The notes under the pieces were generated by a model that saw nothing but the letters and a program-made list of their open reading frames with translations, searched no databases and was not told where the DNA came from. A stretch of 64,000 nucleotides of DNA from Alphaproteobacteria bacterium (lineage in GTDB: Bacteria > Pseudomonadota > Alphaproteobacteria > Geminicoccales > Geminicoccaceae), in assembly GCA_027045875.1 (NCBI GenBank), contig JALUAG010000109.1, positions 1 through 64,000 on the forward strand, written 5' to 3'. The position numbers and the translations under genes are program-made. Position 1 is the first letter of the stretch, and each line of letters begins with the position of its first letter. Shown here one piece after another: positions 1 to 64,000 of the stretch.

Positions 1-2
1 TC

Positions 3-2963
3 GCCTCTCGCACCGGAGAGACGGGGGACAGCATCCTCTACGTGCTGGAGCCCGCCCAGCGCTCCTGGTCCGATCTCGGGCTCGCGCAGCCGATCGCCGT
101 CAATCTCGTGCGGGCGAAGCGGCTGCGGGAAGGCATCTACGGGCGCGAGCATCCGCTGGCGATCGCCAATCTCACCGCCGAGGAGCCGCCCGCCTTCGTC
201 ACCCTCGACGATCAGGTCATCGGCCGACTGCTGGGCGGGGTGCCATCTCCCTTGCGACGCCTCGGCGGCAGTGCCGATGCCGAGACCCTGACCCGGATGA
301 TCGCCACCGGCCGCTGCTTCTGGCGGAGCGTGCGGGGGACGCCGCTGCATCTCGCCGATCCGCGGCCGGGACGGCTCGCCTGGCGCTTCGACGGCGAGGG
401 CCGCCAGCGCCTGCTTTGCGAACTCGACGAGATGCACGAGGAGATGCTGATCACCTCGCTGGGCGGGCCCTGGTACGTCGACATGCGCTCGGGTGCCTGT
501 GGGCGCATCGAAACCGGGGTACCGCCGCAGCTCGTCTCCCTTCTTCTGCGCGCTCCGGCGGTGCCCCCGGCGGCTGCCACCCTGGTGCGCCAGAAGCTGG
601 CCGCCCATGCCGACCGGATTCCCCTGCCGGAGCCGCTGCGTCGGCGCGAGCGGGTGGACGTGACGCCGACGCCGGTCCTGCACCTGCACTGTCCGACCAT
701 CACCGTGGTTCGCGGCACCGGCTGGAAACGCGAGGAGGAGGAGGTGATCGTGCCGCTGGCCCGCCTCGGCTTCGACTATGCCGGGGCGATGGTCCACTGG
801 CACGACCGCCGCAGCGAGATCAACCACGTGGTGGACAACCGGCTGCTGGTGATCCCGCGCAGCAGCGTCTTCGAGATGCAGATGGTGGAGCGCCTGAACG
901 CCCTCGGGCTGCAGCCGCTGGGTCCCGTCGGTCTGGGGCGTTTCGCGCCCGAGAACCTGCGCCAGGACTTCACCTTCGAGGAGGACGAGGACGACGACGT
1001 CAGCCTGCGCTGGGTGGAGTTCAACCACAACGAGATCCCGCGGCTGCGCGCCGAGGGCTGGAAGATCACCTTCGATGCCGGCTATCCCTACGAGGTGGTG
1101 ACGCCGCCCGCGAGCTGGCAGGCGGAGGTCACCGAGACCGGCACCGACTGGTTCGAGTTCGATCTCGGCATCGACATCGACGGCAAGCGGGTGCCGCTGT
1201 TGCCCGTGCTGCTCGACCTCTTCGAACAGGCGCGCGACACCATGACCCCGGCGGCGCTCGAGGAGTACGGCGACGAACCCATCTACGGCACCCTGCCCGA
1301 CGGGCGCATCCTGCCCATCCCGGCGAGCCGGTTGAAGGCCATCCTCGAGGCCCTGTTCGAGGTGTTCGAGACCGGGCGCATCGACCGGGCGGGCCGCGTC
1401 CGCCTGTCCCGGGCGCAGGCGGCGCGGCTCGACGTCATCGAGCGCGGCGTGCCGCAGGGCGCCATCGCCTGGAAGGGGGGCGAGAGGTTGCGGGAGATCG
1501 CCCGTCGGCTGCGCGAAAGCGGAGACCTCGCCGAGCTTCCCCAGCCGCCGGGGCTGGCGGCCGAGCTGCGCGGCTATCAGCGCCAGGGCATGGCGTGGCT
1601 CCAGTTCCTCGCCGAAGCCGGTCTTTCGGGTGTCCTCGCCGACGACATGGGGCTCGGCAAGACGCTGCAGACCCTGGCCCACATCCTGTGGGAGAAGAAG
1701 CGGGGAAGGCTCGATCGCCCGGCTCTCGTGGTGGCGCCGACCAGTCTCATCCCCACCTGGCGCAGCGAGCTCCGCCGTTTCGCGCCCGATCTGCGGCTGC
1801 TCGTGCTCCACGGCAACCGCCGCCAGGAGCTGTTTCCGCTGATCGACCGCCACGACATGGTGCTCACCTCCTACACCCTGCTGTTGCGGGATGCGGAAGA
1901 GCTGCTGCCCCGCGAGTGGCGGCTCGTGGTCCTAGACGAGGCGCAGGCGATCAAGAACCCGTCCACCAAGCTCGCCCGCACCGCATGCCAGCTCAAGGCC
2001 GACCACCGGCTGGCGCTCACGGGCACGCCGATGGAGAACCATCTGGGCGAACTGTGGTCGGTGTTCCATTTCCTGCTGCCGGGGCTGCTGGGCGATCGCG
2101 AGACCTTCCGCCGCGTGTTCCGGAATCCCATCGAGAAGGAGGGCGACGGCCAGCGCCAGGCCCTCCTCGTAAATCGCATTGCGCCTTTCATGCTGCGCCG
2201 GACCAAGGAACAGGTGGCCGCCGAGCTGCCGCCCAAGGCCGAGGTGCTGCGGGAGATCGAGCTCACCGACGAGCAGCGCGATCTCTACGAGAGCGTGCGC
2301 CTCGCGGTGCACGCGCGGGTGCGGGAGGAGATCGAGCAGCGCGGTCTCGCACGCAGCAACATCGCCATTCTGGAAGCCCTGCTGAAGCTGCGCCAGGTCT
2401 GCTGCGATCCGAGGCTCCTCAAGAACCTGGGCGAGCGGACGGCGCCGCCGAGCGCCAAGTTCGAGCTGTTGATGGAAATGCTCGGCAACATGGTGGAGAC
2501 CGGTCGGCGGATCATCGTCTTCTCGCAGTTCGTCGAGATGCTGGGGCTGATCGAGGCCGGTCTCAGGAAACGCCATCTTCCCTTCGCGGTCCTCACCGGC
2601 CGTACCCGCGACCGCGAAGCCCCGGTGCTGCGTTTCCAGAAGGGCGAGGTGCCGATCTTCCTGATCAGCCTCAAGGCCGGCGGCACCGGTCTCACCCTGA
2701 CGGCGGCGGACACCGTGATCCACTACGATCCCTGGTGGAATCCGGCGGTGGAGGCCCAGGCCACCGACCGTGCCCATCGCATCGGCCAGGACAAGACGGT
2801 CTTCGTCTACAAGCTCATCGCCAGCGGCACCGTCGAGGAGCGCATGGTGGAGCTCCAGCAACGCAAGAAGGCGCTGGTGGAAGGCGTGTTGAGCGGTGCC
2901 CGTACCGGCCTCACCTTCACCGAGGAGGACATCGAGACCCTGTTCGCGCCACTGCCCGAATAG
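3..2963 (+). CDS. SNF2/SWI2-family DEAD/DEAH helicase, 5' end outside the window
   Basis: Superfamily 2 ATPase of the bacterial SNF2 (HepA/RapA-like) group, expected to translocate on DNA and remodel nucleoprotein using ATP. Counting from the GTG at 42, motif I DDMGLGKT lies near residue 534, motif II DEAQ near 632, and the C-terminal helicase block ends with the HRIGQ motif near 912. About 500 residues precede the helicase core. The GTG at 42 has no ribosome binding site and the frame stays open with coding-like sequence back to base 3, so the true start is probably upstream of the window. Substrate and partners cannot be told from sequence. The next gene, a DUF72 protein, begins 118 bases downstream. 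Very confident on family, not on physiological role. Confidence 0.92.
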   Translation, partial: ASRTGETGDSILYVLEPAQRSWSDLGLAQPIAVNLVRAKRLREGIYGREHPLAIANLTAEEPPAFVTLDDQVIGRLLGGVPSPLRRLGGSADAETLTRMIATGRCFWRSVRGTPLHLADPRPGRLAWRFDGEGRQRLLCELDEMHEEMLITSLGGPWYVDMRSGACGRIETGVPPQLVSLLLRAPAVPPAAATLVRQKLAAHADRIPLPEPLRRRERVDVTPTPVLHLHCPTITVVRGTGWKREEEEVIVPLARLGFDYAGAMVHWHDRRSEINHVVDNRLLVIPRSSVFEMQMVERLNALGLQPLGPVGLGRFAPENLRQDFTFEEDEDDDVSLRWVEFNHNEIPRLRAEGWKITFDAGYPYEVVTPPASWQAEVTETGTDWFEFDLGIDIDGKRVPLLPVLLDLFEQARDTMTPAALEEYGDEPIYGTLPDGRILPIPASRLKAILEALFEVFETGRIDRAGRVRLSRAQAARLDVIERGVPQGAIAWKGGERLREIARRLRESGDLAELPQPPGLAAELRGYQRQGMAWLQFLAEAGLSGVLADDMGLGKTLQTLAHILWEKKRGRLDRPALVVAPTSLIPTWRSELRRFAPDLRLLVLHGNRRQELFPLIDRHDMVLTSYTLLLRDAEELLPREWRLVVLDEAQAIKNPSTKLARTACQLKADHRLALTGTPMENHLGELWSVFHFLLPGLLGDRETFRRVFRNPIEKEGDGQRQALLVNRIAPFMLRRTKEQVAAELPPKAEVLREIELTDEQRDLYESVRLAVHARVREEIEQRGLARSNIAILEALLKLRQVCCDPRLLKNLGERTAPPSAKFELLMEMLGNMVETGRRIIVFSQFVEMLGLIEAGLRKRHLPFAVLTGRTRDREAPVLRFQKGEVPIFLISLKAGGTGLTLTAADTVIHYDPWWNPAVEAQATDRAHRIGQDKTVFVYKLIASGTVEERMVELQQRKKALVEGVLSGARTGLTFTEEDIETLFAPLPE

Positions 2964-3081
2964 GAGGCTGCGTCGGCGCCGCGCGGCCCGCCGCTCCCGG
3001 GACCCGTTGACCGGGCGGCGGCCGGTGCGCATCTGGAGGGCGGAGCCGCCGACGGGGCCGCCCTCGGGGGAGGAGGTGGCG

Positions 3082-3891
3082 ATGGCATGCGCGGGGATGC
3101 CGGGTCGGAGCGATCGGGCTTCGTCGGAGGTACGGGCCCGGATCGGCACCTCCGGCTGGGCCTATCCCGACTGGCGGGAGGTCTTCTATCCGCGAGGTCT
3201 GCGGCCGGCCGAATGGCTGGCCTACTACGCCCGCGTCTTCGACACGGTGGAGGTCAACGCCAGCTTCTACCGGCTGCCGACGGAAAGGCTCGTCACCGGT
3301 TGGCTCGCACGCACGCCGCCGCATTTCCGCTTCGCCGTCAAGGCCTGGCGGGCGATCACCCACTTCCGTCGCCTCGAGGACTGCGCCGACCTGCTGGATC
3401 GGTTCTTCGCCCGCATCACCCTCTTCGGCGACCGGCTCGGTCCGGTCCTGTTCCAGCTGCCGCCCCGCTTTCCGGTCGACGCCGACCGCCTCGCCCGCTT
3501 CCTCGAACGGCTGCCCGCGGGGCAGCGCTACGCCTTCGAGTTCCGCGATCCGAGCTGGCACGTCGAGCCCGTCTACCGGACCCTGCGCGCGTTCGGCGCC
3601 GCCTTCTGTCCGTTCGATCTCGCGGGCCTCACGGGTCCGCGGGTGGTGACCGCCGGTTTCGTCTACGTGCGTCTCCACGGTCACCGGCATCGCTACCGGG
3701 GGGCCTATGGCGAGGCCCTGCTCGCCGACTGGGCCGCCTGGCTGCGCCGCCGGCTGGAGGAGCGTCGGGAGGCCTGGATCTATTTCGACAATACCGACGA
3801 GGCGGCCCATGCCGTCACCGACGCGATTCGTCTCGGACGCCTGCTCGGGACGTCGCCCCCGGAAAGCGCGCTGCCGTTAACCCTTCGGTAA
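3082..3891 (+). CDS. DUF72 family protein (YecE-like)
   Basis: A 269-residue TIM-barrel-type DUF72 protein; the family's biochemical function is not established. It begins with the characteristic RIGTSGW block, followed by NASFYR, AVKAWR, FQLPPRF, EFRDPSW and, near the C terminus, YVRLHGH and YFDNTDEAAHA, all hallmarks of the family and at the usual length of 240-270 residues. I chose the ATG at 3082 because GGGGGAGGAGG stands just before it; an in-frame open stretch continues upstream into the helicase end but lacks family similarity. The stop codon overlaps a CtrA-like site (3877-3891) that probably belongs to the following chemotaxis gene pair. Confidence 0.88.
   Translation: MACAGMPGRSDRASSEVRARIGTSGWAYPDWREVFYPRGLRPAEWLAYYARVFDTVEVNASFYRLPTERLVTGWLARTPPHFRFAVKAWRAITHFRRLEDCADLLDRFFARITLFGDRLGPVLFQLPPRFPVDADRLARFLERLPAGQRYAFEFRDPSWHVEPVYRTLRAFGAAFCPFDLAGLTGPRVVTAGFVYVRLHGHRHRYRGAYGEALLADWAAWLRRRLEERREAWIYFDNTDEAAHAVTDAIRLGRLLGTSPPESALPLTLR
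3877..3891 (+). promoter_or_regulatory. CtrA-like site before the PAS-chemoreceptor pair
   Basis: TTAA-CCCTTCG-GTAA fits the alphaproteobacterial CtrA consensus TTAA-N7-TTAA with one mismatch. It lies about 120 bases before the PAS gene and overlaps the stop codon of the DUF72 gene. TTAA is rare in this GC-rich sequence. CtrA control of chemotaxis genes is well known in the class; binding here is inferred. Confidence 0.45.
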
Positions 3892-4012
3892 GAGCCCCGA
3901 GCCTATGCTCCCGGGGTCGGCGGACGGCCCGCCCCCGGGGATCCTCGCCAACCGGGGTGCCGACGAGCCGGCTGCGCGATGCCCCTCCCACCGCTGTCTC
4001 GAGAGGTGACCG

Positions 4013-4573
4013 GTGTTGAGCCTGTTGGAGAAGAAGCCCCCCACGAGGTCGATCCGGCGGACGGTCACGCCGACCGGCAGGGAACGCCGGTTCCGCAGTC
4101 GCGATTTCATCCTCAGCAAGACCGACCTGAAGGGGCGTATCACCTACGCCAACGACGTCTTTCTCGCCATCTCCGGTTTCACGGAAAAGGAAGTGATGGG
4201 CGCGCCGCACAGCATCGTCCGCCACCCGGACATGCCGCGCTGCGTGTTCCAGTTCTTCTGGGAAACCATCGCATCCGGAAACGAGATCTTCGCCTACGTC
4301 GTCAACCTCTGCAAGAACGGCGACCACTACTGGGTGCTCGCCCACGTCACCCCCACCTTCGACGCCGACGGGCAGATCGTCGGCTACCACTCCAATCGCC
4401 GCTCGCCCGACCGCCGGGCAGTCGCGGAGATCAAGGAGATCTACGCGGAACTTCTGGCGATCGAAAACGGGCACCAGGACCGCAAGGCCGGGCTCGCCGC
4501 CTCGCGCTCGGCCCTCGACAAGATGCTGGCAGACAAGGGGTTGTCCTTCAATGAATTCGTCCTCTCCCTCTGA
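4013..4573 (+). CDS. PAS domain protein, Aer-like sensory module
   Basis: A 186-residue soluble protein that is essentially one PAS domain (about residues 25-130) followed by a helical tail. The motifs [10 protein letters not shown] and VRHPDMP are typical of the Aer/PAS redox-sensor subfamily found fused to chemoreceptors; in Aer this domain binds FAD. Start is a GTG at 4013 preceded by GAGAGGTGA. The end of the gene overlaps the start of the chemoreceptor gene by 23 bases in another frame, so the two are translationally coupled. The likely role is as a separate sensory subunit for that receptor, a split version of an Aer-type fusion. No membrane segment is visible. Ligand is unknown. Confidence 0.85.
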
Positions 4574-5867
4574 GAACGGAGCCGCCCGCGACCGTCGCGG
4601 CGAACGGCGTCGTCCCGCCGTTCCCCGTTTCGACGACTCCTCGCTCGGCCTCGCCGCGATCACGGCGACGATGGCCGCCCTGGTCGGCGGATTGCAGATA
4701 CTGGGTGTCGGCGGGGAAGGTGTCGGCGGCTGGCTGGCCGCCGGGACCACGGCGCTCGCATCGCTCGCCGCGGCCCTCGCCTGGCGGGCGAGCAACCGCC
4801 TGCGCAAGATCGCCCGGGTCTGTGCCGCGGCCGCCCAGGGCGATCTGCAGCAGCGGGTCGTCTTCCTCGGCGACCGCGGACTGCTGCGCTCGCTCGCGCG
4901 CGACGTCAACCGCCTCTCCGACCTCGGAGACACCTTCGTGCGCGAACTGGGCCAGACCCTCGGCCATGTCGCCAACAACCAGTACTACCGGCGCATTCTG
5001 GTACAGGGGTTGTCGGGAGATTACGCGCGGTGGGCGGGCATCGCCAACGAGCAGATCACCCGCATCGCCGAGCGCAGCAAGAGCTTCCAGCAGCTGACGG
5101 GACAGTTCGAGGCCGAGGTGAAGAGCGTCGCCGACGATGTCGGCACCACCGCCGAGCGCCTCGGCGGCATCGCCCACGAGGTCGGACAGGCGGCCGAGGA
5201 AAGTGCCGGCAACGTGCAGAACGTGGCCGCCGCGGTGGAGCAGCTCACCGCTTCGGTGCAGGACATCGCCGGCAACGCGACGCTGTCGGCGGACGTGGTG
5301 CGCTCGGCGGCGGCGGAGGCCGAGCAGTCGCGGGAGGCGGCGGCCCGTCTCACCGAGACCGCCGAGCAGATCGCTTCGGTGGTGGAGACCATCCGCGACA
5401 TCGCCGAGCAGACCAACCTGCTGGCCCTCAACGCCACCATCGAGGCGGCCCACGCCGGCGAGGCGGGCAAGGGCTTCGCGGTGGTGGCGGGCGAGGTCAA
5501 GACCCTGGCCGGGCAGACCGGCAAGGCGACCGAGACCATCCGGCGCCGGGCCGAGGACATGCGCCAGGTCATCGGCGACGTGACGGCGGTTCTCGGTCGC
5601 ATCGCCGCCAGGGTGGGTGAGGCGGACACCGCGGCCTCCTCCATCGCCTCGGCCGTGGAGCAGCAGGCGGCGGTGGTGCAGGACATCGCCCGGCGCATGG
5701 ACGAGGTGTCGCGCGCGGTGGGTACCGTGACGGCCGCCGTCGGCTCGATCGAAGGCGTCTCCGAGGACAAGACCCTGGCGGCCGCGGTAGCCGACCTCGA
5801 CACCCGGGCCAAGGCCCTGCGCGAGCAGATCGACGGCTTCCTGCAGGCGGCCCGTCAGGTGGCCTGA
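4551..5867 (+). CDS. Methyl-accepting chemotaxis protein
   Basis: A 438-residue chemoreceptor. Two hydrophobic segments near residues 30-50 and 60-80 are separated by only a short loop, so there is almost no periplasmic sensing domain. A HAMP-like segment and a long helical region follow. The signalling hairpin tip is intact ([19 protein letters not shown] near residue 285) and is followed by [13 protein letters not shown]. The lack of an external ligand domain and the 23-base overlap with the preceding PAS gene suggest that input comes from that cytosolic PAS protein, giving energy or redox taxis. It signals to CheA/CheW, which are not encoded in the window. Confidence 0.92.
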
Positions 5868-5893
5868 CCGCAATCGCCGAGTTGGTGGGTGAC

Positions 5894-5922
5894 GCGGCGG
5901 CTTCCGTTCGGGAAGCCGCCGC
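5894..5922. terminator. Strong hairpin between convergent genes
   Basis: A perfect 12-bp stem (GCGGCGGCTTCC with GGAAGCCGCCGC) and a 5-base loop lie between the convergent chemoreceptor and tadA genes. It has no T-run on either side, so it may aid rather than complete termination, or act in both directions. Confidence 0.5.
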
Positions 5923-6063
5923 GAACCGTCCGCGGGACCGCCGCCGTCCGGCGGCCCCCCTCACGAAGGGGCGCCACGGGCCTCGCCCGGGCGGCGTCTC
6001 CGCGTACCCGCCGGGCGTCCGATAGATCGGGCCAGCCGGGACCGTCGGGCCGGTTCCGGCGCC

Positions 6064-6546
6064 TCAGCCGCCGCCCCCCACGGTCCGGTCCGTGCTCCGC
6101 CGGGCGGCGAAGAAGCGGCGCAGCAGCGCCGCACTCTCGCGCTCGCCGATGCCGCCGTAGACCTCCGGCCGGTGATGGCAGGCGGGACTGTGGAAGATCC
6201 GTGGGCCGTGATCGACGCCACCGCATTTCTCGTCCTCGGCGCCGTAGTAGAGACGTCGCAGGCGGGCGAGGCCGATGGCGTAGGCGCACATCGGGCAGGG
6301 CTCGAGGGTGACGTAGATGTCGCAGCCCGAAAGGCGGGGCGCTCCCAGTCGCGCCGCCGCCGCGCGGATCGCCAGCAGTTCGGCATGGGCGGTCGGATCC
6401 TGCCGCGCCTCCACGGCGTTGCCGCAGGCGGCGAGAAGCCGACCGCCTCCGTCGACGATCACCGCCCCCACCGGCACCTCGCCCCGTGCCGCCGCCGCCC
6501 TGGCCTCCGCCAGGGCCCGCGCCATCGGCGAGCGGCGCGGGCTCAC
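6064..6546 (-). CDS. tadA: tRNA-specific adenosine deaminase
   Basis: TadA deaminates adenosine 34 to inosine in the anticodon of tRNA-Arg(ACG). The 160-residue protein has the zinc-deaminase signature: HAE with His54 and the proton-shuttling Glu56, then PCPMC with Cys84 and Cys87. Length and spacing match TadA rather than cytosine or guanine deaminases, although those remain possible by fold alone. The GTG start at 6546 overlaps the stop codon of the upstream zinc-ribbon gene (GTGA), so translation is coupled to it. It converges on the chemoreceptor gene, with a hairpin between them. Confidence 0.9.
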   Translation of the reverse strand: MSPRRSPMARALAEARAAAARGEVPVGAVIVDGGGRLLAACGNAVEARQDPTAHAELLAIRAAAARLGAPRLSGCDIYVTLEPCPMCAYAIGLARLRRLYYGAEDEKCGGVDHGPRIFHSPACHHRPEVYGGIGERESAALLRRFFAARRSTDRTVGGGG

Positions 6547-7205
6547 GAGCCGAAGGCCGGTCGATCGGCGAAGGTGACGACGAAGCTCGCCGCCGCCGCC
6601 GGCGGATCGACCAGTCGCGCGTCGAAACGTGCCGTCGCCCCCGGAGGGAGGCGACGCCGGGGGGGATCGAACAGACCGAAATCCAGCTCCCGCCCTTCGG
6701 CATCGAGCAGGGCCACCCGGAGCGGCGGCAGGATCCGTTCCTCGCGGGTCGGATTGACGATCTCCCCCGTCACCCGGAGGATCGTGATGCCGCGTTCCTC
6801 GATCCGCTCCGAACCGAGATCACGCAGTTCGAGCTCCAGCGACATGGTGACCGGCAGGCCGAGCTGGCGATAGAGAGTGGCGGTCTGCGGCCAGGCGGCG
6901 ACGATCTCGTTGCGTCCGAGCAACACCCCGGCGAGCAGCAGCACTACCAGCACCACCAGCAACCAGCCGACGATGGCGAGGGTGGCGGGGCGCCCGCGAG
7001 CCCCGGTCGGAGTCGCGGCGCCGGTCTCCGGCGGGCGTTCGATCGGCGAGTTATCCGGCAGCGGCGGCGGCTCCGGCTCGCCGGCCGGTGGCTCCGCGAA
7101 CCAGCGATGCCCGCATTGCGAGCAGCGGACCATCTTGCCCCTGGGAGCCAGCGCCTCGGGATCGATCCTGAACCGTGTCTGGCAGTTCGGACAGGTGATG
7201 ATCAT
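6543..7205 (-). CDS. Zinc-ribbon (MJ0042-type) membrane protein with DUF3426 domain
   Basis: A 220-residue protein. The N terminus carries a four-cysteine zinc ribbon (CPNCQTRF ... CSQCGHRWF, residues about 5-35) of the MJ0042 type. A proline-rich linker and one transmembrane segment near residues 75-97 follow, then a periplasmic DUF3426 domain. The family is common in proteobacteria, often next to ftsE-ftsX or tadA in Rhodospirillales, but its function is unknown. I placed the start at the ATG at 7205, directly before the zinc ribbon; the frame extends further upstream without family similarity. It diverges from ftsE across about 118 bases and is coupled to tadA by a 4-base overlap. Confidence 0.82.
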   Translation of the reverse strand: MIITCPNCQTRFRIDPEALAPRGKMVRCSQCGHRWFAEPPAGEPEPPPLPDNSPIERPPETGAATPTGARGRPATLAIVGWLLVVLVVLLLAGVLLGRNEIVAAWPQTATLYRQLGLPVTMSLELELRDLGSERIEERGITILRVTGEIVNPTREERILPPLRVALLDAEGRELDFGLFDPPRRRLPPGATARFDARLVDPPAAAASFVVTFADRPAFGS

Positions 7206-7323
7206 CGATGCCGGAGGTCCTCGACCGGGCAGCGCGGATATCTCGCGGAAGTTGATAGAACCCTGGACGACCAAACCGTTTTGTGCAAGTGTATCCGCAC
7301 TCTCGCCATTGTCGAGGTTCCCC

Positions 7324-8031
7324 TTGGCACCGCAAGAGAGGGTCGTTCTCCGTCTGCGGTCGGTCAGCATGCGCTACGCTGCTGGTGCCGAGGTTCTGCA
7401 CGATATCGACCTGACGCTCAAGGCGGGGAGCTTCCGTTTCCTGGTCGGCCCCAGCGGTGCCGGGAAGACTTCGCTGCTGCGGGTGATCGGCCTGTCGGTG
7501 CCCATCTCCAGAGGGTCGATCACCCTGTTCGGTCGTGACGTCGCCGGTCTCGATCCCGGCCAGCTCGCGCGGCTGCGTCGCCGCATCGGCATCGTCTTCC
7601 AGGACTTCCGCCTCCTCGACCACCTCACGGCCTTCGACAACGTGGCCCTGCCGCTGCGGATCAACGGGGTGTCGGAAGACGCGGTTTCCCGGCTGGTGTC
7701 GGAACTGCTCGCATGGATGGGCCTCGAGACGCTCGCTCCGCTGCCGCCGCCCGAACTCTCCATCGGCGAGCGACAGCTCGTCGCCGTCGCCCGGGCGGTG
7801 ATCACCCGACCCGATCTGCTGCTCGCGGACGAACCGCTGAGCAATGTGGACACCCAGCGGGCGGAACGGCTGATGTACCTGTTCACCGAGCTCCACCGCC
7901 GGGGTACCGCGGTCCTGCTCGCCACCCACAGCAACGAGCTGCTGCAGCGCCACCGCTTTCCCATCCTGGAGATGGTCGCGGGACGCCTCAGGAGCGGCTC
8001 TCTCTCCTCTCCGCTGGCGGCGGTGGACTGA
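7324..8031 (+). CDS. ftsE: Cell division ATP-binding protein FtsE
   Basis: ATPase of the FtsEX complex, which couples the divisome to peptidoglycan hydrolase activation. The 235-residue product has Walker A GPSGAGKT near residue 43, the Q-loop in VFQDFRLL, Walker B LLLADEP near 165 and the H-loop ATHS. The signature motif is LSIGE rather than LSGGE, a mild departure. I chose a TTG start at 7324 because GAGG lies six bases upstream and it gives the usual FtsE N terminus; the ATG at 7369 would truncate the first strand. ftsX follows after 10 bases. The divergent zinc-ribbon gene shares the promoter region. Confidence 0.88.
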   Translation: MAPQERVVLRLRSVSMRYAAGAEVLHDIDLTLKAGSFRFLVGPSGAGKTSLLRVIGLSVPISRGSITLFGRDVAGLDPGQLARLRRRIGIVFQDFRLLDHLTAFDNVALPLRINGVSEDAVSRLVSELLAWMGLETLAPLPPPELSIGERQLVAVARAVITRPDLLLADEPLSNVDTQRAERLMYLFTELHRRGTAVLLATHSNELLQRHRFPILEMVAGRLRSGSLSSPLAAVD

Positions 8032-8041
8032 AGGCGGGCGG

Positions 8042-8908
8042 ATGGGGGAGGTCGAGCTCGATCTGCCGCTGGCCGGACAGGGTGTCGGCCGCTTCACCCA
8101 GTGGATCGTCGCGGCCGCCACTAGTCTCGCGGTGCTGGCGCTGGCGGTGGCGGCGGTCGCCGATGCGACCTTGCGCGAGATGGCGCGACAGCCGGCGGTC
8201 CTGACGGTGGCCCTGCCCGCCGGCGCCGGACCCGCCGAGGTGGCGGCGGTGGTGACGCTGCTCGAGAAGAGCCGGGGCGTGGCCTTCGCCGAGCCGGTCG
8301 ACGAGGAGGAACTGGCGCAGCTCGTCGAACCTTGGCTGGGCGATGCCGGGGCGGGACGCGGGCTGGCGATTCCGCCGTTGATCGACGTCACGTTCGAGCC
8401 CGGCTTCTCGCCGGACGTCGAAGCCCTGTCGGCGGCCCTGCGACGCCTCCAGCCGGAGGTGGTGGTGGAGCGGAACGAGCCCGCCGACCCGCGTCCCGCG
8501 GAAGCGATCCGCAACCTGCGGGCCCTCGCCGCCCTGGCCTCGGTGCTGTTCGTCGGCTTCGGCGTCGCGGGCGTCGCGGCGGTCACCCACCTCAGTCTGC
8601 GGAACTACGCCGAGACTGTCGATCTCCTGCAGCAGATGGGGGCCGCCCATCGCTACGTGGCGCGGCAGTTCGAGGACCATGCGGTGCGTTGCGGCCTGCG
8701 CGGCGGCCTGTTCGGCTTCGTTCTCGCCGCCGTCATCCTGCTGGCTGCCATCGAGGCGGGCACGGCCTTCGGGCTCGGCCTGTTCCCCGGCCGGGGGCTG
8801 CGTCCCGTCGACTGGGTACTGCTGGCGGTGGTGCCGGTGATCACGGTCCTTCTGACCGCGCTCGCGGCCCGTCTCGTCGCCGGTCGCGGGCTCTCCCGAG
8901 CGGCTTAA
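8042..8908 (+). CDS. ftsX: Cell division protein FtsX (permease-like)
   Basis: Integral membrane partner of FtsE. The 288-residue protein shows the FtsX pattern: one transmembrane helix near residues 20-45, a periplasmic domain that in the family contacts amidase activators such as EnvC-type proteins, and three more helices near 160-185, 220-245 and 260-285. The length is normal. It lies 10 bases behind ftsE and ahead of a PlsC-type acyltransferase, an order frequent in Rhodospirillales. Sequence identity is low, as is usual for FtsX, so the call rests on topology and linkage to ftsE. Confidence 0.88.
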   Translation: MGEVELDLPLAGQGVGRFTQWIVAAATSLAVLALAVAAVADATLREMARQPAVLTVALPAGAGPAEVAAVVTLLEKSRGVAFAEPVDEEELAQLVEPWLGDAGAGRGLAIPPLIDVTFEPGFSPDVEALSAALRRLQPEVVVERNEPADPRPAEAIRNLRALAALASVLFVGFGVAGVAAVTHLSLRNYAETVDLLQQMGAAHRYVARQFEDHAVRCGLRGGLFGFVLAAVILLAAIEAGTAFGLGLFPGRGLRPVDWVLLAVVPVITVLLTALAARLVAGRGLSRAA

Positions 8909-8975
8909 CTCTTGCCATCGTCCCGGACGCGGGGCTTTGGTGGCCTCCGCGGAGCGCTTCGGGAGGAGCCAGCGC

Positions 8976-9770
8976 ATGCGGGTACGACCCGGTCAGCGGC
9001 TGCGGGCCGGCCTCTTCAACCTGGGCTTCTATCTGTGGACTGCCGGGCTGGCGGTGGCGGTGCTGCCGGCCGCCCCGTTCATGGGGGCACCGGCGATGCG
9101 CGCCTATGCCCGTTTCTGGCTGCGCGGTACCCAGGCCATGCTGCGGCACATCGTCGGCCTCGACCACGAGGTCCGGGGGCTCGAGCGGCTGCCGCCGGGC
9201 CCGGTGATCATCGCCAGCAAGCATCAGTCGGCCTGGGAGACCCTGTTCTTCCATCTGGTGCGCCCGGAGCTGGTGATCGCGCTCAAGGAGGAGCTGACCC
9301 GCATCCCGCTCTTCGGCTGGTACCTGACGATCGCCGGCAGCATCCGCATCGACCGGCGGGGGGGCGGCCGGGCGCTGCGCTCGCTGCTCGAGGGGGCCAG
9401 ACGGGCGGTGGAACGGGGCGAGAGCGTGCTGATCTTTCCCGAGGGCACCCGCAGGCCGCCGGGCGCGCCGCCCGCCTACAAGCCCGGTGTGGCCGCCCTC
9501 TACGCGGCGCTGGGCGTCCCCTGCGTGCCGGTGGCGCTCAATTCGGGCCTCTACTGGGGGCGACGCAGCTTTCTCAAGCATCCCGGGCGGATCGTGGTCG
9601 AGTTCCTGGAACCGATCCCGCCGGGCCTGCCGCGAGCGACCTTCGTGCGCCTCCTCGAGGCACGCATCGAGACCGCCACCGCGCGCCTCCTCGCCGAGGC
9701 CGGCGGGAAGAGGGCGGAGGTCTCAGCCGCCGCGACCGCGGGCGGTGCTCACGAGGAGCCGCGGTCGTGA
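8976..9770 (+). CDS. plsC: 1-acyl-sn-glycerol-3-phosphate acyltransferase family protein
   Basis: PlsC-type enzyme that would transfer an acyl chain to lysophosphatidic acid at the inner membrane. A hydrophobic N-terminal segment (about residues 10-35) precedes the acyltransferase domain. Motif I reads KHQSAWE, so the usual HX4D is HX4E here, a variant seen in alphaproteobacterial members; motif III is FPEGTR. Start at the ATG at 8976, supported by GGGAGGAG eight bases upstream; a TTG at 8937 is possible but unsupported. The last 48 bases overlap the convergent GGDEF-EAL gene. The exact lysolipid substrate is inferred from family only. Confidence 0.83.
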   Translation: MRVRPGQRLRAGLFNLGFYLWTAGLAVAVLPAAPFMGAPAMRAYARFWLRGTQAMLRHIVGLDHEVRGLERLPPGPVIIASKHQSAWETLFFHLVRPELVIALKEELTRIPLFGWYLTIAGSIRIDRRGGGRALRSLLEGARRAVERGESVLIFPEGTRRPPGAPPAYKPGVAALYAALGVPCVPVALNSGLYWGRRSFLKHPGRIVVEFLEPIPPGLPRATFVRLLEARIETATARLLAEAGGKRAEVSAAATAGGAHEEPRS

Positions 9771-12140
9771 TTCGTCGCGGGCGCTCGCGGAGGGCCGCGT
9801 TTCGCCGCCGCGCGCGCCCCGCTGCCGGGTGGCGAGCCACCGTTCGAACTCGGCCGGCGGCAGCGGCGCGGAGAACAGGAAACCTTGCAGGCTGGTGCAG
9901 CCCATTCCGGCCAGCAGCTCCGCCTGTTCGTGCGTCTCCACCCCTTCGGCGACGATCTCGAGGCCGAGGGTACGGCCGATGCCGACGATGGCTTCGACGA
10001 GCCCCCGCACGTCGCTCTTCCGGACCATTTCGTTCACGAAGGAGCGGTCGATCTTGATGGTGCTGACATCGAGATCCTTGAGCCGGGTCAGACAGCTGTA
10101 GCCGGTGCCGAAGTCGTCGATGGCGATGCGGACCCCGAGCGCCCGCAGTTCGGCCAGCGCCCGCATCGCCCTGTCGGTGTCGAGGACGGCGCTCTCGGTG
10201 ATCTCGATCTCGATCTTGTCGGGCGCGATGCGCTCGCGGCTCAGCAGCTCCCCGAGCTCCGCCACCAGACCCTTGTGGCGCAGGGCGAGGGGCGAAAGGT
10301 TGACCGCGATGTGCGGCACACGGTCGCCGAGGTGGCGCAGGGCGTCGCAGGCGAGCCGGAAGCATTCGAGGGTGAAGGGAACGAGGAGATCGGAATCCTC
10401 GACCAATGGCAGGAAGGAGCCGGGGCCGAGCAGGCCGTACTCGGGGTGCTCCCAACGGGCCAGCGCCTCGACTCCCGCGAGCCTGCCGTCGACCGCGTCG
10501 ATCTGGGGCTGCAGACGGACCCGGAACTGCCCGCTCCTGAGGGCATCGTGCAGCTCCCTCTCGAGTCGGGTACGCTCGCAGAATTCGGCGTGGACCTCGC
10601 GGTCGAAGATGCAGAGGGCGGCCCCCGGTCGGCTCTTCGCCCGGCGCAGGGCGAGGCCGGCGAAGGTCTGCAGTTCGCGGGCCGAGCAGGCGTCCTCGGG
10701 ATAGATGGCGAGGCCGAGGCTGGCGTTCAGATAGAGCTCGTGACCGTCGATCCGGAACGCCCGTTCGAACTCCGCGAGCAGACGCTGTGCGGCCTCGCGG
10801 GCGGTCTCCGCCGACTGCACCTCGCGCAGCAGCACGCCGAACTCGTCGCCGCCGAGGCGGGCGATCAGGTCGCGCGACCGCAGGCGCCCGGCGAGCCGCG
10901 CGGCGATCTGTTCCAGCACCGCGTCTCCCACCGCCTGACCCAGCGCCTCGTTGATGCGTCCGAAGCCGTCGACGTCGATCAGCAGCAGCCCGACCCCGTG
11001 CCCCTCCCGCCCGGCGGCGGAAACGGTGGTCACCAGCTCCTTCTGGAAAAGGGCGCGGTTGGCGAGGCCGGTGAGCAGATCGTGATGGGCGAGGCGGTCG
11101 ACGGTCGCGATCGCCCGAGCGAGCTCGGTGACGTCGTTGACGCAGACGATCCGTCCGCGGTTCTCCCCCCAAGCGCCCACGAGCGGGGCTCCGGTCACCA
11201 TCAGCTCCCGCTCCTCGCCGTCGATGCGACCGACGACCCGGTCGCGCGGGCCGTCCGGATCACCGTCGCAGTCGGCGAGCAGGGCCGACAGGCGGTCGGC
11301 GATGACTTCGTCCTCCGCCGCCCCCAGCATGCGGCGCAGTTCGGGGTTGGCGTACAGCAGCCCGCCGTCGGGGGCGAGCCGAGCGATGCCGAGCGGTGCC
11401 TGTTCGGCGAGGGTGCGGAAGCTGCGCTCGGCTTCCGCCGACCGTGCCCAAGCCTCCCGGGCGCCGTCCCGCTCGCGGCGCAGCAGGCGCGCCAGACGGG
11501 CATTGTCCTTCTCGAGGCGCACAAGCCGCAGGAAGGCCTTCTGCTGCCAATAGCCGGCACTCGCCAGCAGCAGGAAATAGAGGGGTACGAGGGCCGCAAG
11601 TTTCAGCGAGCCGGGACCGTCCGCGGTGGCGAAGGAAAAGGCGAGCGCGGCGACGATCGGCAGATCGTGGGCGAGAGCGGTGGGCAGATGGGGAGTCGAC
11701 AGAATCATCGCCGCCGCCATCACGCCGCCGATCATGAAGATCACGAAGGGGCCGGTGTCGAAGGTGGTGACGTCCGGCATGTGCAGCACCAGTACCGACC
11801 AGACGAGGCCGGTCAGCGCCGAGCCGAAGGACAGCAGGGCGAAGCCCGGACCTGGCCGGGCCCGTTCGAGGGCGAACCGGCGGGCTGCGCTGGCGAGTCC
11901 CAGCTTGGCGATGAGCGCCATGGCCAGGGCGGCGCTCCACAGCACGAGATGGCGCGGGGGCAGCACGCCGGACAGCAGCCAGACCAGGATCGCGGCGTTG
12001 ACGGTGCTCGCGACCACCGCCGCCGGCACCATGGAGACCAGGACCGCGAGCTGCTCCTGGGCCGTGGCGGTGGCACCTTCACCGCCCCCCTTCGCCCCGG
12101 CACGTGTCGGATCTCGGGTGTCAAGTTCGGGTGCGACCAC
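9723..12140 (-). CDS. Membrane PAS-GGDEF-EAL protein (cyclic-di-GMP turnover)
   Basis: An 805-residue signalling protein. The N-terminal 220 residues contain about five or six transmembrane helices, followed by a coiled segment, a PAS domain near 240-350, a GGDEF domain near 350-520 and an EAL domain near 530-790. The diguanylate cyclase signature is intact (RLGGDEF near 428). The phosphodiesterase site also looks intact: EALARW near 558, an NLSP motif and DDFGTGYS. Both activities are therefore possible, and the net direction cannot be told. A CtrA-like site lies about 80 bases upstream of the start. The C terminus adds about 35 low-complexity residues and overlaps plsC on the other strand. 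Confidence 0.93.
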   Translation of the reverse strand: MVAPELDTRDPTRAGAKGGGEGATATAQEQLAVLVSMVPAAVVASTVNAAILVWLLSGVLPPRHLVLWSAALAMALIAKLGLASAARRFALERARPGPGFALLSFGSALTGLVWSVLVLHMPDVTTFDTGPFVIFMIGGVMAAAMILSTPHLPTALAHDLPIVAALAFSFATADGPGSLKLAALVPLYFLLLASAGYWQQKAFLRLVRLEKDNARLARLLRRERDGAREAWARSAEAERSFRTLAEQAPLGIARLAPDGGLLYANPELRRMLGAAEDEVIADRLSALLADCDGDPDGPRDRVVGRIDGEERELMVTGAPLVGAWGENRGRIVCVNDVTELARAIATVDRLAHHDLLTGLANRALFQKELVTTVSAAGREGHGVGLLLIDVDGFGRINEALGQAVGDAVLEQIAARLAGRLRSRDLIARLGGDEFGVLLREVQSAETAREAAQRLLAEFERAFRIDGHELYLNASLGLAIYPEDACSARELQTFAGLALRRAKSRPGAALCIFDREVHAEFCERTRLERELHDALRSGQFRVRLQPQIDAVDGRLAGVEALARWEHPEYGLLGPGSFLPLVEDSDLLVPFTLECFRLACDALRHLGDRVPHIAVNLSPLALRHKGLVAELGELLSRERIAPDKIEIEITESAVLDTDRAMRALAELRALGVRIAIDDFGTGYSCLTRLKDLDVSTIKIDRSFVNEMVRKSDVRGLVEAIVGIGRTLGLEIVAEGVETHEQAELLAGMGCTSLQGFLFSAPLPPAEFERWLATRQRGARGGETRPSASARDESRPRLLVSTARGRGG

Positions 12141-12219
12141 CGTGTTCTCTTCGGGCTGGAGGCGTTGCGGAGCGGCCCGCGAGCCGCCGGTTTCGACGAC
12201 GCACCCTAACCGCGATTCC

Positions 12220-12234
12220 TTAATGACTTATTAC
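12220..12234 (-). promoter_or_regulatory. CtrA-like site before the GGDEF-EAL gene
   Basis: TTAA-TGACTTA-TTAC matches TTAA-N7-TTAA with one mismatch, 80 bases upstream of the cyclic-di-GMP gene. The same stretch contains a small palindrome, TAAT-N5-ATTA. It is an AT-rich island in an otherwise GC-rich spacer (12141-12406) in which I see no gene. Confidence 0.45.
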
Positions 12235-12406
12235 TGCGCCGTTTTTTCGGAGAAGGGCGCGTCCTTCGCCCGGCCCCCCCGGTGGCGGCAAACCGCCGCA
12301 CCGGACTGTCCCCGGAGGTCGCTGGCAGGCCAAGAATGGCGAAGACGGTGCCGGCGCACCATCTGCCCCCGCATCGGGGATGGCACGGGCAAGCGAGGAG
12401 GCGGAG

Positions 12407-13198
12407 GTGAAACTGGCGATCATCGGCGATGCCACGGGGATCGCGGACCGTGCGGCGGATGCCGGCCTCGAGGTCCTCTGCTTCGCGACCTCGGAGGGGG
12501 AGGGTGAGGCCCTCGAGGGTCGCGGACACCGCCTCCTCGAGGCCTGGACCGATTTCTCGGAGGCCCTGGAAGCGCCCCGGATCTATCTGCTCGACCTGCC
12601 CCTCGGTGAACGGCTGGACGCCGTGATCGACGAGGGTTCGGCCGTCATGGAACCCGGCGACGTGCTGGTCGATCCCGGGGGAAGCTGGTGGTGCGACACC
12701 TTGCGGCGCTATCGGCGGCTGCGCCACCGGGCGCTCTATTTCGTCGACGTGGCGCTGTTCGGCGAGGGCGAGGCCGCGCTCCTGCTCGCCAGCGGCGACC
12801 CCTCGGGCGTCGATATCGCCTTGCCGGCACTGCGGAAACTGATCGCCCCGGGCCGCGCCCAGGCCTTCGGTTCGGCCGGTGCCGCCCATTACGCGCGGAT
12901 GGTGGGCGACGGCGTCGCCACCGCCCTGGCGCAGGCCCACAGCGAGGCCGTGCAGCTCATGGAGGCCTGGCCGGGGGAGGCCGATCTGGAGGTGGTCCGC
13001 TCGCTGTGGCCGTTCGAGGACATGCCGCCCGCTCCCCGCGACAGCTGGCTTCTGGACGATGCCGTCCGCCTCGAGGCGGCGGTGCCGCTGCTGGCCCAGG
13101 CCGTGATGCTGCGCCTGGCGGAGCGGCTGGACGCGCACAGCTCCGAGCCGCCGGCGCCGCGTGTGGGCGGCTTCGGCCTGCCGGAGGACATTCGCTGA
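12407..13198 (+). CDS. 6-phosphogluconate/3-hydroxyacid dehydrogenase-like protein, degenerate nucleotide site
   Basis: A 263-residue protein whose layout follows the beta-hydroxyacid/6-phosphogluconate dehydrogenase family. It has an N-terminal Rossmann-like strand (VKLAIIGDATG), a GDVLVDPGGSWW segment that aligns with the GD-DGGNS substrate loop, and a helix with HYARMVGDGV that resembles the conserved KMVHNG region. The dinucleotide-binding GxGxxG is not preserved and the catalytic Lys of KMVHNG appears as Arg, so activity as a classical dehydrogenase is doubtful. Start is the GTG at 12407, six bases after GAGGAG. An aldo/keto reductase follows 31 bases later. Function unknown. Confidence 0.6.
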   Translation: MKLAIIGDATGIADRAADAGLEVLCFATSEGEGEALEGRGHRLLEAWTDFSEALEAPRIYLLDLPLGERLDAVIDEGSAVMEPGDVLVDPGGSWWCDTLRRYRRLRHRALYFVDVALFGEGEAALLLASGDPSGVDIALPALRKLIAPGRAQAFGSAGAAHYARMVGDGVATALAQAHSEAVQLMEAWPGEADLEVVRSLWPFEDMPPAPRDSWLLDDAVRLEAAVPLLAQAVMLRLAERLDAHSSEPPAPRVGGFGLPEDIR

Positions 13199-13229
13199 GC
13201 GGCCGCGCGCGAAGCAGGGGAGGAAGGGC

Positions 13230-14249
13230 ATGGAACGGGTGAAGCTCGGCGCCTCGGGACTCTGGGTGAGCCCCCTGTGCCTCGGCACGATGATGTTCGG
13301 GGGCAGGACCGACGAGGAGGAAGCGGGACGCATCCTCGCGCTCGCGGCGTCGGCCGGGATCAACTTCGTCGATACCGCCGACGTCTACAACGACGGACGG
13401 TCGGAGGAGATCGTCGGGCGGGCCCTCGCCGGCGAGCGGCGGCACTGGATCCTGGCCACCAAGGTGGGCAACGCGATGGGGGACGACCGGAACATGCGGG
13501 GGCTCTCCCGCCGCTGGGTGCTGGCCGCCTGCGAGGCCAGCCTGCGCCGCCTCGGCACCGACTGGATCGACATCTACTATCTCCATCGCGAGGATTCGTC
13601 GACGCCGCTCGAGGAGACCCTGAGCGCCATCGCCGACCTCCTGCGGGCGGGCCACATCCGCTATTTCGGGCTGTCCAACTTCCGCGCCTGGCGGATCGCC
13701 GAGATCGTCCGGCTGTGCGATCGTGCGGGGATGCCGCGACCCGTCGTCCTGCAGCCCTACTACAACCTCCTCAACCGCCAGCCCGAGGTGGAGCTCCTGC
13801 CCTGCTGCGCCTTCTACGGCCTCGGCGTGGTGCCCTACAGTCCGATCGCGAGGGGTGTCCTGAGCGGCAAGTACGACCCCGACGCGCCGCCACCACCCGA
13901 CAGCAGGGCCGGGCGTGGCGACCGTCGCATGCTGGAGACGGAATGGCGGCGGGAAAGCCTCGTCATCGCCGCCAGGATCAAGGAGCATGCGGCCGCCCGC
14001 GGCATCACCCCGAGCCAGTTCGCGGTCGCCTGGCTGCTGGCCAACCGGATCGTCACCGCGCCGGTCGTCGGACCTCGCACCGTGGAGCAAATGCGCGATT
14101 ACCTGGGAGCGCTCGCCTACCGCTTCACGGCCGACGACGAGGCCTTCGTCGACGGGCTCGTGCCGGTGGGCCATCCTTCCACCCACGGCTACAACGACCC
14201 GCAATATCCGGTGGAAGGACGGCAACCGCGCTTCGGCGACGTCCGATAG
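13230..14249 (+). CDS. Aldo/keto reductase
   Basis: A 339-residue NADP-dependent oxidoreductase of the aldo/keto reductase superfamily (YajO/Tas-like branch by length). The catalytic tetrad is visible: Asp48 and Tyr53 in VDTADVY, Lys78 in ATKVG and His119 in YYLHR. The cofactor region near the C terminus includes APVVGPRT. Start is the ATG at 13230 with AGGGGAGGAA upstream. It probably shares a transcript with the preceding dehydrogenase-like gene. Substrate is not predictable; these enzymes reduce a wide range of aldehydes and ketones. It converges on the DUF4340 gene with only 12 bases between stops. Confidence 0.9.
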   Translation: MERVKLGASGLWVSPLCLGTMMFGGRTDEEEAGRILALAASAGINFVDTADVYNDGRSEEIVGRALAGERRHWILATKVGNAMGDDRNMRGLSRRWVLAACEASLRRLGTDWIDIYYLHREDSSTPLEETLSAIADLLRAGHIRYFGLSNFRAWRIAEIVRLCDRAGMPRPVVLQPYYNLLNRQPEVELLPCCAFYGLGVVPYSPIARGVLSGKYDPDAPPPPDSRAGRGDRRMLETEWRRESLVIAARIKEHAAARGITPSQFAVAWLLANRIVTAPVVGPRTVEQMRDYLGALAYRFTADDEAFVDGLVPVGHPSTHGYNDPQYPVEGRQPRFGDVR

Positions 14250-14261
14250 TGAGAGGCGGCC

Positions 14262-15386
14262 TCAGGAGGCCTTGTCCGGCTCCTTCAGGAGATCCTCCAC
14301 CCGCCACAGCAGACGCTTGGCGAGATAGGGCGAGACCTTGAAGACCCGCCCCTCGAGCCGTTCCTGCAGCGCGGCCACGCGCTCCGCCACCGGCCGGGGC
14401 TCCTCCTTCGCGGCCGCTTCGTCGTCGGCCCGTGCCTCGCCCTCGGCGTCCTCCGCGGCCTTCGGGCGCTCGCGGGGCGCCACTTCGCGGGCGGTGAAGG
14501 CGATCCAGTACTCGGCATCGTCCCCCTCGCCGAAGACCCCCACCCGGGCCTCCACCTGCAGCCCGTCGAAGGCCGTGAAACGGGCGATCGGTGCATCTTC
14601 GGGAAGAGGCTTTTCCTCGGCGGCCGCGAGGTCGAGCATGGTGATGTTGCCGAGGGTGCCCGCCAGCAGCGAAGGTTTGGAGGCGTCCGGTTCGCGGCCC
14701 TCCGGAACCTCGGCCAAGGCGAAGGCATCGTTGTCTGAACCGGTCCGTTCGATCCGGACCTCGTCTGGCGAGTCGGGCCGCAGTACCACTTCGGCCACGT
14801 CCTTGCGGGGCAGGCTCAGGATGGTGCGGTCGAACCAGTCGAGAGGTTCCTCGGGAACGTCGAGCGCCCGGTCAGCGAGCCAGGCCTGCGTCTCCTCCGC
14901 GAGGCGGACGTAGCTGCCCGACTTGCCGGGTCCGTAGAGGCTGAACTTGCGCTTGCCGATCACCACCTTCGCGAGGACGTTGCCGTCGGCGTCGGCGAGG
15001 GTGATCTCGCGCGATTTCGCCCCTTCGGTATCCGGCGATTCGAGCTCGAGGCGGGCGAGCCGTTCGGGATCCGAGGTCTTGGCCTCGACGAGCCGCATCT
15101 GGGCGAGCCCCAGCACCAGTTCGCGCACCTTGTCGAGCTCGACCGGATAGCCCTGCTTCTCCTCGAGGACCCAGCCGTTCTCGGCACGACGTGCGGTCAT
15201 CGTGGTGCCACCCACGCGTACGGTGATCCGCGCGACGTCACCCACCCGCGCCGCCAGCTCGGGCAGGAAGGGTCGGTCGAGGCGGGTCTGCGCCACCGGC
15301 AGGTCGCGGTTGGCGACGGCGTAGGCGGCGAGGCCGAGGCTCACGATGGTGGCGACCGCGAGAGCCAGGAGACCTTTGGGGGACAT
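14262..15386 (-). CDS. DUF4340 domain protein, last gene of a GldAFG-type ABC operon
   Basis: A 374-residue protein with an N-terminal hydrophobic anchor (residues about 5-25) and a large extracytoplasmic DUF4340 domain; a charged Glu/Ala-rich stretch lies near 310-350. DUF4340 proteins are almost always encoded after GldG-like proteins of ABC systems, as here, and may be periplasmic partners. I prefer the ATG at 15386 over the GTG at 15392 because AAGGAGG is then eight bases away. No enzymatic motif is visible. It is the promoter-distal gene of the run from 18990 down to 14262. Confidence 0.82.
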   Translation of the reverse strand: MSPKGLLALAVATIVSLGLAAYAVANRDLPVAQTRLDRPFLPELAARVGDVARITVRVGGTTMTARRAENGWVLEEKQGYPVELDKVRELVLGLAQMRLVEAKTSDPERLARLELESPDTEGAKSREITLADADGNVLAKVVIGKRKFSLYGPGKSGSYVRLAEETQAWLADRALDVPEEPLDWFDRTILSLPRKDVAEVVLRPDSPDEVRIERTGSDNDAFALAEVPEGREPDASKPSLLAGTLGNITMLDLAAAEEKPLPEDAPIARFTAFDGLQVEARVGVFGEGDDAEYWIAFTAREVAPRERPKAAEDAEGEARADDEAAAKEEPRPVAERVAALQERLEGRVFKVSPYLAKRLLWRVEDLLKEPDKAS

Positions 15387-15410
15387 GGCCACAACCTCCT
15401 TTCCGTCGGA

Positions 15411-17279
15411 TCAGGCGCCGGTCGTGACCTTGCGCCGGTAGCGCGCCCGGCGCACCAGCGCGAGGCCGATCGCCACCAGCCCCACCACGAGCGGGACCGC
15501 GCCGATGTTGGCGAAGCGGATGCGGGCCTTCAGGGTCTCGATGTCACGCCGCAGCGCCCGCTGCACCTCCCGCAGTTCCGCCCGGGTCTCCAGGATCTGG
15601 CTGCGGAAGTTCTCGATCTCCTGCTGCTGTTTCTCGCTCAGCACCGCACCGGCGTCGTCGGACACCTGAAGCTTGCGGAGCTTGTCCTTGAGCTCGGACA
15701 GACGGTCGAGGAGCTCCTGTTCCTTGGCGCGGTAACGACGCTCGGCCTCCCGGCGGATGGCGATGATGCGGGTGAAGGGCCGCAGCGCCACGTCGCGCCC
15801 GCGGAGCGCCATCAGGACATCGCTGCCGGCCAGGAAGTCGAGGGCGTTGGCCACGAAGTCGGCGTTGCTCGCGAGCGGCAGCATCACCTCCTGCCCGAGC
15901 ACGCTCTGCCGCGCGAGCCAGCTCCGGTCGTCGAGAATGTCGGTATCGGCGACCACGATCACGCTCACGGGCTCTGCCGCCTCGCGGCGATGCTCGCCGG
16001 AGCTGTCGGCGCCTTCGGGCGGACCGTCCGGGAAGGCGGAGGGGAACCGGCCCTCGACGACCGCCGCCATGTAGAGGGCCTTGTTGCCCGGCTTGTAGTC
16101 GCGCAGCAGCTTGAGGGGATCGGGAAACAGCCGTACCTCCTCGGCATCGATCGCCATCGCCTGCGGCGAGGAGATGAGCAGGGGCACGAGGTCGACCTCC
16201 GCCCCCTCCTTCTTCTCGATGTAACCGGCGGACGCGAGGTTGACGCGTTCGAGCTCGGCGGTGATCGGCTGGTCGGGATTGAGGTGCGACCGGTCGAGGG
16301 AGAGCCAGGCCAGATAGTCCACGATCTGCTGGCGCTGTCCCGTGGGGAACTGCACCTGTCGGGCGGCGCTCGGATCCGCCACCACCTTGTCCTTGGCGAA
16401 GGTGATCCCCCAGGCGTCGAACAGCTTGTCGAGGCTCGAGAACGTCGGCTCCATGCCCGGCTGGCGCTGCCTCATGGCCGCCGCTTCCGAATGCGGATCG
16501 ACGAACACCAGCGCCTTGCCACCGCCCAGCACGAACTGGTCGATGGCATAGAGGGTCCGGTCGGAAAGCTGCTTGGGATGGGCGATCAGCAGCAGGTCGA
16601 TGTCCTCGTCGAAGCTGCCGATGTCGCCGCCCAGATAGCGCAGCTCGAACTGCTGCCCGAGCTGGCTGTAGACCTGCCACGGTTTGTACTGGAGCATCGG
16701 ATCGCCGTTCATCGGCAGTCCGGTGATGAGGCCCACCACCGGCTTGTCCGGGTAGGCGAGATTGTAGGTGAGGCGCGTGAGGTCGAACTCGAGGAAACGC
16801 TCGCGCTCGGGGGAGAGCACGGCGATCACATCGCTGTCGTCGGTGCTGTTGGTGCCGGCGATGCCGAAGTAGCCGGTGGTACCGTCACCGAGGCTGATGG
16901 GCTGCAGACCGAAGCCCACCGCCCGATCCTCCTCTTCGGAGTAGGGCTCGGGGTCGATGTAGCGGACGGTGATCTTGCCGTTGGCGGCCTCGGCGTAGGC
17001 CTTGAGGAAGTCGTGCACCCGGTCGGCGTAGGAGGCGAGGAAGGGGTTGGCCTCGCGGATGCCCGACGAGACGTAGAGGCGCAGTTCCACCGGCTCCTCG
17101 AGCCGGCCCAGCAGCTCTAGCGTGCCCTCGGACAGGGTGAACTGCTTGTCTTCCGTGAGATCGATCCGCAGCGGGCGCAGAACGAGTGCCCCGAAGGTGT
17201 TGAGCGAGAACAGGAGGACGAGGGCCAGCACCACCCCGGCGATGGCGAGGCCGCGTCGATCGAACGCTTTTCCGGACAT
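15411..17279 (-). CDS. GldG-like ABC transporter auxiliary protein
   Basis: A 622-residue protein with one transmembrane helix near the N terminus (about residues 12-33) and another at the C terminus (about 592-612). The large domain between matches the GldG/ABC_transp_aux family, with a predicted coiled coil at about 515-585. In Bacteroidetes GldG supports gliding; in proteobacteria the function of these systems is unknown. The second ATG (17279) is better spaced from GAGGGG than the first at 17288. It follows the permease gene closely and precedes the DUF4340 gene by 24 bases. No catalytic residues are evident. Confidence 0.86.
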   Translation of the reverse strand: MSGKAFDRRGLAIAGVVLALVLLFSLNTFGALVLRPLRIDLTEDKQFTLSEGTLELLGRLEEPVELRLYVSSGIREANPFLASYADRVHDFLKAYAEAANGKITVRYIDPEPYSEEEDRAVGFGLQPISLGDGTTGYFGIAGTNSTDDSDVIAVLSPERERFLEFDLTRLTYNLAYPDKPVVGLITGLPMNGDPMLQYKPWQVYSQLGQQFELRYLGGDIGSFDEDIDLLLIAHPKQLSDRTLYAIDQFVLGGGKALVFVDPHSEAAAMRQRQPGMEPTFSSLDKLFDAWGITFAKDKVVADPSAARQVQFPTGQRQQIVDYLAWLSLDRSHLNPDQPITAELERVNLASAGYIEKKEGAEVDLVPLLISSPQAMAIDAEEVRLFPDPLKLLRDYKPGNKALYMAAVVEGRFPSAFPDGPPEGADSSGEHRREAAEPVSVIVVADTDILDDRSWLARQSVLGQEVMLPLASNADFVANALDFLAGSDVLMALRGRDVALRPFTRIIAIRREAERRYRAKEQELLDRLSELKDKLRKLQVSDDAGAVLSEKQQQEIENFRSQILETRAELREVQRALRRDIETLKARIRFANIGAVPLVVGLVAIGLALVRRARYRRKVTTGA

Positions 17280-17292
17280 GGACGCCATCCCC

Positions 17293-18027
17293 TCACGAAG
17301 CCTTCTTGAGCTCGGCCAGGAGCGCGTTGACGACGAGCGAGACGACGATCACCGAACCGAAGAACAGCACCGTCGACAGGCTCACCACACCCTTGGTGAG
17401 CTGGGTGAAATGGCTGACGAAGCTGAAGGAGGCGACGATCTCGACGAGCTGCGGCGGCGCCACGGCCCTGAGCGGCGATACCACGAGGTCGACGCCGGTC
17501 ATGAGGAAAAAGAAACAGGCGGCGGCCGCCAGCACGAAGGCGATCACCTGGTTCTTGGTCAATGCCGACATGGCGGCGCCGATGGCGAGGAAGGCGCCCG
17601 CCATCACCCAGCTCCCCAGATAGCCGGCGAGAATGACGCCGTTGTCGGGATCGCCCAGGTAGTTGACCGTGATCCACACCGGGAAGGTGAGGGCGAGCGC
17701 GATGCCGGCGAACAGCCAGGAGGCCAGGAACTTCGCCACCACCACCTGGCTCATGGTCACCGGCAGGGTCATCAGGAGCTCGATGGTGCCGGTACGGCGC
17801 TCCTCGGCCCACAGACGCATGGCGAGCGCCGGCATGAGGAAGAGATAGAGCCAGGGGTGGAAGACGAAGAAGGATTCGAGATCCGCCTGACCGCGCTCGA
17901 AGAAGCCTCCGATGTAGAAGGTGAAACCGCCGGCCAGCGCCAGGAAGAGGAGGATGAAGAGATAGGCGAGCGGGGTGGCGAAATAGGCCGCCAGCTCCCG
18001 TTTCATGATGGTGGTCACGGCGCGCAT
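17293..18027 (-). CDS. ABC-2 type permease, GldF-like
   Basis: A 244-residue integral membrane protein with six predicted transmembrane helices, of the ABC-2 permease family (GldF/NosY-like). It begins with a conserved amphipathic segment (residues 1-15) and has the FFERGQADLESFF region typical of the GldF group in the first external loop. It would form the membrane channel for the ATPase encoded just upstream. Start is the ATG at 18027, 18 bases after the ATPase stop. The substrate is unknown. GldF-type permeases pair with GldG-type auxiliary proteins, which is the arrangement seen here. Confidence 0.88.
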   Translation of the reverse strand: MRAVTTIMKRELAAYFATPLAYLFILLFLALAGGFTFYIGGFFERGQADLESFFVFHPWLYLFLMPALAMRLWAEERRTGTIELLMTLPVTMSQVVVAKFLASWLFAGIALALTFPVWITVNYLGDPDNGVILAGYLGSWVMAGAFLAIGAAMSALTKNQVIAFVLAAAACFFFLMTGVDLVVSPLRAVAPPQLVEIVASFSFVSHFTQLTKGVVSLSTVLFFGSVIVVSLVVNALLAELKKAS

Positions 18028-18045
18028 TGTTCGTTCTTCCGTGCT

Positions 18046-18990
18046 TCAGGAGACGGTGGTGAGCTGGCGGAACACCTCCTCAAGGCGCCCCCGCTCGATG
18101 CTCGCTCCGTGGATCGTGAGACCCCGTTCCCGGGCCAGTGCCAGGACCTCGGGGGCGATGTCGGTGCCGTTGGCGGGCGCCACCAGGAACTCGACCACCC
18201 CGTCGACCTCACCGGTGCGCCGCACCTCGCGGACCCGGTTCAGGCCCGCCACCAGCTGTTCGAAGCCGTCCGCCCCCTCGCGGTCCACGCTCAGGCGCAG
18301 AGCATTGTGCCAGGGCGACCGGCGCCGCAGCGCCTCGGGGGTCTCGTCGGCGATCACCCGACCCCGGGCGATGATGATGGCGCGGGTACAGACCGCGTCC
18401 ACCTCCTCCAGGATGTGGGTGGAGACGATGATCGCCTTGTCGGGCGCCATCTCCGCGATGAGTTTCCTGACCTCGAACTTCTGGTTGGGATCGAGCCCGT
18501 CCGTGGGCTCGTCGAGGATCAGCACCGGCGGATCGTGGAGGATCGCCTGGGCGAGGCCGACGCGCCGCCTGTAGCCCTTGGACAGGGTCTCGATGGGCTG
18601 ATGGAGCACCTGTTCGAGACCCGTGCGCGCCACTGCCTCGCCGATGCGCCGCCGTTTCTCGTCTCCCGCGAGCCCGCGCATGTCGGCGATGAAGTTCAGG
18701 AACGATCTCACCGCCATGTCGCCGTAGAGCGGTGCCCCTTCGGGCAGATAACCGAGGTGGCGCTTGGCCGCCACGGGCCGGGTGACGACGTCGTGGCCGA
18801 GGATCTTCGCGCTGCCCGCGCTCGGTGCCACGAAGCCGGTGAGCATCCGCATGGTCGTCGTCTTGCCGGCGCCGTTGGGACCGAGGAACCCGACCACCTC
18901 GCCGCGGCCGACGGTGAAACTCACCCGATCGACGGCCACCAGCGGCCCGAACCGCTTCGTGAGACCGTCGAGCGAAACCATCTCCTGCAC
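18046..18990 (-). CDS. ABC transporter ATP-binding protein, GldA-like
   Basis: A 314-residue ATPase of the ABC-2/NodI/GldA type. Walker A GPNGAGKTTT lies near residue 40, the signature in LSKGYRRRVG near 135, Walker B LILDEP near 157 and the H-loop STHI near 190; a 90-residue C-terminal extension follows, as is normal for this class. I chose the GTG at 18990 because GGAGGAAGG is seven bases upstream; the ATG at 18981 has no spaced site. It heads a four-gene operon (ATPase, permease, GldG-like, DUF4340). The transported substrate is not known. The upstream spacer has a candidate promoter. Confidence 0.92.
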   Translation of the reverse strand: MQEMVSLDGLTKRFGPLVAVDRVSFTVGRGEVVGFLGPNGAGKTTTMRMLTGFVAPSAGSAKILGHDVVTRPVAAKRHLGYLPEGAPLYGDMAVRSFLNFIADMRGLAGDEKRRRIGEAVARTGLEQVLHQPIETLSKGYRRRVGLAQAILHDPPVLILDEPTDGLDPNQKFEVRKLIAEMAPDKAIIVSTHILEEVDAVCTRAIIIARGRVIADETPEALRRRSPWHNALRLSVDREGADGFEQLVAGLNRVREVRRTGEVDGVVEFLVAPANGTDIAPEVLALARERGLTIHGASIERGRLEEVFRQLTTVS

Positions 18991-19412
18991 GGCCCTTCCT
19001 CCGCACAAGCTGCCGACGCATCGGGGTTCGGGGAGACCCGGGGTCTCCGGCCGCCGGCCGCGGCTCCTCCCCAGCCACCTCATCCGCTTTCCGGCGAAAC
19101 CGTGTCGTCAAGATAATCGCCGCCGGAAGTTCGACAAGAGGAGCCGCCCCTTCGGCCCGTTCGCCCCACGGGTGACGTATATCACAGCATCGTCCGGCCG
19201 GGCCGCGTACAAGGCGTGCGTCCCCTTGGTCTCCCTCCCCCCAGCGGACCAAGTCGGACCTGCGTGAAAGCCCCCTGAAACCGCCGTGCCTCCCCTGGGC
19301 CGGCGGTTTCTTTTCGCACCCTCGCCGGTTCCCGGTGCTTGGTTCGGGGCTCCCGTCGCGCTATGGGGGGGCGGACCCGCCTCGGGTCGATCGTCACGGG
19401 GGAGCGACGTTC
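18991..19412. other. 422-base spacer with promoter, hairpin and terminator signals
   Basis: No convincing gene lies between the GldA-like and aldehyde dehydrogenase starts. On the minus strand TTGTCG-N16-TATCTT (19137 to about 19110) could be the promoter of the ABC operon. On the plus strand a 7-bp hairpin (CTTGGTC 19225-19231 with GACCAAG 19247-19253) is followed by an intrinsic terminator at 19277-19314. The pair looks like a leader with attenuator, or a short noncoding RNA with its own terminator; I cannot decide which. Confidence 0.5.
19277..19314 (+). terminator. Intrinsic terminator upstream of the aldehyde dehydrogenase gene
   Basis: A perfect 10-bp stem, GAAACCGCCG with CGGCGGTTTC, a 14-base loop, then TTTT. 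It points in the plus direction but no plus-strand gene precedes it within the spacer, so it must end a leader RNA, a small RNA or an unseen transcript. It lies 98 bases before the aldehyde dehydrogenase start. Confidence 0.65.
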
Positions 19413-20855
19413 ATGGACGACGTGCTGCAGTGTGATCTCTTCATCGGGGGCGAGTGGCGGCCGGCCGCCGAGGGTCGTCGCATGGAGGTGGTGGATCCGG
19501 CCACCGAGGATGTGGTGACGCGTATCGCGCAGGCCGGTCGCGAGGACACGCGGGCGGCGATCGAGGCCGCCGCCGCGGCCCTGCCGGCCTGGCGTCGGGT
19601 GCCGCCCTGGGAACGCTCGGCCATTCTCCGGCGCGCCGCCGGTCTTCTCGCCGAGCGGGCGGAGGCGGTGGCGCGACGGCTCACCCTCGAGGTCGGCAAG
19701 CCCATCGCCCAGGCGCGGGCGGAGATCGCCTCCACCGTCGAATGCATCGACTGGTACGCCGACGAAGCGCGTCGCCTGTACGGCGAGACCCTGGCCGGCC
19801 GCACGCCCGGCCAGCGCTTCTTCGTCTCCTACGAGCCGGTGGGGGTGGTCGCCGCCTTCACCGCCTGGAACTTCCCGGTGGTCCTGCAGGCGCGCAAGAT
19901 CGCGCCGGCGCTGGCCGCCGGCTGCACGGTGGTGGCCCGTCCCGCCGAGGAGGGCACCGGCGCCGTCACCGAGATGATCCGCTGCTTCGTCGAGGCCGGC
20001 GTGCCGGCGGGGGTGCTCAATCTGCTGACCGGTCTGCCGCAGGAGATCTCCGAAACCGTGATGGATTCGGATATCGTGCGCAAGGTGTCCTTCACCGGCT
20101 CCATACCGGTCGGGCAGCATCTGATCCGCCGCTCGGCGGATACCGTCAAGCGGCTGTCGATGGAGCTCGGCGGCCACGCCCCGGTGATCGTCCACGAGGA
20201 CGTCGACGTCGAAGCGGTGGCCGCCGCCTCGGCCCTCGGCAAGTGCCGCAACGCCGGTCAGGTCTGCGTCTCGCCCACCCGCTTCTTCGTCCATCGGCGC
20301 ATCAAGGACGCCTTCGTCGAGCATTTCGTGGCCGCCACCCGCAGGCTCAGGCTCGGTCACGGCCTCGATCCGGAGACCGACGTCGGGCCGCTCATCAACC
20401 GGCGCCGCCTCGAATTCGTCGAGAAGATGGTCGAGGACACCCTCGCCGACGGTGGACGGCTGCTCCTCGGCGGCCGCCGGCCGGCCGATCTCAACCGCGG
20501 CTTCTTCTTCGAGCCCACGGTGTTCGACGAGGTGCCGGACGATGCCCGTGCGATGCGCGAGGAACCCTTCGGGCCGATCGCCCTGCTCACGAGTTTCGAG
20601 GACTTCGACGAGGTGATCGCGCGGGCCAACGCGCTGCCCTACGGCCTCGCCGCCTACACCTTCACGCGGTCCATGAACACCGCCCAGAAGACCATCGACG
20701 CCCTCGAGGTGGGCATCGTCGGCGTCAACAGCTACGTGGCGGCGACCACCGAAATGCCCTTCGGCGGCGTCAAGCATTCGGGTTTCGGTCGCGAGAACGG
20801 CAGGCACGGCATCCAGGACTATCTCAACGTCAAGTTCGCCAACGTGGTGATGTAG
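19413..20855 (+). CDS. NAD(P)-dependent aldehyde dehydrogenase
   Basis: A 480-residue aldehyde dehydrogenase that oxidises an aldehyde to its acid. The catalytic Cys is at about residue 286 in GQVCVSPTR and the general-base Glu at about 251 in MELGGHAP; the cofactor motif FTGSIPVG is at about 229. The pattern fits the succinate-semialdehyde/GabD-like group best, but related aldehydes are equally possible. Start is the ATG at 19413 with GGGGGAG eight bases upstream. A terminator-like hairpin precedes the gene, hinting at transcript attenuation. It converges with the nitronate monooxygenase gene. Confidence 0.92.
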   Translation: MDDVLQCDLFIGGEWRPAAEGRRMEVVDPATEDVVTRIAQAGREDTRAAIEAAAAALPAWRRVPPWERSAILRRAAGLLAERAEAVARRLTLEVGKPIAQARAEIASTVECIDWYADEARRLYGETLAGRTPGQRFFVSYEPVGVVAAFTAWNFPVVLQARKIAPALAAGCTVVARPAEEGTGAVTEMIRCFVEAGVPAGVLNLLTGLPQEISETVMDSDIVRKVSFTGSIPVGQHLIRRSADTVKRLSMELGGHAPVIVHEDVDVEAVAAASALGKCRNAGQVCVSPTRFFVHRRIKDAFVEHFVAATRRLRLGHGLDPETDVGPLINRRRLEFVEKMVEDTLADGGRLLLGGRRPADLNRGFFFEPTVFDEVPDDARAMREEPFGPIALLTSFEDFDEVIARANALPYGLAAYTFTRSMNTAQKTIDALEVGIVGVNSYVAATTEMPFGGVKHSGFGRENGRHGIQDYLNVKFANVVM

Positions 20856-20865
20856 GGGTACGCGC

Positions 20866-21807
20866 TCAGGGGGCGTGGCCGCAGAGACGCGCGCGGGCCG
20901 CGCGGTATTCCCGCTCCAGCCGCGCCACGAGCGCGGCCACCGGCGGCACGTCCTCGATCGCCGCCACCCCCTGACCCGCGGACCAGATGTCCCGCCAGGC
21001 GCGGACCTCGCCGCGCTCGAGCTCGGCCGCGAGATCGCTCTGCCCGCCGGCCGCGGGATCGATGCCGGCGGCTTCGAGGCTCTGGCGCAGGAAGCTGCCG
21101 GCGATCCCGGAGACCGCGCTCGTGTAGACGATGTCGCCGGCTCCCGCCTCGCAGATCATCCGCTTGTAGGCGTCCGGCGCGCGGCTCTCCCGGGTGGCGA
21201 CGAAACGGGTGCCCATGTAGGCGAGATCGGCGCCCATCGCGCGGGCGGCCAGGATGTCGGCGCCGGTGGAGAGGGCGCCGGCGAGGACCAGGGTGCCGGA
21301 GAAGAGGCGACGCGCTTCGGCCAGGAAGGCGAAGGGGTTGAGGGTGCCGGCATGGCCGCCGGCGCCGCCGCAGACGAGCACCAGGCCGTCGACCCCCGCC
21401 TCCGCCGCCTTCTCCGCATGGCGGCGGTTGATGACGTCGTGGAAGACGAGGCCGCCGTAGGCGTGGATCTCCCGTACGAGATCGGGCACCGCGCCGAGGG
21501 AGGTGATCACCACCGGCACCCGGTGATCGACGCACAGCCGGAGATCCGCCTCGAGACGCCGGTTGCTGCGGTGGACGATGAGATTGACGCCGAACGGAGC
21601 GGCCCGTGGCTCGTCGGCGAGCGCCTCCTCGATCTGCACCAGCCACTCCGCGAACCCCTCGCTGCTGCGGCGGTTGAGGGCCGGGAAGGTGCCGAGGATG
21701 CCGCTGCGGCAGGCGGCGATCACAAGCTCCGGTCCGGAAACGAGGAACATGGGCGCGCAGACCAGCGGCAGTCCGAGGCGCCCCTCGAGCGACGACGGCA
21801 GAGCCAT
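20866..21807 (-). CDS. Nitronate monooxygenase (2-nitropropane dioxygenase family)
   Basis: A 313-residue FMN-dependent TIM-barrel enzyme of the nitronate monooxygenase family, which oxidises toxic alkyl nitronates such as propionate-3-nitronate. Visible family blocks are CAPMFLVSG at the N terminus, LVCGGAGGHAG in the middle and GADLAYMGTRF further on, the phosphate-binding part of the barrel. Start is the ATG at 21807 with GGGGGAGAA upstream; the frame extends 12 codons further without support. It is transcribed towards the aldehyde dehydrogenase and away from the AI-2E family gene. Substrate within the family is uncertain. Confidence 0.87.
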   Translation of the reverse strand: MALPSSLEGRLGLPLVCAPMFLVSGPELVIAACRSGILGTFPALNRRSSEGFAEWLVQIEEALADEPRAAPFGVNLIVHRSNRRLEADLRLCVDHRVPVVITSLGAVPDLVREIHAYGGLVFHDVINRRHAEKAAEAGVDGLVLVCGGAGGHAGTLNPFAFLAEARRLFSGTLVLAGALSTGADILAARAMGADLAYMGTRFVATRESRAPDAYKRMICEAGAGDIVYTSAVSGIAGSFLRQSLEAAGIDPAAGGQSDLAAELERGEVRAWRDIWSAGQGVAAIEDVPPVAALVARLEREYRAARARLCGHAP

Positions 21808-21944
21808 GCTTCTCCCCCGAGACGGCCGGGCGCGAGCTTGCATCGCTCCCGGTGGGCTGACAAGGTGGTGGGCGCGTCAGAGGCCGGCGGCCGGGGCGCG
21901 TTCTCGTCCGGCCCCCGGGAACGGTATCTGCGGAGCGGCTCGTC

Positions 21945-23039
21945 ATGGCGCGGTCCACACTTCCCTCCCTCGGAGGGCGGCTCGATCAGATCGCCGGCTT
22001 CGTCGTCGTCCTGCTGCTGCTGATCGGTTCCGTCGTCGTCCTGCGTCCCTTCTTCTCGCCCCTTCTCTGGGCCATGGTGCTCACCGTCTCCACCTGGCCG
22101 TTCTATCGCCGGCTGTGCGGCTGGGTCGGCGGCAGCCGCTCGCTGGCCGCCGGCATCATGACGCTGCTGCTGGCGGCGGCCTTCGTGCTGCCGCTGCTGC
22201 TCGTGGGCACGCGGCTCGCGGAGAACGCGCGCACGCTCTGGGCGGCCCTCAGCCTCGCCTTCGCCAACGGTCCGCCGGAGCCGCCGGCCTGGCTGCCGAA
22301 GCTGCCCTTCTTCGGCACCACCCTCACCGGCTACTGGCAGGCGCTGATCGAAGACCCGAGCCGTGTCGCCGAGATCCTGCAGCCGCTCCTGGCGCCCCTC
22401 CGGGATCTCGTGCTGGCGAGCGGGCTCACCGCCGGCACCGCCATCCTCCAGGTCAGCATGAGCGTGCTCGCCGCCTACTTCTTCTATCGGGACGGTGCGA
22501 CCATCGGCCGCTATCTGCGGGCGGCGGGCGAACGCATCGCCGGCGACAGCGCGCTCCAGTTCTTCGCCGTGGGCGAGAACACGGTGCGGGGCATCGTCTA
22601 CGGCACGGTGGGCACGGCCATCGTTCAGGGCGGCCTCGCGGTGGTGGGCTTCCTGATCGCCGGGGTGCCGGCGGCCTTCCTGCTGGGCTTCGTCACCTTC
22701 ATCCTGTCCCTGTTCCCGGTGGGCGCCCCGCTCGTCTGGCTGCCCACAGCCATCTGGCTCTACTATGTCCACGGGCTGGGCTGGGGCCTGTTCATGGCGC
22801 TCTGGGGCGTGCTCGTCATCAGCGGCGCCGACAATTTCATCCGCCCCTATCTGATCAGCCGCGGCAGCAAGCTGCCCTTCCTGATCGCCTTCATGGGCAT
22901 CATCGGCGGTGCCGCGGCCTTCGGCTTTCTGGGCATCTTCCTCGGTCCCACGCTGCTCGCTCTGGCCATGGCCCTGATCCGCGAATGGAGCTCTCCCGAC
23001 GAGCCCGGGCCGGAGGCCGGGAAAGAAGCCGCCGGCTGA
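21945..23039 (+). CDS. AI-2E family transporter (PerM/TqsA-like)
   Basis: A 364-residue membrane protein with about eight transmembrane helices in the layout of the AI-2E exporter/PerM family (UPF0118): two N-terminal hairpins, an extracytoplasmic region near residues 85-155, then five helices. The family blocks AAYFFYRDG, FILSLFPVGAPLVW and DNFIRPYLIS are clear. Family members include the autoinducer-2 exporter TqsA and Na+/H+ antiporters, so the name should not be read as proof of quorum-signal transport. The gene stands 97 bases ahead of the sphingolipid plus-strand run but looks independent. Confidence 0.88.
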   Translation: MARSTLPSLGGRLDQIAGFVVVLLLLIGSVVVLRPFFSPLLWAMVLTVSTWPFYRRLCGWVGGSRSLAAGIMTLLLAAAFVLPLLLVGTRLAENARTLWAALSLAFANGPPEPPAWLPKLPFFGTTLTGYWQALIEDPSRVAEILQPLLAPLRDLVLASGLTAGTAILQVSMSVLAAYFFYRDGATIGRYLRAAGERIAGDSALQFFAVGENTVRGIVYGTVGTAIVQGGLAVVGFLIAGVPAAFLLGFVTFILSLFPVGAPLVWLPTAIWLYYVHGLGWGLFMALWGVLVISGADNFIRPYLISRGSKLPFLIAFMGIIGGAAAFGFLGIFLGPTLLALAMALIREWSSPDEPGPEAGKEAAG

Positions 23040-23136
23040 CCGGGGCGGCGGCCGTCCGCCTTGCTCTCGGCGGCCTCCGGGACTAGCTAGGATCGCAATG
23101 GCACGAAGGCCCGGGTGTCGTTTCGGGAGAGCGATC

Positions 23137-23901
23137 ATGCCGCTCGTGTGGGGACCCTGGAGCGCCAAGCGCTTCCGCCTCGACAGGATGAGCCTCGGGG
23201 ACCTGGTCAAGGCCTATTTCACCTACTATGCGATCCAGATCTACCTGCTGCTGGCGGCGGCGGCGGTGTTCCTGGCGGTGGCCTGGGCGGACGACGCCGG
23301 CGGGCCGATCCTCGCTGCCCTGCTCATGCTCGTGCTCTATCCGCTGGTCGAATACGGCGTGCACCGCTACATCCTCCATTCGCGGCTCCTCTACCGGAGT
23401 CCCTACACGGCCAAGCTGTGGAAGCGGATCCACTACGACCACCACCAGAACCCGCACGACCTCTCGGTACTGTTCGGCGCCCTCTACACCACGCTGCCGG
23501 TGATCGCCCTCGTCACCCTGCCCGTGGGCGGGCTGGTGGCCGGCAAGGCGGGAGCGGCCGCGGCCTTCGCCACCGGATGCGTGATCTTCTGCTTCTACGA
23601 GTTCGTCCACTGCGTCGAGCATCTGCCCTTCAAGCCGAAGTCGCGCTGGCTGCGGGAGGTCAAGCGCCGCCATCTCGCCCATCATTTCCACAACGAGCAG
23701 GGCAACTACGGCATCACCAGCAACCTCTGGGACCGCCTTTTCGGCACCTTCTACGATCGCGCGTCCGACTGGCCGAGGAGCGCCACCGCGTTCAACCTCG
23801 GCTATGCCGGCGAGGACCGCGAGCGCTATCCCTGGGTGGCGCGGATGTCGGCCGCGGACGAGGAGTTCGCCGAGGCGCGCCGTCGCCGTGCCAGTGCCTG
23901 A
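23137..23901 (+). CDS. Fatty acid hydroxylase-superfamily membrane enzyme, likely sphingolipid hydroxylase
   Basis: A 254-residue di-iron membrane oxygenase of the sterol desaturase/fatty acid hydroxylase superfamily. The His clusters that bind iron are all present: HRYILH near residue 75, HYDHH near 98, HCVEH near 158 and HLAHHFH near 180. The last block, with YGITSNLWDRLFGT, resembles eukaryotic ceramide fatty-acid 2-hydroxylases (FA2H/Scs7). At least three hydrophobic spans frame these. Start is the ATG at 23137 behind GGGAGA. It lies 18 bases before the ceramide synthase gene, so I infer that it hydroxylates the ceramide acyl chain or long-chain base. Family certain, substrate inferred. 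Confidence 0.82.
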   Translation: MPLVWGPWSAKRFRLDRMSLGDLVKAYFTYYAIQIYLLLAAAAVFLAVAWADDAGGPILAALLMLVLYPLVEYGVHRYILHSRLLYRSPYTAKLWKRIHYDHHQNPHDLSVLFGALYTTLPVIALVTLPVGGLVAGKAGAAAAFATGCVIFCFYEFVHCVEHLPFKPKSRWLREVKRRHLAHHFHNEQGNYGITSNLWDRLFGTFYDRASDWPRSATAFNLGYAGEDRERYPWVARMSAADEEFAEARRRRASA

Positions 23902-23919
23902 GAGGCCGTCTCCCGGCCG

Positions 23920-25059
23920 ATGAGCGATCTGCACGTCCGCCCCGTCGAGGACCGGCGCGATCTCCGCCGCTTCGTCACCATGCCGCGGCAGATCTACGCC
24001 GGCGATTCCCACTGGGTGGCACCGCTCACCTTCGAGCGGCTGCTGCATCTCGATGCGCGCCGGAACCCCTTTCTGCGCGGCATCGAGCTCCGCTACTGGC
24101 TGGCCTTTCGGGGCGACCGCTGCGTCGGGCGTATCAGCGCCCAGGTCAACCGCCGCCATCTCGAGCGCTACGACGACGCCACCGGCCATTTCGGTTTCCT
24201 CGAGGCCGAGGACGATCCGGAGGTGTTCGCGGCGCTCCTGGAAACCGCGGAGGCCGATCTCCGCGCGCGCGGCATGCGTCGCATCCAGGGGCCCTTCAAC
24301 CCCTCCATCAACGACGAATGCGGGCTCCTGGTCGAGGGGTTCGACACCGGGCCGAACATGATGATGGGGCACGCCCGTCCCTACTACCGGCCCCGCCTCG
24401 AGGCGCTCGGCTACCGCAAGGCGAAGGATCTCGTCGCCTACGATTTCGAGGTCCGGGGCTCCTGGCCGCCGCGCATCACACGGATGCTGGAGCGGGTGCG
24501 GAACAGCCGCGAGATCCGGGTGCGCCCGCTGGAGATGCGGCACTATCGCGAGGAGATCGCCACCATCTGCCGCATCTTCAACGACGCCTGGGCCGAAAAC
24601 TGGGGCTTCATCCCTTTCGGCGAGGAGGAGGCGCACTATCTGGCCCGCAGCATCCGGCCGCTGGTCGATGCCAACTGTTTCGCCATCGGCGAGGTGGCGG
24701 GCGAGCCGGTCGCCATGTGCGTGACCCTGCCCAATCTCAACGAGGCGATCCGCGGGCTCGACGGCCGGATCCTGCCCTTCGGCTGGGCGGTCCTCCTGTG
24801 GCGGCTCAAGGTCCGCGGCGTGAGGAGCTGGCGCATGCCCCTGATGGGCGTTTCGCGACGCTTTCACGGGACCCGGCGGGGCGCGGCGCTGGCGCTGCTG
24901 GTGATCGACGCCATGCGGAGCTACCATGCCCGTCGCGGTGTCCTGCGCGGCGAGCTCTCCTGGGTGCTCGAGGACAACCGCCCGGTCCGCGAACTGATCG
25001 AAGGGATCGGCGGCGTGCCCTACAAGACCTACCGGATCTTCGAAAAAAGCCTGACATGA
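23920..25059 (+). CDS. bcerS: GNAT-like bacterial ceramide synthase
   Basis: A 379-residue acyltransferase-like protein related to the family that includes Caulobacter bacterial ceramide synthase, which N-acylates a sphingoid base. N-terminal blocks DSHWVAPL, NPFLRG and GFLEAEDD and the NDECGLLV and YRPRLEALGY segments are family features; a second GNAT-like half starts near residue 190 with IFNDAWAENWGF. It is unrelated to eukaryotic ceramide synthases. The assignment is strengthened by spt, acpR, cerR and aasR in the same locus. Its stop overlaps the next start (ATGA). The name by homology is likely, though I cannot measure identity here. Confidence 0.8.
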   Translation: MSDLHVRPVEDRRDLRRFVTMPRQIYAGDSHWVAPLTFERLLHLDARRNPFLRGIELRYWLAFRGDRCVGRISAQVNRRHLERYDDATGHFGFLEAEDDPEVFAALLETAEADLRARGMRRIQGPFNPSINDECGLLVEGFDTGPNMMMGHARPYYRPRLEALGYRKAKDLVAYDFEVRGSWPPRITRMLERVRNSREIRVRPLEMRHYREEIATICRIFNDAWAENWGFIPFGEEEAHYLARSIRPLVDANCFAIGEVAGEPVAMCVTLPNLNEAIRGLDGRILPFGWAVLLWRLKVRGVRSWRMPLMGVSRRFHGTRRGAALALLVIDAMRSYHARRGVLRGELSWVLEDNRPVRELIEGIGGVPYKTYRIFEKSLT

Positions 25060-25850
25060 CGGCCGAAACTCCCGCCCTGGTCCTCGCGGGCGATCGCCGC
25101 GGCGAGGCCGATCCCGTGGCCGTCCGGGCCGGAGTGCGCCACAAATGTCTGGCGCCGGTGGCGGGGACGCCGATGCTGTGCCGGGTGGTCGGTACCCTGG
25201 CCTCGATGCCGCGCATCGGCACCATCCACGTCGCCCTGTCCGATCCGGCGATCCTCGACCGCACCGCCTGTCTCCGCGAGGTGGTCCGCACGGGGCGCCT
25301 GCGCGCGGCACCCGCCGCCGCCAGCGTCGCGCGGTCGGTGGCCGACCTGTTCGCCGAGACCGGCCCGCCGCTGCTCGTGACCACCGCCGACCATCCGCTG
25401 CTGACGGTGGCGATGGTGGAAGGCTTCCTCGATCTCGCGGACCGCGAAGCCGCCGATCTGGTCGCCGGCCTCGTCGCCGAGGAGACGATCCGCAAACGGC
25501 TGCCGGACACGCGGCGCACCTTCCTGCGCTTCCGCGACCGCGCCTTTTCCGGCGCCAACCTGTTCCTGCTGGCGGGGCCGGGAGCCGCCGCCATCCTCGC
25601 CTTCTGGGAGCGGGTGGAGCGGGATCGCAAGCGCCCCTGGCGCATCGCGCGGGCGCTCGGTCCGGGCCTCCTGCTCGCCTATCTGCTGCGGCGGCTCACC
25701 CTGGATGCGGCGATGGAACGGGCCTCCCGCCGCATCGGCGGCCGGGCGCGGGCGGTGGTGCTGCCCTTCGCCGAGGCCGCCGTCGATGTCGACAGGCCGG
25801 CCGATCTCGAGCTCGTGGAGCGGCTCCTCGCCCGCCGGGAGGCAGCGTGA
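25056..25850 (+). CDS. Nucleotidyltransferase-like protein (GT-A fold) of the sphingolipid operon
   Basis: A 264-residue protein with the NTP-transferase layout of MobA/IspD-type enzymes: an N-terminal LVLAGDRRG loop, then HKCLAPVAGTPML at about residues 28-40, the usual KPL-GKPM position, and TTADHPLL near 108 as the likely metal-binding Asp loop. Such proteins join a nucleotide to a phosphorylated small molecule. In a ceramide operon it may prepare an activated head group, for example a CDP- or NDP-linked donor, but this is inference. It overlaps both neighbours by four bases (ATGA and GTGA). The glycine-rich loop is a little degenerate. Confidence 0.72.
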   Translation: MTAETPALVLAGDRRGEADPVAVRAGVRHKCLAPVAGTPMLCRVVGTLASMPRIGTIHVALSDPAILDRTACLREVVRTGRLRAAPAAASVARSVADLFAETGPPLLVTTADHPLLTVAMVEGFLDLADREAADLVAGLVAEETIRKRLPDTRRTFLRFRDRAFSGANLFLLAGPGAAAILAFWERVERDRKRPWRIARALGPGLLLAYLLRRLTLDAAMERASRRIGGRARAVVLPFAEAAVDVDRPADLELVERLLARREAA

Positions 25851-26800
25851 GCGGTTCCGCCACCCTGCGCTTCGCGCATCTGAGCGACGTCCATCTGGCG
25901 CCGATGCCGGCGGCGCCGCCCCGACTGCTCCTGAACAAGCGGATCCTGGGCTGGCTGTCCTGGAACCTGAAGCGTCACCGGCTGCACCGCCGCGAGATCC
26001 TGGACGCCCTGGTCGCCGACCTGCGCGCGCAGGCGCCCGACCATCTCCTGGTGACGGGCGATCTCGTCAACATCTCCCTGCCCGAGGAGTACGAGCGGGC
26101 GGCGGCGTGGCTGGCGGCCCTTGGCCCGCCCCGGCAGGTGAGCCTCGTGCCCGGCAACCACGACGCCTACGTGGCGGGTGCGGCCGATCGGGGATGGCGG
26201 CACTGGGCGGCGTGGATGCGCGGCGACGCGGCGGCGGAACCGGTGTTCCCCTATCTGCGCCGCCGCGGGTTCGTCGCCATCCTCGGCCTCTCCACCGCGG
26301 TGCCGAGCCCGCCCGGCTACGCCTCGGGGCGACTGGGCGATGCGCAGCTCCGGGCGCTCGAGGCGGCGCTCGTGGCGCTCGCCGCGGAAGGGCGCTTCCG
26401 CATCGTCCTCCTCCACCATCCGGCGCTGCCGGTGAGCCGGCCGCGAAAGGCGCTCGAGGACCGCGAGGCCTTCCGTGCGGTGATCCGGAGGGCGGGGGCC
26501 GAGCTCGTCCTCTCCGGCCACGAGCATCGCTTCCACGAGGGGTTCCTGGCGGGGCCGCGGGGACCGGTCCCCGCCTTCGTCGTGCCCTCCGCCTCGCACG
26601 GTGGCGACCTCGCGGAGAAGCGGAGCGGCTATCTCCTGTTCGACATCGAGCGGCAGGCCGGGGGCTGGCGGCTCGGCGCCCGGCTCCGGCGCCTCGTCGA
26701 GGGGGAGCTCGCGTTCGCGGACGGTGCGACGCGCGAACTGCGGCTGCCGCGGCCGGAGGCGGGGGTCCCGGCCGGCCATCTCCTGGGTGGCGTCCCGTGA
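25847..26800 (+). CDS. Calcineurin-like metallophosphoesterase of the sphingolipid operon
   Basis: A 317-residue phosphoesterase with the full metal-binding set: SDVH near residue 14, TGDLVN near 66, PGNHD near 103, a LHHP motif near 191 and SGHEHR near 224. The family removes phosphate from phosphomonoesters or cleaves phosphodiesters, including lipid-linked ones (LpxH, UDP-diacylglucosamine hydrolase, is a relative). There is no signal peptide, so it is cytosolic or peripheral. The GTG start overlaps the preceding stop, and its own stop overlaps the GTG of the LptF-like gene. I infer a role in head-group maturation or recycling. Confidence 0.83.
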   Translation: MSGSATLRFAHLSDVHLAPMPAAPPRLLLNKRILGWLSWNLKRHRLHRREILDALVADLRAQAPDHLLVTGDLVNISLPEEYERAAAWLAALGPPRQVSLVPGNHDAYVAGAADRGWRHWAAWMRGDAAAEPVFPYLRRRGFVAILGLSTAVPSPPGYASGRLGDAQLRALEAALVALAAEGRFRIVLLHHPALPVSRPRKALEDREAFRAVIRRAGAELVLSGHEHRFHEGFLAGPRGPVPAFVVPSASHGGDLAEKRSGYLLFDIERQAGGWRLGARLRRLVEGELAFADGATRELRLPRPEAGVPAGHLLGGVP

Positions 26801-28002
26801 CCGTGCTCAGCCGCTACGTTCTCGTCCAGGTGCTGCGGCCCATGGGGGCCATCATCCTGGTCGCCCTCGTCGCCCTCCTCGCCGAGCGCGCCATCCGGGT
26901 GGTCAATCTGGTGGTCGGCTGGCGGGGCAGCGTGTTCGCCGTCTTCGAGATGCTGGGATACCTCGTCCCCCACTACATGGGCTTCGCCCTTCCGGCCGCC
27001 CTCTTCCTCGGCGTGTTCATGGCCACCGCGCGGATGTCGCGGGAAGGCGAGCTGGACGCCCTGCAGGCGGGCGGCGTCGGCATCTGGCGCTACACGCGCC
27101 CGCTGGTCGGCCTGTCGTTCCTCCTGATCGCCCTCCACATGGCGCTCGTCGGCTACCTCCAGCCCTACAGCCGCTACGCCTACCGTGCCGCGGTGTTCGC
27201 CCTCACCAACGTGTCCTTCCAGACCCTGCTCGAACCCGGTGTCTTCACCACCCTCGGCCGGACCACCTATCTCGTGCGCGAACTGGACGACGGGAAGGAG
27301 CGGTTCGAGGCGCTGTTCCTCTATTCCGAGGGGGAGACCGGCGACGCGGTGACCATTTCCGCGGTGGCGGGGCGGATCGTGGTCGAGGGGGCCACCCGTC
27401 CCGTGCTCCTGCAACTCAAGAACGGCGTCCAGCAGGTGGTGCCCAGCACCACCGACGAGGACCGCAGCCAGCGGCTGCCCTCCGCCCTCACCATGCGCTT
27501 TCGCGAGTTCACCACCGATCTGCGGGGCAGCGAGCCGATCGGTTTCCGCCCGCGCGGCCAGGACGAGCGGGAACTGACCCTGGACGAACTCTTCTCCCTG
27601 CGCGGCCTGTCGCGGCCGGGCATCCGGGCGGCGGAGATCGCGGCCGAGCTCGACGGCCGGCTCGTCCGCTCGCTGTCGATGCCGTTCCTTCCGCTGCTCG
27701 CGGTGCCCCTCGCGCTCGGCCGCAGGCGCGGCCGCCGCTCCTACGGCTTCATCGTCGGCGTTCTGCTGCTGGTCGGCTACAGCCAGGTGCTGCAGACGGG
27801 CGAATCGCTGGCCGACGACGGGCTGGCCCCCACGCTGACCACGCTGTGGCTGCCCTTCGCGGCCTTCGCGCTCCTGAGCGTGCTGCTGTTCCTGCGCCGT
27901 GCCACCCGGGTACCGGATCCGGCCCGCGGTGCGGTGCTGGATCGCGGCTTCGAGCGCGTCCTCGCCTGGCTGCAGCGGCGCCAGCAGGCCGGGCGCGCAT
28001 GA
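26797..28002 (+). CDS. LptF-like permease of the sphingolipid operon
   Basis: A 401-residue LptF/LptG-family protein (YjgP/YjgQ). Three transmembrane helices lie in the N-terminal half (about 13-36, 60-85 and 105-125), then a periplasmic beta-jellyroll domain near 135-285 and three C-terminal helices. The family block REGELDALQAGGV near 85 and QPYSRYAYRA near 125 are present. The canonical pair moves lipopolysaccharide with LptB2 and LptC. Here the gene sits inside a ceramide operon and overlaps its partner by four bases, so export of sphingolipid is attractive. I cannot exclude that this is the cell's main lptF. Confidence 0.82.
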   Translation: MTVLSRYVLVQVLRPMGAIILVALVALLAERAIRVVNLVVGWRGSVFAVFEMLGYLVPHYMGFALPAALFLGVFMATARMSREGELDALQAGGVGIWRYTRPLVGLSFLLIALHMALVGYLQPYSRYAYRAAVFALTNVSFQTLLEPGVFTTLGRTTYLVRELDDGKERFEALFLYSEGETGDAVTISAVAGRIVVEGATRPVLLQLKNGVQQVVPSTTDEDRSQRLPSALTMRFREFTTDLRGSEPIGFRPRGQDERELTLDELFSLRGLSRPGIRAAEIAAELDGRLVRSLSMPFLPLLAVPLALGRRRGRRSYGFIVGVLLLVGYSQVLQTGESLADDGLAPTLTTLWLPFAAFALLSVLLFLRRATRVPDPARGAVLDRGFERVLAWLQRRQQAGRA

Positions 28003-29102
28003 TGACGGTGATGAACCGGTACCTGATGCGGCATTTCGCCCTGCGTCTCGCGGTGGTGATCTTCGCCGTCGCCGCCTTCGGCCTGCTGTTCGACCTCATC
28101 GACGCCAGCGACGATCTGCTCAAGCGGGACACCAACCCCGCGCTGGCGATGCTCGCCTACGGCGCGCTCCGCCTGCCCTCGCTCGTGCGCGAGATGCTGC
28201 CGCTGTCGGCGCTGCTCGCCGGTCTGTTCGCGGTGGCCGATCTGCTGCGCCACCGGGAGATCGTGGTGATGTGGGGCAGCGGCCTGTCCTCGGGCGGACT
28301 GGCCCTGCGCATGCTGCCGCTGGCGGTGCTCCTCGTCGGGCTCAAGTTCGCCAACGACGAACTGCTGGTGCCGCCGACGACGGCCGTGCTGCGCGACTGG
28401 GAGGTGGGCGATTTCAAGCAGGCCCGCTTCGGTGCCGACCGCAACTACGTCTGGATCCAGAGCGGGGAGGACGTGATCCGTCTCGATGCCGATCCCGCCC
28501 AGCGGCGCGAGCTCCGGAACGTGGTGGTGTTCCGTCGGGCCGCGGACGGCACCCTGGTGGAGCGCATCGACGCCGCACGCGGGCGGCTGGTGGGAAACGG
28601 CGTCGAGCTCGAGGAGGTGATCCGCCGCCCGGTGGGCGGCCGCCAGACCCGGCGCCTGGAGCGGCTCTTCCTGCCGGCGCGCATCGATCTCGACGCGGTG
28701 GCGCTGATGGCGCGGCCGGCGGCCGAACTCGCCTACGCCGATCTCCTGCGGGTGGTCGAGGCCGAGGGCTACGGCATGCGGCCGGTGCACGCGCACCGGA
28801 CCTGGCTGCACTATCGTCTGGCCGGCGGCCTCGTTCCGGCGATGATGCTGATCCTGCCCTTCGGCTTCCTGCGCAGTTTCCGCCGCGTCGGCGGCATCAC
28901 GCCGCTGTTCGTCAAGGGGCTGGCGACCGGCTTCGCCTTCCAGATCTTCGGCGGCTTCGTGCTGGCGCTGGGGGAGGGGGGCTTCGTCGCCCCGGTGCCG
29001 GCCGCCTGGGGGCCGCCGCTGCTGCTGACCGCGGTCGTCGTCGGCATGCTGGTGAGCGCCGAGATGCCCGGCCGCCGCAGGCCGCTGCCGGAGGCGGCGT
29101 AG
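27999..29102 (+). CDS. LptG-like permease of the sphingolipid operon
   Basis: A 367-residue LptF/LptG-family partner of the preceding gene. Helices lie near residues 12-33, 57-80 and 98-115; a periplasmic domain follows to about 265, then three helices. Typical blocks are SLVREMLPLSALLAGL and REIVVMWGSGLS, matching the LptG coupling-helix region that docks on LptB. The start ATG at 27999 overlaps the LptF-like stop (ATGA). No lptB, lptC or lptA gene is in the window, so the ATPase would have to be supplied from elsewhere. The lipid kinase gene starts five bases after the stop. Confidence 0.82.
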   Translation: MMTVMNRYLMRHFALRLAVVIFAVAAFGLLFDLIDASDDLLKRDTNPALAMLAYGALRLPSLVREMLPLSALLAGLFAVADLLRHREIVVMWGSGLSSGGLALRMLPLAVLLVGLKFANDELLVPPTTAVLRDWEVGDFKQARFGADRNYVWIQSGEDVIRLDADPAQRRELRNVVVFRRAADGTLVERIDAARGRLVGNGVELEEVIRRPVGGRQTRRLERLFLPARIDLDAVALMARPAAELAYADLLRVVEAEGYGMRPVHAHRTWLHYRLAGGLVPAMMLILPFGFLRSFRRVGGITPLFVKGLATGFAFQIFGGFVLALGEGGFVAPVPAAWGPPLLLTAVVVGMLVSAEMPGRRRPLPEAA

Positions 29103-29107
29103 GGCGG

Positions 29108-30058
29108 ATGCGCATCGGCATTCTCAGCAACGCGCGCAGCGGACGCAATCGGCGCCGCATCCGCGAGCTCGACCGGGCGCTCGACGGCCGTCCCGAGGTG
29201 CTCCATCTGCGCATCGAGGAGGGTACCGATTCCGTCGAGCTGCTGCGGGAGATGGCGGCCCGCGGGATCGAGCTGCTGGTGATCAGCGGCGGCGACGGCA
29301 CGGTCAGCCGGACCCTCACCGCGATGTTCGCGCACCGCATCTGGGACCCGCCGCCGCCGGTGGCCATCCTGCCGCGGGGCACCGCCAACATGACTGCCGC
29401 CGACATCGGGCTGCGCAATCCGGGGCCGCGCGGGCTCGCCACCCTGCTGGCGGCGGTGGATGCCGGCGAGCTCGACCGCCATCTGATCGCCCGTCCGATC
29501 CTGAAGGTGCGCTGGGCCGCCGACCGGCCGGCGGTGCGCGGCATGTTCTTCGGCGCGGCGGGTATCGTCGACGCCATCCGCATCTGTACCGGCTCGATCC
29601 ACAGTCGCGGGCTGCGCGGCGAGCTCGCCCACCTTCTGACCCTCCTCTGGCTGCTCTCGGTGGCCACCGTCCGCGGTCCGGAGGTGGCGGGGATCGGCTG
29701 CGAGCGGATGCGGGTGGTGTGCGATCGCGAGCAGGAGAGCGAGGCCGCCCGCCTGCTCCTGCTGGCGACCACTCTCGACCGACTGGTGATGCGCTCGCGC
29801 CCGTTCTGGAACATCGGCGGCCGGCCGATCCGCTACACGAGCATCGCCTGTCCGCCGCCGAAACTGCTGCGGCACGCGCCGCGGGTGCTCTACGGCGGTC
29901 GCCGGCCGCTGCCTCCCGAGTACGAGAGCTGCGGCGTGGATCGCCTCGACATCCGTCCGGTTTCGCGCTTCACGGTGGACGGGGAGATCTACCGGCCGGC
30001 CCCGGATTTCCCGGTCACCGTGACCGCAGAGGAGCGGCTCCGCTTTGTCCGCCTCTGA
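29108..30058 (+). CDS. Diacylglycerol/ceramide kinase family protein
   Basis: A 316-residue lipid kinase of the DAGK_cat (YegS/LCB5) family. The nucleotide loop ISGGDGTVSR is near residue 64, followed by ILPRGTANM near 93, and the C-terminal beta-sandwich ends with FTVDGEIY. In Caulobacter a member of this family, CpgB, phosphorylates ceramide as the first step to ceramide phosphoglycerate; its position here between permeases and spt makes the same role likely. Diacylglycerol or sphingoid base are alternatives. It lies five bases behind the LptG-like gene and overlaps the next gene by 14 bases. Confidence 0.83.
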   Translation: MRIGILSNARSGRNRRRIRELDRALDGRPEVLHLRIEEGTDSVELLREMAARGIELLVISGGDGTVSRTLTAMFAHRIWDPPPPVAILPRGTANMTAADIGLRNPGPRGLATLLAAVDAGELDRHLIARPILKVRWAADRPAVRGMFFGAAGIVDAIRICTGSIHSRGLRGELAHLLTLLWLLSVATVRGPEVAGIGCERMRVVCDREQESEAARLLLLATTLDRLVMRSRPFWNIGGRPIRYTSIACPPPKLLRHAPRVLYGGRRPLPPEYESCGVDRLDIRPVSRFTVDGEIYRPAPDFPVTVTAEERLRFVRL

Positions 30059-30950
30059 GATCCCGCCCGCCATCGGCGCGATCGTCGACGCCGAACTCGC
30101 GGCACCGGTGCCCGCCGCGGTCCGCGCGGTGGCGGATGCGGCCCGGGCGCGTCACGGTGCGGCCGTGCTGGCGGTGCTGTTCTACGGCAGCTGCTACCGC
30201 GCGGGATGCGAGGAGGGTCTCGTCGATCTCTATCTCCTCGTCGATCGCTACCGCAACGCGCACCGGAACCCGCTGGCGGCCTGCGCCAACGCCCTCCTGC
30301 CGCCCAACGTCTACTACGTGGACGGCCACCACGAGGGGCGGAAGGTGCGGGCGAAATACGCGGTCGTCGACCTCGCCGGGTTCGGGCGTCTCACCGGCCC
30401 CCGCTGCTTCAATCCCTATTTCTGGGCCCGCTTCGCCCAGCCCACGGGGCTCGCCTGGGTGCGCGACGAAACCGTCCGCATGCGCGTCCGCGAGGCGCTG
30501 GCGCGGGCGATCGTCACCACCTACCGGGCGGCGCGGCCGCTCGTCGCCGGAACGGACGATCCGCTGGCGGTGTGGCGGCGGGCCTTTCTCGAAAGCTACG
30601 GCACCGAGCTCAGGGCCGAGAAGCCCGAGCGGGCGCGACAGATCGTCGAGCATTTCGCCGACCGCTACCGCCGCCTGTCGCGCCTTCTGGAAGCCGCGCC
30701 GCCCCCCCGCGTCGACGCCGCGGCCTGCCGGCGGCGCTGGCGGCTGCGCCGCTTCCAGGGCAAGCTCCTGTCGGTGATGCGGCTCGTGAAGGCGGCCTTC
30801 ACCTTCCAGGGCGGCGCCGAATATCTGGCCTGGAAGATCGAACGCCATTCGGGCGTGCCGCTGGCCCTCACTCCCTGGCAGAAGCGGCATCCGGTGCTCG
30901 CTTCGGCCTCGCTGGCGTGGCGCCTCTACCGCCGGCGCATCATCCGCTGA
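30045..30950 (+). CDS. Unrecognised 301-residue protein of the sphingolipid operon
   Basis: I do not recognise this family with confidence. The protein starts with a TTG at 30045, inside the end of the kinase gene, 11 bases after AGGAG. An early block VLFYGSCYR near residue 46 followed by VDLYLLVDRY near 63 faintly recalls the GS-x-D of nucleotidyltransferases, but the DxD is incomplete. The central part is mixed alpha/beta; the C-terminal 90 residues are rich in Arg/Lys and aromatic residues and may bind the membrane. There is no signal peptide. By position I suspect a late step in making the anionic ceramide head group. It converges with spt, five bases apart. Confidence 0.7.
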   Translation: MSASEIPPAIGAIVDAELAAPVPAAVRAVADAARARHGAAVLAVLFYGSCYRAGCEEGLVDLYLLVDRYRNAHRNPLAACANALLPPNVYYVDGHHEGRKVRAKYAVVDLAGFGRLTGPRCFNPYFWARFAQPTGLAWVRDETVRMRVREALARAIVTTYRAARPLVAGTDDPLAVWRRAFLESYGTELRAEKPERARQIVEHFADRYRRLSRLLEAAPPPRVDAAACRRRWRLRRFQGKLLSVMRLVKAAFTFQGGAEYLAWKIERHSGVPLALTPWQKRHPVLASASLAWRLYRRRIIR

Positions 30951-30954
30951 GCCC

Positions 30955-32154
30955 TCAGGCGGGCACCCGCAGATCGAGTTCGTCGGCCACCCGGGCGAAG
31001 CGGGCGCAGGCCTCGTCGATCTGATCCGAGCTGTGGGCGGCGGAGACGCTGCAGCGCAGCAGACAGAGCCCGCCCGGCGTGCCCGGCGGCAGGGCCAGAT
31101 TGACGTAGAGGCCGTTGTCGAGCAGCCGGTTCCAGGCGGCGACGGCGCTGCGCTCGTCGGCGAGGCGGACCGCCACCACCGGGCTCGCCGGCGCGCAGAG
31201 GACGAGGCCGAGGGCCGAAAGGCCCTCGTGCAGGCGCCGGGCGTTGTCCCACAGCCGCCGGCGCAGGCCCGGATCCTCGGCGATGCGCTGCAGCGCGACC
31301 CGGGTCGAGGCCATGGTGGCGGGGCTGGGCGAGGCGGTAAACATGTAGGGCCGCGAGCAGAAGCGCAGATGGTCGAAGGCGGGGTGGTCGGAAGCGCCGA
31401 AGCCGCCCACCGCGCCCAGGCTCTTGCTGAAGGTGCCGGCCACGAAGTCGACCTCCCGATCGACGCCCTGGGCCTCGGCGACGCCGCGGCCGTGCTCGCC
31501 GAAGACCCCGAAGGAATGGGCCTCGTCGACGAACAGCCACGCCCCGTGCCGTTTCTTCACCTCGACGAAGGCGTCGATCGGCGCCACGTCGCCGAGCATG
31601 CTGTAGAGGCCCTCGACGACGATCAGCTTGCATTCGCCCTTGCCCGCGAGTCGCGTGAGGCGGCGGTCGAGATCCTCGGGATCGTTGTGGCGGAAGCGGA
31701 CCACCGTGGCCCCGGAGAGCCGGCAGCCGTCGTAGATGGAGGCGTGGGAATCGGAATCGAGGAGGATGACGTCGCGCGGTCCGGCGAGACCCACCAGCAT
31801 GCCGAGATTGGCCTGATAGCCGGTGGTGAAGACGATGCAGGAACGGCGGTCGAGAAAGCGCGCGAAGGCCTCCTCGAGCTCGCGATGGAGGCCGTAGGTG
31901 CCGTTGGCGATGCGCGAGCCCGTGGTGCCGGTACCCAAGGTGCGGGCCGCCTCGGCCGCGGCTTCGATGCAGGCCGGGTCGAAGGTCAGCCCGAGATAGT
32001 TGTTGGTGCCGAGCAGAATGGTCTCGCGTCCGCGCACCACGGCGAGGGTCGGCGACAGTACCTCGTCGAGGCGGACGGCGAAGGGATCGACGCCGAGCCG
32101 CAGAAGCTCCTCGTGGCGCGCCGCCAGGGCCGAATGCTTGGCGAGAATGTCCAT
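30955..32154 (-). CDS. spt: Serine palmitoyltransferase
   Basis: A 399-residue PLP enzyme of the alpha-oxoamine synthase family, condensing serine with an acyl thioester to 3-ketosphinganine, the first committed sphingolipid step. The catalytic lysine is about residue 243 in GTFSKSLGAVGG; FVDEAHSFGVFG near 208 holds the cofactor-pairing Asp and His. The ending of the gene and the start of acpR overlap in the TGATG/ATGA manner at 32154, so carrier protein and enzyme are coupled. Relatives KBL and BioF are less likely because of the acpR, cerR and aasR neighbours, which match the Caulobacter ceramide locus. Confidence 0.9.
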   Translation of the reverse strand: MDILAKHSALAARHEELLRLGVDPFAVRLDEVLSPTLAVVRGRETILLGTNNYLGLTFDPACIEAAAEAARTLGTGTTGSRIANGTYGLHRELEEAFARFLDRRSCIVFTTGYQANLGMLVGLAGPRDVILLDSDSHASIYDGCRLSGATVVRFRHNDPEDLDRRLTRLAGKGECKLIVVEGLYSMLGDVAPIDAFVEVKKRHGAWLFVDEAHSFGVFGEHGRGVAEAQGVDREVDFVAGTFSKSLGAVGGFGASDHPAFDHLRFCSRPYMFTASPSPATMASTRVALQRIAEDPGLRRRLWDNARRLHEGLSALGLVLCAPASPVVAVRLADERSAVAAWNRLLDNGLYVNLALPPGTPGGLCLLRCSVSAAHSSDQIDEACARFARVADELDLRVPA

Positions 32155-32408
32155 CAGTCGGAGCGCCCCTCCAGTTGCTGGCGAACCAGTTCTACCAGAT
32201 CCCCGACGGTGCGTAAGTCGGCGACGAGGTTGATCGGGATATCGATGTCGAACCGGTCCTCGATCTCCATGATGAGATCCATCGCCGCCACCGAATCGAT
32301 GGCGAGATCGGCACCGAGGTCGGTTCCGGCGCTCACCGGGCGTCCCTCCTGATTGTATTTCTCGAGCAGCTGGAGGACCTGCTCGAAGACACGATCACCT
32401 GCCGTCAC
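32154..32408 (-). CDS. acpR: Acyl carrier protein of the ceramide pathway
   Basis: An 84-residue acyl carrier protein. The phosphopantetheine-bearing serine is in LAIDSVAAMDL near residue 52, with Val in place of the Leu of standard AcpP. Acidic helices and the length are normal. Adjacent to spt, cerR and the acyl-ACP ligase, it corresponds to the specialised carrier (AcpR) shown genetically to be needed for ceramide synthesis in Caulobacter, and would present the acyl chain to serine palmitoyltransferase. The housekeeping acpP is expected elsewhere. Confidence 0.9.
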   Translation of the reverse strand: MTAGDRVFEQVLQLLEKYNQEGRPVSAGTDLGADLAIDSVAAMDLIMEIEDRFDIDIPINLVADLRTVGDLVELVRQQLEGRSD

Positions 32409-32459
32409 CTCCGCACTCCCGCACGCGCGTCTCCCGCCGGAGCACCCGTTCGGCGCCGG

Positions 32460-33392
32460 CTACAGCCAGCCGGCGGCCCGGTACCAGGCGAGGGTCCTGC
32501 CGATGCCTTCCGCGAAGTCCACGAGCGGCCGCCAGCCGGCGACCGTCTCCAGGCCCTCGGGCCGGCACAGCCAGTCACTGTGATAGAACTCGCCGAGCTT
32601 GTCGACGGGCAAGAGGGGTGCCGCGCCCCTGATACGGGCGATCAGCTCCGAAGTCGAGGCCAGCACCTGCCCGGCGGCGCGCGGCAGCAGCACGAGCCGG
32701 ACCGGCCGGCCGGTATGCGCGCCGGCGATGGTCGCGAGCTCCCGCCAGCTGTAGCCGCCGGGTCGGCCGTCGTCGGGCTCGAGGAGGAGACCCGGAGGAA
32801 ACGGGGCCTCGCACAGGTGCGCCAGCAGGGCCGCCAGATCCTCGACGAAGATCAGCGAGAAGCGGGCCTCGCGGTTGGCGGGCATGATCAGGCGACCGCG
32901 GGCGAGGCCGCGGAAGATCTCGAGGGTGGCACGATCGCCCGGCCCGTAGACCGCGGGCGGCCGCACGATGGCGATCTCCATCCCGCCGGCGGCGGCCCGC
33001 AGCTCCTCCTCCGCGCGGGCCTTGCTCCAGGCATAGGCCGAGACCTCGGGTGCGCGGGCCGCCAGCGAGGAGACCAGCAGGAAACGGCGGACACCGGCCC
33101 GCGCCGCCGCGCGGGCCAGACGGGCGGTGGCGAGAGCGTTCACCGCCTCGAAGGTCCGCCGGTCGGGGGCCCGGATGGCGCCCGCCAGATGGACCACCAC
33201 CTCGCGGTCGGCGACGAGCTCCCCGAGTGCGCTCTCGCTGTCGAGCGAACCGCGCAGGACGGTCGCGCCGCTGCGTGCGAGGGCGGGATCCGGTCGCCGC
33301 AGCAGCAGCCGCAGGTCCGCCCCGCCCGCGAGTGCGGTCACGAGATGGCGGCCGATGAAGCCGGTGGCCCCGGTGATGGCGACGCGCCGCAT
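32460..33392 (-). CDS. cerR: NAD(P)-dependent epimerase-like ceramide reductase
   Basis: A 310-residue extended short-chain dehydrogenase. The nucleotide loop ITGATGFIG is at residues 5-13, and Tyr and Lys of the active site are in YAWSK near 140. Start is the ATG at 33392 behind GGGGAAGG; the frame runs on upstream without similarity. In Caulobacter CerR reduces the 3-keto group in the ceramide pathway; the placement between aasR and acpR fits that role. It belongs to the epimerase family rather than the classical 3-ketosphinganine reductases of eukaryotes. The final lipid stereochemistry cannot be read from sequence. Confidence 0.86.
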   Translation of the reverse strand: MRRVAITGATGFIGRHLVTALAGGADLRLLLRRPDPALARSGATVLRGSLDSESALGELVADREVVVHLAGAIRAPDRRTFEAVNALATARLARAAARAGVRRFLLVSSLAARAPEVSAYAWSKARAEEELRAAAGGMEIAIVRPPAVYGPGDRATLEIFRGLARGRLIMPANREARFSLIFVEDLAALLAHLCEAPFPPGLLLEPDDGRPGGYSWRELATIAGAHTGRPVRLVLLPRAAGQVLASTSELIARIRGAAPLLPVDKLGEFYHSDWLCRPEGLETVAGWRPLVDFAEGIGRTLAWYRAAGWL

Positions 33393-33438
33393 GCCGGTCC
33401 TTCCCCGATCGGGCGTGCCGCGGACGCGGCCGAGGGGA

Positions 33439-35205
33439 TCATGCCGCAGGGGCGAGCTCCGGCCCCGAGGCCTCCGCGAGGTCGCGCAGATCGCCGGCCA
33501 GATACTTGGCCCGCGCCGCGGCACGGCTGAGCTTGCCGGAGGTGGTGTAGGTGAGGCTGCGCGGGGGCGCCAGCACCACCTCGCAGTCGACCCCGGCGAC
33601 GCGGGACAGGACGGCCCGGATCTCGCGGCGGAAACGTTCCTGATCCGCCTTCTTGGCGAGCCGGCACTCGACCACCACCACCACCCGCTCGCCGTCCTCC
33701 TCGTCGGGCGCGGAAAAGGCGGCGACGTCGCCCGAGCGCACGCCGGGGATGTGCTCCACCGCCCATTCCAGGTCCTGGGGCCAGATGTTGCGGCCGCCGA
33801 GGATGATGAGATCCTTCGAGCGCCCGGTCACCACCAGCTCGCCGTCGACCGTGTACCCCATGTCGCCGGTCTCCAGCCAGCCGTCGGCGGTCAGGATCTC
33901 GGCCGAGGCCCGGGGATCGCGGAAGTAACCGGCCATCAGGCTCGGACCCTTGATGCGCACGCGGCCGATACGGCGGTCCGGCAGCGGCCGGCCGGCATCG
34001 TCGCGGATCTCCAGCCGGTAACCCGGCATCGGTCGGCCGCAGAAGACGAAGCGCCGGGCCGGGCGCCGATCCCCTTCGGCCAGGGCCAGGGCCAGCCGGT
34101 CCCGTTCGAGGGTGTCGCCGCGGGCCACGTGATCGACCCGGAGGCCCCGGCCCAGCGGGGCGAAGGTCACCGCCAGCGTGGCCTCGGCGAGACCGTAGCT
34201 GGCGAGGAAGGCGCGCGGATCGAAGCGGGCCGGCGCGAAGGTCTCGGCGAAGCGCAGGAGCGCGCTCTCGCGGATCATCTCGCCGCCGACGCCGGCCACC
34301 CGCCAGGCCCGCAGGTCGTAGCGGTCGACGCCGTTGTTGCCGGCGGCCCGCCGGGCGGCCAGCTCGTAGCCGAAGGTGGGGCTGAAGGAGATGGTCCCCC
34401 GCCGCTCGGAGAGGAGCTTGAGCCAGACCAGCGGCCGCCGGGCGAAGGCGGTGGTCTCCAGATAGTCGACGGTGATCTGGCTCATCACCGGTGTCAGGCA
34501 GCAGCCGACGAGGCCCATGTCGTGGTAGAGCGGCAGCCAGGAGACGCAGCGATCCTCGGGCCGCAGGGCGAGACCGTGGGCGGCGATGGCATGGGCGTTG
34601 GCGGCGATCGCCCGCTGGGTGACCAGCACGCCGCGGGGGAAGCTGGTGCTGCCCGAGGAGTACTGGATGTAGCAGGGTTCGGCGGCACCGAAGGGGGCGA
34701 AGGGACGGGCGCTCGGCGGCAGGGCCATGAGTTCGTCGACGGCGCAGACCTCGCGCACGGCGGTGCCGGCGGCCGCCTCCCGCAGGGTGGCGAGCAGCCC
34801 GTGGGAGGCGATCGCAAGATGGGCGTCGGCCGCCTTGAGCATGCCGTGGAGCCGCTCGACATAGGCCCGCCGGCCGCCGAAGTTGACCGCCAGCGGCAGC
34901 GGCACCGGGATCAGACCGGCGTATTGGCAGGCGAAGAAGGCGATCACGAAGTCGGGGCGGGTCTCGGCGATGACCGCCACCCGGTCGCCGCGCGCGACAC
35001 CCGCCCGCGGCAGGCGCTCGGCGAGCCGCCGGGCGCGTTCCCGCAGCTCGGCATAGGGGAGCACGGCCACGAGCTCCCCCCGCGGGGAGTGGAAGTTGAA
35101 GCCCGTCTCACCCCGGGCGGCGTAGTCGAGACCGTCCAGAAGCGTATCGAAACCGTCGACGCGAAAGGGCAGTGATCTGTTCGTCGTCGGCGTCGGATCG
35201 GTCAT
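33439..35205 (-). CDS. aasR: Acyl-ACP synthetase / fatty acyl-AMP ligase-like
   Basis: A 588-residue adenylate-forming enzyme. The P-loop motif YSSGSTSFPRG lies near residue 178, followed by the family core and, near 455, TGDMGY and VTGRSKDLIILGGRNIWPQDLE-type sequence, a pattern closer to fatty acyl-AMP ligases than to ordinary CoA ligases. It would activate a fatty acid and load it on AcpR, supplying acyl-ACP to Spt, as proposed for Caulobacter AasR. Its 5' side faces a 547-base regulatory spacer, making it the first gene of the aasR-cerR-acpR-spt operon. The start is well placed: a GGGGAGA element precedes the ATG. Confidence 0.87.
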   Translation of the reverse strand: MTDPTPTTNRSLPFRVDGFDTLLDGLDYAARGETGFNFHSPRGELVAVLPYAELRERARRLAERLPRAGVARGDRVAVIAETRPDFVIAFFACQYAGLIPVPLPLAVNFGGRRAYVERLHGMLKAADAHLAIASHGLLATLREAAAGTAVREVCAVDELMALPPSARPFAPFGAAEPCYIQYSSGSTSFPRGVLVTQRAIAANAHAIAAHGLALRPEDRCVSWLPLYHDMGLVGCCLTPVMSQITVDYLETTAFARRPLVWLKLLSERRGTISFSPTFGYELAARRAAGNNGVDRYDLRAWRVAGVGGEMIRESALLRFAETFAPARFDPRAFLASYGLAEATLAVTFAPLGRGLRVDHVARGDTLERDRLALALAEGDRRPARRFVFCGRPMPGYRLEIRDDAGRPLPDRRIGRVRIKGPSLMAGYFRDPRASAEILTADGWLETGDMGYTVDGELVVTGRSKDLIILGGRNIWPQDLEWAVEHIPGVRSGDVAAFSAPDEEDGERVVVVVECRLAKKADQERFRREIRAVLSRVAGVDCEVVLAPPRSLTYTTSGKLSRAAARAKYLAGDLRDLAEASGPELAPAA

Positions 35206-35469
35206 CCATCTCTCCCCGTACCCCGGACCTCGTCTGTGCCGGTCGCGGTTTCGATCTCTGTCGCAGCCAATCTCGGGCGACCCGCAATCCTCAAGTCAGT
35301 TTCGGACCGCATTCCCGGCAGCTCCCGCGGGACGTTCTCCGCGTCCCGCCCGCCGCCGTTCCGGTCCGGGGTTCTCCCACTCCCCGACGTCGCGGATCCC
35401 TGCATGCCATTTTCCGCCGAGATCCGGCGAAACTCTAGCCACCGGAATCCGCTGTCTCTACTCACGTTG

Positions 35470-35498
35470 TGTTACAGATTGTTACACCGGCTGTAACA
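35470..35498. promoter_or_regulatory. Operator-like repeat TGTTACA / TGTAACA
   Basis: TGTTACA occurs at 35470-35476 and 35480-35486, ten bases apart, and its inverse TGTAACA at 35492-35498. The last two form a perfect 7-5-7 inverted repeat. The set overlaps the best candidate promoter of the ceramide operon, as a repressor or activator site would. I do not recognise the binding protein. Confidence 0.5.
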
Positions 35499-35529
35499 AG
35501 CAGCGCTTCAAGCCGCAAGGGCAAGGTTT

Positions 35530-35544
35530 TCACCCGCAGGGTGA
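35530..35544. promoter_or_regulatory. Inverted repeat TCACCC-N3-GGGTGA
   Basis: A perfect 6-3-6 inverted repeat just before a TATAGGCTAAT stretch that may be a -10 region for the plus-strand hydrolase gene. It could be an operator or a small hairpin in the leader. No regulator is assigned. Confidence 0.35.
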
Positions 35545-35752
35545 TTTCGTATAGGCTAATGTTACCGCCGACTCCGAAGCGGCGGCCCGCCACCGGCCCC
35601 GGACCGGCGGCCACGGACTGCGATATTGCGTCGCAGCACCGGCCGTCCGGCGCCGTCCCGGCACCCGCGCCGAACCCTTGCCGTCGCCGCCCCGGCGATC
35701 GATGATCGGGGCGGCGCCCCGGTCGGATTTCGCAGAAGAGGGAGGACCCGTC

Positions 35753-36442
35753 ATGAAGCTCACCTGGCTCGGTCACGCCGCCTTCCACCTCGAGCTCGGC
35801 GGCCGCAGCATCCTGATCGATCCCTTCTGGACCGGCAATCCGAAATTCCCGCAGGGCTACGAGGACGGGCTGTCGCAGGTGGACGCCATCGTCGTCACCC
35901 ACGGCCACGAGGACCATCTCGGCGATACCGTCCGGCTGGCCAGGAAGTACGACGCCACGGTGATCGCCCAGTACGAGATCTGCATGTGGGTGAACGGCCA
36001 GGGGGTCGAGAAGCTGCAGCCGATGAACACCGGCGGCGCCATCCTCGAGGGCGGGATCCGCTACGTGATGGTGCCGGCCTTCCACAGTTCGGCCATCATC
36101 CGCGACGGCACGCCGGTGACGATGGGCGATCCCGCCGGCTTCGTGATCCAGGGCGAGGACTGGAGCATCTATCACGCCGGCGACACCGCCCTGTTCTCGG
36201 ACATGGCGCTCATCCAGCGGCTCTACCGGCCCCGCGTCGGCCTCATTCCGATCGGCGACCGCTTCACCATGGGGCCAGAGACCGCGGCCGTCGCCTGCAA
36301 CGAGTTCCTCGACCTCGAACTCGTCGTACCCATCCACTGGGGCACCTTCGATCTGCTGTCCGGGGATCCCGAGGATTTCCGGCGGCGGGTGACCTGCGGC
36401 GAGGTGCGGATCCTGGCGCCTGGCGAGACCCTCGAGCGCTGA
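35753..36442 (+). CDS. UPF0173-type metal-dependent hydrolase (MBL fold)
   Basis: A 229-residue metallo-beta-lactamase-fold hydrolase of the UPF0173 group. The zinc-binding signature THGHEDHLGD is near residue 47, AFHSS near 109, the bridging Asp in HAGDT near 142 and the last His in IPIHWGTF near 197 (here VPIHWGTF). The N terminus MKLTWLGHAAF is typical. Start is the ATG at 35753 behind GGGAGGA. The substrate of this family is unknown. It diverges from the ceramide operon across the repeat-bearing spacer and converges on the CNNM/CBS gene with 18 bases between stops. Confidence 0.87.
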   Translation: MKLTWLGHAAFHLELGGRSILIDPFWTGNPKFPQGYEDGLSQVDAIVVTHGHEDHLGDTVRLARKYDATVIAQYEICMWVNGQGVEKLQPMNTGGAILEGGIRYVMVPAFHSSAIIRDGTPVTMGDPAGFVIQGEDWSIYHAGDTALFSDMALIQRLYRPRVGLIPIGDRFTMGPETAAVACNEFLDLELVVPIHWGTFDLLSGDPEDFRRRVTCGEVRILAPGETLER

Positions 36443-36460
36443 GCCGGCCGCCGGCGCGAC

Positions 36461-37795
36461 CTACGTCCCGGACGGCGAGCCGCCGCCGACCGCGGTCTCG
36501 AGGGGGCGGACCCGCAGGAGCGTGAGCTGGTGCCGCTGGCGGCGCAGCACCTCGAACTCGAAGCCGTCGAAGACGAAGCGCTCGCCGGGTTCGGGGATGC
36601 GTTCGGCCTCGGCGATCACGAGACCGGCCACCGTCGCCGCCTCCTCCTCCGGCAGCCTCCAGTCCATGCGCCGGTTGAGGTCGCGCACCGTGACCCGTCC
36701 CTCGACCAGCACGCTGCCGTCCGCCTCCACCTGGATGCCGGCGGTCTCGACGTCGCGCTCGTCGACGATCTCGCCGACGATCTCCTCGAGGACGTCTTCG
36801 AGGGTCACGAGCCCGAGCAGGCTGCCGTATTCGTCCACCACGAGCGCGAGGTGCTCGCGCCGCCTGCGGAATGCGAGCAGCTGATGGAGCAGGGAGGTGG
36901 TCTCGGGGATGAACCAGGGCGGGCTCGCGAGGCGCTCGAGGTCGAGTTCGGCGGTCTCCGGCCCCGCACGCCAGGCTGCCGCCAGCACGTCCTTGGCGTG
37001 GATCACGCCGATGATCCGGTCGGGCTCGCCGCGCCAGATGGGAAAGCGGCTGTAGGGGCTGCTGGCGATCGTCTCGACCACCTCGGCCAGCGGCCGATCG
37101 GCGTCGATGGTCACCATCTGGCGGCGATGCGTCATCACCTCCCGCACCTCGACCTCCGAGAGGTCGAGGATGGCGTCCAGCATGTCCCGTTCCTGCTTGA
37201 GCATGGCTCCGTGCCGGTGGGAGGCGAGGATGAGACCCCGCAGCTCGTCGGCGGTCGGCACCTCGATGTGCGGCGAGCGGTCGAGGCCGAGGACATGGAG
37301 GATGGAGCGGACGGCGCGGCTGAGCAGCCAGTTCAGGGGAAACAGCAGGAGGTAGAAGCCGTGCAGGGGGATCGAGGCCCACAGGGAGATCTTCTCCGCA
37401 TGGCGGATGGCGATCGTCTTGGGCACCTGCTCGCCGATCACGATGTGCATCGAAGAGAAGGCGAGGAAGCCGACGAGGAAGGCCGTCGCCTTCAGGGTCT
37501 GATCGCCGAGGCCCACCACCGCGAACGCGGGCTCGAGGAGGCTCGCGACGAACGGCTCGCCGACCCACCCCAGACCCAGCGCGCTCATCGTGTTGCCGAG
37601 CTGGCAGGCGGCCAGATAGGAATCGATCCGCTGAACGATGTGGTTGGCGAGGCGCGCCCGCAGGGAACCGCTTTCGGCCAGCTGCTGCATCCGCACCGGC
37701 CGGACCTTGACCATCGCGAACTCGGCGGCCACGAACATGCCGTTGGCCGCCAGCAGCAGCACGACGAGAAGGACGGTCACCAGCACATCGACCAT
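36461..37795 (-). CDS. Hemolysin-family CNNM/CBS/CorC membrane protein
   Basis: A 444-residue protein of the HlyC/CorC family. The CNNM domain with about four transmembrane helices covers residues 1-195, including the conserved LAACQLGNTMSALGLGW region; two CBS domains lie near 215-340 and a CorC_HlyC domain at 355-435. Eukaryotic and bacterial relatives take part in Mg2+/Co2+ efflux; despite the family name it is not a haemolysin. It is the third gene of an aroK-aroB-CNNM run, an order common in Rhodospirillales, 70 bases after aroB. The C-terminal domain may sense or bind the ion or nucleotide. Confidence 0.88.
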   Translation of the reverse strand: MVDVLVTVLLVVLLLAANGMFVAAEFAMVKVRPVRMQQLAESGSLRARLANHIVQRIDSYLAACQLGNTMSALGLGWVGEPFVASLLEPAFAVVGLGDQTLKATAFLVGFLAFSSMHIVIGEQVPKTIAIRHAEKISLWASIPLHGFYLLLFPLNWLLSRAVRSILHVLGLDRSPHIEVPTADELRGLILASHRHGAMLKQERDMLDAILDLSEVEVREVMTHRRQMVTIDADRPLAEVVETIASSPYSRFPIWRGEPDRIIGVIHAKDVLAAAWRAGPETAELDLERLASPPWFIPETTSLLHQLLAFRRRREHLALVVDEYGSLLGLVTLEDVLEEIVGEIVDERDVETAGIQVEADGSVLVEGRVTVRDLNRRMDWRLPEEEAATVAGLVIAEAERIPEPGERFVFDGFEFEVLRRQRHQLTLLRVRPLETAVGGGSPSGT

Positions 37796-37865
37796 CCGTC
37801 GGTTCCCTCGCCGGACGACCGGAGGGGCAGCGGCCCTCGGTGGTCTTCTTCCTGCATCGTCGGTC

Positions 37866-38975
37866 TCAGTCCGCGGCCAGGAGCTCGAGCAGCACGTCCG
37901 TCCGCACCGCCTCCGTCAGCATGGCCTCGCCGATGCCCCGCCAGAGCACGAAGCGCAGGCGGCCGGCGGCGATCTTCTTGTCGTGCCGCATGCTCGCGAG
38001 CAGCGCCTCGGGGGCGAAGGCGAGGTCGCGGTCGCGCGGCGACACGGGAAGCCCGACCGTCTCGAGATGGCGGCGCAGACGCCGCGTATCGGCCTCGGGA
38101 GCGAGCCCGAGGCGGGCCGAGAGCGAGGCCGCCCTGACCATGCCGATGGCCACCGCCTCGCCGTGCAGCAGCCGCGAGCCGTACCCCGCCAGAGCCTCGT
38201 AGGCATGGGCGAAGGTATGGCCGAAATTGAGAAGGGCCCGTTCGCCGCTCTCCTCGCGTTCGTCGCGGGCGACGATCTCGGCCTTGATCTCGAGGGCGCG
38301 GCGGACGGCCCGCACCCGCGCGCCGGGATCGCCCGCGAGCAGGGCGGGACCGTGCGCCTCGAGCCAGGCGAAGAAGGCGGCATCGCGGATGCAGCCGTAT
38401 TTCACGATCTCGGCGTAGCCCGCCCGCAGCTCCCGCGCCGGCAGGCTGTCGAGCACCGAGACGTCGACGACGACCGCCCGCGGCTGCTTGAACGCGCCCA
38501 CGAGGTTCTTGCCGTGGCGGGTGTTGATGCCGGTCTTGCCACCCACCGCGCTGTCCACCTGGGCGAGCAGGGTGGTCGGGATCTGCACGTAGTCCACGCC
38601 GCGCAGCACGACGGCGGCGGCAAAGCCGGCGAGATCGCCCACGACGCCGCCGCCCAAAGCGAGGATGGCCGAGTGCCGCTCGATGCCCCGTTCGAGCAGG
38701 GCCTCGATCAGCCGTTCGAGACCGGCGAAGCTCTTGCTCGATTCTCCCGCCGGGACCGGCAGGGTCTCGACGGCGAGGCCGGCCTCGCCGAGGCCGGCCG
38801 ACAGGCGTGCCGGATGGGGGGTCGCCAAGAGACCGGCGTCGGTGACCAGGAACACCCGCGGTGTGCGCAGCAGAGGGGCGATCAGCTCTCCGGCCCGCTC
38901 CAGCAGACCCGCACCCAGATGGATCGGGTAGCTGCGATCGCCGAGGCGGACGACGAGCGCGGGTTCGTCGCTCAT
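37866..38975 (-). CDS. aroB: 3-dehydroquinate synthase
   Basis: A 369-residue NAD+ and metal-dependent enzyme that converts DAHP to 3-dehydroquinate in the shikimate pathway. Landmarks are GGGVVGDLAGFAAA near residue 102, the substrate block DSAVGGKTGIN near 137, metal ligands in HTFAHA and GEAVAIGM (His and Glu near 250-275), and KYGCIRD. The ATG at 38975 overlaps the aroK stop codon (ATGA), so the two shikimate genes are translationally coupled. Length and motifs are those of a normal active enzyme. Confidence 0.96.
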   Translation of the reverse strand: MSDEPALVVRLGDRSYPIHLGAGLLERAGELIAPLLRTPRVFLVTDAGLLATPHPARLSAGLGEAGLAVETLPVPAGESSKSFAGLERLIEALLERGIERHSAILALGGGVVGDLAGFAAAVVLRGVDYVQIPTTLLAQVDSAVGGKTGINTRHGKNLVGAFKQPRAVVVDVSVLDSLPARELRAGYAEIVKYGCIRDAAFFAWLEAHGPALLAGDPGARVRAVRRALEIKAEIVARDEREESGERALLNFGHTFAHAYEALAGYGSRLLHGEAVAIGMVRAASLSARLGLAPEADTRRLRRHLETVGLPVSPRDRDLAFAPEALLASMRHDKKIAAGRLRFVLWRGIGEAMLTEAVRTDVLLELLAAD

Positions 38976-39547
38976 GACCGGCGGGCCCGGTCCGCCAGCA
39001 GATCCCGGATCCGCGTCACCACCACCTCCACCGGCTGCTCGCCGGTGTCCACCACGAGATCGGCTTCGGCGTAGAGCGGATAGCGCTCCTCCATGAGCCG
39101 GCGCAGCACCCGGCGGGGATCCTCCTTGGCTAGCAGCGGCCGGGCGTGGCGCCGTCGCTCGGTGCGGCGCAGCAGCGTCTCCAGATCCGCCCGCAGCCAG
39201 ATTGAGACGGCACCCTCCTTGACGAGGCGCCGCACCTCGGGATCCACGAAGGCGCCGCCACCGAGCGCGAGCACGCCCGGCGGATCGCGCATCAGGCGGG
39301 CGATCACCCGCCGCTCGAGATCGCGGAACGCGGCCTCGCCGTACACCTCGAAGATGTCGGGAATGCCCATCCCGGCGGCGGCGGCGATCTCCTCGTCGGC
39401 ATCGCAGAAGGAGACCCCGAGCAGCCGCGCGAGCCGCCGTCCGACCACCGTCTTGCCGGCTCCCATGAGACCCACGAGCACGACCGGCCACGCCCTCGCC
39501 CGCGGGGGTGCGGCGGTCGCTTCGGCATCGGGGACGAGCTCGGACAT
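38972..39547 (-). CDS. aroK: Shikimate kinase
   Basis: A 191-residue kinase that phosphorylates shikimate. The P-loop GLMGAGKT occupies residues 26-33, the DADEEI motif near 51 binds Mg2+ and shikimate, the FRDLE region near 74 contains a substrate arginine, and ALGGGAF near 96 is the family glycine block. About 18 extra residues precede the core. Start is the ATG at 39547, giving the family length. It is the first gene of the aroK-aroB-CNNM run and diverges from the small membrane protein gene across 130 bases. Confidence 0.95.
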   Translation of the reverse strand: MSELVPDAEATAAPPRARAWPVVLVGLMGAGKTVVGRRLARLLGVSFCDADEEIAAAAGMGIPDIFEVYGEAAFRDLERRVIARLMRDPPGVLALGGGAFVDPEVRRLVKEGAVSIWLRADLETLLRRTERRRHARPLLAKEDPRRVLRRLMEERYPLYAEADLVVDTGEQPVEVVVTRIRDLLADRARRS

Positions 39548-39677
39548 CGGGCGCGTTGCAACTCCATCCTGCCACCGATATAAACCGTCGCCGAGACGCG
39601 GACGCAACCCTTCGTCCCGGCAATGGGTTCCCGGCACGGCGGTGCCTGCCTGTCGGGACCCATCCGGTTCGGGGATT

Positions 39678-39818
39678 ATGGGCAGCTTCAGCCGAATTCT
39701 GATCCTCCTCGCCGTCGTCCTCCTCCTCGGTGGCCTCATCTTCGTCGTCACCTGGGACATCCCGCCGCCCACACGGCAGGTCGAGACGGTGATCCCGGAC
39801 GAACGCCTGCCGCGCTGA
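39678..39818 (+). CDS. 46-residue single-span membrane peptide
   Basis: A short gene, ATG at 39678 to a stop at 39818. The product has one strong transmembrane helix (about residues 6-25, ILILLAVVLLLGGLIFVVTW) and a short tail with PPPTRQVE. It lies upstream of xerD and divergent from aroK; I recall similar small proteins in the same place in other Rhodospirillales, which supports it as real, though its function is unknown. The next gene begins 12 bases later, so it probably leads the operon. It is easily missed because of its size. Confidence 0.7.
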   Translation: MGSFSRILILLAVVLLLGGLIFVVTWDIPPPTRQVETVIPDERLPR

Positions 39819-39830
39819 GCGGGCACCGTC

Positions 39831-41486
39831 ATGCCGATCCGTCCGCTCCTTCTGGCCCTGGCCGTCCTTCTCGCGGCATCCGCGGCAGGCGGCCAGGAGA
39901 CCCCCCGCCGCCTGCTGCCACCCGCCGCGCCGCAACCGCCGGAGACGGCATCGCAGCCGGCACCGCCGTCTGCCGCGACCGAGCCGCCCATCCGCAGCGA
40001 GGCCATCGGCGCGCCCTCCCTCTCCACGGTCGGTCTCGGCAGACCCGCCTTCGGCTTCGCGGGGCCGCTCTGGCCCGATGCCGACCCCGAACGCCTGCTG
40101 GCGCTGTTCGAGCGGCTGCCCGAACGCCTGGCGCTGCCGGCCCTGCGCGAGCTCGCCCGGCGGCTGCTGACCGTGCCCGGACCACCGATCGACAACGGGC
40201 TCGCGCTGCTGCTGGCCCGGGCCCGCACCCTCGAGCATATCGGCGATCCGCGTCTGGCGGCGGAACTGCTGGCCGCCCCCGGCGAGGCAGAGGGGCGGGC
40301 GATGCGCGAGGAGAACGCCCTCGTGGCGTTGGCCGCTGCCGGCCGCAGCGCCGAGGCCTGCGCACTCGCCGAAGGGGCCGCCGACGAGGCCGTCCGCCTC
40401 GCGGCGGTGCGCATCGTCTGCGCTCTGCGGGCGGGGGATGCCGGTCTCGCCGGCCTGCGTCTCGAGCTCGCCCGCGAGCGCGGTCTCGTCTTCACCCCCG
40501 ACTTCCTCGCCATGCTGGAGGCGGCGCGGGCCGGCCGGCCGCTGTCGGTGACCCTGCCCACCGCCGTCGAACGTCCGGCCGTCCTGCTGCTGATCGCCGG
40601 TCTGCCGGTGGGGGAGGCACGGGTGGAGGGCGAGCTCGCCGCCGATCCGGCGATGCTCGCGGCACTGGCGCGCAACCCGCGGACGCCGGCCCGCATCCGG
40701 CTGCGTGCGGCCGAGGCCGCGGCCGCCGCGGGCTGGCTGGACGCCGACGGCCTGCGCGGCGTCTATCTCGAGGCCGCCACGGAAGGCGATCCCTCGCGCG
40801 CGGGCGAGCGGGCGGGGCTCGTGGCGCGGCTCGCCGCCGAGACGGTACCGGCCGCCCGGGCGGCGCTCCTGGTGGAGGCGGTGGAGGCGCGGGCGGCGGG
40901 CATCGAGCGGCTCTACTGGCTGCGGGTGCTCGCTCCCTACGCCCGCACCCTGATCCCCGATCCGGCCCTCGACTGGGCCGCGGAGGCGGTACTGCTCGGC
41001 CTGCTGGCGGCGGGAGAGACCGCCACCGTCGCGGACTGGGCGGCGCTCCTCGAGCGGCGGGTGGAGGCGACCGGCGAGGGGCGACCGGCCCGGGCGCGCA
41101 TCGCCCGCCTGCTGGCGCTCGCCGGTCTGCGGCCGCTGCCGCCGGAGCTCGGGATGCCGGACGATCGCCGGCGCCTGCTGTTCGCCACCCTGGCCGAGGG
41201 GCTCGGCCTCAGCCTGCCGCCGGCGGACGGGGTGTGGCTGCTGGCGAACGAGGTCACGGGTGCCGCCGAGGCGCCGCCCCTGTTCCTGTGGCTGGAGCTC
41301 GAGGCGGCGCGCGATGAGGGTCGGGCGGGCGAGGGGCTGCTCGCGGCCCTGGCGCTGCTCGGCGATGCGCCGGAGGGCGCGGCACCGCTCGCGCTGTGGC
41401 AGGCCCTGCGCGGCCTCGTCGCCCTGGGCGAGGAGGCGACGGCGCGGGCGGCGGCGGTCGAGCTCGCCCTCGTCTGGCGGCTGTGA
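39831..41486 (+). CDS. Secreted alpha-helical protein of unknown function
   Basis: A 551-residue protein with a signal peptide (residues 1-19, hydrophobic LLLALAVLLAASAA) followed by a Pro-rich linker to about residue 60. The rest is strikingly rich in Ala, Leu, Arg and Glu with a helical-hairpin rhythm, like a TPR or HEAT-style solenoid. No catalytic motif is visible. Similar Ala-rich proteins sit before xerD in related genomes. The stop overlaps the xerD start (TGATG), so translation is coupled. Expected location is the periplasm. Function not recognised. Confidence 0.78.
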   Translation: MPIRPLLLALAVLLAASAAGGQETPRRLLPPAAPQPPETASQPAPPSAATEPPIRSEAIGAPSLSTVGLGRPAFGFAGPLWPDADPERLLALFERLPERLALPALRELARRLLTVPGPPIDNGLALLLARARTLEHIGDPRLAAELLAAPGEAEGRAMREENALVALAAAGRSAEACALAEGAADEAVRLAAVRIVCALRAGDAGLAGLRLELARERGLVFTPDFLAMLEAARAGRPLSVTLPTAVERPAVLLLIAGLPVGEARVEGELAADPAMLAALARNPRTPARIRLRAAEAAAAAGWLDADGLRGVYLEAATEGDPSRAGERAGLVARLAAETVPAARAALLVEAVEARAAGIERLYWLRVLAPYARTLIPDPALDWAAEAVLLGLLAAGETATVADWAALLERRVEATGEGRPARARIARLLALAGLRPLPPELGMPDDRRRLLFATLAEGLGLSLPPADGVWLLANEVTGAAEAPPLFLWLELEAARDEGRAGEGLLAALALLGDAPEGAAPLALWQALRGLVALGEEATARAAAVELALVWRL

Positions 41487-42478
41487 TGGCGGGGCTCGAA
41501 CGGTTCCTCGAGATGCTGGTGGTGGAGCGGGGCGCCTCGCCCAACACCCTCGACGCCTACCGCCGTGATCTCGAGGATTTCGGCCGCTTCCTCCACCCCC
41601 GCCAGGCGCGGCCGGAGACCGCGACGGCGGAGGACGTGCGGGCCTGGCTCGCCGATCTCGGCGAGCGGGGGTTCGCCGCCACCACCGTCGCCCGTCGGTT
41701 GTCGGCCCTGCGGCACTTCTACCGCTTCCTGTTCCTCGAGGGGGAGCGCCGCGACGATCCCACGAGCCGGATCGACCGGCCGCGCACGCGCCGGCCCCTG
41801 CCGCGTCTGCTGAGCCCCGAGGAGGTGGCGGCGCTGCTGGTCGCCGCGGCCGGGCGGCCCGGTCCCGAGGGGGTCCGTCTGCTGGCGCTTCTGGAGCTGC
41901 TCTACGCCACCGGGCTGCGGGTGAGCGAACTCGTGGGCCTCCGGTGCGGGGCGCTGGCACCGGATCTGCGCTCTCTCAGGGTCGTCGGCAAGGGTGGCAA
42001 GGAGCGCCTCGTGCCCATCGGCGGCCGGGCGCGGGCGGCCCTGCGCGAATGGCTCGCCATCCGCCCCGAACGGGACGCCCGCGGGCGGCCGATCCCCTGG
42101 CTGTTCCCCTCCCGGGGGAAGAGCGGCCACCTCACCCGCCAGCGGGCGCTGCAGCTCGTCAAGGAGCTGGCCGCGGAATGCGGCCTCGATCCGGCGCGCC
42201 TGTCGCCGCACGTCCTGCGCCACGCCTTCGCCACCCATCTCCTCGAAGGGGGCGCGGACCTGCGGGCGGTACAGGCCCTGCTCGGCCACGCCGACATCGC
42301 CACCACCCAGATCTACACCCATCTCCAGACCGAACGGCTGGCGCAGGTCGTGACGCAGCATCATCCTCTTGCTAGGAAGGCGCCTCAAGAGGGGGCTGCG
42401 GTGCGGTGCAGCAAGACCGGGTCGGACCGCGAGCACCGATCGCCAGCCGAACATGAGCAGCCGAAGGAGCACCGATGA
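41486..42478 (+). CDS. xerD: Tyrosine recombinase XerD
   Basis: Resolves chromosome dimers at dif with XerC. The 330-residue protein has a SAM-like N-terminal DNA-binding domain (about 1-90) and the catalytic domain. The active-site set is complete: Arg145 in TGLRVSEL, Lys172 in GKGGKER, His242 and Arg245 in HVLRH, His268 and Tyr277 in QIYTHL. The usual protein ends near residue 300; about 30 extra polar residues follow, formed by reading on to the next start. It is coupled to both neighbours, by TGATG upstream and ATGA with mcl1 downstream. XerC is a less likely alternative. Confidence 0.9.
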   Translation: MAGLERFLEMLVVERGASPNTLDAYRRDLEDFGRFLHPRQARPETATAEDVRAWLADLGERGFAATTVARRLSALRHFYRFLFLEGERRDDPTSRIDRPRTRRPLPRLLSPEEVAALLVAAAGRPGPEGVRLLALLELLYATGLRVSELVGLRCGALAPDLRSLRVVGKGGKERLVPIGGRARAALREWLAIRPERDARGRPIPWLFPSRGKSGHLTRQRALQLVKELAAECGLDPARLSPHVLRHAFATHLLEGGADLRAVQALLGHADIATTQIYTHLQTERLAQVVTQHHPLARKAPQEGAAVRCSKTGSDREHRSPAEHEQPKEHR

Positions 42479-43461
42479 GTTTCAAGATCGTGGAGGAGGC
42501 CACGCCTCGTCTCAACCGTTCGGAACTGGCCGTGCCGGGCTCGAGCCCGCAGCTGTTCGAGAAGGCGGCGAAATCGGCCGCCGACGTCATCTTCCTCGAT
42601 CTCGAGGACGCGGTGGCGCCGGACAAGAAGGAGGAGGCGCGCCGCAACGTGATCGAGGCCCTCAACGACATCGACTGGGGCAACAAGACCATCAGCGTGC
42701 GCATCAACGGTCTCGACACCCACTACATGTACCGGGACGTGGTGGAGGTGCTGGAACGGACCGGCGACCGGCTCGATCTCTTCATGATCCCCAAGGTCGG
42801 CACCGCCGCCGACGTCTATGCGGTGGACATGCTGGTGACCCAGGTGGAGCAGGCCAAGGGGCGCAAGAAGCGGATCGGCTTCGAGCTCATCATCGAGACC
42901 GCGCTCGGCATGCAGAACGTGCATGAGATCGCCGGCGCCAGCCCGCGCAACGAATCGCTGCATTTCGGCGTTGCCGACTACGCCGCCTCGACCCGCGCCC
43001 GCACCACCAACATCGGCGGCGTCAACCCCGACTACAGCGTCCTCACCGATCCCCTCGGGGAGGACGGGCGGCGGGAGGTCCACTGGGGCGACATGTGGCA
43101 CTACGCCATCGCCCGCATGGTGGTGGCCGCGCGTGCCAACGGCCTGCGTCCCATCGACGGACCGTTCGGCGACTTCTCCGACGCCGACGGCTACCGGGCG
43201 GCGGCGCGGCGGGCGGCGGCCCTCGGCTGCGAGGGCAAATGGGCCATCCATCCCTCGCAGATCGGGCTCGCCAACGAGGTCTTCAGCCCCTCCGAGAAGG
43301 AGGTGGAGCGGGCGCGGCGCATCCTCGCCGCCATGGAGGAGGCGTCCCGCGAGGGGCGTGGCGCGGTGAGCCTCGACGGGCGGCTGATCGACATCGCCTC
43401 CATCCGTCAGGCCCAGGCGCTGGTGGCCAAGGCCGACCAGATCACCGCGGCCGGCGGCTGA
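42475..43461 (+). CDS. mcl1: Malyl-CoA / beta-methylmalyl-CoA lyase (Mcl1-type)
   Basis: A 328-residue CitE/HpcH-type lyase. Visible blocks are FLDLEDAV near residue 39 with the Mg2+-binding acidic residues, SVRINGLDT near 75, MIPKVG near 107, ELIIETALG near 140 and GKWAIHPSQI near 258. The pattern matches Rhodobacter Mcl1, which splits beta-methylmalyl-CoA to glyoxylate and propionyl-CoA in the ethylmalonyl-CoA pathway. The initiator at 42475 overlaps the xerD stop, and GAAGGAG lies upstream. With a B12 acyl-CoA mutase also in the window, acetate or C1 assimilation by this route is plausible. Confidence 0.86.
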   Translation: MSFKIVEEATPRLNRSELAVPGSSPQLFEKAAKSAADVIFLDLEDAVAPDKKEEARRNVIEALNDIDWGNKTISVRINGLDTHYMYRDVVEVLERTGDRLDLFMIPKVGTAADVYAVDMLVTQVEQAKGRKKRIGFELIIETALGMQNVHEIAGASPRNESLHFGVADYAASTRARTTNIGGVNPDYSVLTDPLGEDGRREVHWGDMWHYAIARMVVAARANGLRPIDGPFGDFSDADGYRAAARRAAALGCEGKWAIHPSQIGLANEVFSPSEKEVERARRILAAMEEASREGRGAVSLDGRLIDIASIRQAQALVAKADQITAAGG

Positions 43462-43522
43462 CCGGACATTGCGGGCGGCGGGCCGGCATCGGCCCCGGCC
43501 AGCCGCCGTCGGGCCGCGCGCC

Positions 43523-44038
43523 TCAGAGGCACTTGAAGTACTCGAAGGGCTCGCGGCAGTGGCGGCAGCGGTAGAGCGCCTTGCAGGCGGTGGAGCCGAA
43601 TTCGGCGATGCGCTCGGTATCGGTGGACTCGCAGCGCGGACAGGGGACCGCCGGTCCGGCGCCGAAGAGGGCCGCGCGTCCGCTGCCCGGAACCGGCGGG
43701 GCGATGCCGGCTTCCCTGAGCTTGCGGCGCCCCTCCTCGCTGATCCAGTCGGTGGTCCAGGCGGGGCTGAGCACGGTCTCGATGCGGGCATGCGGAAAGC
43801 CCGCCCGGTCGAGGGCCGCCCGGATCTGGAGCTCGATCAGCCGGGTGGCCGGGCAGCCCGAATAGGTCGGGGTGATGCGCACCACCGGATCGCCCGTCTC
43901 GTCCGCGACGACCTCGCGCACGATACCGAGATCGACGATCGTGACATAGGGAATCTCGGGATCCTCGACCTCGGCCAGGGCCTGCCAGATCCGGTGGTAA
44001 CGGGGATCGGCGGTTTCCGGCCCGGTGCCCGGGCTCAC
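43523..44038 (-). CDS. paaD: Phenylacetyl-CoA 1,2-epoxidase subunit PaaD
   Basis: A 171-residue SufT/DUF59-domain protein thought to help assemble the iron centre of the Paa epoxidase. The DUF59 block covers residues 15-105 with EDPEIPYVTIVDLG and TYSGCPA. The C-terminal tail has a zinc ribbon with CPRC near 135 and CRHC near 158. The GTG start at 44038 overlaps the paaC stop (GTGA). It is the last gene of the paaABCD run, and converges on mcl1. Good match in domain order and length. Confidence 0.91.
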   Translation of the reverse strand: MSPGTGPETADPRYHRIWQALAEVEDPEIPYVTIVDLGIVREVVADETGDPVVRITPTYSGCPATRLIELQIRAALDRAGFPHARIETVLSPAWTTDWISEEGRRKLREAGIAPPVPGSGRAALFGAGPAVPCPRCESTDTERIAEFGSTACKALYRCRHCREPFEYFKCL

Positions 44039-44799
44039 CAGGCCCTCGCGTCCGGGTAGGCGCGCTGCAGGAACTGCATCTCGGCGAGGATGTAGCCCAG
44101 ATGTTCCGTGTGCATGCGCCCGTCCTTGCCGCCCGACTGCATCCAGCCCTCGGCCGGTCGGGTGAGGGTGGCCTCGCGGAGCACGGCGTCCACCCGCCGG
44201 TCCCAGCCCTCCCGCAGCCGCGCGAGATCGGGGGCGATGCCGGCCTCCCGCATCGCCTCGTCGAGCGCGTCCGGAGTGAACAGCTCGCCCGTATACATCC
44301 ACAGATCCTCGAGCGCCTTCTGCATCCGGCGGTGGCTCTCCTCGGTGCCGTCCCCGAGCCGGATCACCCATTCCCCGGCATGGCGCAGGTGGTAGGTCAC
44401 TTCCTTGAGGGACTTCTCGGCGATGGCGGCGAGACGCCGATCCGCCGACTCCCGGAGTGCCCCGTAGAGTTCGAAATCGAAGGCCGAGATCAGGAACAGG
44501 CGGCCGATGGCGTGGGCGAAATCGCCGTTCGGCAGCTCCACGATCAGGGCGCAGCGATAGTCCAGCACGTCCCGGCGGTAGGCGAGGGCGTCCTCGTCCC
44601 GGCCGGCGCCCTCGAGCTCGCCGGCATAGCCCAGGAACAGCCGCGCCTGGCCGATGAGGTCGAGCGCCACGTTGACGAGCGCCATCTCCTCCTCGAGCGC
44701 CGGCGCGTTGCCCAGCATCTCGCTCAGCCGGTGACCCAGGATCAGGCTGTTGTCGCCGAGGCGCAGCAGATATTCGAAACGGGCTCTGTCCTCCGCCAT
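44035..44799 (-). CDS. paaC: Phenylacetyl-CoA 1,2-epoxidase subunit PaaC
   Basis: A 254-residue ferritin-like subunit that stabilises PaaA in the oxygenase core. Ferritin-like helices with LLRLGDNSLILGHRLSE near the N terminus, the ALVNVALDLIGQAR block and EVTYHLRHAGEWVIRLGDGTEES are diagnostic. PaaC lacks a working di-iron site in the family. I prefer the ATG at 44799 over the GTG at 44805, as GTGAGG is then well spaced. It follows paaB with almost no gap. Confidence 0.93.
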   Translation of the reverse strand: MAEDRARFEYLLRLGDNSLILGHRLSEMLGNAPALEEEMALVNVALDLIGQARLFLGYAGELEGAGRDEDALAYRRDVLDYRCALIVELPNGDFAHAIGRLFLISAFDFELYGALRESADRRLAAIAEKSLKEVTYHLRHAGEWVIRLGDGTEESHRRMQKALEDLWMYTGELFTPDALDEAMREAGIAPDLARLREGWDRRVDAVLREATLTRPAEGWMQSGGKDGRMHTEHLGYILAEMQFLQRAYPDARAW

Positions 44800-44809
44800 C
44801 GCCACCGCC

Positions 44810-45097
44810 TCACATGTTCTTCACGTCGCTCGGGATCGTGTAGTGGGTGGGATAGCGGTACTCCTTGTCCTCGGCGGGTTCGAACAGGCTCGCCTTGTCG
44901 TCCGGCGAGGAGACGGCGATCGCCACTGCCGGTACCGCCCAGATGCTGTTGCCCTCGCCCCGTCGGGTGTAGAGGTCCCGTGCCATCTCGATCGCCATCT
45001 CGCCGTCCGGCGCGTGCAGGCTGCCGACGTGACGGTGCGCGAGGCCGTTGCGCGGTCGGATGAAGATCTCGTAGAGCGGCCAGTCCTTGTCCGCCAT
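44810..45097 (-). CDS. paaB: Phenylacetyl-CoA 1,2-epoxidase subunit PaaB
   Basis: A 95-residue subunit with the PaaB pattern: WPLYEIFIRPRNGLAHRHVGS at the start, DGEMAIEMARDLYTRR and a C-terminal PTHYTIPSDVKNM. The family bridges PaaA and PaaC in the multicomponent oxygenase. Length is typical. It lies 38 bases downstream of paaA and about 10 bases before paaC. Confidence 0.94.
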   Translation of the reverse strand: MADKDWPLYEIFIRPRNGLAHRHVGSLHAPDGEMAIEMARDLYTRRGEGNSIWAVPAVAIAVSSPDDKASLFEPAEDKEYRYPTHYTIPSDVKNM

Positions 45098-45135
45098 TCC
45101 ACTTTCCCCCGAAGATGTCGGTTTTCGTTCCGGGT

Positions 45136-46131
<996 letters not shown>

Positions 46132-46195
46132 GGTCCCTCCCGATCGGGATGCCGGCTGTCTTCGGGCGACAATGTGATACGAAAACGCCCGCGCT

Positions 46196-46741
46196 TCAAT
46201 CCGCTTCGATACCGCATCCCGCGTGGCCGGGACCCGTGAGCGGTCGCGGGCCGGCGGGCCCGGAGACCGTGCATTCGACATCCGGCGGTCGAGGAGCGGA
46301 TCCGGCCGGCGACTTCGGTGGCATCGGTGCCGCCGTCGGCCGGTTCCCGGGCCGGGGGCGCATCACCGGCGCCGGTGGCGGGTTCGTCCCTGCCTCCGGT
46401 GCGGCGACCGGCGCCGATACAGGGGGCGGCTCGGTGCGCATCCCGTCTCCGTTCGGCGTCGGGGAGGGGCGGTCCGGTGCGCCGGGCGGCCGGGACCCGG
46501 GTGCGCGCGCTGCGGCGTGGCGTCGCCTCTCCTCGAGAAGCTGGTTGCGGGCAGCGCCCGGGCGCCAGGGGTAGGCGCCGACGAAGCGGTTTTCCCGGCC
46601 CGGATCGGGGGCGGTGTAGCAGACCACGTCGGCCAGGGTGCGATAGCACCAGGCGAGTCGGGTCTTCTCCCCGGCGGCGCGGGTCGGGATCGGATGCCAG
46701 AAGGACAGCATCAGGAGAATAGTGAGAAAGATACCCGACAT
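46196..46741 (-). CDS. Secreted proline-rich protein of unknown function
   Basis: A 181-residue protein. A signal sequence (residues 1-22) precedes a short conserved-looking segment with [21 protein letters not shown] and GAYPW; I recall this block from other Rhodospirillales proteins, so the reading frame is believable. The remainder is Pro/Ala/Arg-rich and low in complexity. Two cysteines may form a disulphide. A CtrA-like site lies 77 bases upstream. It is transcribed towards paaA but across a gap of 64 bases. Function unknown; possibly lipoprotein-free periplasmic. Confidence 0.6.
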
Positions 46742-46817
46742 CGGGCCCGCTTCCGTTGCCGACAGAGTCCGCGGCGCCGATGCGGGCGGCGCCGGCCCCT
46801 TGATGTCACGGCCGGGG

Positions 46818-46832
46818 TTAACATTCGCTTAC
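46818..46832 (-). promoter_or_regulatory. CtrA-like site before the secreted proline-rich gene
   Basis: TTAA-CATTCGC-TTAC; on the minus strand it reads GTAA-N7-TTAACC, matching the strong half of the CtrA consensus. It lies 77 bases before the start at 46741 and overlaps the end of the small hypothetical gene upstream. Confidence 0.48.
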
Positions 46833-47131
46833 CGCGCGCGGTCCGGGCCGCAGCCGCGGCGCAGGATGCGCGCGCCGAGGCCGGTCTCGTAGGCGAGCCC
46901 CTCGCGCGTCAGCACCGGCATTCCGGCCATGCCGCCCGGGACCAGGCCCTTGCGCACGAGGGCGCGGTAGACGGCGGGATTGTGGAGCCCGGTAGCATCG
47001 CGCATGCGGATGGTCCCGGCCGTCGGGTGGAAACGATCGCCGTGGGCATCCGGGAGGCCGCGGATCAGCACGCTGCCGTCCTCGTCGGGGGGATTGGCGA
47101 ACGCCGGATCGGCGGCGAGCAGCTGCAGCAC
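46829..47131 (-). CDS. Small conserved-looking hypothetical protein, start uncertain
   Basis: About 100 residues. Segments such as IRGLPDAHGDRFHPTAG, DATGLHNPAVYRALVRKG and LTREGLAYETG recall a small protein family of Rhodospirillales. The first canonical start is the GTG at 47131, but the frame stays open upstream with sequence that also looks coding (PKKPNALQLRTLA), reaching into the end of the glycosylase gene without ATG, GTG or TTG. Either the start is non-canonical or the 5' end is damaged. The His-Gly-Asp-x-Phe-His segment could bind metal. Function unknown. Confidence 0.5.
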   Translation of the reverse strand: MLQLLAADPAFANPPDEDGSVLIRGLPDAHGDRFHPTAGTIRMRDATGLHNPAVYRALVRKGLVPGGMAGMPVLTREGLAYETGLGARILRRGCGPDRAR

Positions 47132-47204
47132 GGCCAGCGTGCGGAGCTGGAGGGCGTTGGGCTTCTTCGGATGGGCTCTCTTTCGGCGCGCGCTCCCGGC
47201 TTTC

Positions 47205-47876
47205 CTAGTCCACGGCCATCGCCAGGATCTGGCTGAGCTGGCAGAGCGGACGTCCGGTCTCCGCCGCCCAGCGGTTGAAGATGCGCTGCACCGCCCGGTG
47301 GTCGGCTCGGCTCCGGGGCTCGCCTTCCCAGGCGCCGAAGCTGTTCAGGGCCTTCACCACCGAGCTCGTCAGCACGAAGGTGTCCTTGCCCACCATGCGC
47401 AGGAAATAGGGTGCCGAGCGTCCGCCCATCTGGGAGAAGCGGCGCGAGATCTCCGCCCACAGATCGACGATCTCCGCCACCGGCCAGCCGGCGATCCAGT
47501 TGCCGAAACCGCCGTGGCGCTCCGCGATCTGGAGCAGCGCCCGGGCGTTGGCGCGCACCGCCCGGAGCTTGCCCAGGTGGCGGATCAGGCGGCGGTCGCC
47601 GAGCAGCGCCTCGATATCCTCGTCGGAAAGTGCGGCCACCCGGGCGGGATCGAAACCCGCGAACACCTCCTCGAAGGCCGGCCATTTGGCGTCCACGAGC
47701 CGGTGCTTGAGCCCGGCCCGGAAGGTGCGCAGACTCATCGTCGAGAGATAGCGGTCGTCCGGCATCGCCCGCAGCTCGGCCGGCGGTCGTGGCTGCGGCA
47801 GCCGCGCTTCGAGGGCCGCCATCCCATGCCGCACCAGCGCCGTCTCGTGGATCTGCGCGAACCCGATCTCGGCCAT
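47205..47876 (-). CDS. DNA-3-methyladenine glycosylase I family protein
   Basis: A 223-residue protein resembling Tag, which removes 3-methyladenine from DNA. The region MSLRTFRAGLKHRLVDAKWPAF-type, FDPARVAALSDEDIEALL near residue 100 and the RLIRHLGKLRAVRANA block match the family core. The N-terminal zinc/substrate block YHD-EWG of classical Tag is replaced by a different sequence (residues 1-45), so substrate range may differ. Start is the ATG at 47876 with AGGAGGA. It diverges from tolC. Confidence 0.72.
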   Translation of the reverse strand: MAEIGFAQIHETALVRHGMAALEARLPQPRPPAELRAMPDDRYLSTMSLRTFRAGLKHRLVDAKWPAFEEVFAGFDPARVAALSDEDIEALLGDRRLIRHLGKLRAVRANARALLQIAERHGGFGNWIAGWPVAEIVDLWAEISRRFSQMGGRSAPYFLRMVGKDTFVLTSSVVKALNSFGAWEGEPRSRADHRAVQRIFNRWAAETGRPLCQLSQILAMAVD

Positions 47877-48089
47877 CGCTTCCTCCTCTTCCCCGGCGAC
47901 GCCAGCACAGGTGCTCGAGCGGCCGCGTCGAGAGCACGGGGAAGGAGACCGGCCACTGTGGCAAATCGGTGCCAGCCGGGGGCGCTCGCGCCCCTCTCCG
48001 CACAACGTGCTGGACCTCCGCCGCCCGGGCGGCATCATAATCCGTCGTCCGGGAAAGGACAGGGCCGGCCGCGGTGAGGAGGAACGGGA

Positions 48090-49460
48090 GTGTCGAACGG
48101 TTTCGTGGCATCGCCGGCATGGTTGCGGATCGCCGGTTTCTCGCTGGCGTGCGTGCTGTCCTGGCTGGCCGCCCCGGAGCGGGACGCGGTGGCGGAAACC
48201 CTGTCGGACGCGCTCGAGCTCACCTACGAGCGCAATCCCGATCTGGAAGCGGCCCGGGCCAGGCTGCGGGCCGTCGTCGAACAGGTGCCGCAGGCGCTGG
48301 CCGGGTTCCGGCCCCGGCTCTTCGTCGATGGCGTGGCGGAGACGGTCCGGGGACAGAGCGAGCTCGCGGACATCGATCGCGATACCTACGGCGCCACCGC
48401 ACGGCTGCTGCAGAATCTCTATGCCGGCGGCGGCACCACCGCCGCCGTGGCCCGCGCGGAAGCCGCCGTGCGGGCCGAGCGGGCGCGGCTCTACGCGACC
48501 GAGCAGGAGGTCCTCCTGCAGGCGGTCGCCGCCTATACCGCCGTGGTCCGTGATCGCGAGGTGCTGCGCATCGCCATCAACAACGCCGAACGTCTGAAGC
48601 AGCATCTGGCCGCCACCAGGGACCGTTTCGAGGTCGGCGAGGTGGCGCGCACCGACGTCGCCCAGGCCCGAGCCCGCTACGCGCGCGGGCTCGCGGACGT
48701 GGAATCGGCGCGCGCCGATCTCGCGGGCTCGATCACCGAATACCGGCGCGTGGTGGGCCAGGAGCCGGGCGAGCTCGTGAGCGAGCCGGCGCTCGAGGCG
48801 TTGCCCGCCAGCCTCGAGGAGGCCTACACCCTGGCCGACGGGCATCCCCTGATCGAGGCAGCGCGCTACCAGCTCGCCGCCGGCCGCCAGGCGGTTCTGG
48901 AGGCGCGGGCCGGTCTGCTGCCGACGGTCGATCTCGAGGGGCGGCTCAGCTACACCGAGGATCCCACCTCCCTCGTCGACTGGCAGCGGGAGGCGCGTCT
49001 CGGGGTGAGCGTGTCGATCCCCCTCTACCAGGGTGGCGCCGCCTATGCGCGCGTGCGCGAGGCGCGCCAGACGGTGACCAGGTTCCAGCGCGAGCTCGAT
49101 TCCGCGGTGCGCCAGGTGCAGAAGCAGGTGGGCGAGGCCTGGGAGCGGCTGAGGGCGGCGGCCGAGCTCATCCGCGCCTTCGAGGCGCAGGTGGAGGCCA
49201 ACAAGATCGCGCTCGAAGGCGTCCAGGAAGAAAATCTGGTCGGCACCCGGACGGTGCTCGACGTGCTGGACGCCGAGCAGGAGCTGTTCGATTCGCGCAT
49301 CGGACTCGTACGGGCGACGCAGGCCCACGTCCAGGCGAGCTACCAGCTCAAGAGCGCCGTCGGCCAGCTCACGGCGGCCGATCTCGGGCTCGAGGTGGAG
49401 GTCTACGAGCCCGACCGCTACTACGAGCGGAACCGCGCGCGGCTGTTCGGCCTCGAGTAG
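48090..49460 (+). CDS. tolC: TolC family outer membrane efflux/secretion protein
   Basis: A 456-residue outer-membrane channel subunit of the TolC type for type I secretion or drug efflux. A signal peptide (about residues 1-35) is followed by two OEP repeats: first with LSDALELTYERNPDLEAARA, LLQNLYAGG and RDRFEVGEVARTDVAQARAR near 180, second with VSIPLYQGGAAYARVREAR near 305 and NLVGTRTVLDVLDAEQELFDSR near 385. Start is a GTG at 48090, seven bases behind GAGGAGG. No ABC exporter or adaptor gene is adjacent, so it likely serves several pumps. Confidence 0.92.
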   Translation: MSNGFVASPAWLRIAGFSLACVLSWLAAPERDAVAETLSDALELTYERNPDLEAARARLRAVVEQVPQALAGFRPRLFVDGVAETVRGQSELADIDRDTYGATARLLQNLYAGGGTTAAVARAEAAVRAERARLYATEQEVLLQAVAAYTAVVRDREVLRIAINNAERLKQHLAATRDRFEVGEVARTDVAQARARYARGLADVESARADLAGSITEYRRVVGQEPGELVSEPALEALPASLEEAYTLADGHPLIEAARYQLAAGRQAVLEARAGLLPTVDLEGRLSYTEDPTSLVDWQREARLGVSVSIPLYQGGAAYARVREARQTVTRFQRELDSAVRQVQKQVGEAWERLRAAAELIRAFEAQVEANKIALEGVQEENLVGTRTVLDVLDAEQELFDSRIGLVRATQAHVQASYQLKSAVGQLTAADLGLEVEVYEPDRYYERNRARLFGLE

Positions 49461-49546
49461 GTTCCCGCGCCCGATCGGAAGGGCCGCGGCCGTCAAGCCC
49501 CCGGCGCCGGGGCGAGGCGGCTCCGGGGTATGTTCCGCCGGCGGCT

Positions 49547-49561
49547 TTTACGGTCCGTTAA
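49547..49561 (+). promoter_or_regulatory. CtrA-like site before the SCPU pilin-like gene
   Basis: TTTA-CGGTCCG-TTAA, one mismatch from TTAA-N7-TTAA, 82 bases before the start at 49643. The distance resembles that at two other such sites in the window. Confidence 0.42.
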
Positions 49562-49642
49562 GGGGCCTCGGGCTACAGCTCCTCCCACGTCCGATCTCCG
49601 GCTGCTGCGGCGGGCGGAGGCGATGCGAGGAGGAGAGAAGCG

Positions 49643-50134
49643 ATGAAGAGATGGTGCGGATGCGCGCTGGTCGCCGTGATGGCCGCCGGCGCCGTGCAGG
49701 CGCCGCCGGCCCGGGCCGCCACCACCACGGCGACCCTCGCCCTCCAGGTGGAGGTGGTCGGCGGCTGCGAGGTGGGCGACGCCTCGCTCGATTTCGGAAC
49801 CTACCAGAGCGGACAGGTCGACGATCTCGTCGTCAACACGCGGCTCGTTCTGAGCAACTGTACCGTGGACAGCGTCGTGGTCGAGCTCGACGGCGGCCAG
49901 GCGGGCAACACCCGGGGGCGGCGTCTCACCGGTCCCGGCGGTGCGAGCCTCTCCTATCAGCTCTTCAAGGGTCCCAATCTCGGCAACATGTTCGGTGACA
50001 ACGGTGACGGGCGGACCATCGACATGACCGGGCGAACGACCCTCAACGTACCGGTCTACGGCCGCATCCGCGGTGGTCAGACGGTTCCCGCCGGCACCTA
50101 CACCGATACCATCAACGTCACGCTCACCTTCTGA
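49643..50134 (+). CDS. Spore coat U (SCPU) domain secreted protein
   Basis: A 163-residue protein with a signal peptide (residues 1-26) and one SCPU domain of the kind found in Csu-type chaperone-usher pili: an early Cys in GGCEVGDASLDFG, a second Cys in LSNCTVD, a YQLFKG strand and the C-terminal VYGRI, VPAGTYTDTINVTLTF donor-like strand. Members are pilus subunits or surface proteins. Chaperone and usher genes are absent around it, so it is an orphan and would need partners elsewhere. A good ribosome binding site (GAGGAGGAGA) precedes the ATG. Confidence 0.87.
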   Translation: MKRWCGCALVAVMAAGAVQAPPARAATTTATLALQVEVVGGCEVGDASLDFGTYQSGQVDDLVVNTRLVLSNCTVDSVVVELDGGQAGNTRGRRLTGPGGASLSYQLFKGPNLGNMFGDNGDGRTIDMTGRTTLNVPVYGRIRGGQTVPAGTYTDTINVTLTF

Positions 50135-50154
50135 GGCCGCCGCATCCTCGGCCG

Positions 50155-50184
50155 ACGGGGGCCGTCCGAAGGGGCGGCCCCCGT
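50155..50184 (+). terminator. Hairpin after the SCPU gene
   Basis: A perfect 10-bp stem, ACGGGGGCCG with CGGCCCCCGT, and a 10-base loop, 20 bases after the SCPU stop. No T-run follows, so it may need Rho or act as RNA stabiliser. Confidence 0.45.
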
Positions 50185-50276
50185 GGCAGGCCGGGACGGA
50201 TCCGCCGTCGGCGACCGCCGTCGGCGAAGACGGGGAAGCGGATCCTCCGCCGGGCACTGCCTGGCCGCCCGGCCCG

Positions 50277-51173
50277 ATGGATACTTTCGCGCGGCCCTCC
50301 CGCATCGAGCCGGGCCGGGGAGGAGCAGGGGAAATCGAAGGAAAGGTCACGGCCGCCGAGCGTCTCGAACGGGGCGAGGATCCGGGCGGGCTGCTGGAGC
50401 CGCCGCGGAGCTCGCGGGAGTTCCGCAAGCTGTTCGGCCGCTTTCGTGCGATGGTGCGGGCGGTGCAGGAGCGCGAGACCATCCTCAGGCGGCTCGTCGA
50501 GGAGGACCGGCTCGCCCAGCTCGGCCGGCTGGCCTCGGCCATGGCGCACGAGGGCAACAATCCGCTCGCGGGGCTGCTCAAGGTGGTCGATACGCTGCGC
50601 CGCCGCGGCGAGGACGACGCCGTGCGACGCCACGCGGTGGAACTCCTCGAACGCGGTCTCCTGGGCATCCGCAACGTGGTGGGCATCATGCTCGTGGCCT
50701 GCAAGGAGGACCGCGAGGCGCCACGGCTCACCCAGAAGGCGATCGACGATCTGCGGTACCTCGTGCAGCACGAGGTGGCCCGCAAGCGTCTCGAGCTCGT
50801 CTGGACCAGCCGGCTGCTGCCTTGTCTGCCGGTCGACGGCGGCGCCGTGCGCCAGGCGCTTCCGAACCCGCTGCTCAACGCCTGCGGGGCCTCGCCGGTG
50901 AGCGGAAAGGTGGTGTTCGAGGCGGTGGCGGAGGATGGCGGCTGCCGCTTTCTGATCGCGGACGAGGGTCGTGGCCCTCCCCCGGACATGGCCGCCATTC
51001 TCGAACGCTCGGGACCGCCGACGACACCTCCCGGCCGTGGCCTCGGATTGTGGACGGCGGCCACGCTGTGGCGGCGGATCGGTGGAACCGTCAGGGCCGA
51101 GCGGGAAGAGCGAGGGGGAACGCGGATCCTGCTCCTGGGGCCCGTCGCGGAGCGGACGGAGGTGGTGCGATGA
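50277..51173 (+). CDS. Sensor histidine kinase lacking its sensor part
   Basis: About 298 residues holding the end of a HAMP-like linker (residues about 15-60), a HisKA domain with the phosphoacceptor His in AMAHEGNNPLAG near 88, and a HATPase domain with an N box (NPLLNACGAS), DEGRG and GLGLW. There is no transmembrane or periplasmic part, though such kinases normally have one ahead of this HAMP. Conserved positions are altered (HEINNP is HEGNNP; NLLLNA is NPLLNA). The ATG at 50277 has no clear ribosome binding site, and a GTG within the SCPU gene (50073) is the first possible start. Probably a remnant. Its stop overlaps the regulator start (ATGA). Confidence 0.6.
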   Translation: MDTFARPSRIEPGRGGAGEIEGKVTAAERLERGEDPGGLLEPPRSSREFRKLFGRFRAMVRAVQERETILRRLVEEDRLAQLGRLASAMAHEGNNPLAGLLKVVDTLRRRGEDDAVRRHAVELLERGLLGIRNVVGIMLVACKEDREAPRLTQKAIDDLRYLVQHEVARKRLELVWTSRLLPCLPVDGGAVRQALPNPLLNACGASPVSGKVVFEAVAEDGGCRFLIADEGRGPPPDMAAILERSGPPTTPPGRGLGLWTAATLWRRIGGTVRAEREERGGTRILLLGPVAERTEVVR

Positions 51174-52496
51174 GCGGTAATGTGGGGACCGTGGCGATCG
51201 TCGAGGACGATCCGATCATCGGCGCGTCCCTCGCTCAGCGCTTCGCCATCGAGGGCATCGCCACCCAGTGGTGGCGCAGCGGCGAGGAGGCGCTGGCCGG
51301 TTTCGCCCGCCATCGCCCGCAGCTGGTGGTGTGCGACATCCGCCTGCCCGATCTCGACGGCGAGGCGCTGTTCGGGCGCAGCACCCGACTCCTGGGGCCG
51401 GTGCCCTTCCTGTTCATCACCGCCTTCGGCGACGTCGAGCAGGCGGTGCGGCTCGTGCGGGCGGGCGCCGTCGGCTACATCACCAAGCCCTTCGCCGCAG
51501 ACGAACTCGTGGCCAAGCTACGCGATCTGGTGGCGGCCGAGACCGCCCGCAGCGACGGCAGTCTCGGCGTGTCGCCGGCGATGCGTGCGATCGAGGTGCT
51601 TCTCCGCAGGGTGGCGCGGATCGACAGCCACGTGCTGTTCCTGGGCGAGAGCGGCGTCGGCAAGGAAGTGTGCGCCCGCTTCCTCCACGCCGTGTCGCCG
51701 CGTGCCGAGGCCCCGTTCGTGGCCGTCAACTGCGCCGCCATTCCCGCCGAACTCGTGGAAAGCGAGTTCTTCGGACACAGCGGGGCGCGTTCACCGGCGC
51801 CGTCGGGCGCCACGCCGGCTTCGCCGAACGGGCCGGGACGGGCTGCCTGTTCCTCGACGAGGTGGGGGAGCTTCCCCTGGCCGCCCAGGCGAAGCTCCTC
51901 CGTCTCGTCCAGGATCGCAGCTTCCATCCGGTGGGGGGGGGGGAACGGGCCCTGCCGTTCGACGCCCGGCTGATCTGCGCCACCAACCGGGATCTCGAGG
52001 AAGCGGTGACGGCCGGACGCTTCCGGGCCGACCTCGATTACCGCATCAACGTCCTGCCCGTGCGGGTACCGCCGCTGGGCGAGCGCCCCGAGGACATACC
52101 GCTGCTGCTCACCCGCTACCTGCGCGAGTTCGCGGCACGTTTCGAGGTGCCGATCACGGGCTTCGCCCCGGCGGCCGAGGAAGCCGCCCTCGAATGGTCG
52201 TGGCCCGGCAACGTGCGGGAGCTCGTCAACCGGGCGGAGCGGGCGGTGGCGCTGGCGGAGCGACCGGTCATCGGCCCGGCGACCTGTTCCCGGAGCTGGT
52301 CGGCGAGGGTGGCGGCGGGGAGCGGGGCTTCCAGACGCTGGAGGAGGCTCGGGCGGCGGCGGAACGACGCCAGATCGAGCGTGCGCTGGCCATGACCGGC
52401 GGGCGCATCGTCGAGACCGCACGCCTGCTCGGCATCTCGCGCACGACGCTGTGCGAGAAGATGCGCCGCCTGGGTCTCGGCCCGTCCTCGGTTTGA
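51170..52496 (+). pseudogene. NtrC-type sigma-54 response regulator with two frameshifts
   Basis: A receiver domain (residues 1-120, phospho-Asp in CDIRLPDLDG), an AAA+ sigma-54 activation domain with Walker A GESGVGKE and GAFTGA, and a Fis-type helix-turn-helix at the end (GRIVETARLLGISRTTLCEKM). The three parts lie in three frames. One base appears lost at about 51781-51784, just before GAFTGA, and another at about 52275-52280, after the VIGP segment. Read straight, the protein stops at 51973 after 267 residues. An 11-G tract lies at 51933-51943. Sequencing error in homopolymers is the main alternative to gene decay; the damaged partner kinase favours decay. Confidence 0.75.
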
Positions 52497-52524
52497 GGCT
52501 GATGCCCGCTCCCGGGCGGAGGCG

Positions 52525-52550
52525 AAAAAAGGGGCGGCCGTGGCCGCCCC
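52525..52550 (-). terminator. Intrinsic terminator of glnA
   Basis: On the minus strand a perfect GGGGCGGCC-AC-GGCCGCCCC hairpin is followed by a run of six T. It starts about 20 bases after the glnA stop codon. Confidence 0.85.
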
Positions 52551-52571
52551 AGTTCCCTCCGAGAGAGGTCG

Positions 52572-54002
52572 TCAGACGTCGTAGTAGAGAACGAACTCGT
52601 AGGGGTGCGGCCGCAGCCGGATCGGATCCAGCTCCGAGGACCGCTTGTAATCGATGTAGGCCTCGACGAAGTCCGCGGTGAAGACGTCGCCCTCGAGCAG
52701 GAAGTCGTGGTCCGCTTCGAGGGCGGCGATCGCCTCCGAGAGCTGACCGGGTACCTTCTTGATCTCCGCGGCCTCCTCGGGCGGCAGATCGTAGATGTTC
52801 TTGTCCACGGGGTCGCCGGGATCGATCTTGTTGCGGATACCGTCGAGACCGGCCATCAGCATGGCCGAGAAGGCGAGATAGGGGTTGCAGGAGGGGTCCG
52901 GGCAGCGGAACTCGACCCGCTTCGCCTTGGGGCTGTCCGAATACATCGGGATGCGGCAGGCGGCCGAACGGTTGCGCATCGACCAGGCGAGGTTGACCGG
53001 CGCCTCGAAGCCCGGCACCAGCCGCCGGTAGGAATTGGTGGTGGGAGCGGCGAAGGCCAGGACCGCCGGGGCATGGCGCAGCAGACCGCCGATGTACCAG
53101 CGGGCGACCTGCGACAGGCCGGCATAGCCTGCCTCGTCGGCGAACAGCGGCTTGTCGGCTCCCCAGATGGACTGGTGCACGTGCATGCCGGAGCCGTTGT
53201 CGCCGTAGAGGGGCTTCGGCATGAAGGTGGCCGTCATGCCGTGCTGCCGGGCCACGTTCTTCACCACGTACTTGTACTTCATGAGATTGTCGGCCATGCG
53301 GAGCAGGGTCGCGAAGCGCATGTCGATCTCGCACTGGCCGGCGGTCGCCACCTCGTGGTGGTGGCATTCCACGTCGATGCCGAGCCGCTGCATGACGAGA
53401 GCCATCTCGCTGCGCAGATCCTGCAGCGTGTCCGAGGGCGGGCAGGGGAAGTAGCCCTCCTTGGGGCGGATCTTGTAGGCGAGGTTCGGGGCCTCGTCGG
53501 CGGTGGAGTTCCAGTGACCCTCCACCGAATCCACCTCGTAGGTGCCGTAGTTGGTGTCCTGCCCGTAACGGACGTCGTTGAAGACGAAGAACTCGGCCTC
53601 GGGACCGAAGAACGCGCGGTCACCGATGCCGCTGCTCTTCAGGTAGGCTTCCGCCTTCTTGGCGATGCCCCGCGGATCGCGGCTGTAGAACTCCTTCGTG
53701 ACCGGATCCTTGACATCGCAGATCAGCACCAGGGTGCGGTGCCGGTAGAAGGGATCGATGAAGGCGGTGGTGGGATCCGGCATGAGCAGCATGTCGGATT
53801 CCTGGATCTGCTTGAAGCCGCGGATCGACGAGCCGTCGAAGCCCAGCCCCTCGGTGATCGCATCCTCGTCGAAGCAGGCCGCCGGGAAGGAGGTGTGCTG
53901 CCAGGTCCCGGGCACGTCGGTGAAGCGCAGGTCGACGACCTCCACCCCCTCGTCCTTGATCGCCTTCATCACCTCGGCCGGAGTGCTGCATCCCAGTGTC
54001 AT
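52572..54002 (-). CDS. glnA: Glutamine synthetase type I (GSI-beta)
   Basis: ATP-dependent synthesis of glutamine from glutamate and ammonia. The 476-residue protein has FGPEAEFF near residue 133, [10 protein letters not shown] near 268, the ATP-binding block NRSAACRIP near 345 and the adenylylation site Tyr in [10 protein letters not shown] near 403, so it should be regulated by GlnE. The length is the dodecameric class norm. It follows glnB by 74 bases, the standard glnBA operon of alphaproteobacteria, and ends in a strong intrinsic terminator. Confidence 0.97.
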
Positions 54003-54076
54003 GACGGATCCTCTCTCGCTGGTGTCCCGCGCTGCGGGTTGTGGTTGCTACCCGACGGGGAGCGCCGGAACGCGCC

Positions 54077-54994
<918 letters not shown>

Positions 54995-54998
<4 letters not shown>

Positions 54999-55801
54999 CC
55001 GGGTTCCCGCGGCCCCCGGGGACGGTGCTGCAGTCGCACCAGAAGCGTCGCCTGCAGCGGGCTGAAGTTGTCGTCGGAAACGAGATAGATGTCCCGTACG
55101 CCGTCGGCGCCGCGGCGCACGGCGATGCCCTCGAAATTGTCGCTCGGCAGAGGTGTCTGGAGCCGGGCGAGCTCCCGTGGCGCGAGCAGGGTGTCGGCCT
55201 GTGGCCGGGCCGGCGGCTCGAGGGCGAGGATGCGCGCGGCGAAGCCGCCGAACAGCGAGAACCGCCGCTCCAGCACGTAGACGGTATCCTCGATTGCATC
55301 GGCACCCACGGGCACGAACCCTTCTCTCGTCGGGTAGCGGAGCGGCAGGAAGTCCCGATCCGTCCGGAGCGCGGCACGCAGGATGCCGGGTGCCACGAAC
55401 ATCCCTTCGGTGAACAGCAGCAGGCGGCCGTCGGAAAGCCGCGCCACCGCCTCGAGGCCGGCATTGACGGGAGCGGCCCGCAGCCAGGCGGGGAGGGGCA
55501 GCGGATCGAGGCCCGGACCGCCGTCCGGGTCGAGACGGTAGAGGGCGTGGTTCCCCTCGGCAGCCAGGATCAGTGCACCTTCGGTAGTGGCCAGACTTTC
55601 GGTGTCGGGCACACCCGTTGCGGTGGAAACCCGGCAACGATCCCAGCGGGTGGCGTCGGCCGCGCGCCCGTGCAGGAGGGTCTGCGGGAGACGCCAGAGG
55701 GTCCCGCGGTCGGACAGGGCGAGGAGCCGTCCGTCCAGGAATGCGAGAGCCGAGAAACCGCCGAAGGCGGGGTCGCGGGATCGGAGCCGCATCACCGCCA
55801 A
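54995..55801 (-). CDS. Esterase-like activity of phytase family protein, start uncertain
   Basis: About 268 residues of a beta-propeller-like protein of the phytase-like (PF13449-type) family: [20 protein letters not shown], a VPDTESLA segment, [20 protein letters not shown] and a C-terminal [20 protein letters not shown]. The TTG at 55801 is the first canonical start, yet the frame runs on upstream for about 50 codons through a hydrophobic, signal-peptide-like stretch (VCWVPIAFLPLTG) with no ATG, GTG or TTG. The true N terminus is probably there, so a non-standard start or a frameshift is likely. Periplasmic location inferred; substrate unknown. Confidence 0.75.
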
Positions 55802-56018
55802 GAGGCGCAGCTCGCCGAGGCGGATGCCCGATCCCTCGTCGCCGGGAACCGGGAGCAGCGTCGCCCCGACCGGCCGTGAGGGTTCCCACGGACAGGCCCG
55901 CGCTTCCCCCGTCCCGGTAAGCGGCAGGAAGGCGATCGGTACCCAGCATACGCACCGGCCCGCCTCGCGAAGGAGACGGGCCGGCGGCCGTTGCGCGGGC
56001 AGAGAGCTCGTCCCGCGG

Positions 56019-56735
56019 TCAGTTGCGCTGCTGGCCGAACAGCTGCAGCAGCATGATGAACAGGTTGATGAAGTCGAGATAGAGGCGCAAGGCGCCGAAG
56101 ATGGCCTTGCGGGTCGCCACTTCCGGCGAGTCGTAGGCGTAGTACTCTTCCTTGATCGCTTGGGTATCGTAGGCCGTAAGGCCGACGAAGATGCCGACGC
56201 CGACGATGCTGATGACCAGCTGCAGGGCGCTGCTCATCAGGAAGATGTTGACGAGCCCGGCGACGATGATGCCGATCAGTCCCATGAACAGGAACGAGCC
56301 CCAGGCGGTGAGATCGCGCTTGGTGGTATAGCCGTAGAGGCTCATGGCGCCGAAGGTGGCGGCGGTGATGAAGAACACCCGCGCGATGCTGGTGCCGGTG
56401 AAGACATAGAAGATGCTGGCCAGCGACAGGCCCATGACCACGGCGAAGGCCCAGAAGGTGAGCTGGGCGGCGCTCAGGCTCATCTTGTGGATGCGGGCGC
56501 TGAGGAAGAAGACGAAGCCCAGCGGGGCGAGCATCACCACCCATTTGAGCGGCGTGCCGAAGATGAGCGCCATCGCCGAGGGGCTGAGTGCGACGACGTA
56601 AGCCGTCAGCCCGGTCAGCGCCAGGGCCAACCCCATGTAGTTGTACACCGACAGCATGTAGCTGCGCAGGCCCTCGTCGATTTCGGCGGCCGCGAGCCGG
56701 GCCTGAGCCGCACGGGGAGTGAAGTGTTGATCCAT
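56019..56735 (-). CDS. Bax inhibitor-1/YccA family membrane protein
   Basis: A 238-residue polytopic protein with seven predicted helices, of the BI-1 (YbhL/YccA) family, members of which act as pH-dependent calcium leak channels or modulate FtsH. Family features: LRSYMLSVYNYMGLALALTG near residue 22, a FFLSARIHKMS segment and the YDTQAIKEEYY region near 200 that includes the conserved Asp. Start is the ATG at 56735 behind AAGGAG. It is monocistronic by spacing. Physiological role here unknown. Confidence 0.92.
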   Translation of the reverse strand: MDQHFTPRAAQARLAAAEIDEGLRSYMLSVYNYMGLALALTGLTAYVVALSPSAMALIFGTPLKWVVMLAPLGFVFFLSARIHKMSLSAAQLTFWAFAVVMGLSLASIFYVFTGTSIARVFFITAATFGAMSLYGYTTKRDLTAWGSFLFMGLIGIIVAGLVNIFLMSSALQLVISIVGVGIFVGLTAYDTQAIKEEYYAYDSPEVATRKAIFGALRLYLDFINLFIMLLQLFGQQRN

Positions 56736-56893
56736 GGTCCTGTTCGCTCCTTGGATGCGCTCTCTGGTGATGCGGTCGCTCGATCCGAAACCATGATATG
56801 GCGGGGGGCGGCGGCCGATCAAGCCTCGCCGAGGCGCGCCCGGACGCGCCATGAACAAAGTTTCATGTTTTCTCAATGCCGGCGAAAGTCGCT

Positions 56894-57628
56894 TCAGCCG
56901 ATGGTGGCGAACACCGGGAAGGTCTCGAGCAGCCAGTAGGCGATCACCTCGAACTGCCCGGTGATCATCAGCCCGCCCATGATCAGCAGCAGCACCCCGG
57001 CGCCCTGCTGCAACCGGCGCCCCAGCTTGGAGAGCCGCTTCATCTGGCGCAGGAGCTGTTCGGTGAAGAGCGCCGCCAGCAGGAAGGGGACGCCGAGGCC
57101 GAGGGAGTAGATGCCGAGCAGTACGGTCCCCTTCTCGAGGCTCGCCGTGCTCGCGGTCATGGTCAGGATGGCGCCGAGCACCGGTCCGATGCAGGGGGTC
57201 CAGCCGAAGGCGAAGGCGACCCCCAGAAGGAAGGCGCCGGTCACCTTGCCGCCCGGAATGTTCAGATGGAAGCGCGCCTCGCGCTGCATCAGCCGGAAGG
57301 GGGAGAAGCCGAGGAGATGGATGCCGAAGACGAGGATCACCGCCCCGGCGATGATCCCGAGTTCGTAGCGGTAGGTCAGCAGCAGCCCGCCCAGGGCCGA
57401 GGCGCTGGCGCCGAAGGCCACGAATACCACGGAGAAGCCGAGCACGAACCAGACCGCGTAGAGGAGCGCCCGCAGCCGGTTGACGTTCTCACGCTCCATC
57501 TCCTCGAAGGAGCTGCCGGCGACATAGGACACGTAGCCCGGCACCAGCGGCAGCACGCAGGGCGAGAGGAAGGAGATGACGCCCCCGAAGAACGCGGTGA
57601 CGATGCCGAGGAGCGTGAGATCGACCAT
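56894..57628 (-). CDS. CcdA/DsbD-type thiol-disulfide transmembrane protein
   Basis: A 244-residue protein with six transmembrane helices of the CcdA (DsbD-gamma) family, which passes reducing equivalents from thioredoxin to periplasmic partners, often for cytochrome c maturation. The redox Cys pair is present in SPCVLPLVPGY near residue 27 and GWTPCIGPVLG near 151. Between them lie charged loop segments with FRLMQREARFH. No thioredoxin-like or ccm gene is adjacent, so the acceptor is unknown. Start ATG at 57628. Confidence 0.9.
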   Translation of the reverse strand: MVDLTLLGIVTAFFGGVISFLSPCVLPLVPGYVSYVAGSSFEEMERENVNRLRALLYAVWFVLGFSVVFVAFGASASALGGLLLTYRYELGIIAGAVILVFGIHLLGFSPFRLMQREARFHLNIPGGKVTGAFLLGVAFAFGWTPCIGPVLGAILTMTASTASLEKGTVLLGIYSLGLGVPFLLAALFTEQLLRQMKRLSKLGRRLQQGAGVLLLIMGGLMITGQFEVIAYWLLETFPVFATIG

Positions 57629-57750
57629 CGGGATTCCCGGTCCGGAGCTGTCCGTCCGGTAAGAAAGGGCGTGGCGGCCGGCCCGACAAGGGGCTCGCGC
57701 GAACGTGTCACAATCCGTCGCATCCCGGGTCGCCGGGTGCGGGCCGCGGC

Positions 57751-58221
57751 TCAGAAGGGGATGTCGTCGTCGAGGTCGTCCTCCCTCGGCGCGGCCGTCG
57801 CCCGCCGCGCCGATGCCGGCCGGTCGAGCGTGCCCTCCGGATCGGGCAGGGCGTCGGCGCCGCCGTCGCCACGACCGCCGAGGAGCACGAGTTCACCGCG
57901 GAAGCGCTGGAGGACGATCTCGGTGGTGTAACGCTCCTGACCGTTCTGGTCGGTCCATTTGCGGGTCTGGAGCTGGCCCTCGATGTAGACCGAGCGGCCC
58001 TTGGAGAGGTAGCGCTCCGCCACATCGGCGAGGTTTTCGTTGAAGATCACCACCCGATGCCATTCGGTACGCTCGCGCGCCTCGCCGGTGCCGCGATCCT
58101 TCCAGCGTTCGCTGGTGGCCACGGTGAGATGCACGATCTTGCGATTGTCCTGGGTGTAGCGGACCTCCGGGTCACGCCCGAGATTGCCCACCAGAATGAC
58201 CTTGTTGACGCTGCCGGCCAT
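57751..58221 (-). CDS. ssb: Single-stranded DNA-binding protein
   Basis: A 156-residue SSB. The OB-fold covers about residues 3-110, with NKVILVGNLGRDPEVRYT at the start and TEWHRVVIFNENLA; a disordered linker follows, and the acidic C-terminal tip DDLDDDIPF binds DNA-repair and replication partners. Full-length by family norms with a shortish linker. Start ATG at 58221. It is the housekeeping type. Confidence 0.97.
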   Translation of the reverse strand: MAGSVNKVILVGNLGRDPEVRYTQDNRKIVHLTVATSERWKDRGTGEARERTEWHRVVIFNENLADVAERYLSKGRSVYIEGQLQTRKWTDQNGQERYTTEIVLQRFRGELVLLGGRGDGGADALPDPEGTLDRPASARRATAAPREDDLDDDIPF

Positions 58222-58278
58222 GGGATCGGCTCCACTCTGCTGTTGGCGGGGACGACATTTCAGCCCCCTGGCGTGAAA

Positions 58279-59913
58279 TCAAGCTTCGTCCTTTCCTCTC
58301 GCGGCCTCGCGGGGCTCCCGGGCCGCGCGCTCGTCCAGCGCCGCGCGCAGGCGCTCGAGCAGGGCCAGCCGGCCGCGGTCGCTCGGAAGTGCTTGAAGCC
58401 GCTGGCCGAGATCGAGGAGCAGGCGGGCGTAGGCATTGTGCCAGTCCTCGCGGGCGCGGACGAGATGATGAGGGATGCGCGGTGCGGGCCGTGAGTGACC
58501 GGGTGGTGCCGCGAGCTCCAGCGTGAAGCGCTCGTCGAGCTCGGGGATCACGATCCGTTCCGCCGGCAGCCCGCGCGCGAGCAGCGCGTCGCGCAGGGCG
58601 TGCAGGGCCGGCTCCTCGCCGTGATCGAGGAACAGGGTGGCGCCGATCGGGCGGCGCGCTTCCGCCCAGGCCAAAAGCTCGCTGCGGTCGGCATGGGCCG
58701 AGTAGCCCTCGATGGAGCGGATGCGGGCGCGTACCGCGATTTCCTGGCCGTGGATGCGCACCCGTTTCTCGCCGCTCAGGATGAGATGGCCCAGCGTGCC
58801 GGGCGCCTGATAGCCGACGAACAGGACCGTGCATTCGGGCCGCCAGAGATTGTGGCGCAGGTGGTGGCGGATGCGCCCGGCGTCGCACATCCCGCTCGCC
58901 GCCATGATGATCGCCCCGCCCGTGATGCGGTTGATGGCCCGGCTCTCCTCCACCGTTTCGGTGAAGCGCAGAAAGGGGCTCTCGAACATGAGGTCGGGAT
59001 CCTCGACCTCGTGGAGCTCGTCGCGATGGGCGGCGAAGACGCGGGTGACGTGGGTGGCGAGCGGGGAATCGATGAAGATGGGCGCCTTCGGAATGCGGCC
59101 GCGATGCATCAGCCAGGTGAGGGCGTAGAGCAGTTCCTGCGTGCGTTCGACCGCGAAGGCCGGGATCACGAGATTGCCGCCCCGCGCCAGCGCCTCCGTC
59201 ACCTCGCGGCGGAGATGCTCGCGGCGCTGCTCGATGGTGCGGTCCTCCCGTTCGCGATCGCCGTAGGTGCTCTCCATCACCACATAGTCGAGGCCGGAAG
59301 GGGCGGCGGGACGGTCGTGGAAGGCCTTCTCGTCGGGGCCGATGTCGCCGGAGAACAGGAGCCGCAGGGGGCGCTCGCGACCGTCGCCGATCTCCAGCTC
59401 GATCGAGGCCGAGCCCAGGATGTGGCCGGCGTTCCAGAAACGCGCCCGGATTTCCGGCGCCGGCTCGAGCCAGCTCCCGTAGTCGCAGGGCACGAGCTGG
59501 CGCAGCATCGCCTCGGCATCGGCGCGGGTGTAGACGGGCTCCACCAGCGGTCGGCCCCGCCGCCGGTTGCGCTTGTTGAGATGCTCGACCTCGCTTTCCT
59601 GGATGTGGCCCGAATCCGGCAACATGAAGCCGAGCAGATCGCAGGTCGCCGCCGTGGCGTGGACGGGTCCCGAGAAGCCCTTCTTGGTCAGCTTCGGCAG
59701 CAGCCCGGAATGGTCGATGTGGGCGTGGGTCAACAGCACGAAGGCGAGCTCCTCGGGCACGAAGGGGAACGGCCGGTAGTTGAGCTCGCGAACCGTCTTG
59801 TTGCCCTGGAACATGCCGCAGTCCACCAGAAAGCGGGTGTTCCCGTGCTCGACGAGAAAACAGGAGCCGGTGACCGTCGAGGCGGCGCCGTGGAAGGAGA
59901 GACGGACCGTCAT
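58279..59913 (-). CDS. MBL-fold beta-CASP RNA nuclease-like protein
   Basis: A 544-residue protein of the metallo-beta-lactamase/beta-CASP family (CPSF73-like, YSH1/RNase J relatives). Motif 2 THAHIDHSG is near residue 64, SGDIG and ESTYGDRER follow near 185-210, the beta-CASP insert has IPAFAVERTQEL near 240, and the RMMBL tail ends with YSAHADRSELL near 400. The last 90 residues are a variable charged tail. Function in bacteria is likely RNA processing, but this is by fold only. The ATG at 59913 overlaps the stop of the LOG-family gene (TGATG). Confidence 0.87.
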   Translation of the reverse strand: MTVRLSFHGAASTVTGSCFLVEHGNTRFLVDCGMFQGNKTVRELNYRPFPFVPEELAFVLLTHAHIDHSGLLPKLTKKGFSGPVHATAATCDLLGFMLPDSGHIQESEVEHLNKRNRRRGRPLVEPVYTRADAEAMLRQLVPCDYGSWLEPAPEIRARFWNAGHILGSASIELEIGDGRERPLRLLFSGDIGPDEKAFHDRPAAPSGLDYVVMESTYGDREREDRTIEQRREHLRREVTEALARGGNLVIPAFAVERTQELLYALTWLMHRGRIPKAPIFIDSPLATHVTRVFAAHRDELHEVEDPDLMFESPFLRFTETVEESRAINRITGGAIIMAASGMCDAGRIRHHLRHNLWRPECTVLFVGYQAPGTLGHLILSGEKRVRIHGQEIAVRARIRSIEGYSAHADRSELLAWAEARRPIGATLFLDHGEEPALHALRDALLARGLPAERIVIPELDERFTLELAAPPGHSRPAPRIPHHLVRAREDWHNAYARLLLDLGQRLQALPSDRGRLALLERLRAALDERAAREPREAARGKDEA

Positions 59914-60836
59914 CACCGGTCTTCCGGCGCCGCGGGCAGCGGATCCTCCGCCTCGAGCCCGTAGTGACGGCGGATGCAGGCCCAGGCCTCCTCGGCGGTC
60001 TCCACGTAGCGGAAGATGTCGAGGTCCTCGGGGTCGATCACCCCCTCGTCCACCATCGCCTCGAAGTCGAGCACGCGCCGCCAGTAGTTCTCGTCGAACA
60101 GCAGCACCGGCAGCGGCCGCACCTTCCTCGTCTGCACGAGACAGAGGGTCTCGAACAGCTCGTCCATGGTGCCGAAGCCGCCCGGAAAGACGACGAGGCC
60201 CCGCGCGCGCAGGAGGAAGTGCATCTTGCGCAGGGCGAAATAGTGGAACTGGAAGCAGAGCTCCGGGGTGATGTAGGGGTTGGGCACCTGCTCGTGGGGC
60301 AGGGTGATGTTGAGGCCGATGCTCTTGGCGCCGACCTCGTGGGAGCCGCGGTTGGCGGCCTCCATGATGCCGGGTCCGCCGCCGGTGACCACCACCCAGC
60401 GCCGCGGACCGTCCCGCTGGCCGGCCTCGGAGACGAGGCGGGCGAAGCACCGCGCCTCCTCGTAGTAGCGCGAGCGCTCGACGAGCCTCCTGGCCGCCGC
60501 CGCCTTGCGGCGCGTCACCGGACAGTGCGGCCGCTCGCGGAGCGCCGCCTCGGCCGCTTCCAGCTGGCTGCGGGCGGCCTCGGGGGCGGGGATGCGCGCC
60601 GAGCCGAAGACCACGATCGTCGATTCGATCTCGTGCTCCTGGAGGACCAGTTCGGGCTTGAGGAGCTCGAGCTGCAGGCGCACCGGCCGCAGCTCGTCGC
60701 GCAGCATGAACTCGGGATCGGCGAACGCCAGCCGGTAGCTGGGCGAGCGGGTCTGGGGCGTTTCGACGCGCGGCGTGGCGCGCTCGAGATCCTCGCGCGC
60801 GCTCGGGAGGTGCAGATGCTGGGGATCGTGCTCCAT
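59913..60836 (-). CDS. LOG family protein (TIGR00730-like, possible nucleotide 5'-monophosphate phosphoribohydrolase)
   Basis: A 307-residue Rossmann-fold protein of the LOG/TIGR00730 family, members of which cleave the N-glycosidic bond of nucleotide monophosphates (cytokinin-activating LOG or PpnN). Key motifs are present: GGGPGIMEAANRG near residue 150 and PGGFGTMDELFE near 217. A 110-residue N-terminal extension precedes the core. Start ATG at 60836; the frame extends far upstream without meaning. The stop overlaps the MBL protein start, so they are co-translated. Substrate unproven. Confidence 0.86.
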   Translation of the reverse strand: MEHDPQHLHLPSAREDLERATPRVETPQTRSPSYRLAFADPEFMLRDELRPVRLQLELLKPELVLQEHEIESTIVVFGSARIPAPEAARSQLEAAEAALRERPHCPVTRRKAAAARRLVERSRYYEEARCFARLVSEAGQRDGPRRWVVVTGGGPGIMEAANRGSHEVGAKSIGLNITLPHEQVPNPYITPELCFQFHYFALRKMHFLLRARGLVVFPGGFGTMDELFETLCLVQTRKVRPLPVLLFDENYWRRVLDFEAMVDEGVIDPEDLDIFRYVETAEEAWACIRRHYGLEAEDPLPAAPEDR

Positions 60837-60934
60837 GGCCGGCTCCGGGGCTCGGGACGACGGCGCCCATTTGAGCCCGCCTCCGCGGCCGCGGCAACCG
60901 CGTTCCGCGCCTCCTGCGGTCCTTCCATACGAAA

Positions 60935-60957
60935 AGCCCCGCGGTGACCGCGGGGCT
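60935..60957 (-). terminator. Intrinsic terminator of the phasin gene
   Basis: On the minus strand a perfect 11-bp stem, AGCCCCGCGGT with ACCGCGGGGCT, followed by TTTT, 26 bases after the phasin stop codon. Confidence 0.85.
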
Positions 60958-60982
60958 CGCCGTGTCGCTGCCGATCCCGGGA

Positions 60983-61363
60983 TCAGGCGGCGAGCTTCTT
61001 GACCTCGTCGAAGTTCGCGGTGGCGCGCTTGACGAAGAGGTCGACGACCTCGCTCTGGGCCTTCAGCCCGAGATCCATGAGCTCCTTGGAATCGGCCACC
61101 GCCTTCTCGATGGCGGCCTTGGCCTCCTCCACGTAGTTCTGGGGCTGCTTCTTGACGTCGAAGCCCTTCATCAGACCCTCGGCCTTGGCGAAGACCTCCT
61201 TCAGGAGGTCGGTCTGCCGCTTGGCGACGGTCTGGGTGAAATCGAACATGATCTTCTGGGCCGCGAAGAAGGTCTCCAGATTGGCCTTCTGCAGCGCCAG
61301 AAGCGCGTCGAGGTCGAACTTCGGCAGGTTGGGAACGGGGCTGTTGGCGGTCTTGGTGGTCAT
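60983..61363 (-). CDS. Phasin family protein
   Basis: A 126-residue helical protein of the phasin_2 family, which coats polyhydroxyalkanoate granules and can regulate PHA synthase. Alternating amphipathic helices with FFAAQKIMFDFTQTVAKRQTDLL and EEAKAAIEKAVADSKELMDLG are typical. Start is the ATG at 61363; a weak 11-codon extension exists. It has its own intrinsic terminator, so it is monocistronic. It points to a PHA-storing metabolism; PHA synthase is not in the window. Confidence 0.9.
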   Translation of the reverse strand: MTTKTANSPVPNLPKFDLDALLALQKANLETFFAAQKIMFDFTQTVAKRQTDLLKEVFAKAEGLMKGFDVKKQPQNYVEEAKAAIEKAVADSKELMDLGLKAQSEVVDLFVKRATANFDEVKKLAA

Positions 61364-61490
61364 GGCACGTCTCCGGTGGATTGCTGCGGCGCACAATAGA
61401 TAGGCGCGTGCCGCCGCCGCCGCAAGGGAAAAATTGTGCAGTGCACAAAAAAACCGGACCGGCCCGCCGTACCCCGGGGAGCCGCCGCCG

Positions 61491-62588
61491 TCAGCTCCGG
61501 AGGGAACCCACCCGGGCGAGGGCGGCCGGCGTGGGGACGCCGTAGCCCTCGAGCGCCGGCGCCAGGATGCGCGTCACCTCCGAGCGACCCAGCTCGTCCA
61601 TCAGCGCGCAGGGCGGCTTCGCGAACCGCAGGGCCTCGCGCGCACCGGTATCGATATCCGCGGGCGATGCCACCTCCTCGTCGAGGGCCTGGAGGACCGG
61701 CAGGAACACGCCGAGCAGGAGCCGGTCGGCGATCGCCCGGCGCCGGGCTTCGGGGATCTCGCCGGCCTCGCCGATGGCAAAGGGACGGTCCGCCTCGCCG
61801 TGTTCGATCATCGAGGCGGCGGGGGCGTAGAAGGGGCCGAGCGGCGAGAGGTTGCGGATGGCGTGCAGGTTGATGCGCGGCTTGATGATGTTCATGACGA
61901 AGAAGGGGCCGGCGGCGGCGCCCACCGCCTCTTTCGCCACGGCGTCGATCTCGGCGGTGGTGCCGAGCCCCTCGTCGAGCGCCCGTGCCGCCTCGTTGGT
62001 GTAGGGGCAGAAGAAGCGGTTGATGGCAAAGCCGTAGGAGTCCCGACAGCGGAGAGGCAGCTTGCCGGTGGCCCGGCAGAAGGCCAGGGCCTCCTCGATC
62101 ACCGCCGGATCGGTGGCCTCGCCGCGCACCACCTCCACCACCGGATTGATCTGCGCCGGGCTGAAGTAGTGGAGGCCCAGGAAACGGGCCGGGGCGGCGA
62201 CGTGCCGTTGCAGGTCGCTCACCCGGAGACAGCTCGTGTTGGTGGCGATGCGCGTACGTTCGGGAAGGATGTCCGAGAGGGTGCGGAAGAGGTCCGCCTT
62301 GAGCGCGAAATCCTCGAACACCGCCTCGATCACGAGATCGCGGTCGGCCATCGCTCCGAGGTCGGCGGCGGCGCCGAGGCGGGCGCCCGCCGCCTCCGCC
62401 GCCTCGTCGCTCATGCGCCCCTTCTCGACCTGGCGTGCGTAGAACCGGCGCGCCGAGGCGATGGCCGCTTCCACGGCCTCCGGCCGGCTGTCGTAGAGGA
62501 CGACCTCGAGCCCGTGCTGGCCCAGGTTGGTGGCGATCCCGGAGCCCATGGTGCCGGCGCCGACGATACCCACCTTGGCGATGGTCAT
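61491..62588 (-). CDS. 3-hydroxyacyl-CoA dehydrogenase
   Basis: A 365-residue NAD+-dependent enzyme oxidising 3-hydroxyacyl-CoA or 3-hydroxybutyryl-CoA. The N-terminal Rossmann motif GIVGAGTMGSGIA is at residues 7-19; the catalytic His-Glu region is in FLGLHYFSPAQINPVVEVV near 138-155, with the NTSCL segment near 118. A C-terminal helical domain completes the fold. The upstream mutase gene ends 72 bases before it on the same strand, suggesting cotranscription. Could take part in PHA degradation, butyrate or ethylmalonyl-CoA metabolism; specificity is not readable. Confidence 0.92.
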   Translation of the reverse strand: MTIAKVGIVGAGTMGSGIATNLGQHGLEVVLYDSRPEAVEAAIASARRFYARQVEKGRMSDEAAEAAGARLGAAADLGAMADRDLVIEAVFEDFALKADLFRTLSDILPERTRIATNTSCLRVSDLQRHVAAPARFLGLHYFSPAQINPVVEVVRGEATDPAVIEEALAFCRATGKLPLRCRDSYGFAINRFFCPYTNEAARALDEGLGTTAEIDAVAKEAVGAAAGPFFVMNIIKPRINLHAIRNLSPLGPFYAPAASMIEHGEADRPFAIGEAGEIPEARRRAIADRLLLGVFLPVLQALDEEVASPADIDTGAREALRFAKPPCALMDELGRSEVTRILAPALEGYGVPTPAALARVGSLRS

Positions 62589-62660
62589 GGGGCGTTCTCT
62601 CCCGTTCGGTCAGGTTGCAGGATGCCGGAGGAGCCGGCCGTGGGACGGCGAACCCGTCTC

Positions 62661-64000
62661 CTATTCGGCCGCCCGCGGCCGGTGGCCGAGGCGCTCGGAA
62701 AGCTTCGCCAGGAGCTCGATGGCGGCATCGGCGATCGCGGTGCCGGGCCCGAAGACCGCCTCGACCCCGGCCTTCGCCAGGGCCCCGTGGTCCTGGGGCG
62801 GCACCACCCCTCCCACCACCACCATGATGTCGTCGCGCCCGAGCCGCCGCAGCTCGGCCGCCAGTTGCGGCACGAGGGTGAGATGGCCGGCGGCCAGCGA
62901 GGACACGCCGACGATGTGCACGTCGTTGTCCACCGCCTGGCGCGCGCATTCGGCCGGGGTCTGGAAGAGGGGGCCGACATCGACGTCGAAGCCGAGATCG
63001 GCGAAGGCCGAGGCGATCACCTTCTGGCCGCGGTCGTGGCCGTCCTGGCCCATCTTGGCGACCAGGATGCGCGGCCGGCGGCCCTCCGCCTCGGCGAAAG
63101 CCTCCACCAGGCGCCGCGCCCGCTCGACGTTGGACACCTCGCCCACCTCCCTCGCATAGACCCCCTGGATCACCCGGTTGTCCGGCACGTGACGGCCCCA
63201 CACGAGTTCGAGCGCCAAGGTCATCTCCCCGACGGTGGCCCGCGCCCGCGCCGCCTCGAGGGACAGGGCGAGCAGGTTGCCACGGCCGGTGCGGGCGCAT
63301 TCGGAAAGGGCCGCGAGCGCCCGCTCCACCGCCTCCGGATCGCGCTCCCGCTTCAGTTTCTCGAGCTTTTCGATCTGCCGTGCCCGTACCGCCGAATTGT
63401 CGATCCGGAGCACCTCGACATGCTCCGGTTCGTCGAGGGGGTAGACGTTGACGCCGACGATGGGCTGACGGCCCGAATCGATCCGCGCCTGGGTCCGCGC
63501 CGCCGCCTCCTCGATCCGGAGCTTGGGCAGACCCTTCTCGATCGCCTTCAGCATGCCGCCCATCGCCTCCACTTCCTCGATGTGGGTCCAGGCGCGGGCG
63601 GCGAGATCGTGGGTCAGTCTTTCCAGGAAATGGCTGCCGCCCCAGGGATCGACGGTGCGGCGGATGCCCGTTTCGTGCTGGATGAAGAGCTGGGTGTTGC
63701 GGGCGATGCGGGCCGAGAACTCGCTCGGGAGCGCCAGCGCCTCGTCGTAGGCGTTGGTGTGCAGCGACTGGGTGCCGCCGTGGGTGGCGGCCAGCGCCTC
63801 GACGCAGGTCCGCACCACGTTGTTGAAGACGTCCCGCGCGGTCAGCGACCAGCCCGAGGTCTGGCAGTGGGTGCGCAACATCAGCGAGCGCGGATCGCGC
63901 GGCGCGAAGGGCCGCACGAGCTTCGCCCACAGCATCCGCGCCGCCCGCAGCTTCGCGATCTCCATGTAGTAGTTCATGCCGATGGCGAAGAAGAAGGAGA
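62661..64000 (-). CDS. Methylmalonyl-CoA mutase, C-terminal 447 residues (start outside the window)
   Basis: The C-terminal part of a coenzyme-B12-dependent acyl-CoA mutase; the frame is open past base 64000 with coding sequence ([11 protein letters not shown]). The catalytic barrel end has [10 protein letters not shown] and [14 protein letters not shown], then [15 protein letters not shown]; the B12-binding domain has the cobalt-coordinating GQDGHDRG (DxHxxG) near 110 residues from the end. The sequence is closest to methylmalonyl-CoA mutase, which converts methylmalonyl-CoA to succinyl-CoA; ethylmalonyl-CoA mutase is a related alternative. The 3-hydroxyacyl-CoA dehydrogenase gene follows. 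Confidence 0.9.

Follow-up and report, generated by a model that had tools for sequence, protein, structure and literature searches.

A probable sphingolipid locus holding the sole LptF/LptG pair of an alphaproteobacterium that seems to lack LPS

The 64,000-nucleotide stretch of DNA analyzed here (the window) carries a locus of twelve genes that, in our reading, would make a phosphosphingolipid and supply the permeases that take it out. We give this reading a probability of about 0.68, with every activity, substrate, and transport step predicted from sequence. The LptF/LptG pair of the locus is most likely the sphingolipid branch of the Lpt exporter, because the host genome has no match for LpxC, LpxB, or LpxD, keeps LptD, and has no other LptFG pair, and because copy counts and trees from other genomes agree.

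An earlier note on this DNA had described two facing operons with twelve genes, and this holds. All 12 ORFs are intact, eight on the plus strand and four on the minus strand, and the operons converge tail to tail, with the ends of g8 and spt 4 bases apart. Exact 4-base overlaps occur at four junctions (cerS/ntp, ntp/mpe, mpe/lptF, and lptF/lptG), kin and g8 overlap by 14 bases, and gaps of 5 and 18 bases separate lptG from kin and the hydroxylase gene from cerS. A scan of the locus found no consensus sigma-70 promoter or terminator, so we use the term operon on the basis of spacing and conservation. Chance clustering of the twelve genes is ruled out by conservation around g8: of 20 g8 regions fetched from other genomes, 15 keep eight or more of the twelve, at ∼22–69% identity to those of the locus. 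Two of the remaining five regions hold seven genes, and three, on contigs ending nearby, hold one to four. In most loci having both genes cerS adjoins ntp, and in most loci kin adjoins g8. A set of 53 loci holds duplicates (the pairs L028/L048, L029/L108, and L032/L081 each represent one genome) and was therefore used descriptively only. The accessory genes also co-occur with spt, as the earlier note would have it. In our class sample of 190 genomes (G000-G189), g8 is found in 21, and 21/21 have spt above the curated cut-off; matches in G063 (119 residues at E 7e-6, which the profile failed to recover) and G029 (E 7.7e-4) were left out of the counts.

The minus-strand operon comprises genes for serine palmitoyltransferase (spt, 30955-32154; NF047599, 621 bits, cut-off 500), an acyl carrier protein (acpR, 32154-32408; PF00550, 42.5 bits; GTG start chosen), an NAD-dependent epimerase-like ceramide reductase (cerR, 32460-33392, between acpR and aasR; PF01370, 82.6 bits), and a fatty acyl-AMP/ACP ligase (aasR, 33439-35205; NF006624, 777 bits against a cut-off of 600). 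The start codons of acpR and cerR are our choice. These four genes lie in a single operon in tandem order, the arrangement of a Caulobacter-type locus. The plus-strand operon opens with a gene for an Scs7-like fatty acid hydroxylase (23137-23901; PF04116, Pfam 86 bits; alternative ATG codons at 23098 and 23188). At E<=0.01 it matches just two PDB entries, 4zr1 and 4zr0 (best E 2.8e-9), both of them SCS7, the yeast ceramide very-long-chain fatty acid hydroxylase; the protein probably hydroxylates the amide-linked acyl chain. Neither cerS (23920-25059) nor g8 has a Pfam or NCBIfam match at E<=0.1. The cerS model (pLDDT 88.9) has the fold of tandem GNAT N-acyltransferases (best Z 23.9 over 305 residues), and this fold, together with the conserved place beside ntp, makes cerS a putative bacterial ceramide synthase (bCerS); the adjacency of CC_1154 and CC_1153 in Caulobacter, described in PMC11324152, parallels that placement. 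The families identified, with spt and aasR over their cut-offs, bear out the earlier proposal that genes for hydroxylation, head groups, and export accompany a ceramide core. An Lpt system does not have to go with ceramide, however: the complete genome G066 has aasR-cerR-acpR-spt, cerS, and mpe, yet LpxC, LpxB, LptFG, LptD, LptC, and g8 all lack a match there, and its region contains no kinase.

The most telling fact lies outside the window, in a genome with no LpxC, LpxB, or LpxD and only two LptF/LptG genes in all. The assembly, in 110 contigs, is 99.93% complete, and the E. coli and Caulobacter controls were positive for all three Lpx proteins. A single-contig family-mate of the host (G131) is likewise without a match for LpxC or LpxB, and G058 lacks LpxC and has a weaker LpxB match. 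Genomes without a match that were unlisted for LpxC (14) and LpxB (7) were assigned by elimination from G000-G189, and the sums agree. By its gene content, then, the host bacterium seems to be without LPS. The compact operon form does not itself mark this loss, since a Geminicoccaceae MAG (L061) has the same compact operon with LpxC present. Both PF03739 matches of the host genome fall within the window: lptF (LptF2, 26797-28002, plus strand, full-length domain) and lptG (LptG2, 27999-29102, plus strand) of the sphingolipid locus are its only LptFG pair. LptD has two matches in the host genome, outside the locus, and one of these starts at base 17 of contig C74. LptC (PF06835, a weakly conserved family) has no match in the host genome, G131, or G058. 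Most sample genomes with a PF06835 match have one copy, including 8/8 with g8 and LpxC, and LptC was dropped as a cargo marker, being single where LptFG pairs are two and without a match in the host. The earlier suggestion that the locus would cover every step, from activating the acyl chain to delivering the lipid at the surface, went too far: the locus has two Lpt permeases only, with LptD elsewhere, and its twelve genes include no LptA, LptB, LptC, or flippase and neither CpgA nor CpgD.

Copy number in the sample separates two situations. Genomes with both g8 and LpxC have at least four LptFG copies (two pairs) in 8/8 cases, against 1/148 of those with LpxC and no g8 (Fisher 1e-12, ancestry ignored). 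Where g8 occurs without LpxC (n=13), 12 genomes have exactly two copies (one pair), with LptF and LptG within about 14 kb of g8; the thirteenth (G071, 82% complete) has no LptFG, and LptD is present in 13/13. A further contrast, 13/15 against 1/9, gives weak support because genome size and completeness confound the group of nine, which have neither LPS genes nor spt (seven of 0.6-1.4 Mb and two of 1.6-1.7 Mb; completeness 79-100% in all). The two-pair result is not exposed to this small-genome confounder. Five LptFG pieces occur in G027, a genome that lacks an LpxB match.

The trees draw the same line by descent. In both, 22 sphingolipid-type copies split 100/100 from the others (16 for LptF, 15 for LptG), and both host proteins fall in the sphingolipid-type clade at 100/100. 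Within that clade, genomes with and without LpxC do not form separate groups, their copies being interspersed; the “LPS-less” group in the trees includes G058, with its LpxB match. Long branches occur for L148 (both trees) and L033 (LptG tree). Nineteen of the 22 copies lie near g8, L144 beside spt, and L149 (from G145) near neither; L129 shares its contig with a CpgA-like gene, and the g8 of the same genome is on a 3-kb contig. Since the LptF/LptG type profiles were seeded with most locus copies, independent support comes from the unseeded rows (L129, L144, L148, L149, and L154) and the trees. A contrast within one family follows the pattern: in G028, with LpxC and without g8, LptF and LptG are of the LPS type, whereas in G159, with g8 and without LpxC, they are of the sphingolipid type.

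Could the pair carry something else, such as a phospholipid or a capsule or glycolipid anchor, and adjoin the sphingolipid genes merely because both serve the outer membrane? We think this unlikely. G012 and G145 do carry sphingolipid-type LptFG without g8, and in G145 the pair is about 315 kb from spt. However, the G012 pair adjoins spt, and a second pair accompanies g8 in every one of the eight LpxC-positive genomes.

The earlier note had listed g8 (30045-30950, TTG start, last plus-strand gene) as an unrecognized protein, which remains true of family profiles but not of fold. Fold comparison was needed because a search of PDB sequences with profile A1 yielded a single weak match, to a nucleotidyltransferase. 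The g8 model (pLDDT 89.3) folds like Tam41, a CDP-DAG synthase that uses CTP, with Z 17.4 over 221 residues at 16% identity to 7ecd (bacterial Tam41 bound to CTP-Mg) and 14.2 to 6ig4, against 7.3 for the next unrelated entry. PF09139 matches 2/20 family members (best E 9.8e-7), the window's g8 not among them, and Y47-G48-S49, D61, and K104, among others, are invariant in the family. From the model, g8 is a probable CTP:ceramide-1-phosphate cytidylyltransferase and may make CDP-ceramide. It is probably the CpgC counterpart, orthology to Caulobacter proteins being judged by gene order and family. PMC11324152 reports a CDP-DAG-synthase domain for CC_1161, in line with the Tam41 fold, raises nucleotide-activated ceramide as a possibility that it does not show, and finds that Caulobacter requires CpgB (the kinase) and CpgC for CPG. 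The lipid kinase kin (29108-30058, plus strand; PF00781, DAGK_cat, 56 bits; YegS match, E 1.7e-6) contains the GGDG motif that a passage of PMC10331486 names for CpgB and is a probable ceramide kinase, the CpgB counterpart. The MobA-like NTP transferase ntp (25056-25850, plus strand; PF12804, 36 bits) matches CofC and CMP-KDO synthetase weakly, far under cut-off, and matches 2dpw (hypothetical protein TTHA0179) in the PDB at E 1e-22; it is the probable counterpart of the CofC-like CC_1153. Likewise, the calcineurin-like metallophosphoesterase mpe (25847-26800, plus strand; PF00149, 61 bits) is the probable counterpart of CC_1158.

Both ntp and mpe are tied to CPG2 (ceramide di-phosphoglycerate) in Caulobacter (PMC11324152), and their retention would suit a plain CPG2 locus of the Caulobacter kind in which unrelated enzymes perform the CpgA and CpgD steps, for example ntp in place of CpgD and a housekeeping CDP-alcohol transferase in place of CpgA. 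The distribution of these enzymes makes this rather improbable. The host genome has no CpgA match at E<=1e-3 (profile A2; 10/34 first-look candidates scored) and no CpgD match at E<=1e-20 (profile A3; 13/13 candidates scored), and a full CPG2 locus was set aside for that reason. CpgA and CpgD match at E<1e-90 in the same 12/21 g8-positive genomes, and neither was found in the other nine, host included, which looks like the gain or loss of one module. Because the two are not found in the host and occur together or not at all in the sample, CPG2 is an unlikely product; without them, CPG or another single-head-group lipid is more likely. Least probable is that divergent or unassembled Lpx genes make LPS and that an ordinary LPS exporter has moved beside sphingolipid genes: the retained LptD and the split assembly would allow it, but the near-complete genome lacks matches for all three Lpx proteins and the single-contig relative for LpxC and LpxB, and the LptF and LptG trees set it aside by placing the host pair apart from LPS-type pairs.

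If the locus makes and exports a phosphosphingolipid, as we prefer, aasR would load a fatty acid onto acpR, and spt would join the acyl group with serine. N-acylation by cerS and then reduction by cerR would yield ceramide, a step order taken from the Caulobacter literature, with the Scs7-like hydroxylase acting on the amide-linked acyl chain. The kinase would produce ceramide-1-phosphate, g8 would use CTP to convert it to CDP-ceramide, and a small head group would be placed onto the latter. LptF2G2 and Lpt parts encoded elsewhere (LptD, present in the genome, and LptA, LptB, and LptC, which we assume) would then pass the lipid to the outer membrane with no lipid A pathway. A broader and more tentative proposal, to which we give slightly less than even odds, is that Alphaproteobacteria without LPS have turned over their entire Lpt bridge to sphingolipid export: LptFG of the LPS type would have been lost with lipid A and LptF2G2 kept to feed LptD, the cargo being made via CDP-ceramide by the ceramide kinase and the Tam41-fold cytidylyltransferase. 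If so, LptF2G2 would be a cargo-selecting gate that separates sphingolipid from LPS in species making both.

These readings bear on how sphingolipids may get to the surface of cells that have no LPS. According to PMC11087976, no flippase or transporter had been identified for bacterial sphingolipids reaching the outer membrane, and a passage of PMC11324152 suggests LptC2/F2/G2 as transporters without a test. Bacteria that lack LPS genes and have their sole LptFG pair inside a sphingolipid locus offer a natural test of Lpt cargo, since any such cargo should not be LPS. The paralog signature may also predict which LptFG moves which lipid. From the pattern, one would expect sphingolipids in Geminicoccaceae and Rhodovibrionaceae, among other families, in contrast to a 2020 survey of Alphaproteobacteria stating that they appear restricted to Sphingomonadales (PMC7179689).

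Among known systems, Tam41 shares its fold with g8, but identity is 16% and g8 is linked to a ceramide-kinase-like gene. The LptB2FGC-A-DE LPS exporter shares the full-length LptF/LptG domains and an LptD in the genome; in the host, however, the Lpx matches are missing and LptF/G form a separate clade. Azotobacter vinelandii has a sphingolipid cluster named in PMC11324152. A. beijerinckii (L115) shares cerR, aasR, cerS-ntp, LptF/G, and kinase-g8 with our locus; unlike the host, it has CpgA- and CpgD-like genes and LpxC, and the alphaproteobacterial profiles give low scores to its LptF/G (88 and 169). Closest is the published phosphosphingolipid region of Caulobacter crescentus, CC_1152-CC_1168, of which our locus is a compact variant. 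That region holds five ceramide genes, the ceramide kinase CpgB, the CDP-DAG-synthase-like CpgC, a CofC-like nucleotidyltransferase, a phosphoesterase, and LptF2/LptG2 (PMC11324152, PMC12275187, and PMC10331486); our locus has the same set, with bCerS putative and with probable counterparts of CpgB, CpgC, the nucleotidyltransferase, and the phosphoesterase. Here, by contrast, the genes form two compact convergent operons with no CpgA, CpgD, LptC2, or flippase, and a PF04116 Scs7-like hydroxylase sits inside the operon, whereas Caulobacter has the DesA-family CC_0202 elsewhere (PMC11324152). Caulobacter also matches all three Lpx controls and the host none, and the sphingolipid-linked LptF/LptG is the sole pair of the host rather than a second one. 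Since PMC11324152 had placed genes for ceramide, head groups, and LptC2/F2/G2 together in a Caulobacter region, the gene arrangement is less new than it looked; what we add is the Tam41 fold of g8, the Scs7 match of the hydroxylase, the distribution of CpgA and CpgD, the missing Lpx matches of the host, the split between LptFG types in the trees, and the counts of LptFG pairs against LpxC.

The simplest reading of our comparisons is that LptF2G2, the sphingolipid-type LptFG pair, is the sphingolipid branch, and that it alone was retained as lineages lost lipid A. Searches of our own genome (99.93% complete) left LpxD, LpxC, and LpxB all unmatched. In a sample of 190 alphaproteobacterial genomes, single-sequence and profile searches each matched g8, the last plus-strand gene of the locus, in 22; removing one weak match from each left an identical set of 21. 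LpxC is missing from 13 of these 21, 12 of which also lack LpxB, and the other (G058) has a weaker LpxB match. Genomes with g8 and LpxC carry four PF03739 (LptF/LptG) copies in seven of eight cases and five in the eighth, and those with g8 and no LpxC carry exactly two in 12 of 13, an incomplete genome (G071) having none. Four copies occur in 1 of the 148 genomes with LpxC and without g8 (G022, which has no spt above the cut-off). In all 12 LpxC-less two-copy genomes, one LptF and one LptG lie within about 14 kb of g8; thus, the two copies of each genome are the pair near g8. LptD is present in 13/13 g8-positive LpxC-less genomes.

Trees split 22 sphingolipid-type copies from 16 others for LptF (38 rows) and 22 from 15 others for LptG (37 rows), both at 100/100, and in both trees copies from LpxC-less and LpxC-bearing genomes are intermixed. 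For six of the 16 LPS-type LptF copies, the source genome has a sphingolipid-type LptF as well. Within one family, Aquibaculum (G159) lacks LpxC and carries LptFG of the sphingolipid type only, whereas G028, with LpxC and without g8, carries LptF and LptG of the LPS type. By profile score, the LptFG beside g8 in thirteen LpxC-less loci, named or MAG, is of the sphingolipid type. In five loci from outside the Alphaproteobacteria, LptF/G score low on the profiles, and the clade seen here is therefore alphaproteobacterial.

LpxC is present in 16 members of a second set of 40 hand-picked genomes overlapping the first sample, including Pelagibius, Azospirillum, Azotobacter, and a Geminicoccaceae MAG (L061), among others. 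Named members lacking LpxC are, among others, Fodinicurvata, Marinimicrococcus, Arboricoccus, Dongia, Sphingomonas edaphi, Iodidimonas, and an uncultured Kordiimonas. Cultured strains that combine the compact locus with an unmatched LpxC include Marinimicrococcus flavescens, Fodinicurvata fenggangensis, and Aquibaculum arenosum (G159). L061 combines the compact operon of this locus with LpxC, which counts against a simple rule linking that operon to LpxC loss. Next to the sphingolipid operon of two LpxC-less genera, Aquibaculum and Fodinicurvata, lies a divergently oriented gene (L028:17577-18554 and L048:1769-2746, from the same genome, and L050:1655-2740) whose protein clusters with a lipid A acyltransferase (PF03279, by Pfam scan of the L126 member only) and might acylate the sphingolipid.

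Several genomes limit the link between Lpt and ceramide. A complete 5.4-Mb genome, G066, has aasR-cerR-acpR-spt, cerS, and mpe (L146, G066:C1:1500000-1519900), and genome searches left its LpxC, LpxB, LptF/G, LptD, LptC, and g8 all unmatched; judged by its gene content, it is apparently an LPS-free, Lpt-free ceramide maker. In G079, ceramide genes coexist with LpxC and a single LptFG pair. From these two cases, the extra LptFG pair tracks decorated-lipid genes, not ceramide as such. Sphingolipid-type LptFG persists without g8 in G012 and G145, so its cargo is not necessarily a phosphosphingolipid. Among 24 genomes lacking LpxC and LpxB, LptFG and LptD occur in 13/15 with spt versus 1/9 without (p = 5e-4; like all our p-values, this disregards shared ancestry), but the nine spt-less genomes are small. 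LptC was not found by search of our own genome. Two families are candidate flippases: a Wzx/MATE-like membrane protein (PF01943, by Pfam scan of L101 only) in eight loci (L037, L038, L082, L101, L102, L114, L121, and L127) and, in 13, an ABC transporter whose MsbA-like domain pair comes from a scan of L070 alone; L127 has both.

The 12 genes at 23137-35205 proved to be intact open reading frames in the window, positioned and named as the earlier note had them, the names agreeing with family scans. On the plus strand, the operon order is hydroxylase, cerS, ntp, mpe, lptF, lptG, kinase, g8; four neighbouring pairs overlap by exactly 4 bases, and the largest gap is 18 bases. This operon ends 4 bases from the end of the minus-strand operon (aasR, cerR, acpR, spt). 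The accessory genes do co-occur with spt, as the reading in that note requires: serine palmitoyltransferase exceeds its curated cut-off in 21/21 g8-positive genomes (25/190 overall). At least eight of the 12 genes occur in 15 of 20 regions fetched around g8. A public genome collection holds at least 588 encoding stretches; titles of the best 80 of these include Geminicoccaceae, Fodinicurvata, Dongia, Kordiimonas, Sphingomonas, and Azotobacter, and also Nitrospirales, Desulfobacterota, and Marinimicrobia MAGs. Marinimicrococcus flavescens (Geminicoccaceae) is the closest named locus by summed match score among the matches listed. The hyd-cerS-ntp-mpe-lptF-lptG-kin-g8 order is unbroken, with gaps of at most 251 bases, in Aquibaculum, Fodinicurvata, Marinimicrococcus, Arboricoccus, and four further genomes; in two of these four (L061 and L065), the hydroxylase was not found. 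Two Pelagibius genomes and a Kiloniellaceae MAG share the order, interrupted by CpgA- and CpgD-like genes. MAGs of Nitrospirales/Nitrospirota, Deltaproteobacteria, and Marinimicrobia (L051, L057, L058, L079, L089, L099, L107, and L126) also have kinase-g8 pairs, some of them with cerS, ntp, and hydroxylase. In five gammaproteobacterial loci (L086, L094, L109, L111, and L124), one family directly follows g8 (PF06258, Mito_fiss_Elm1, by Pfam scan of the L109 member only).

Family scans gave no match for cerS or g8. The latter (30045-30950, plus strand) had been called unrecognised, which holds for family scans, yet structure gives it a Tam41 fold. Its predicted model (pLDDT 89.3) best matches a CTP-Mg-bound bacterial Tam41 (Z 17.4 over 221 residues), then mitochondrial Tam41 (Z 14.2), the next unrelated entry scoring Z 7.3; Foldseek again ranks Tam41 first (E 6e-6), and the Pfam Tam41 family is matched by 2 of 20 aligned proteins (g8 and 19 relatives). 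By this model, g8 shares the fold of Tam41, a CTP-using CDP-DAG synthase. The cerS model resembles a tandem GNAT acyltransferase in structure comparison, which is consistent with a predicted N-acyltransferase. At E ≤ 0.01 the hydroxylase has two PDB relatives in all, both entries for the Scs7 ceramide hydroxylase.

Profiles were built for CpgA-like (CDP-alcohol transferase, PF01066) and CpgD-like (PF12804) families drawn from gaps of other loci and named by family and gene place. At E < 1e-90 both match the same 12 of 21 g8-positive genomes and nothing else in the sample; in profile searches both were unmatched in the other nine, our own included. The two families thus act like a single optional module. 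The compact locus retains kinase and g8, along with ntp and mpe. Its route would run from ceramide through ceramide-1-phosphate and CDP-ceramide to a single-head-group lipid. Two CpgA-like genes occur in 14 loci from 13 genomes (L029 and L108, which share a genome, L034, L040, L051, L057, L060, L067, L070, L072, L074, L079, L093, and L110), which suggests two head-group condensations.

In the literature searched, we found no report of the optional CpgA/CpgD module or of LPS-gene loss paired with keeping only sphingolipid-type LptFG. In Caulobacter, the gene set and the LptF2/G2 transport idea are already published, and a CDP-DAG-synthase domain was noted in CC_1161, with nucleotide-activated ceramide floated as a possibility (PMC11324152). 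Genetics there assigns the first phosphoglycerate to the kinase and CpgC and the second to CpgA and CpgD (PMC11324152; PMC12275187). The locus variant offers good leverage on how sphingolipids are transported.
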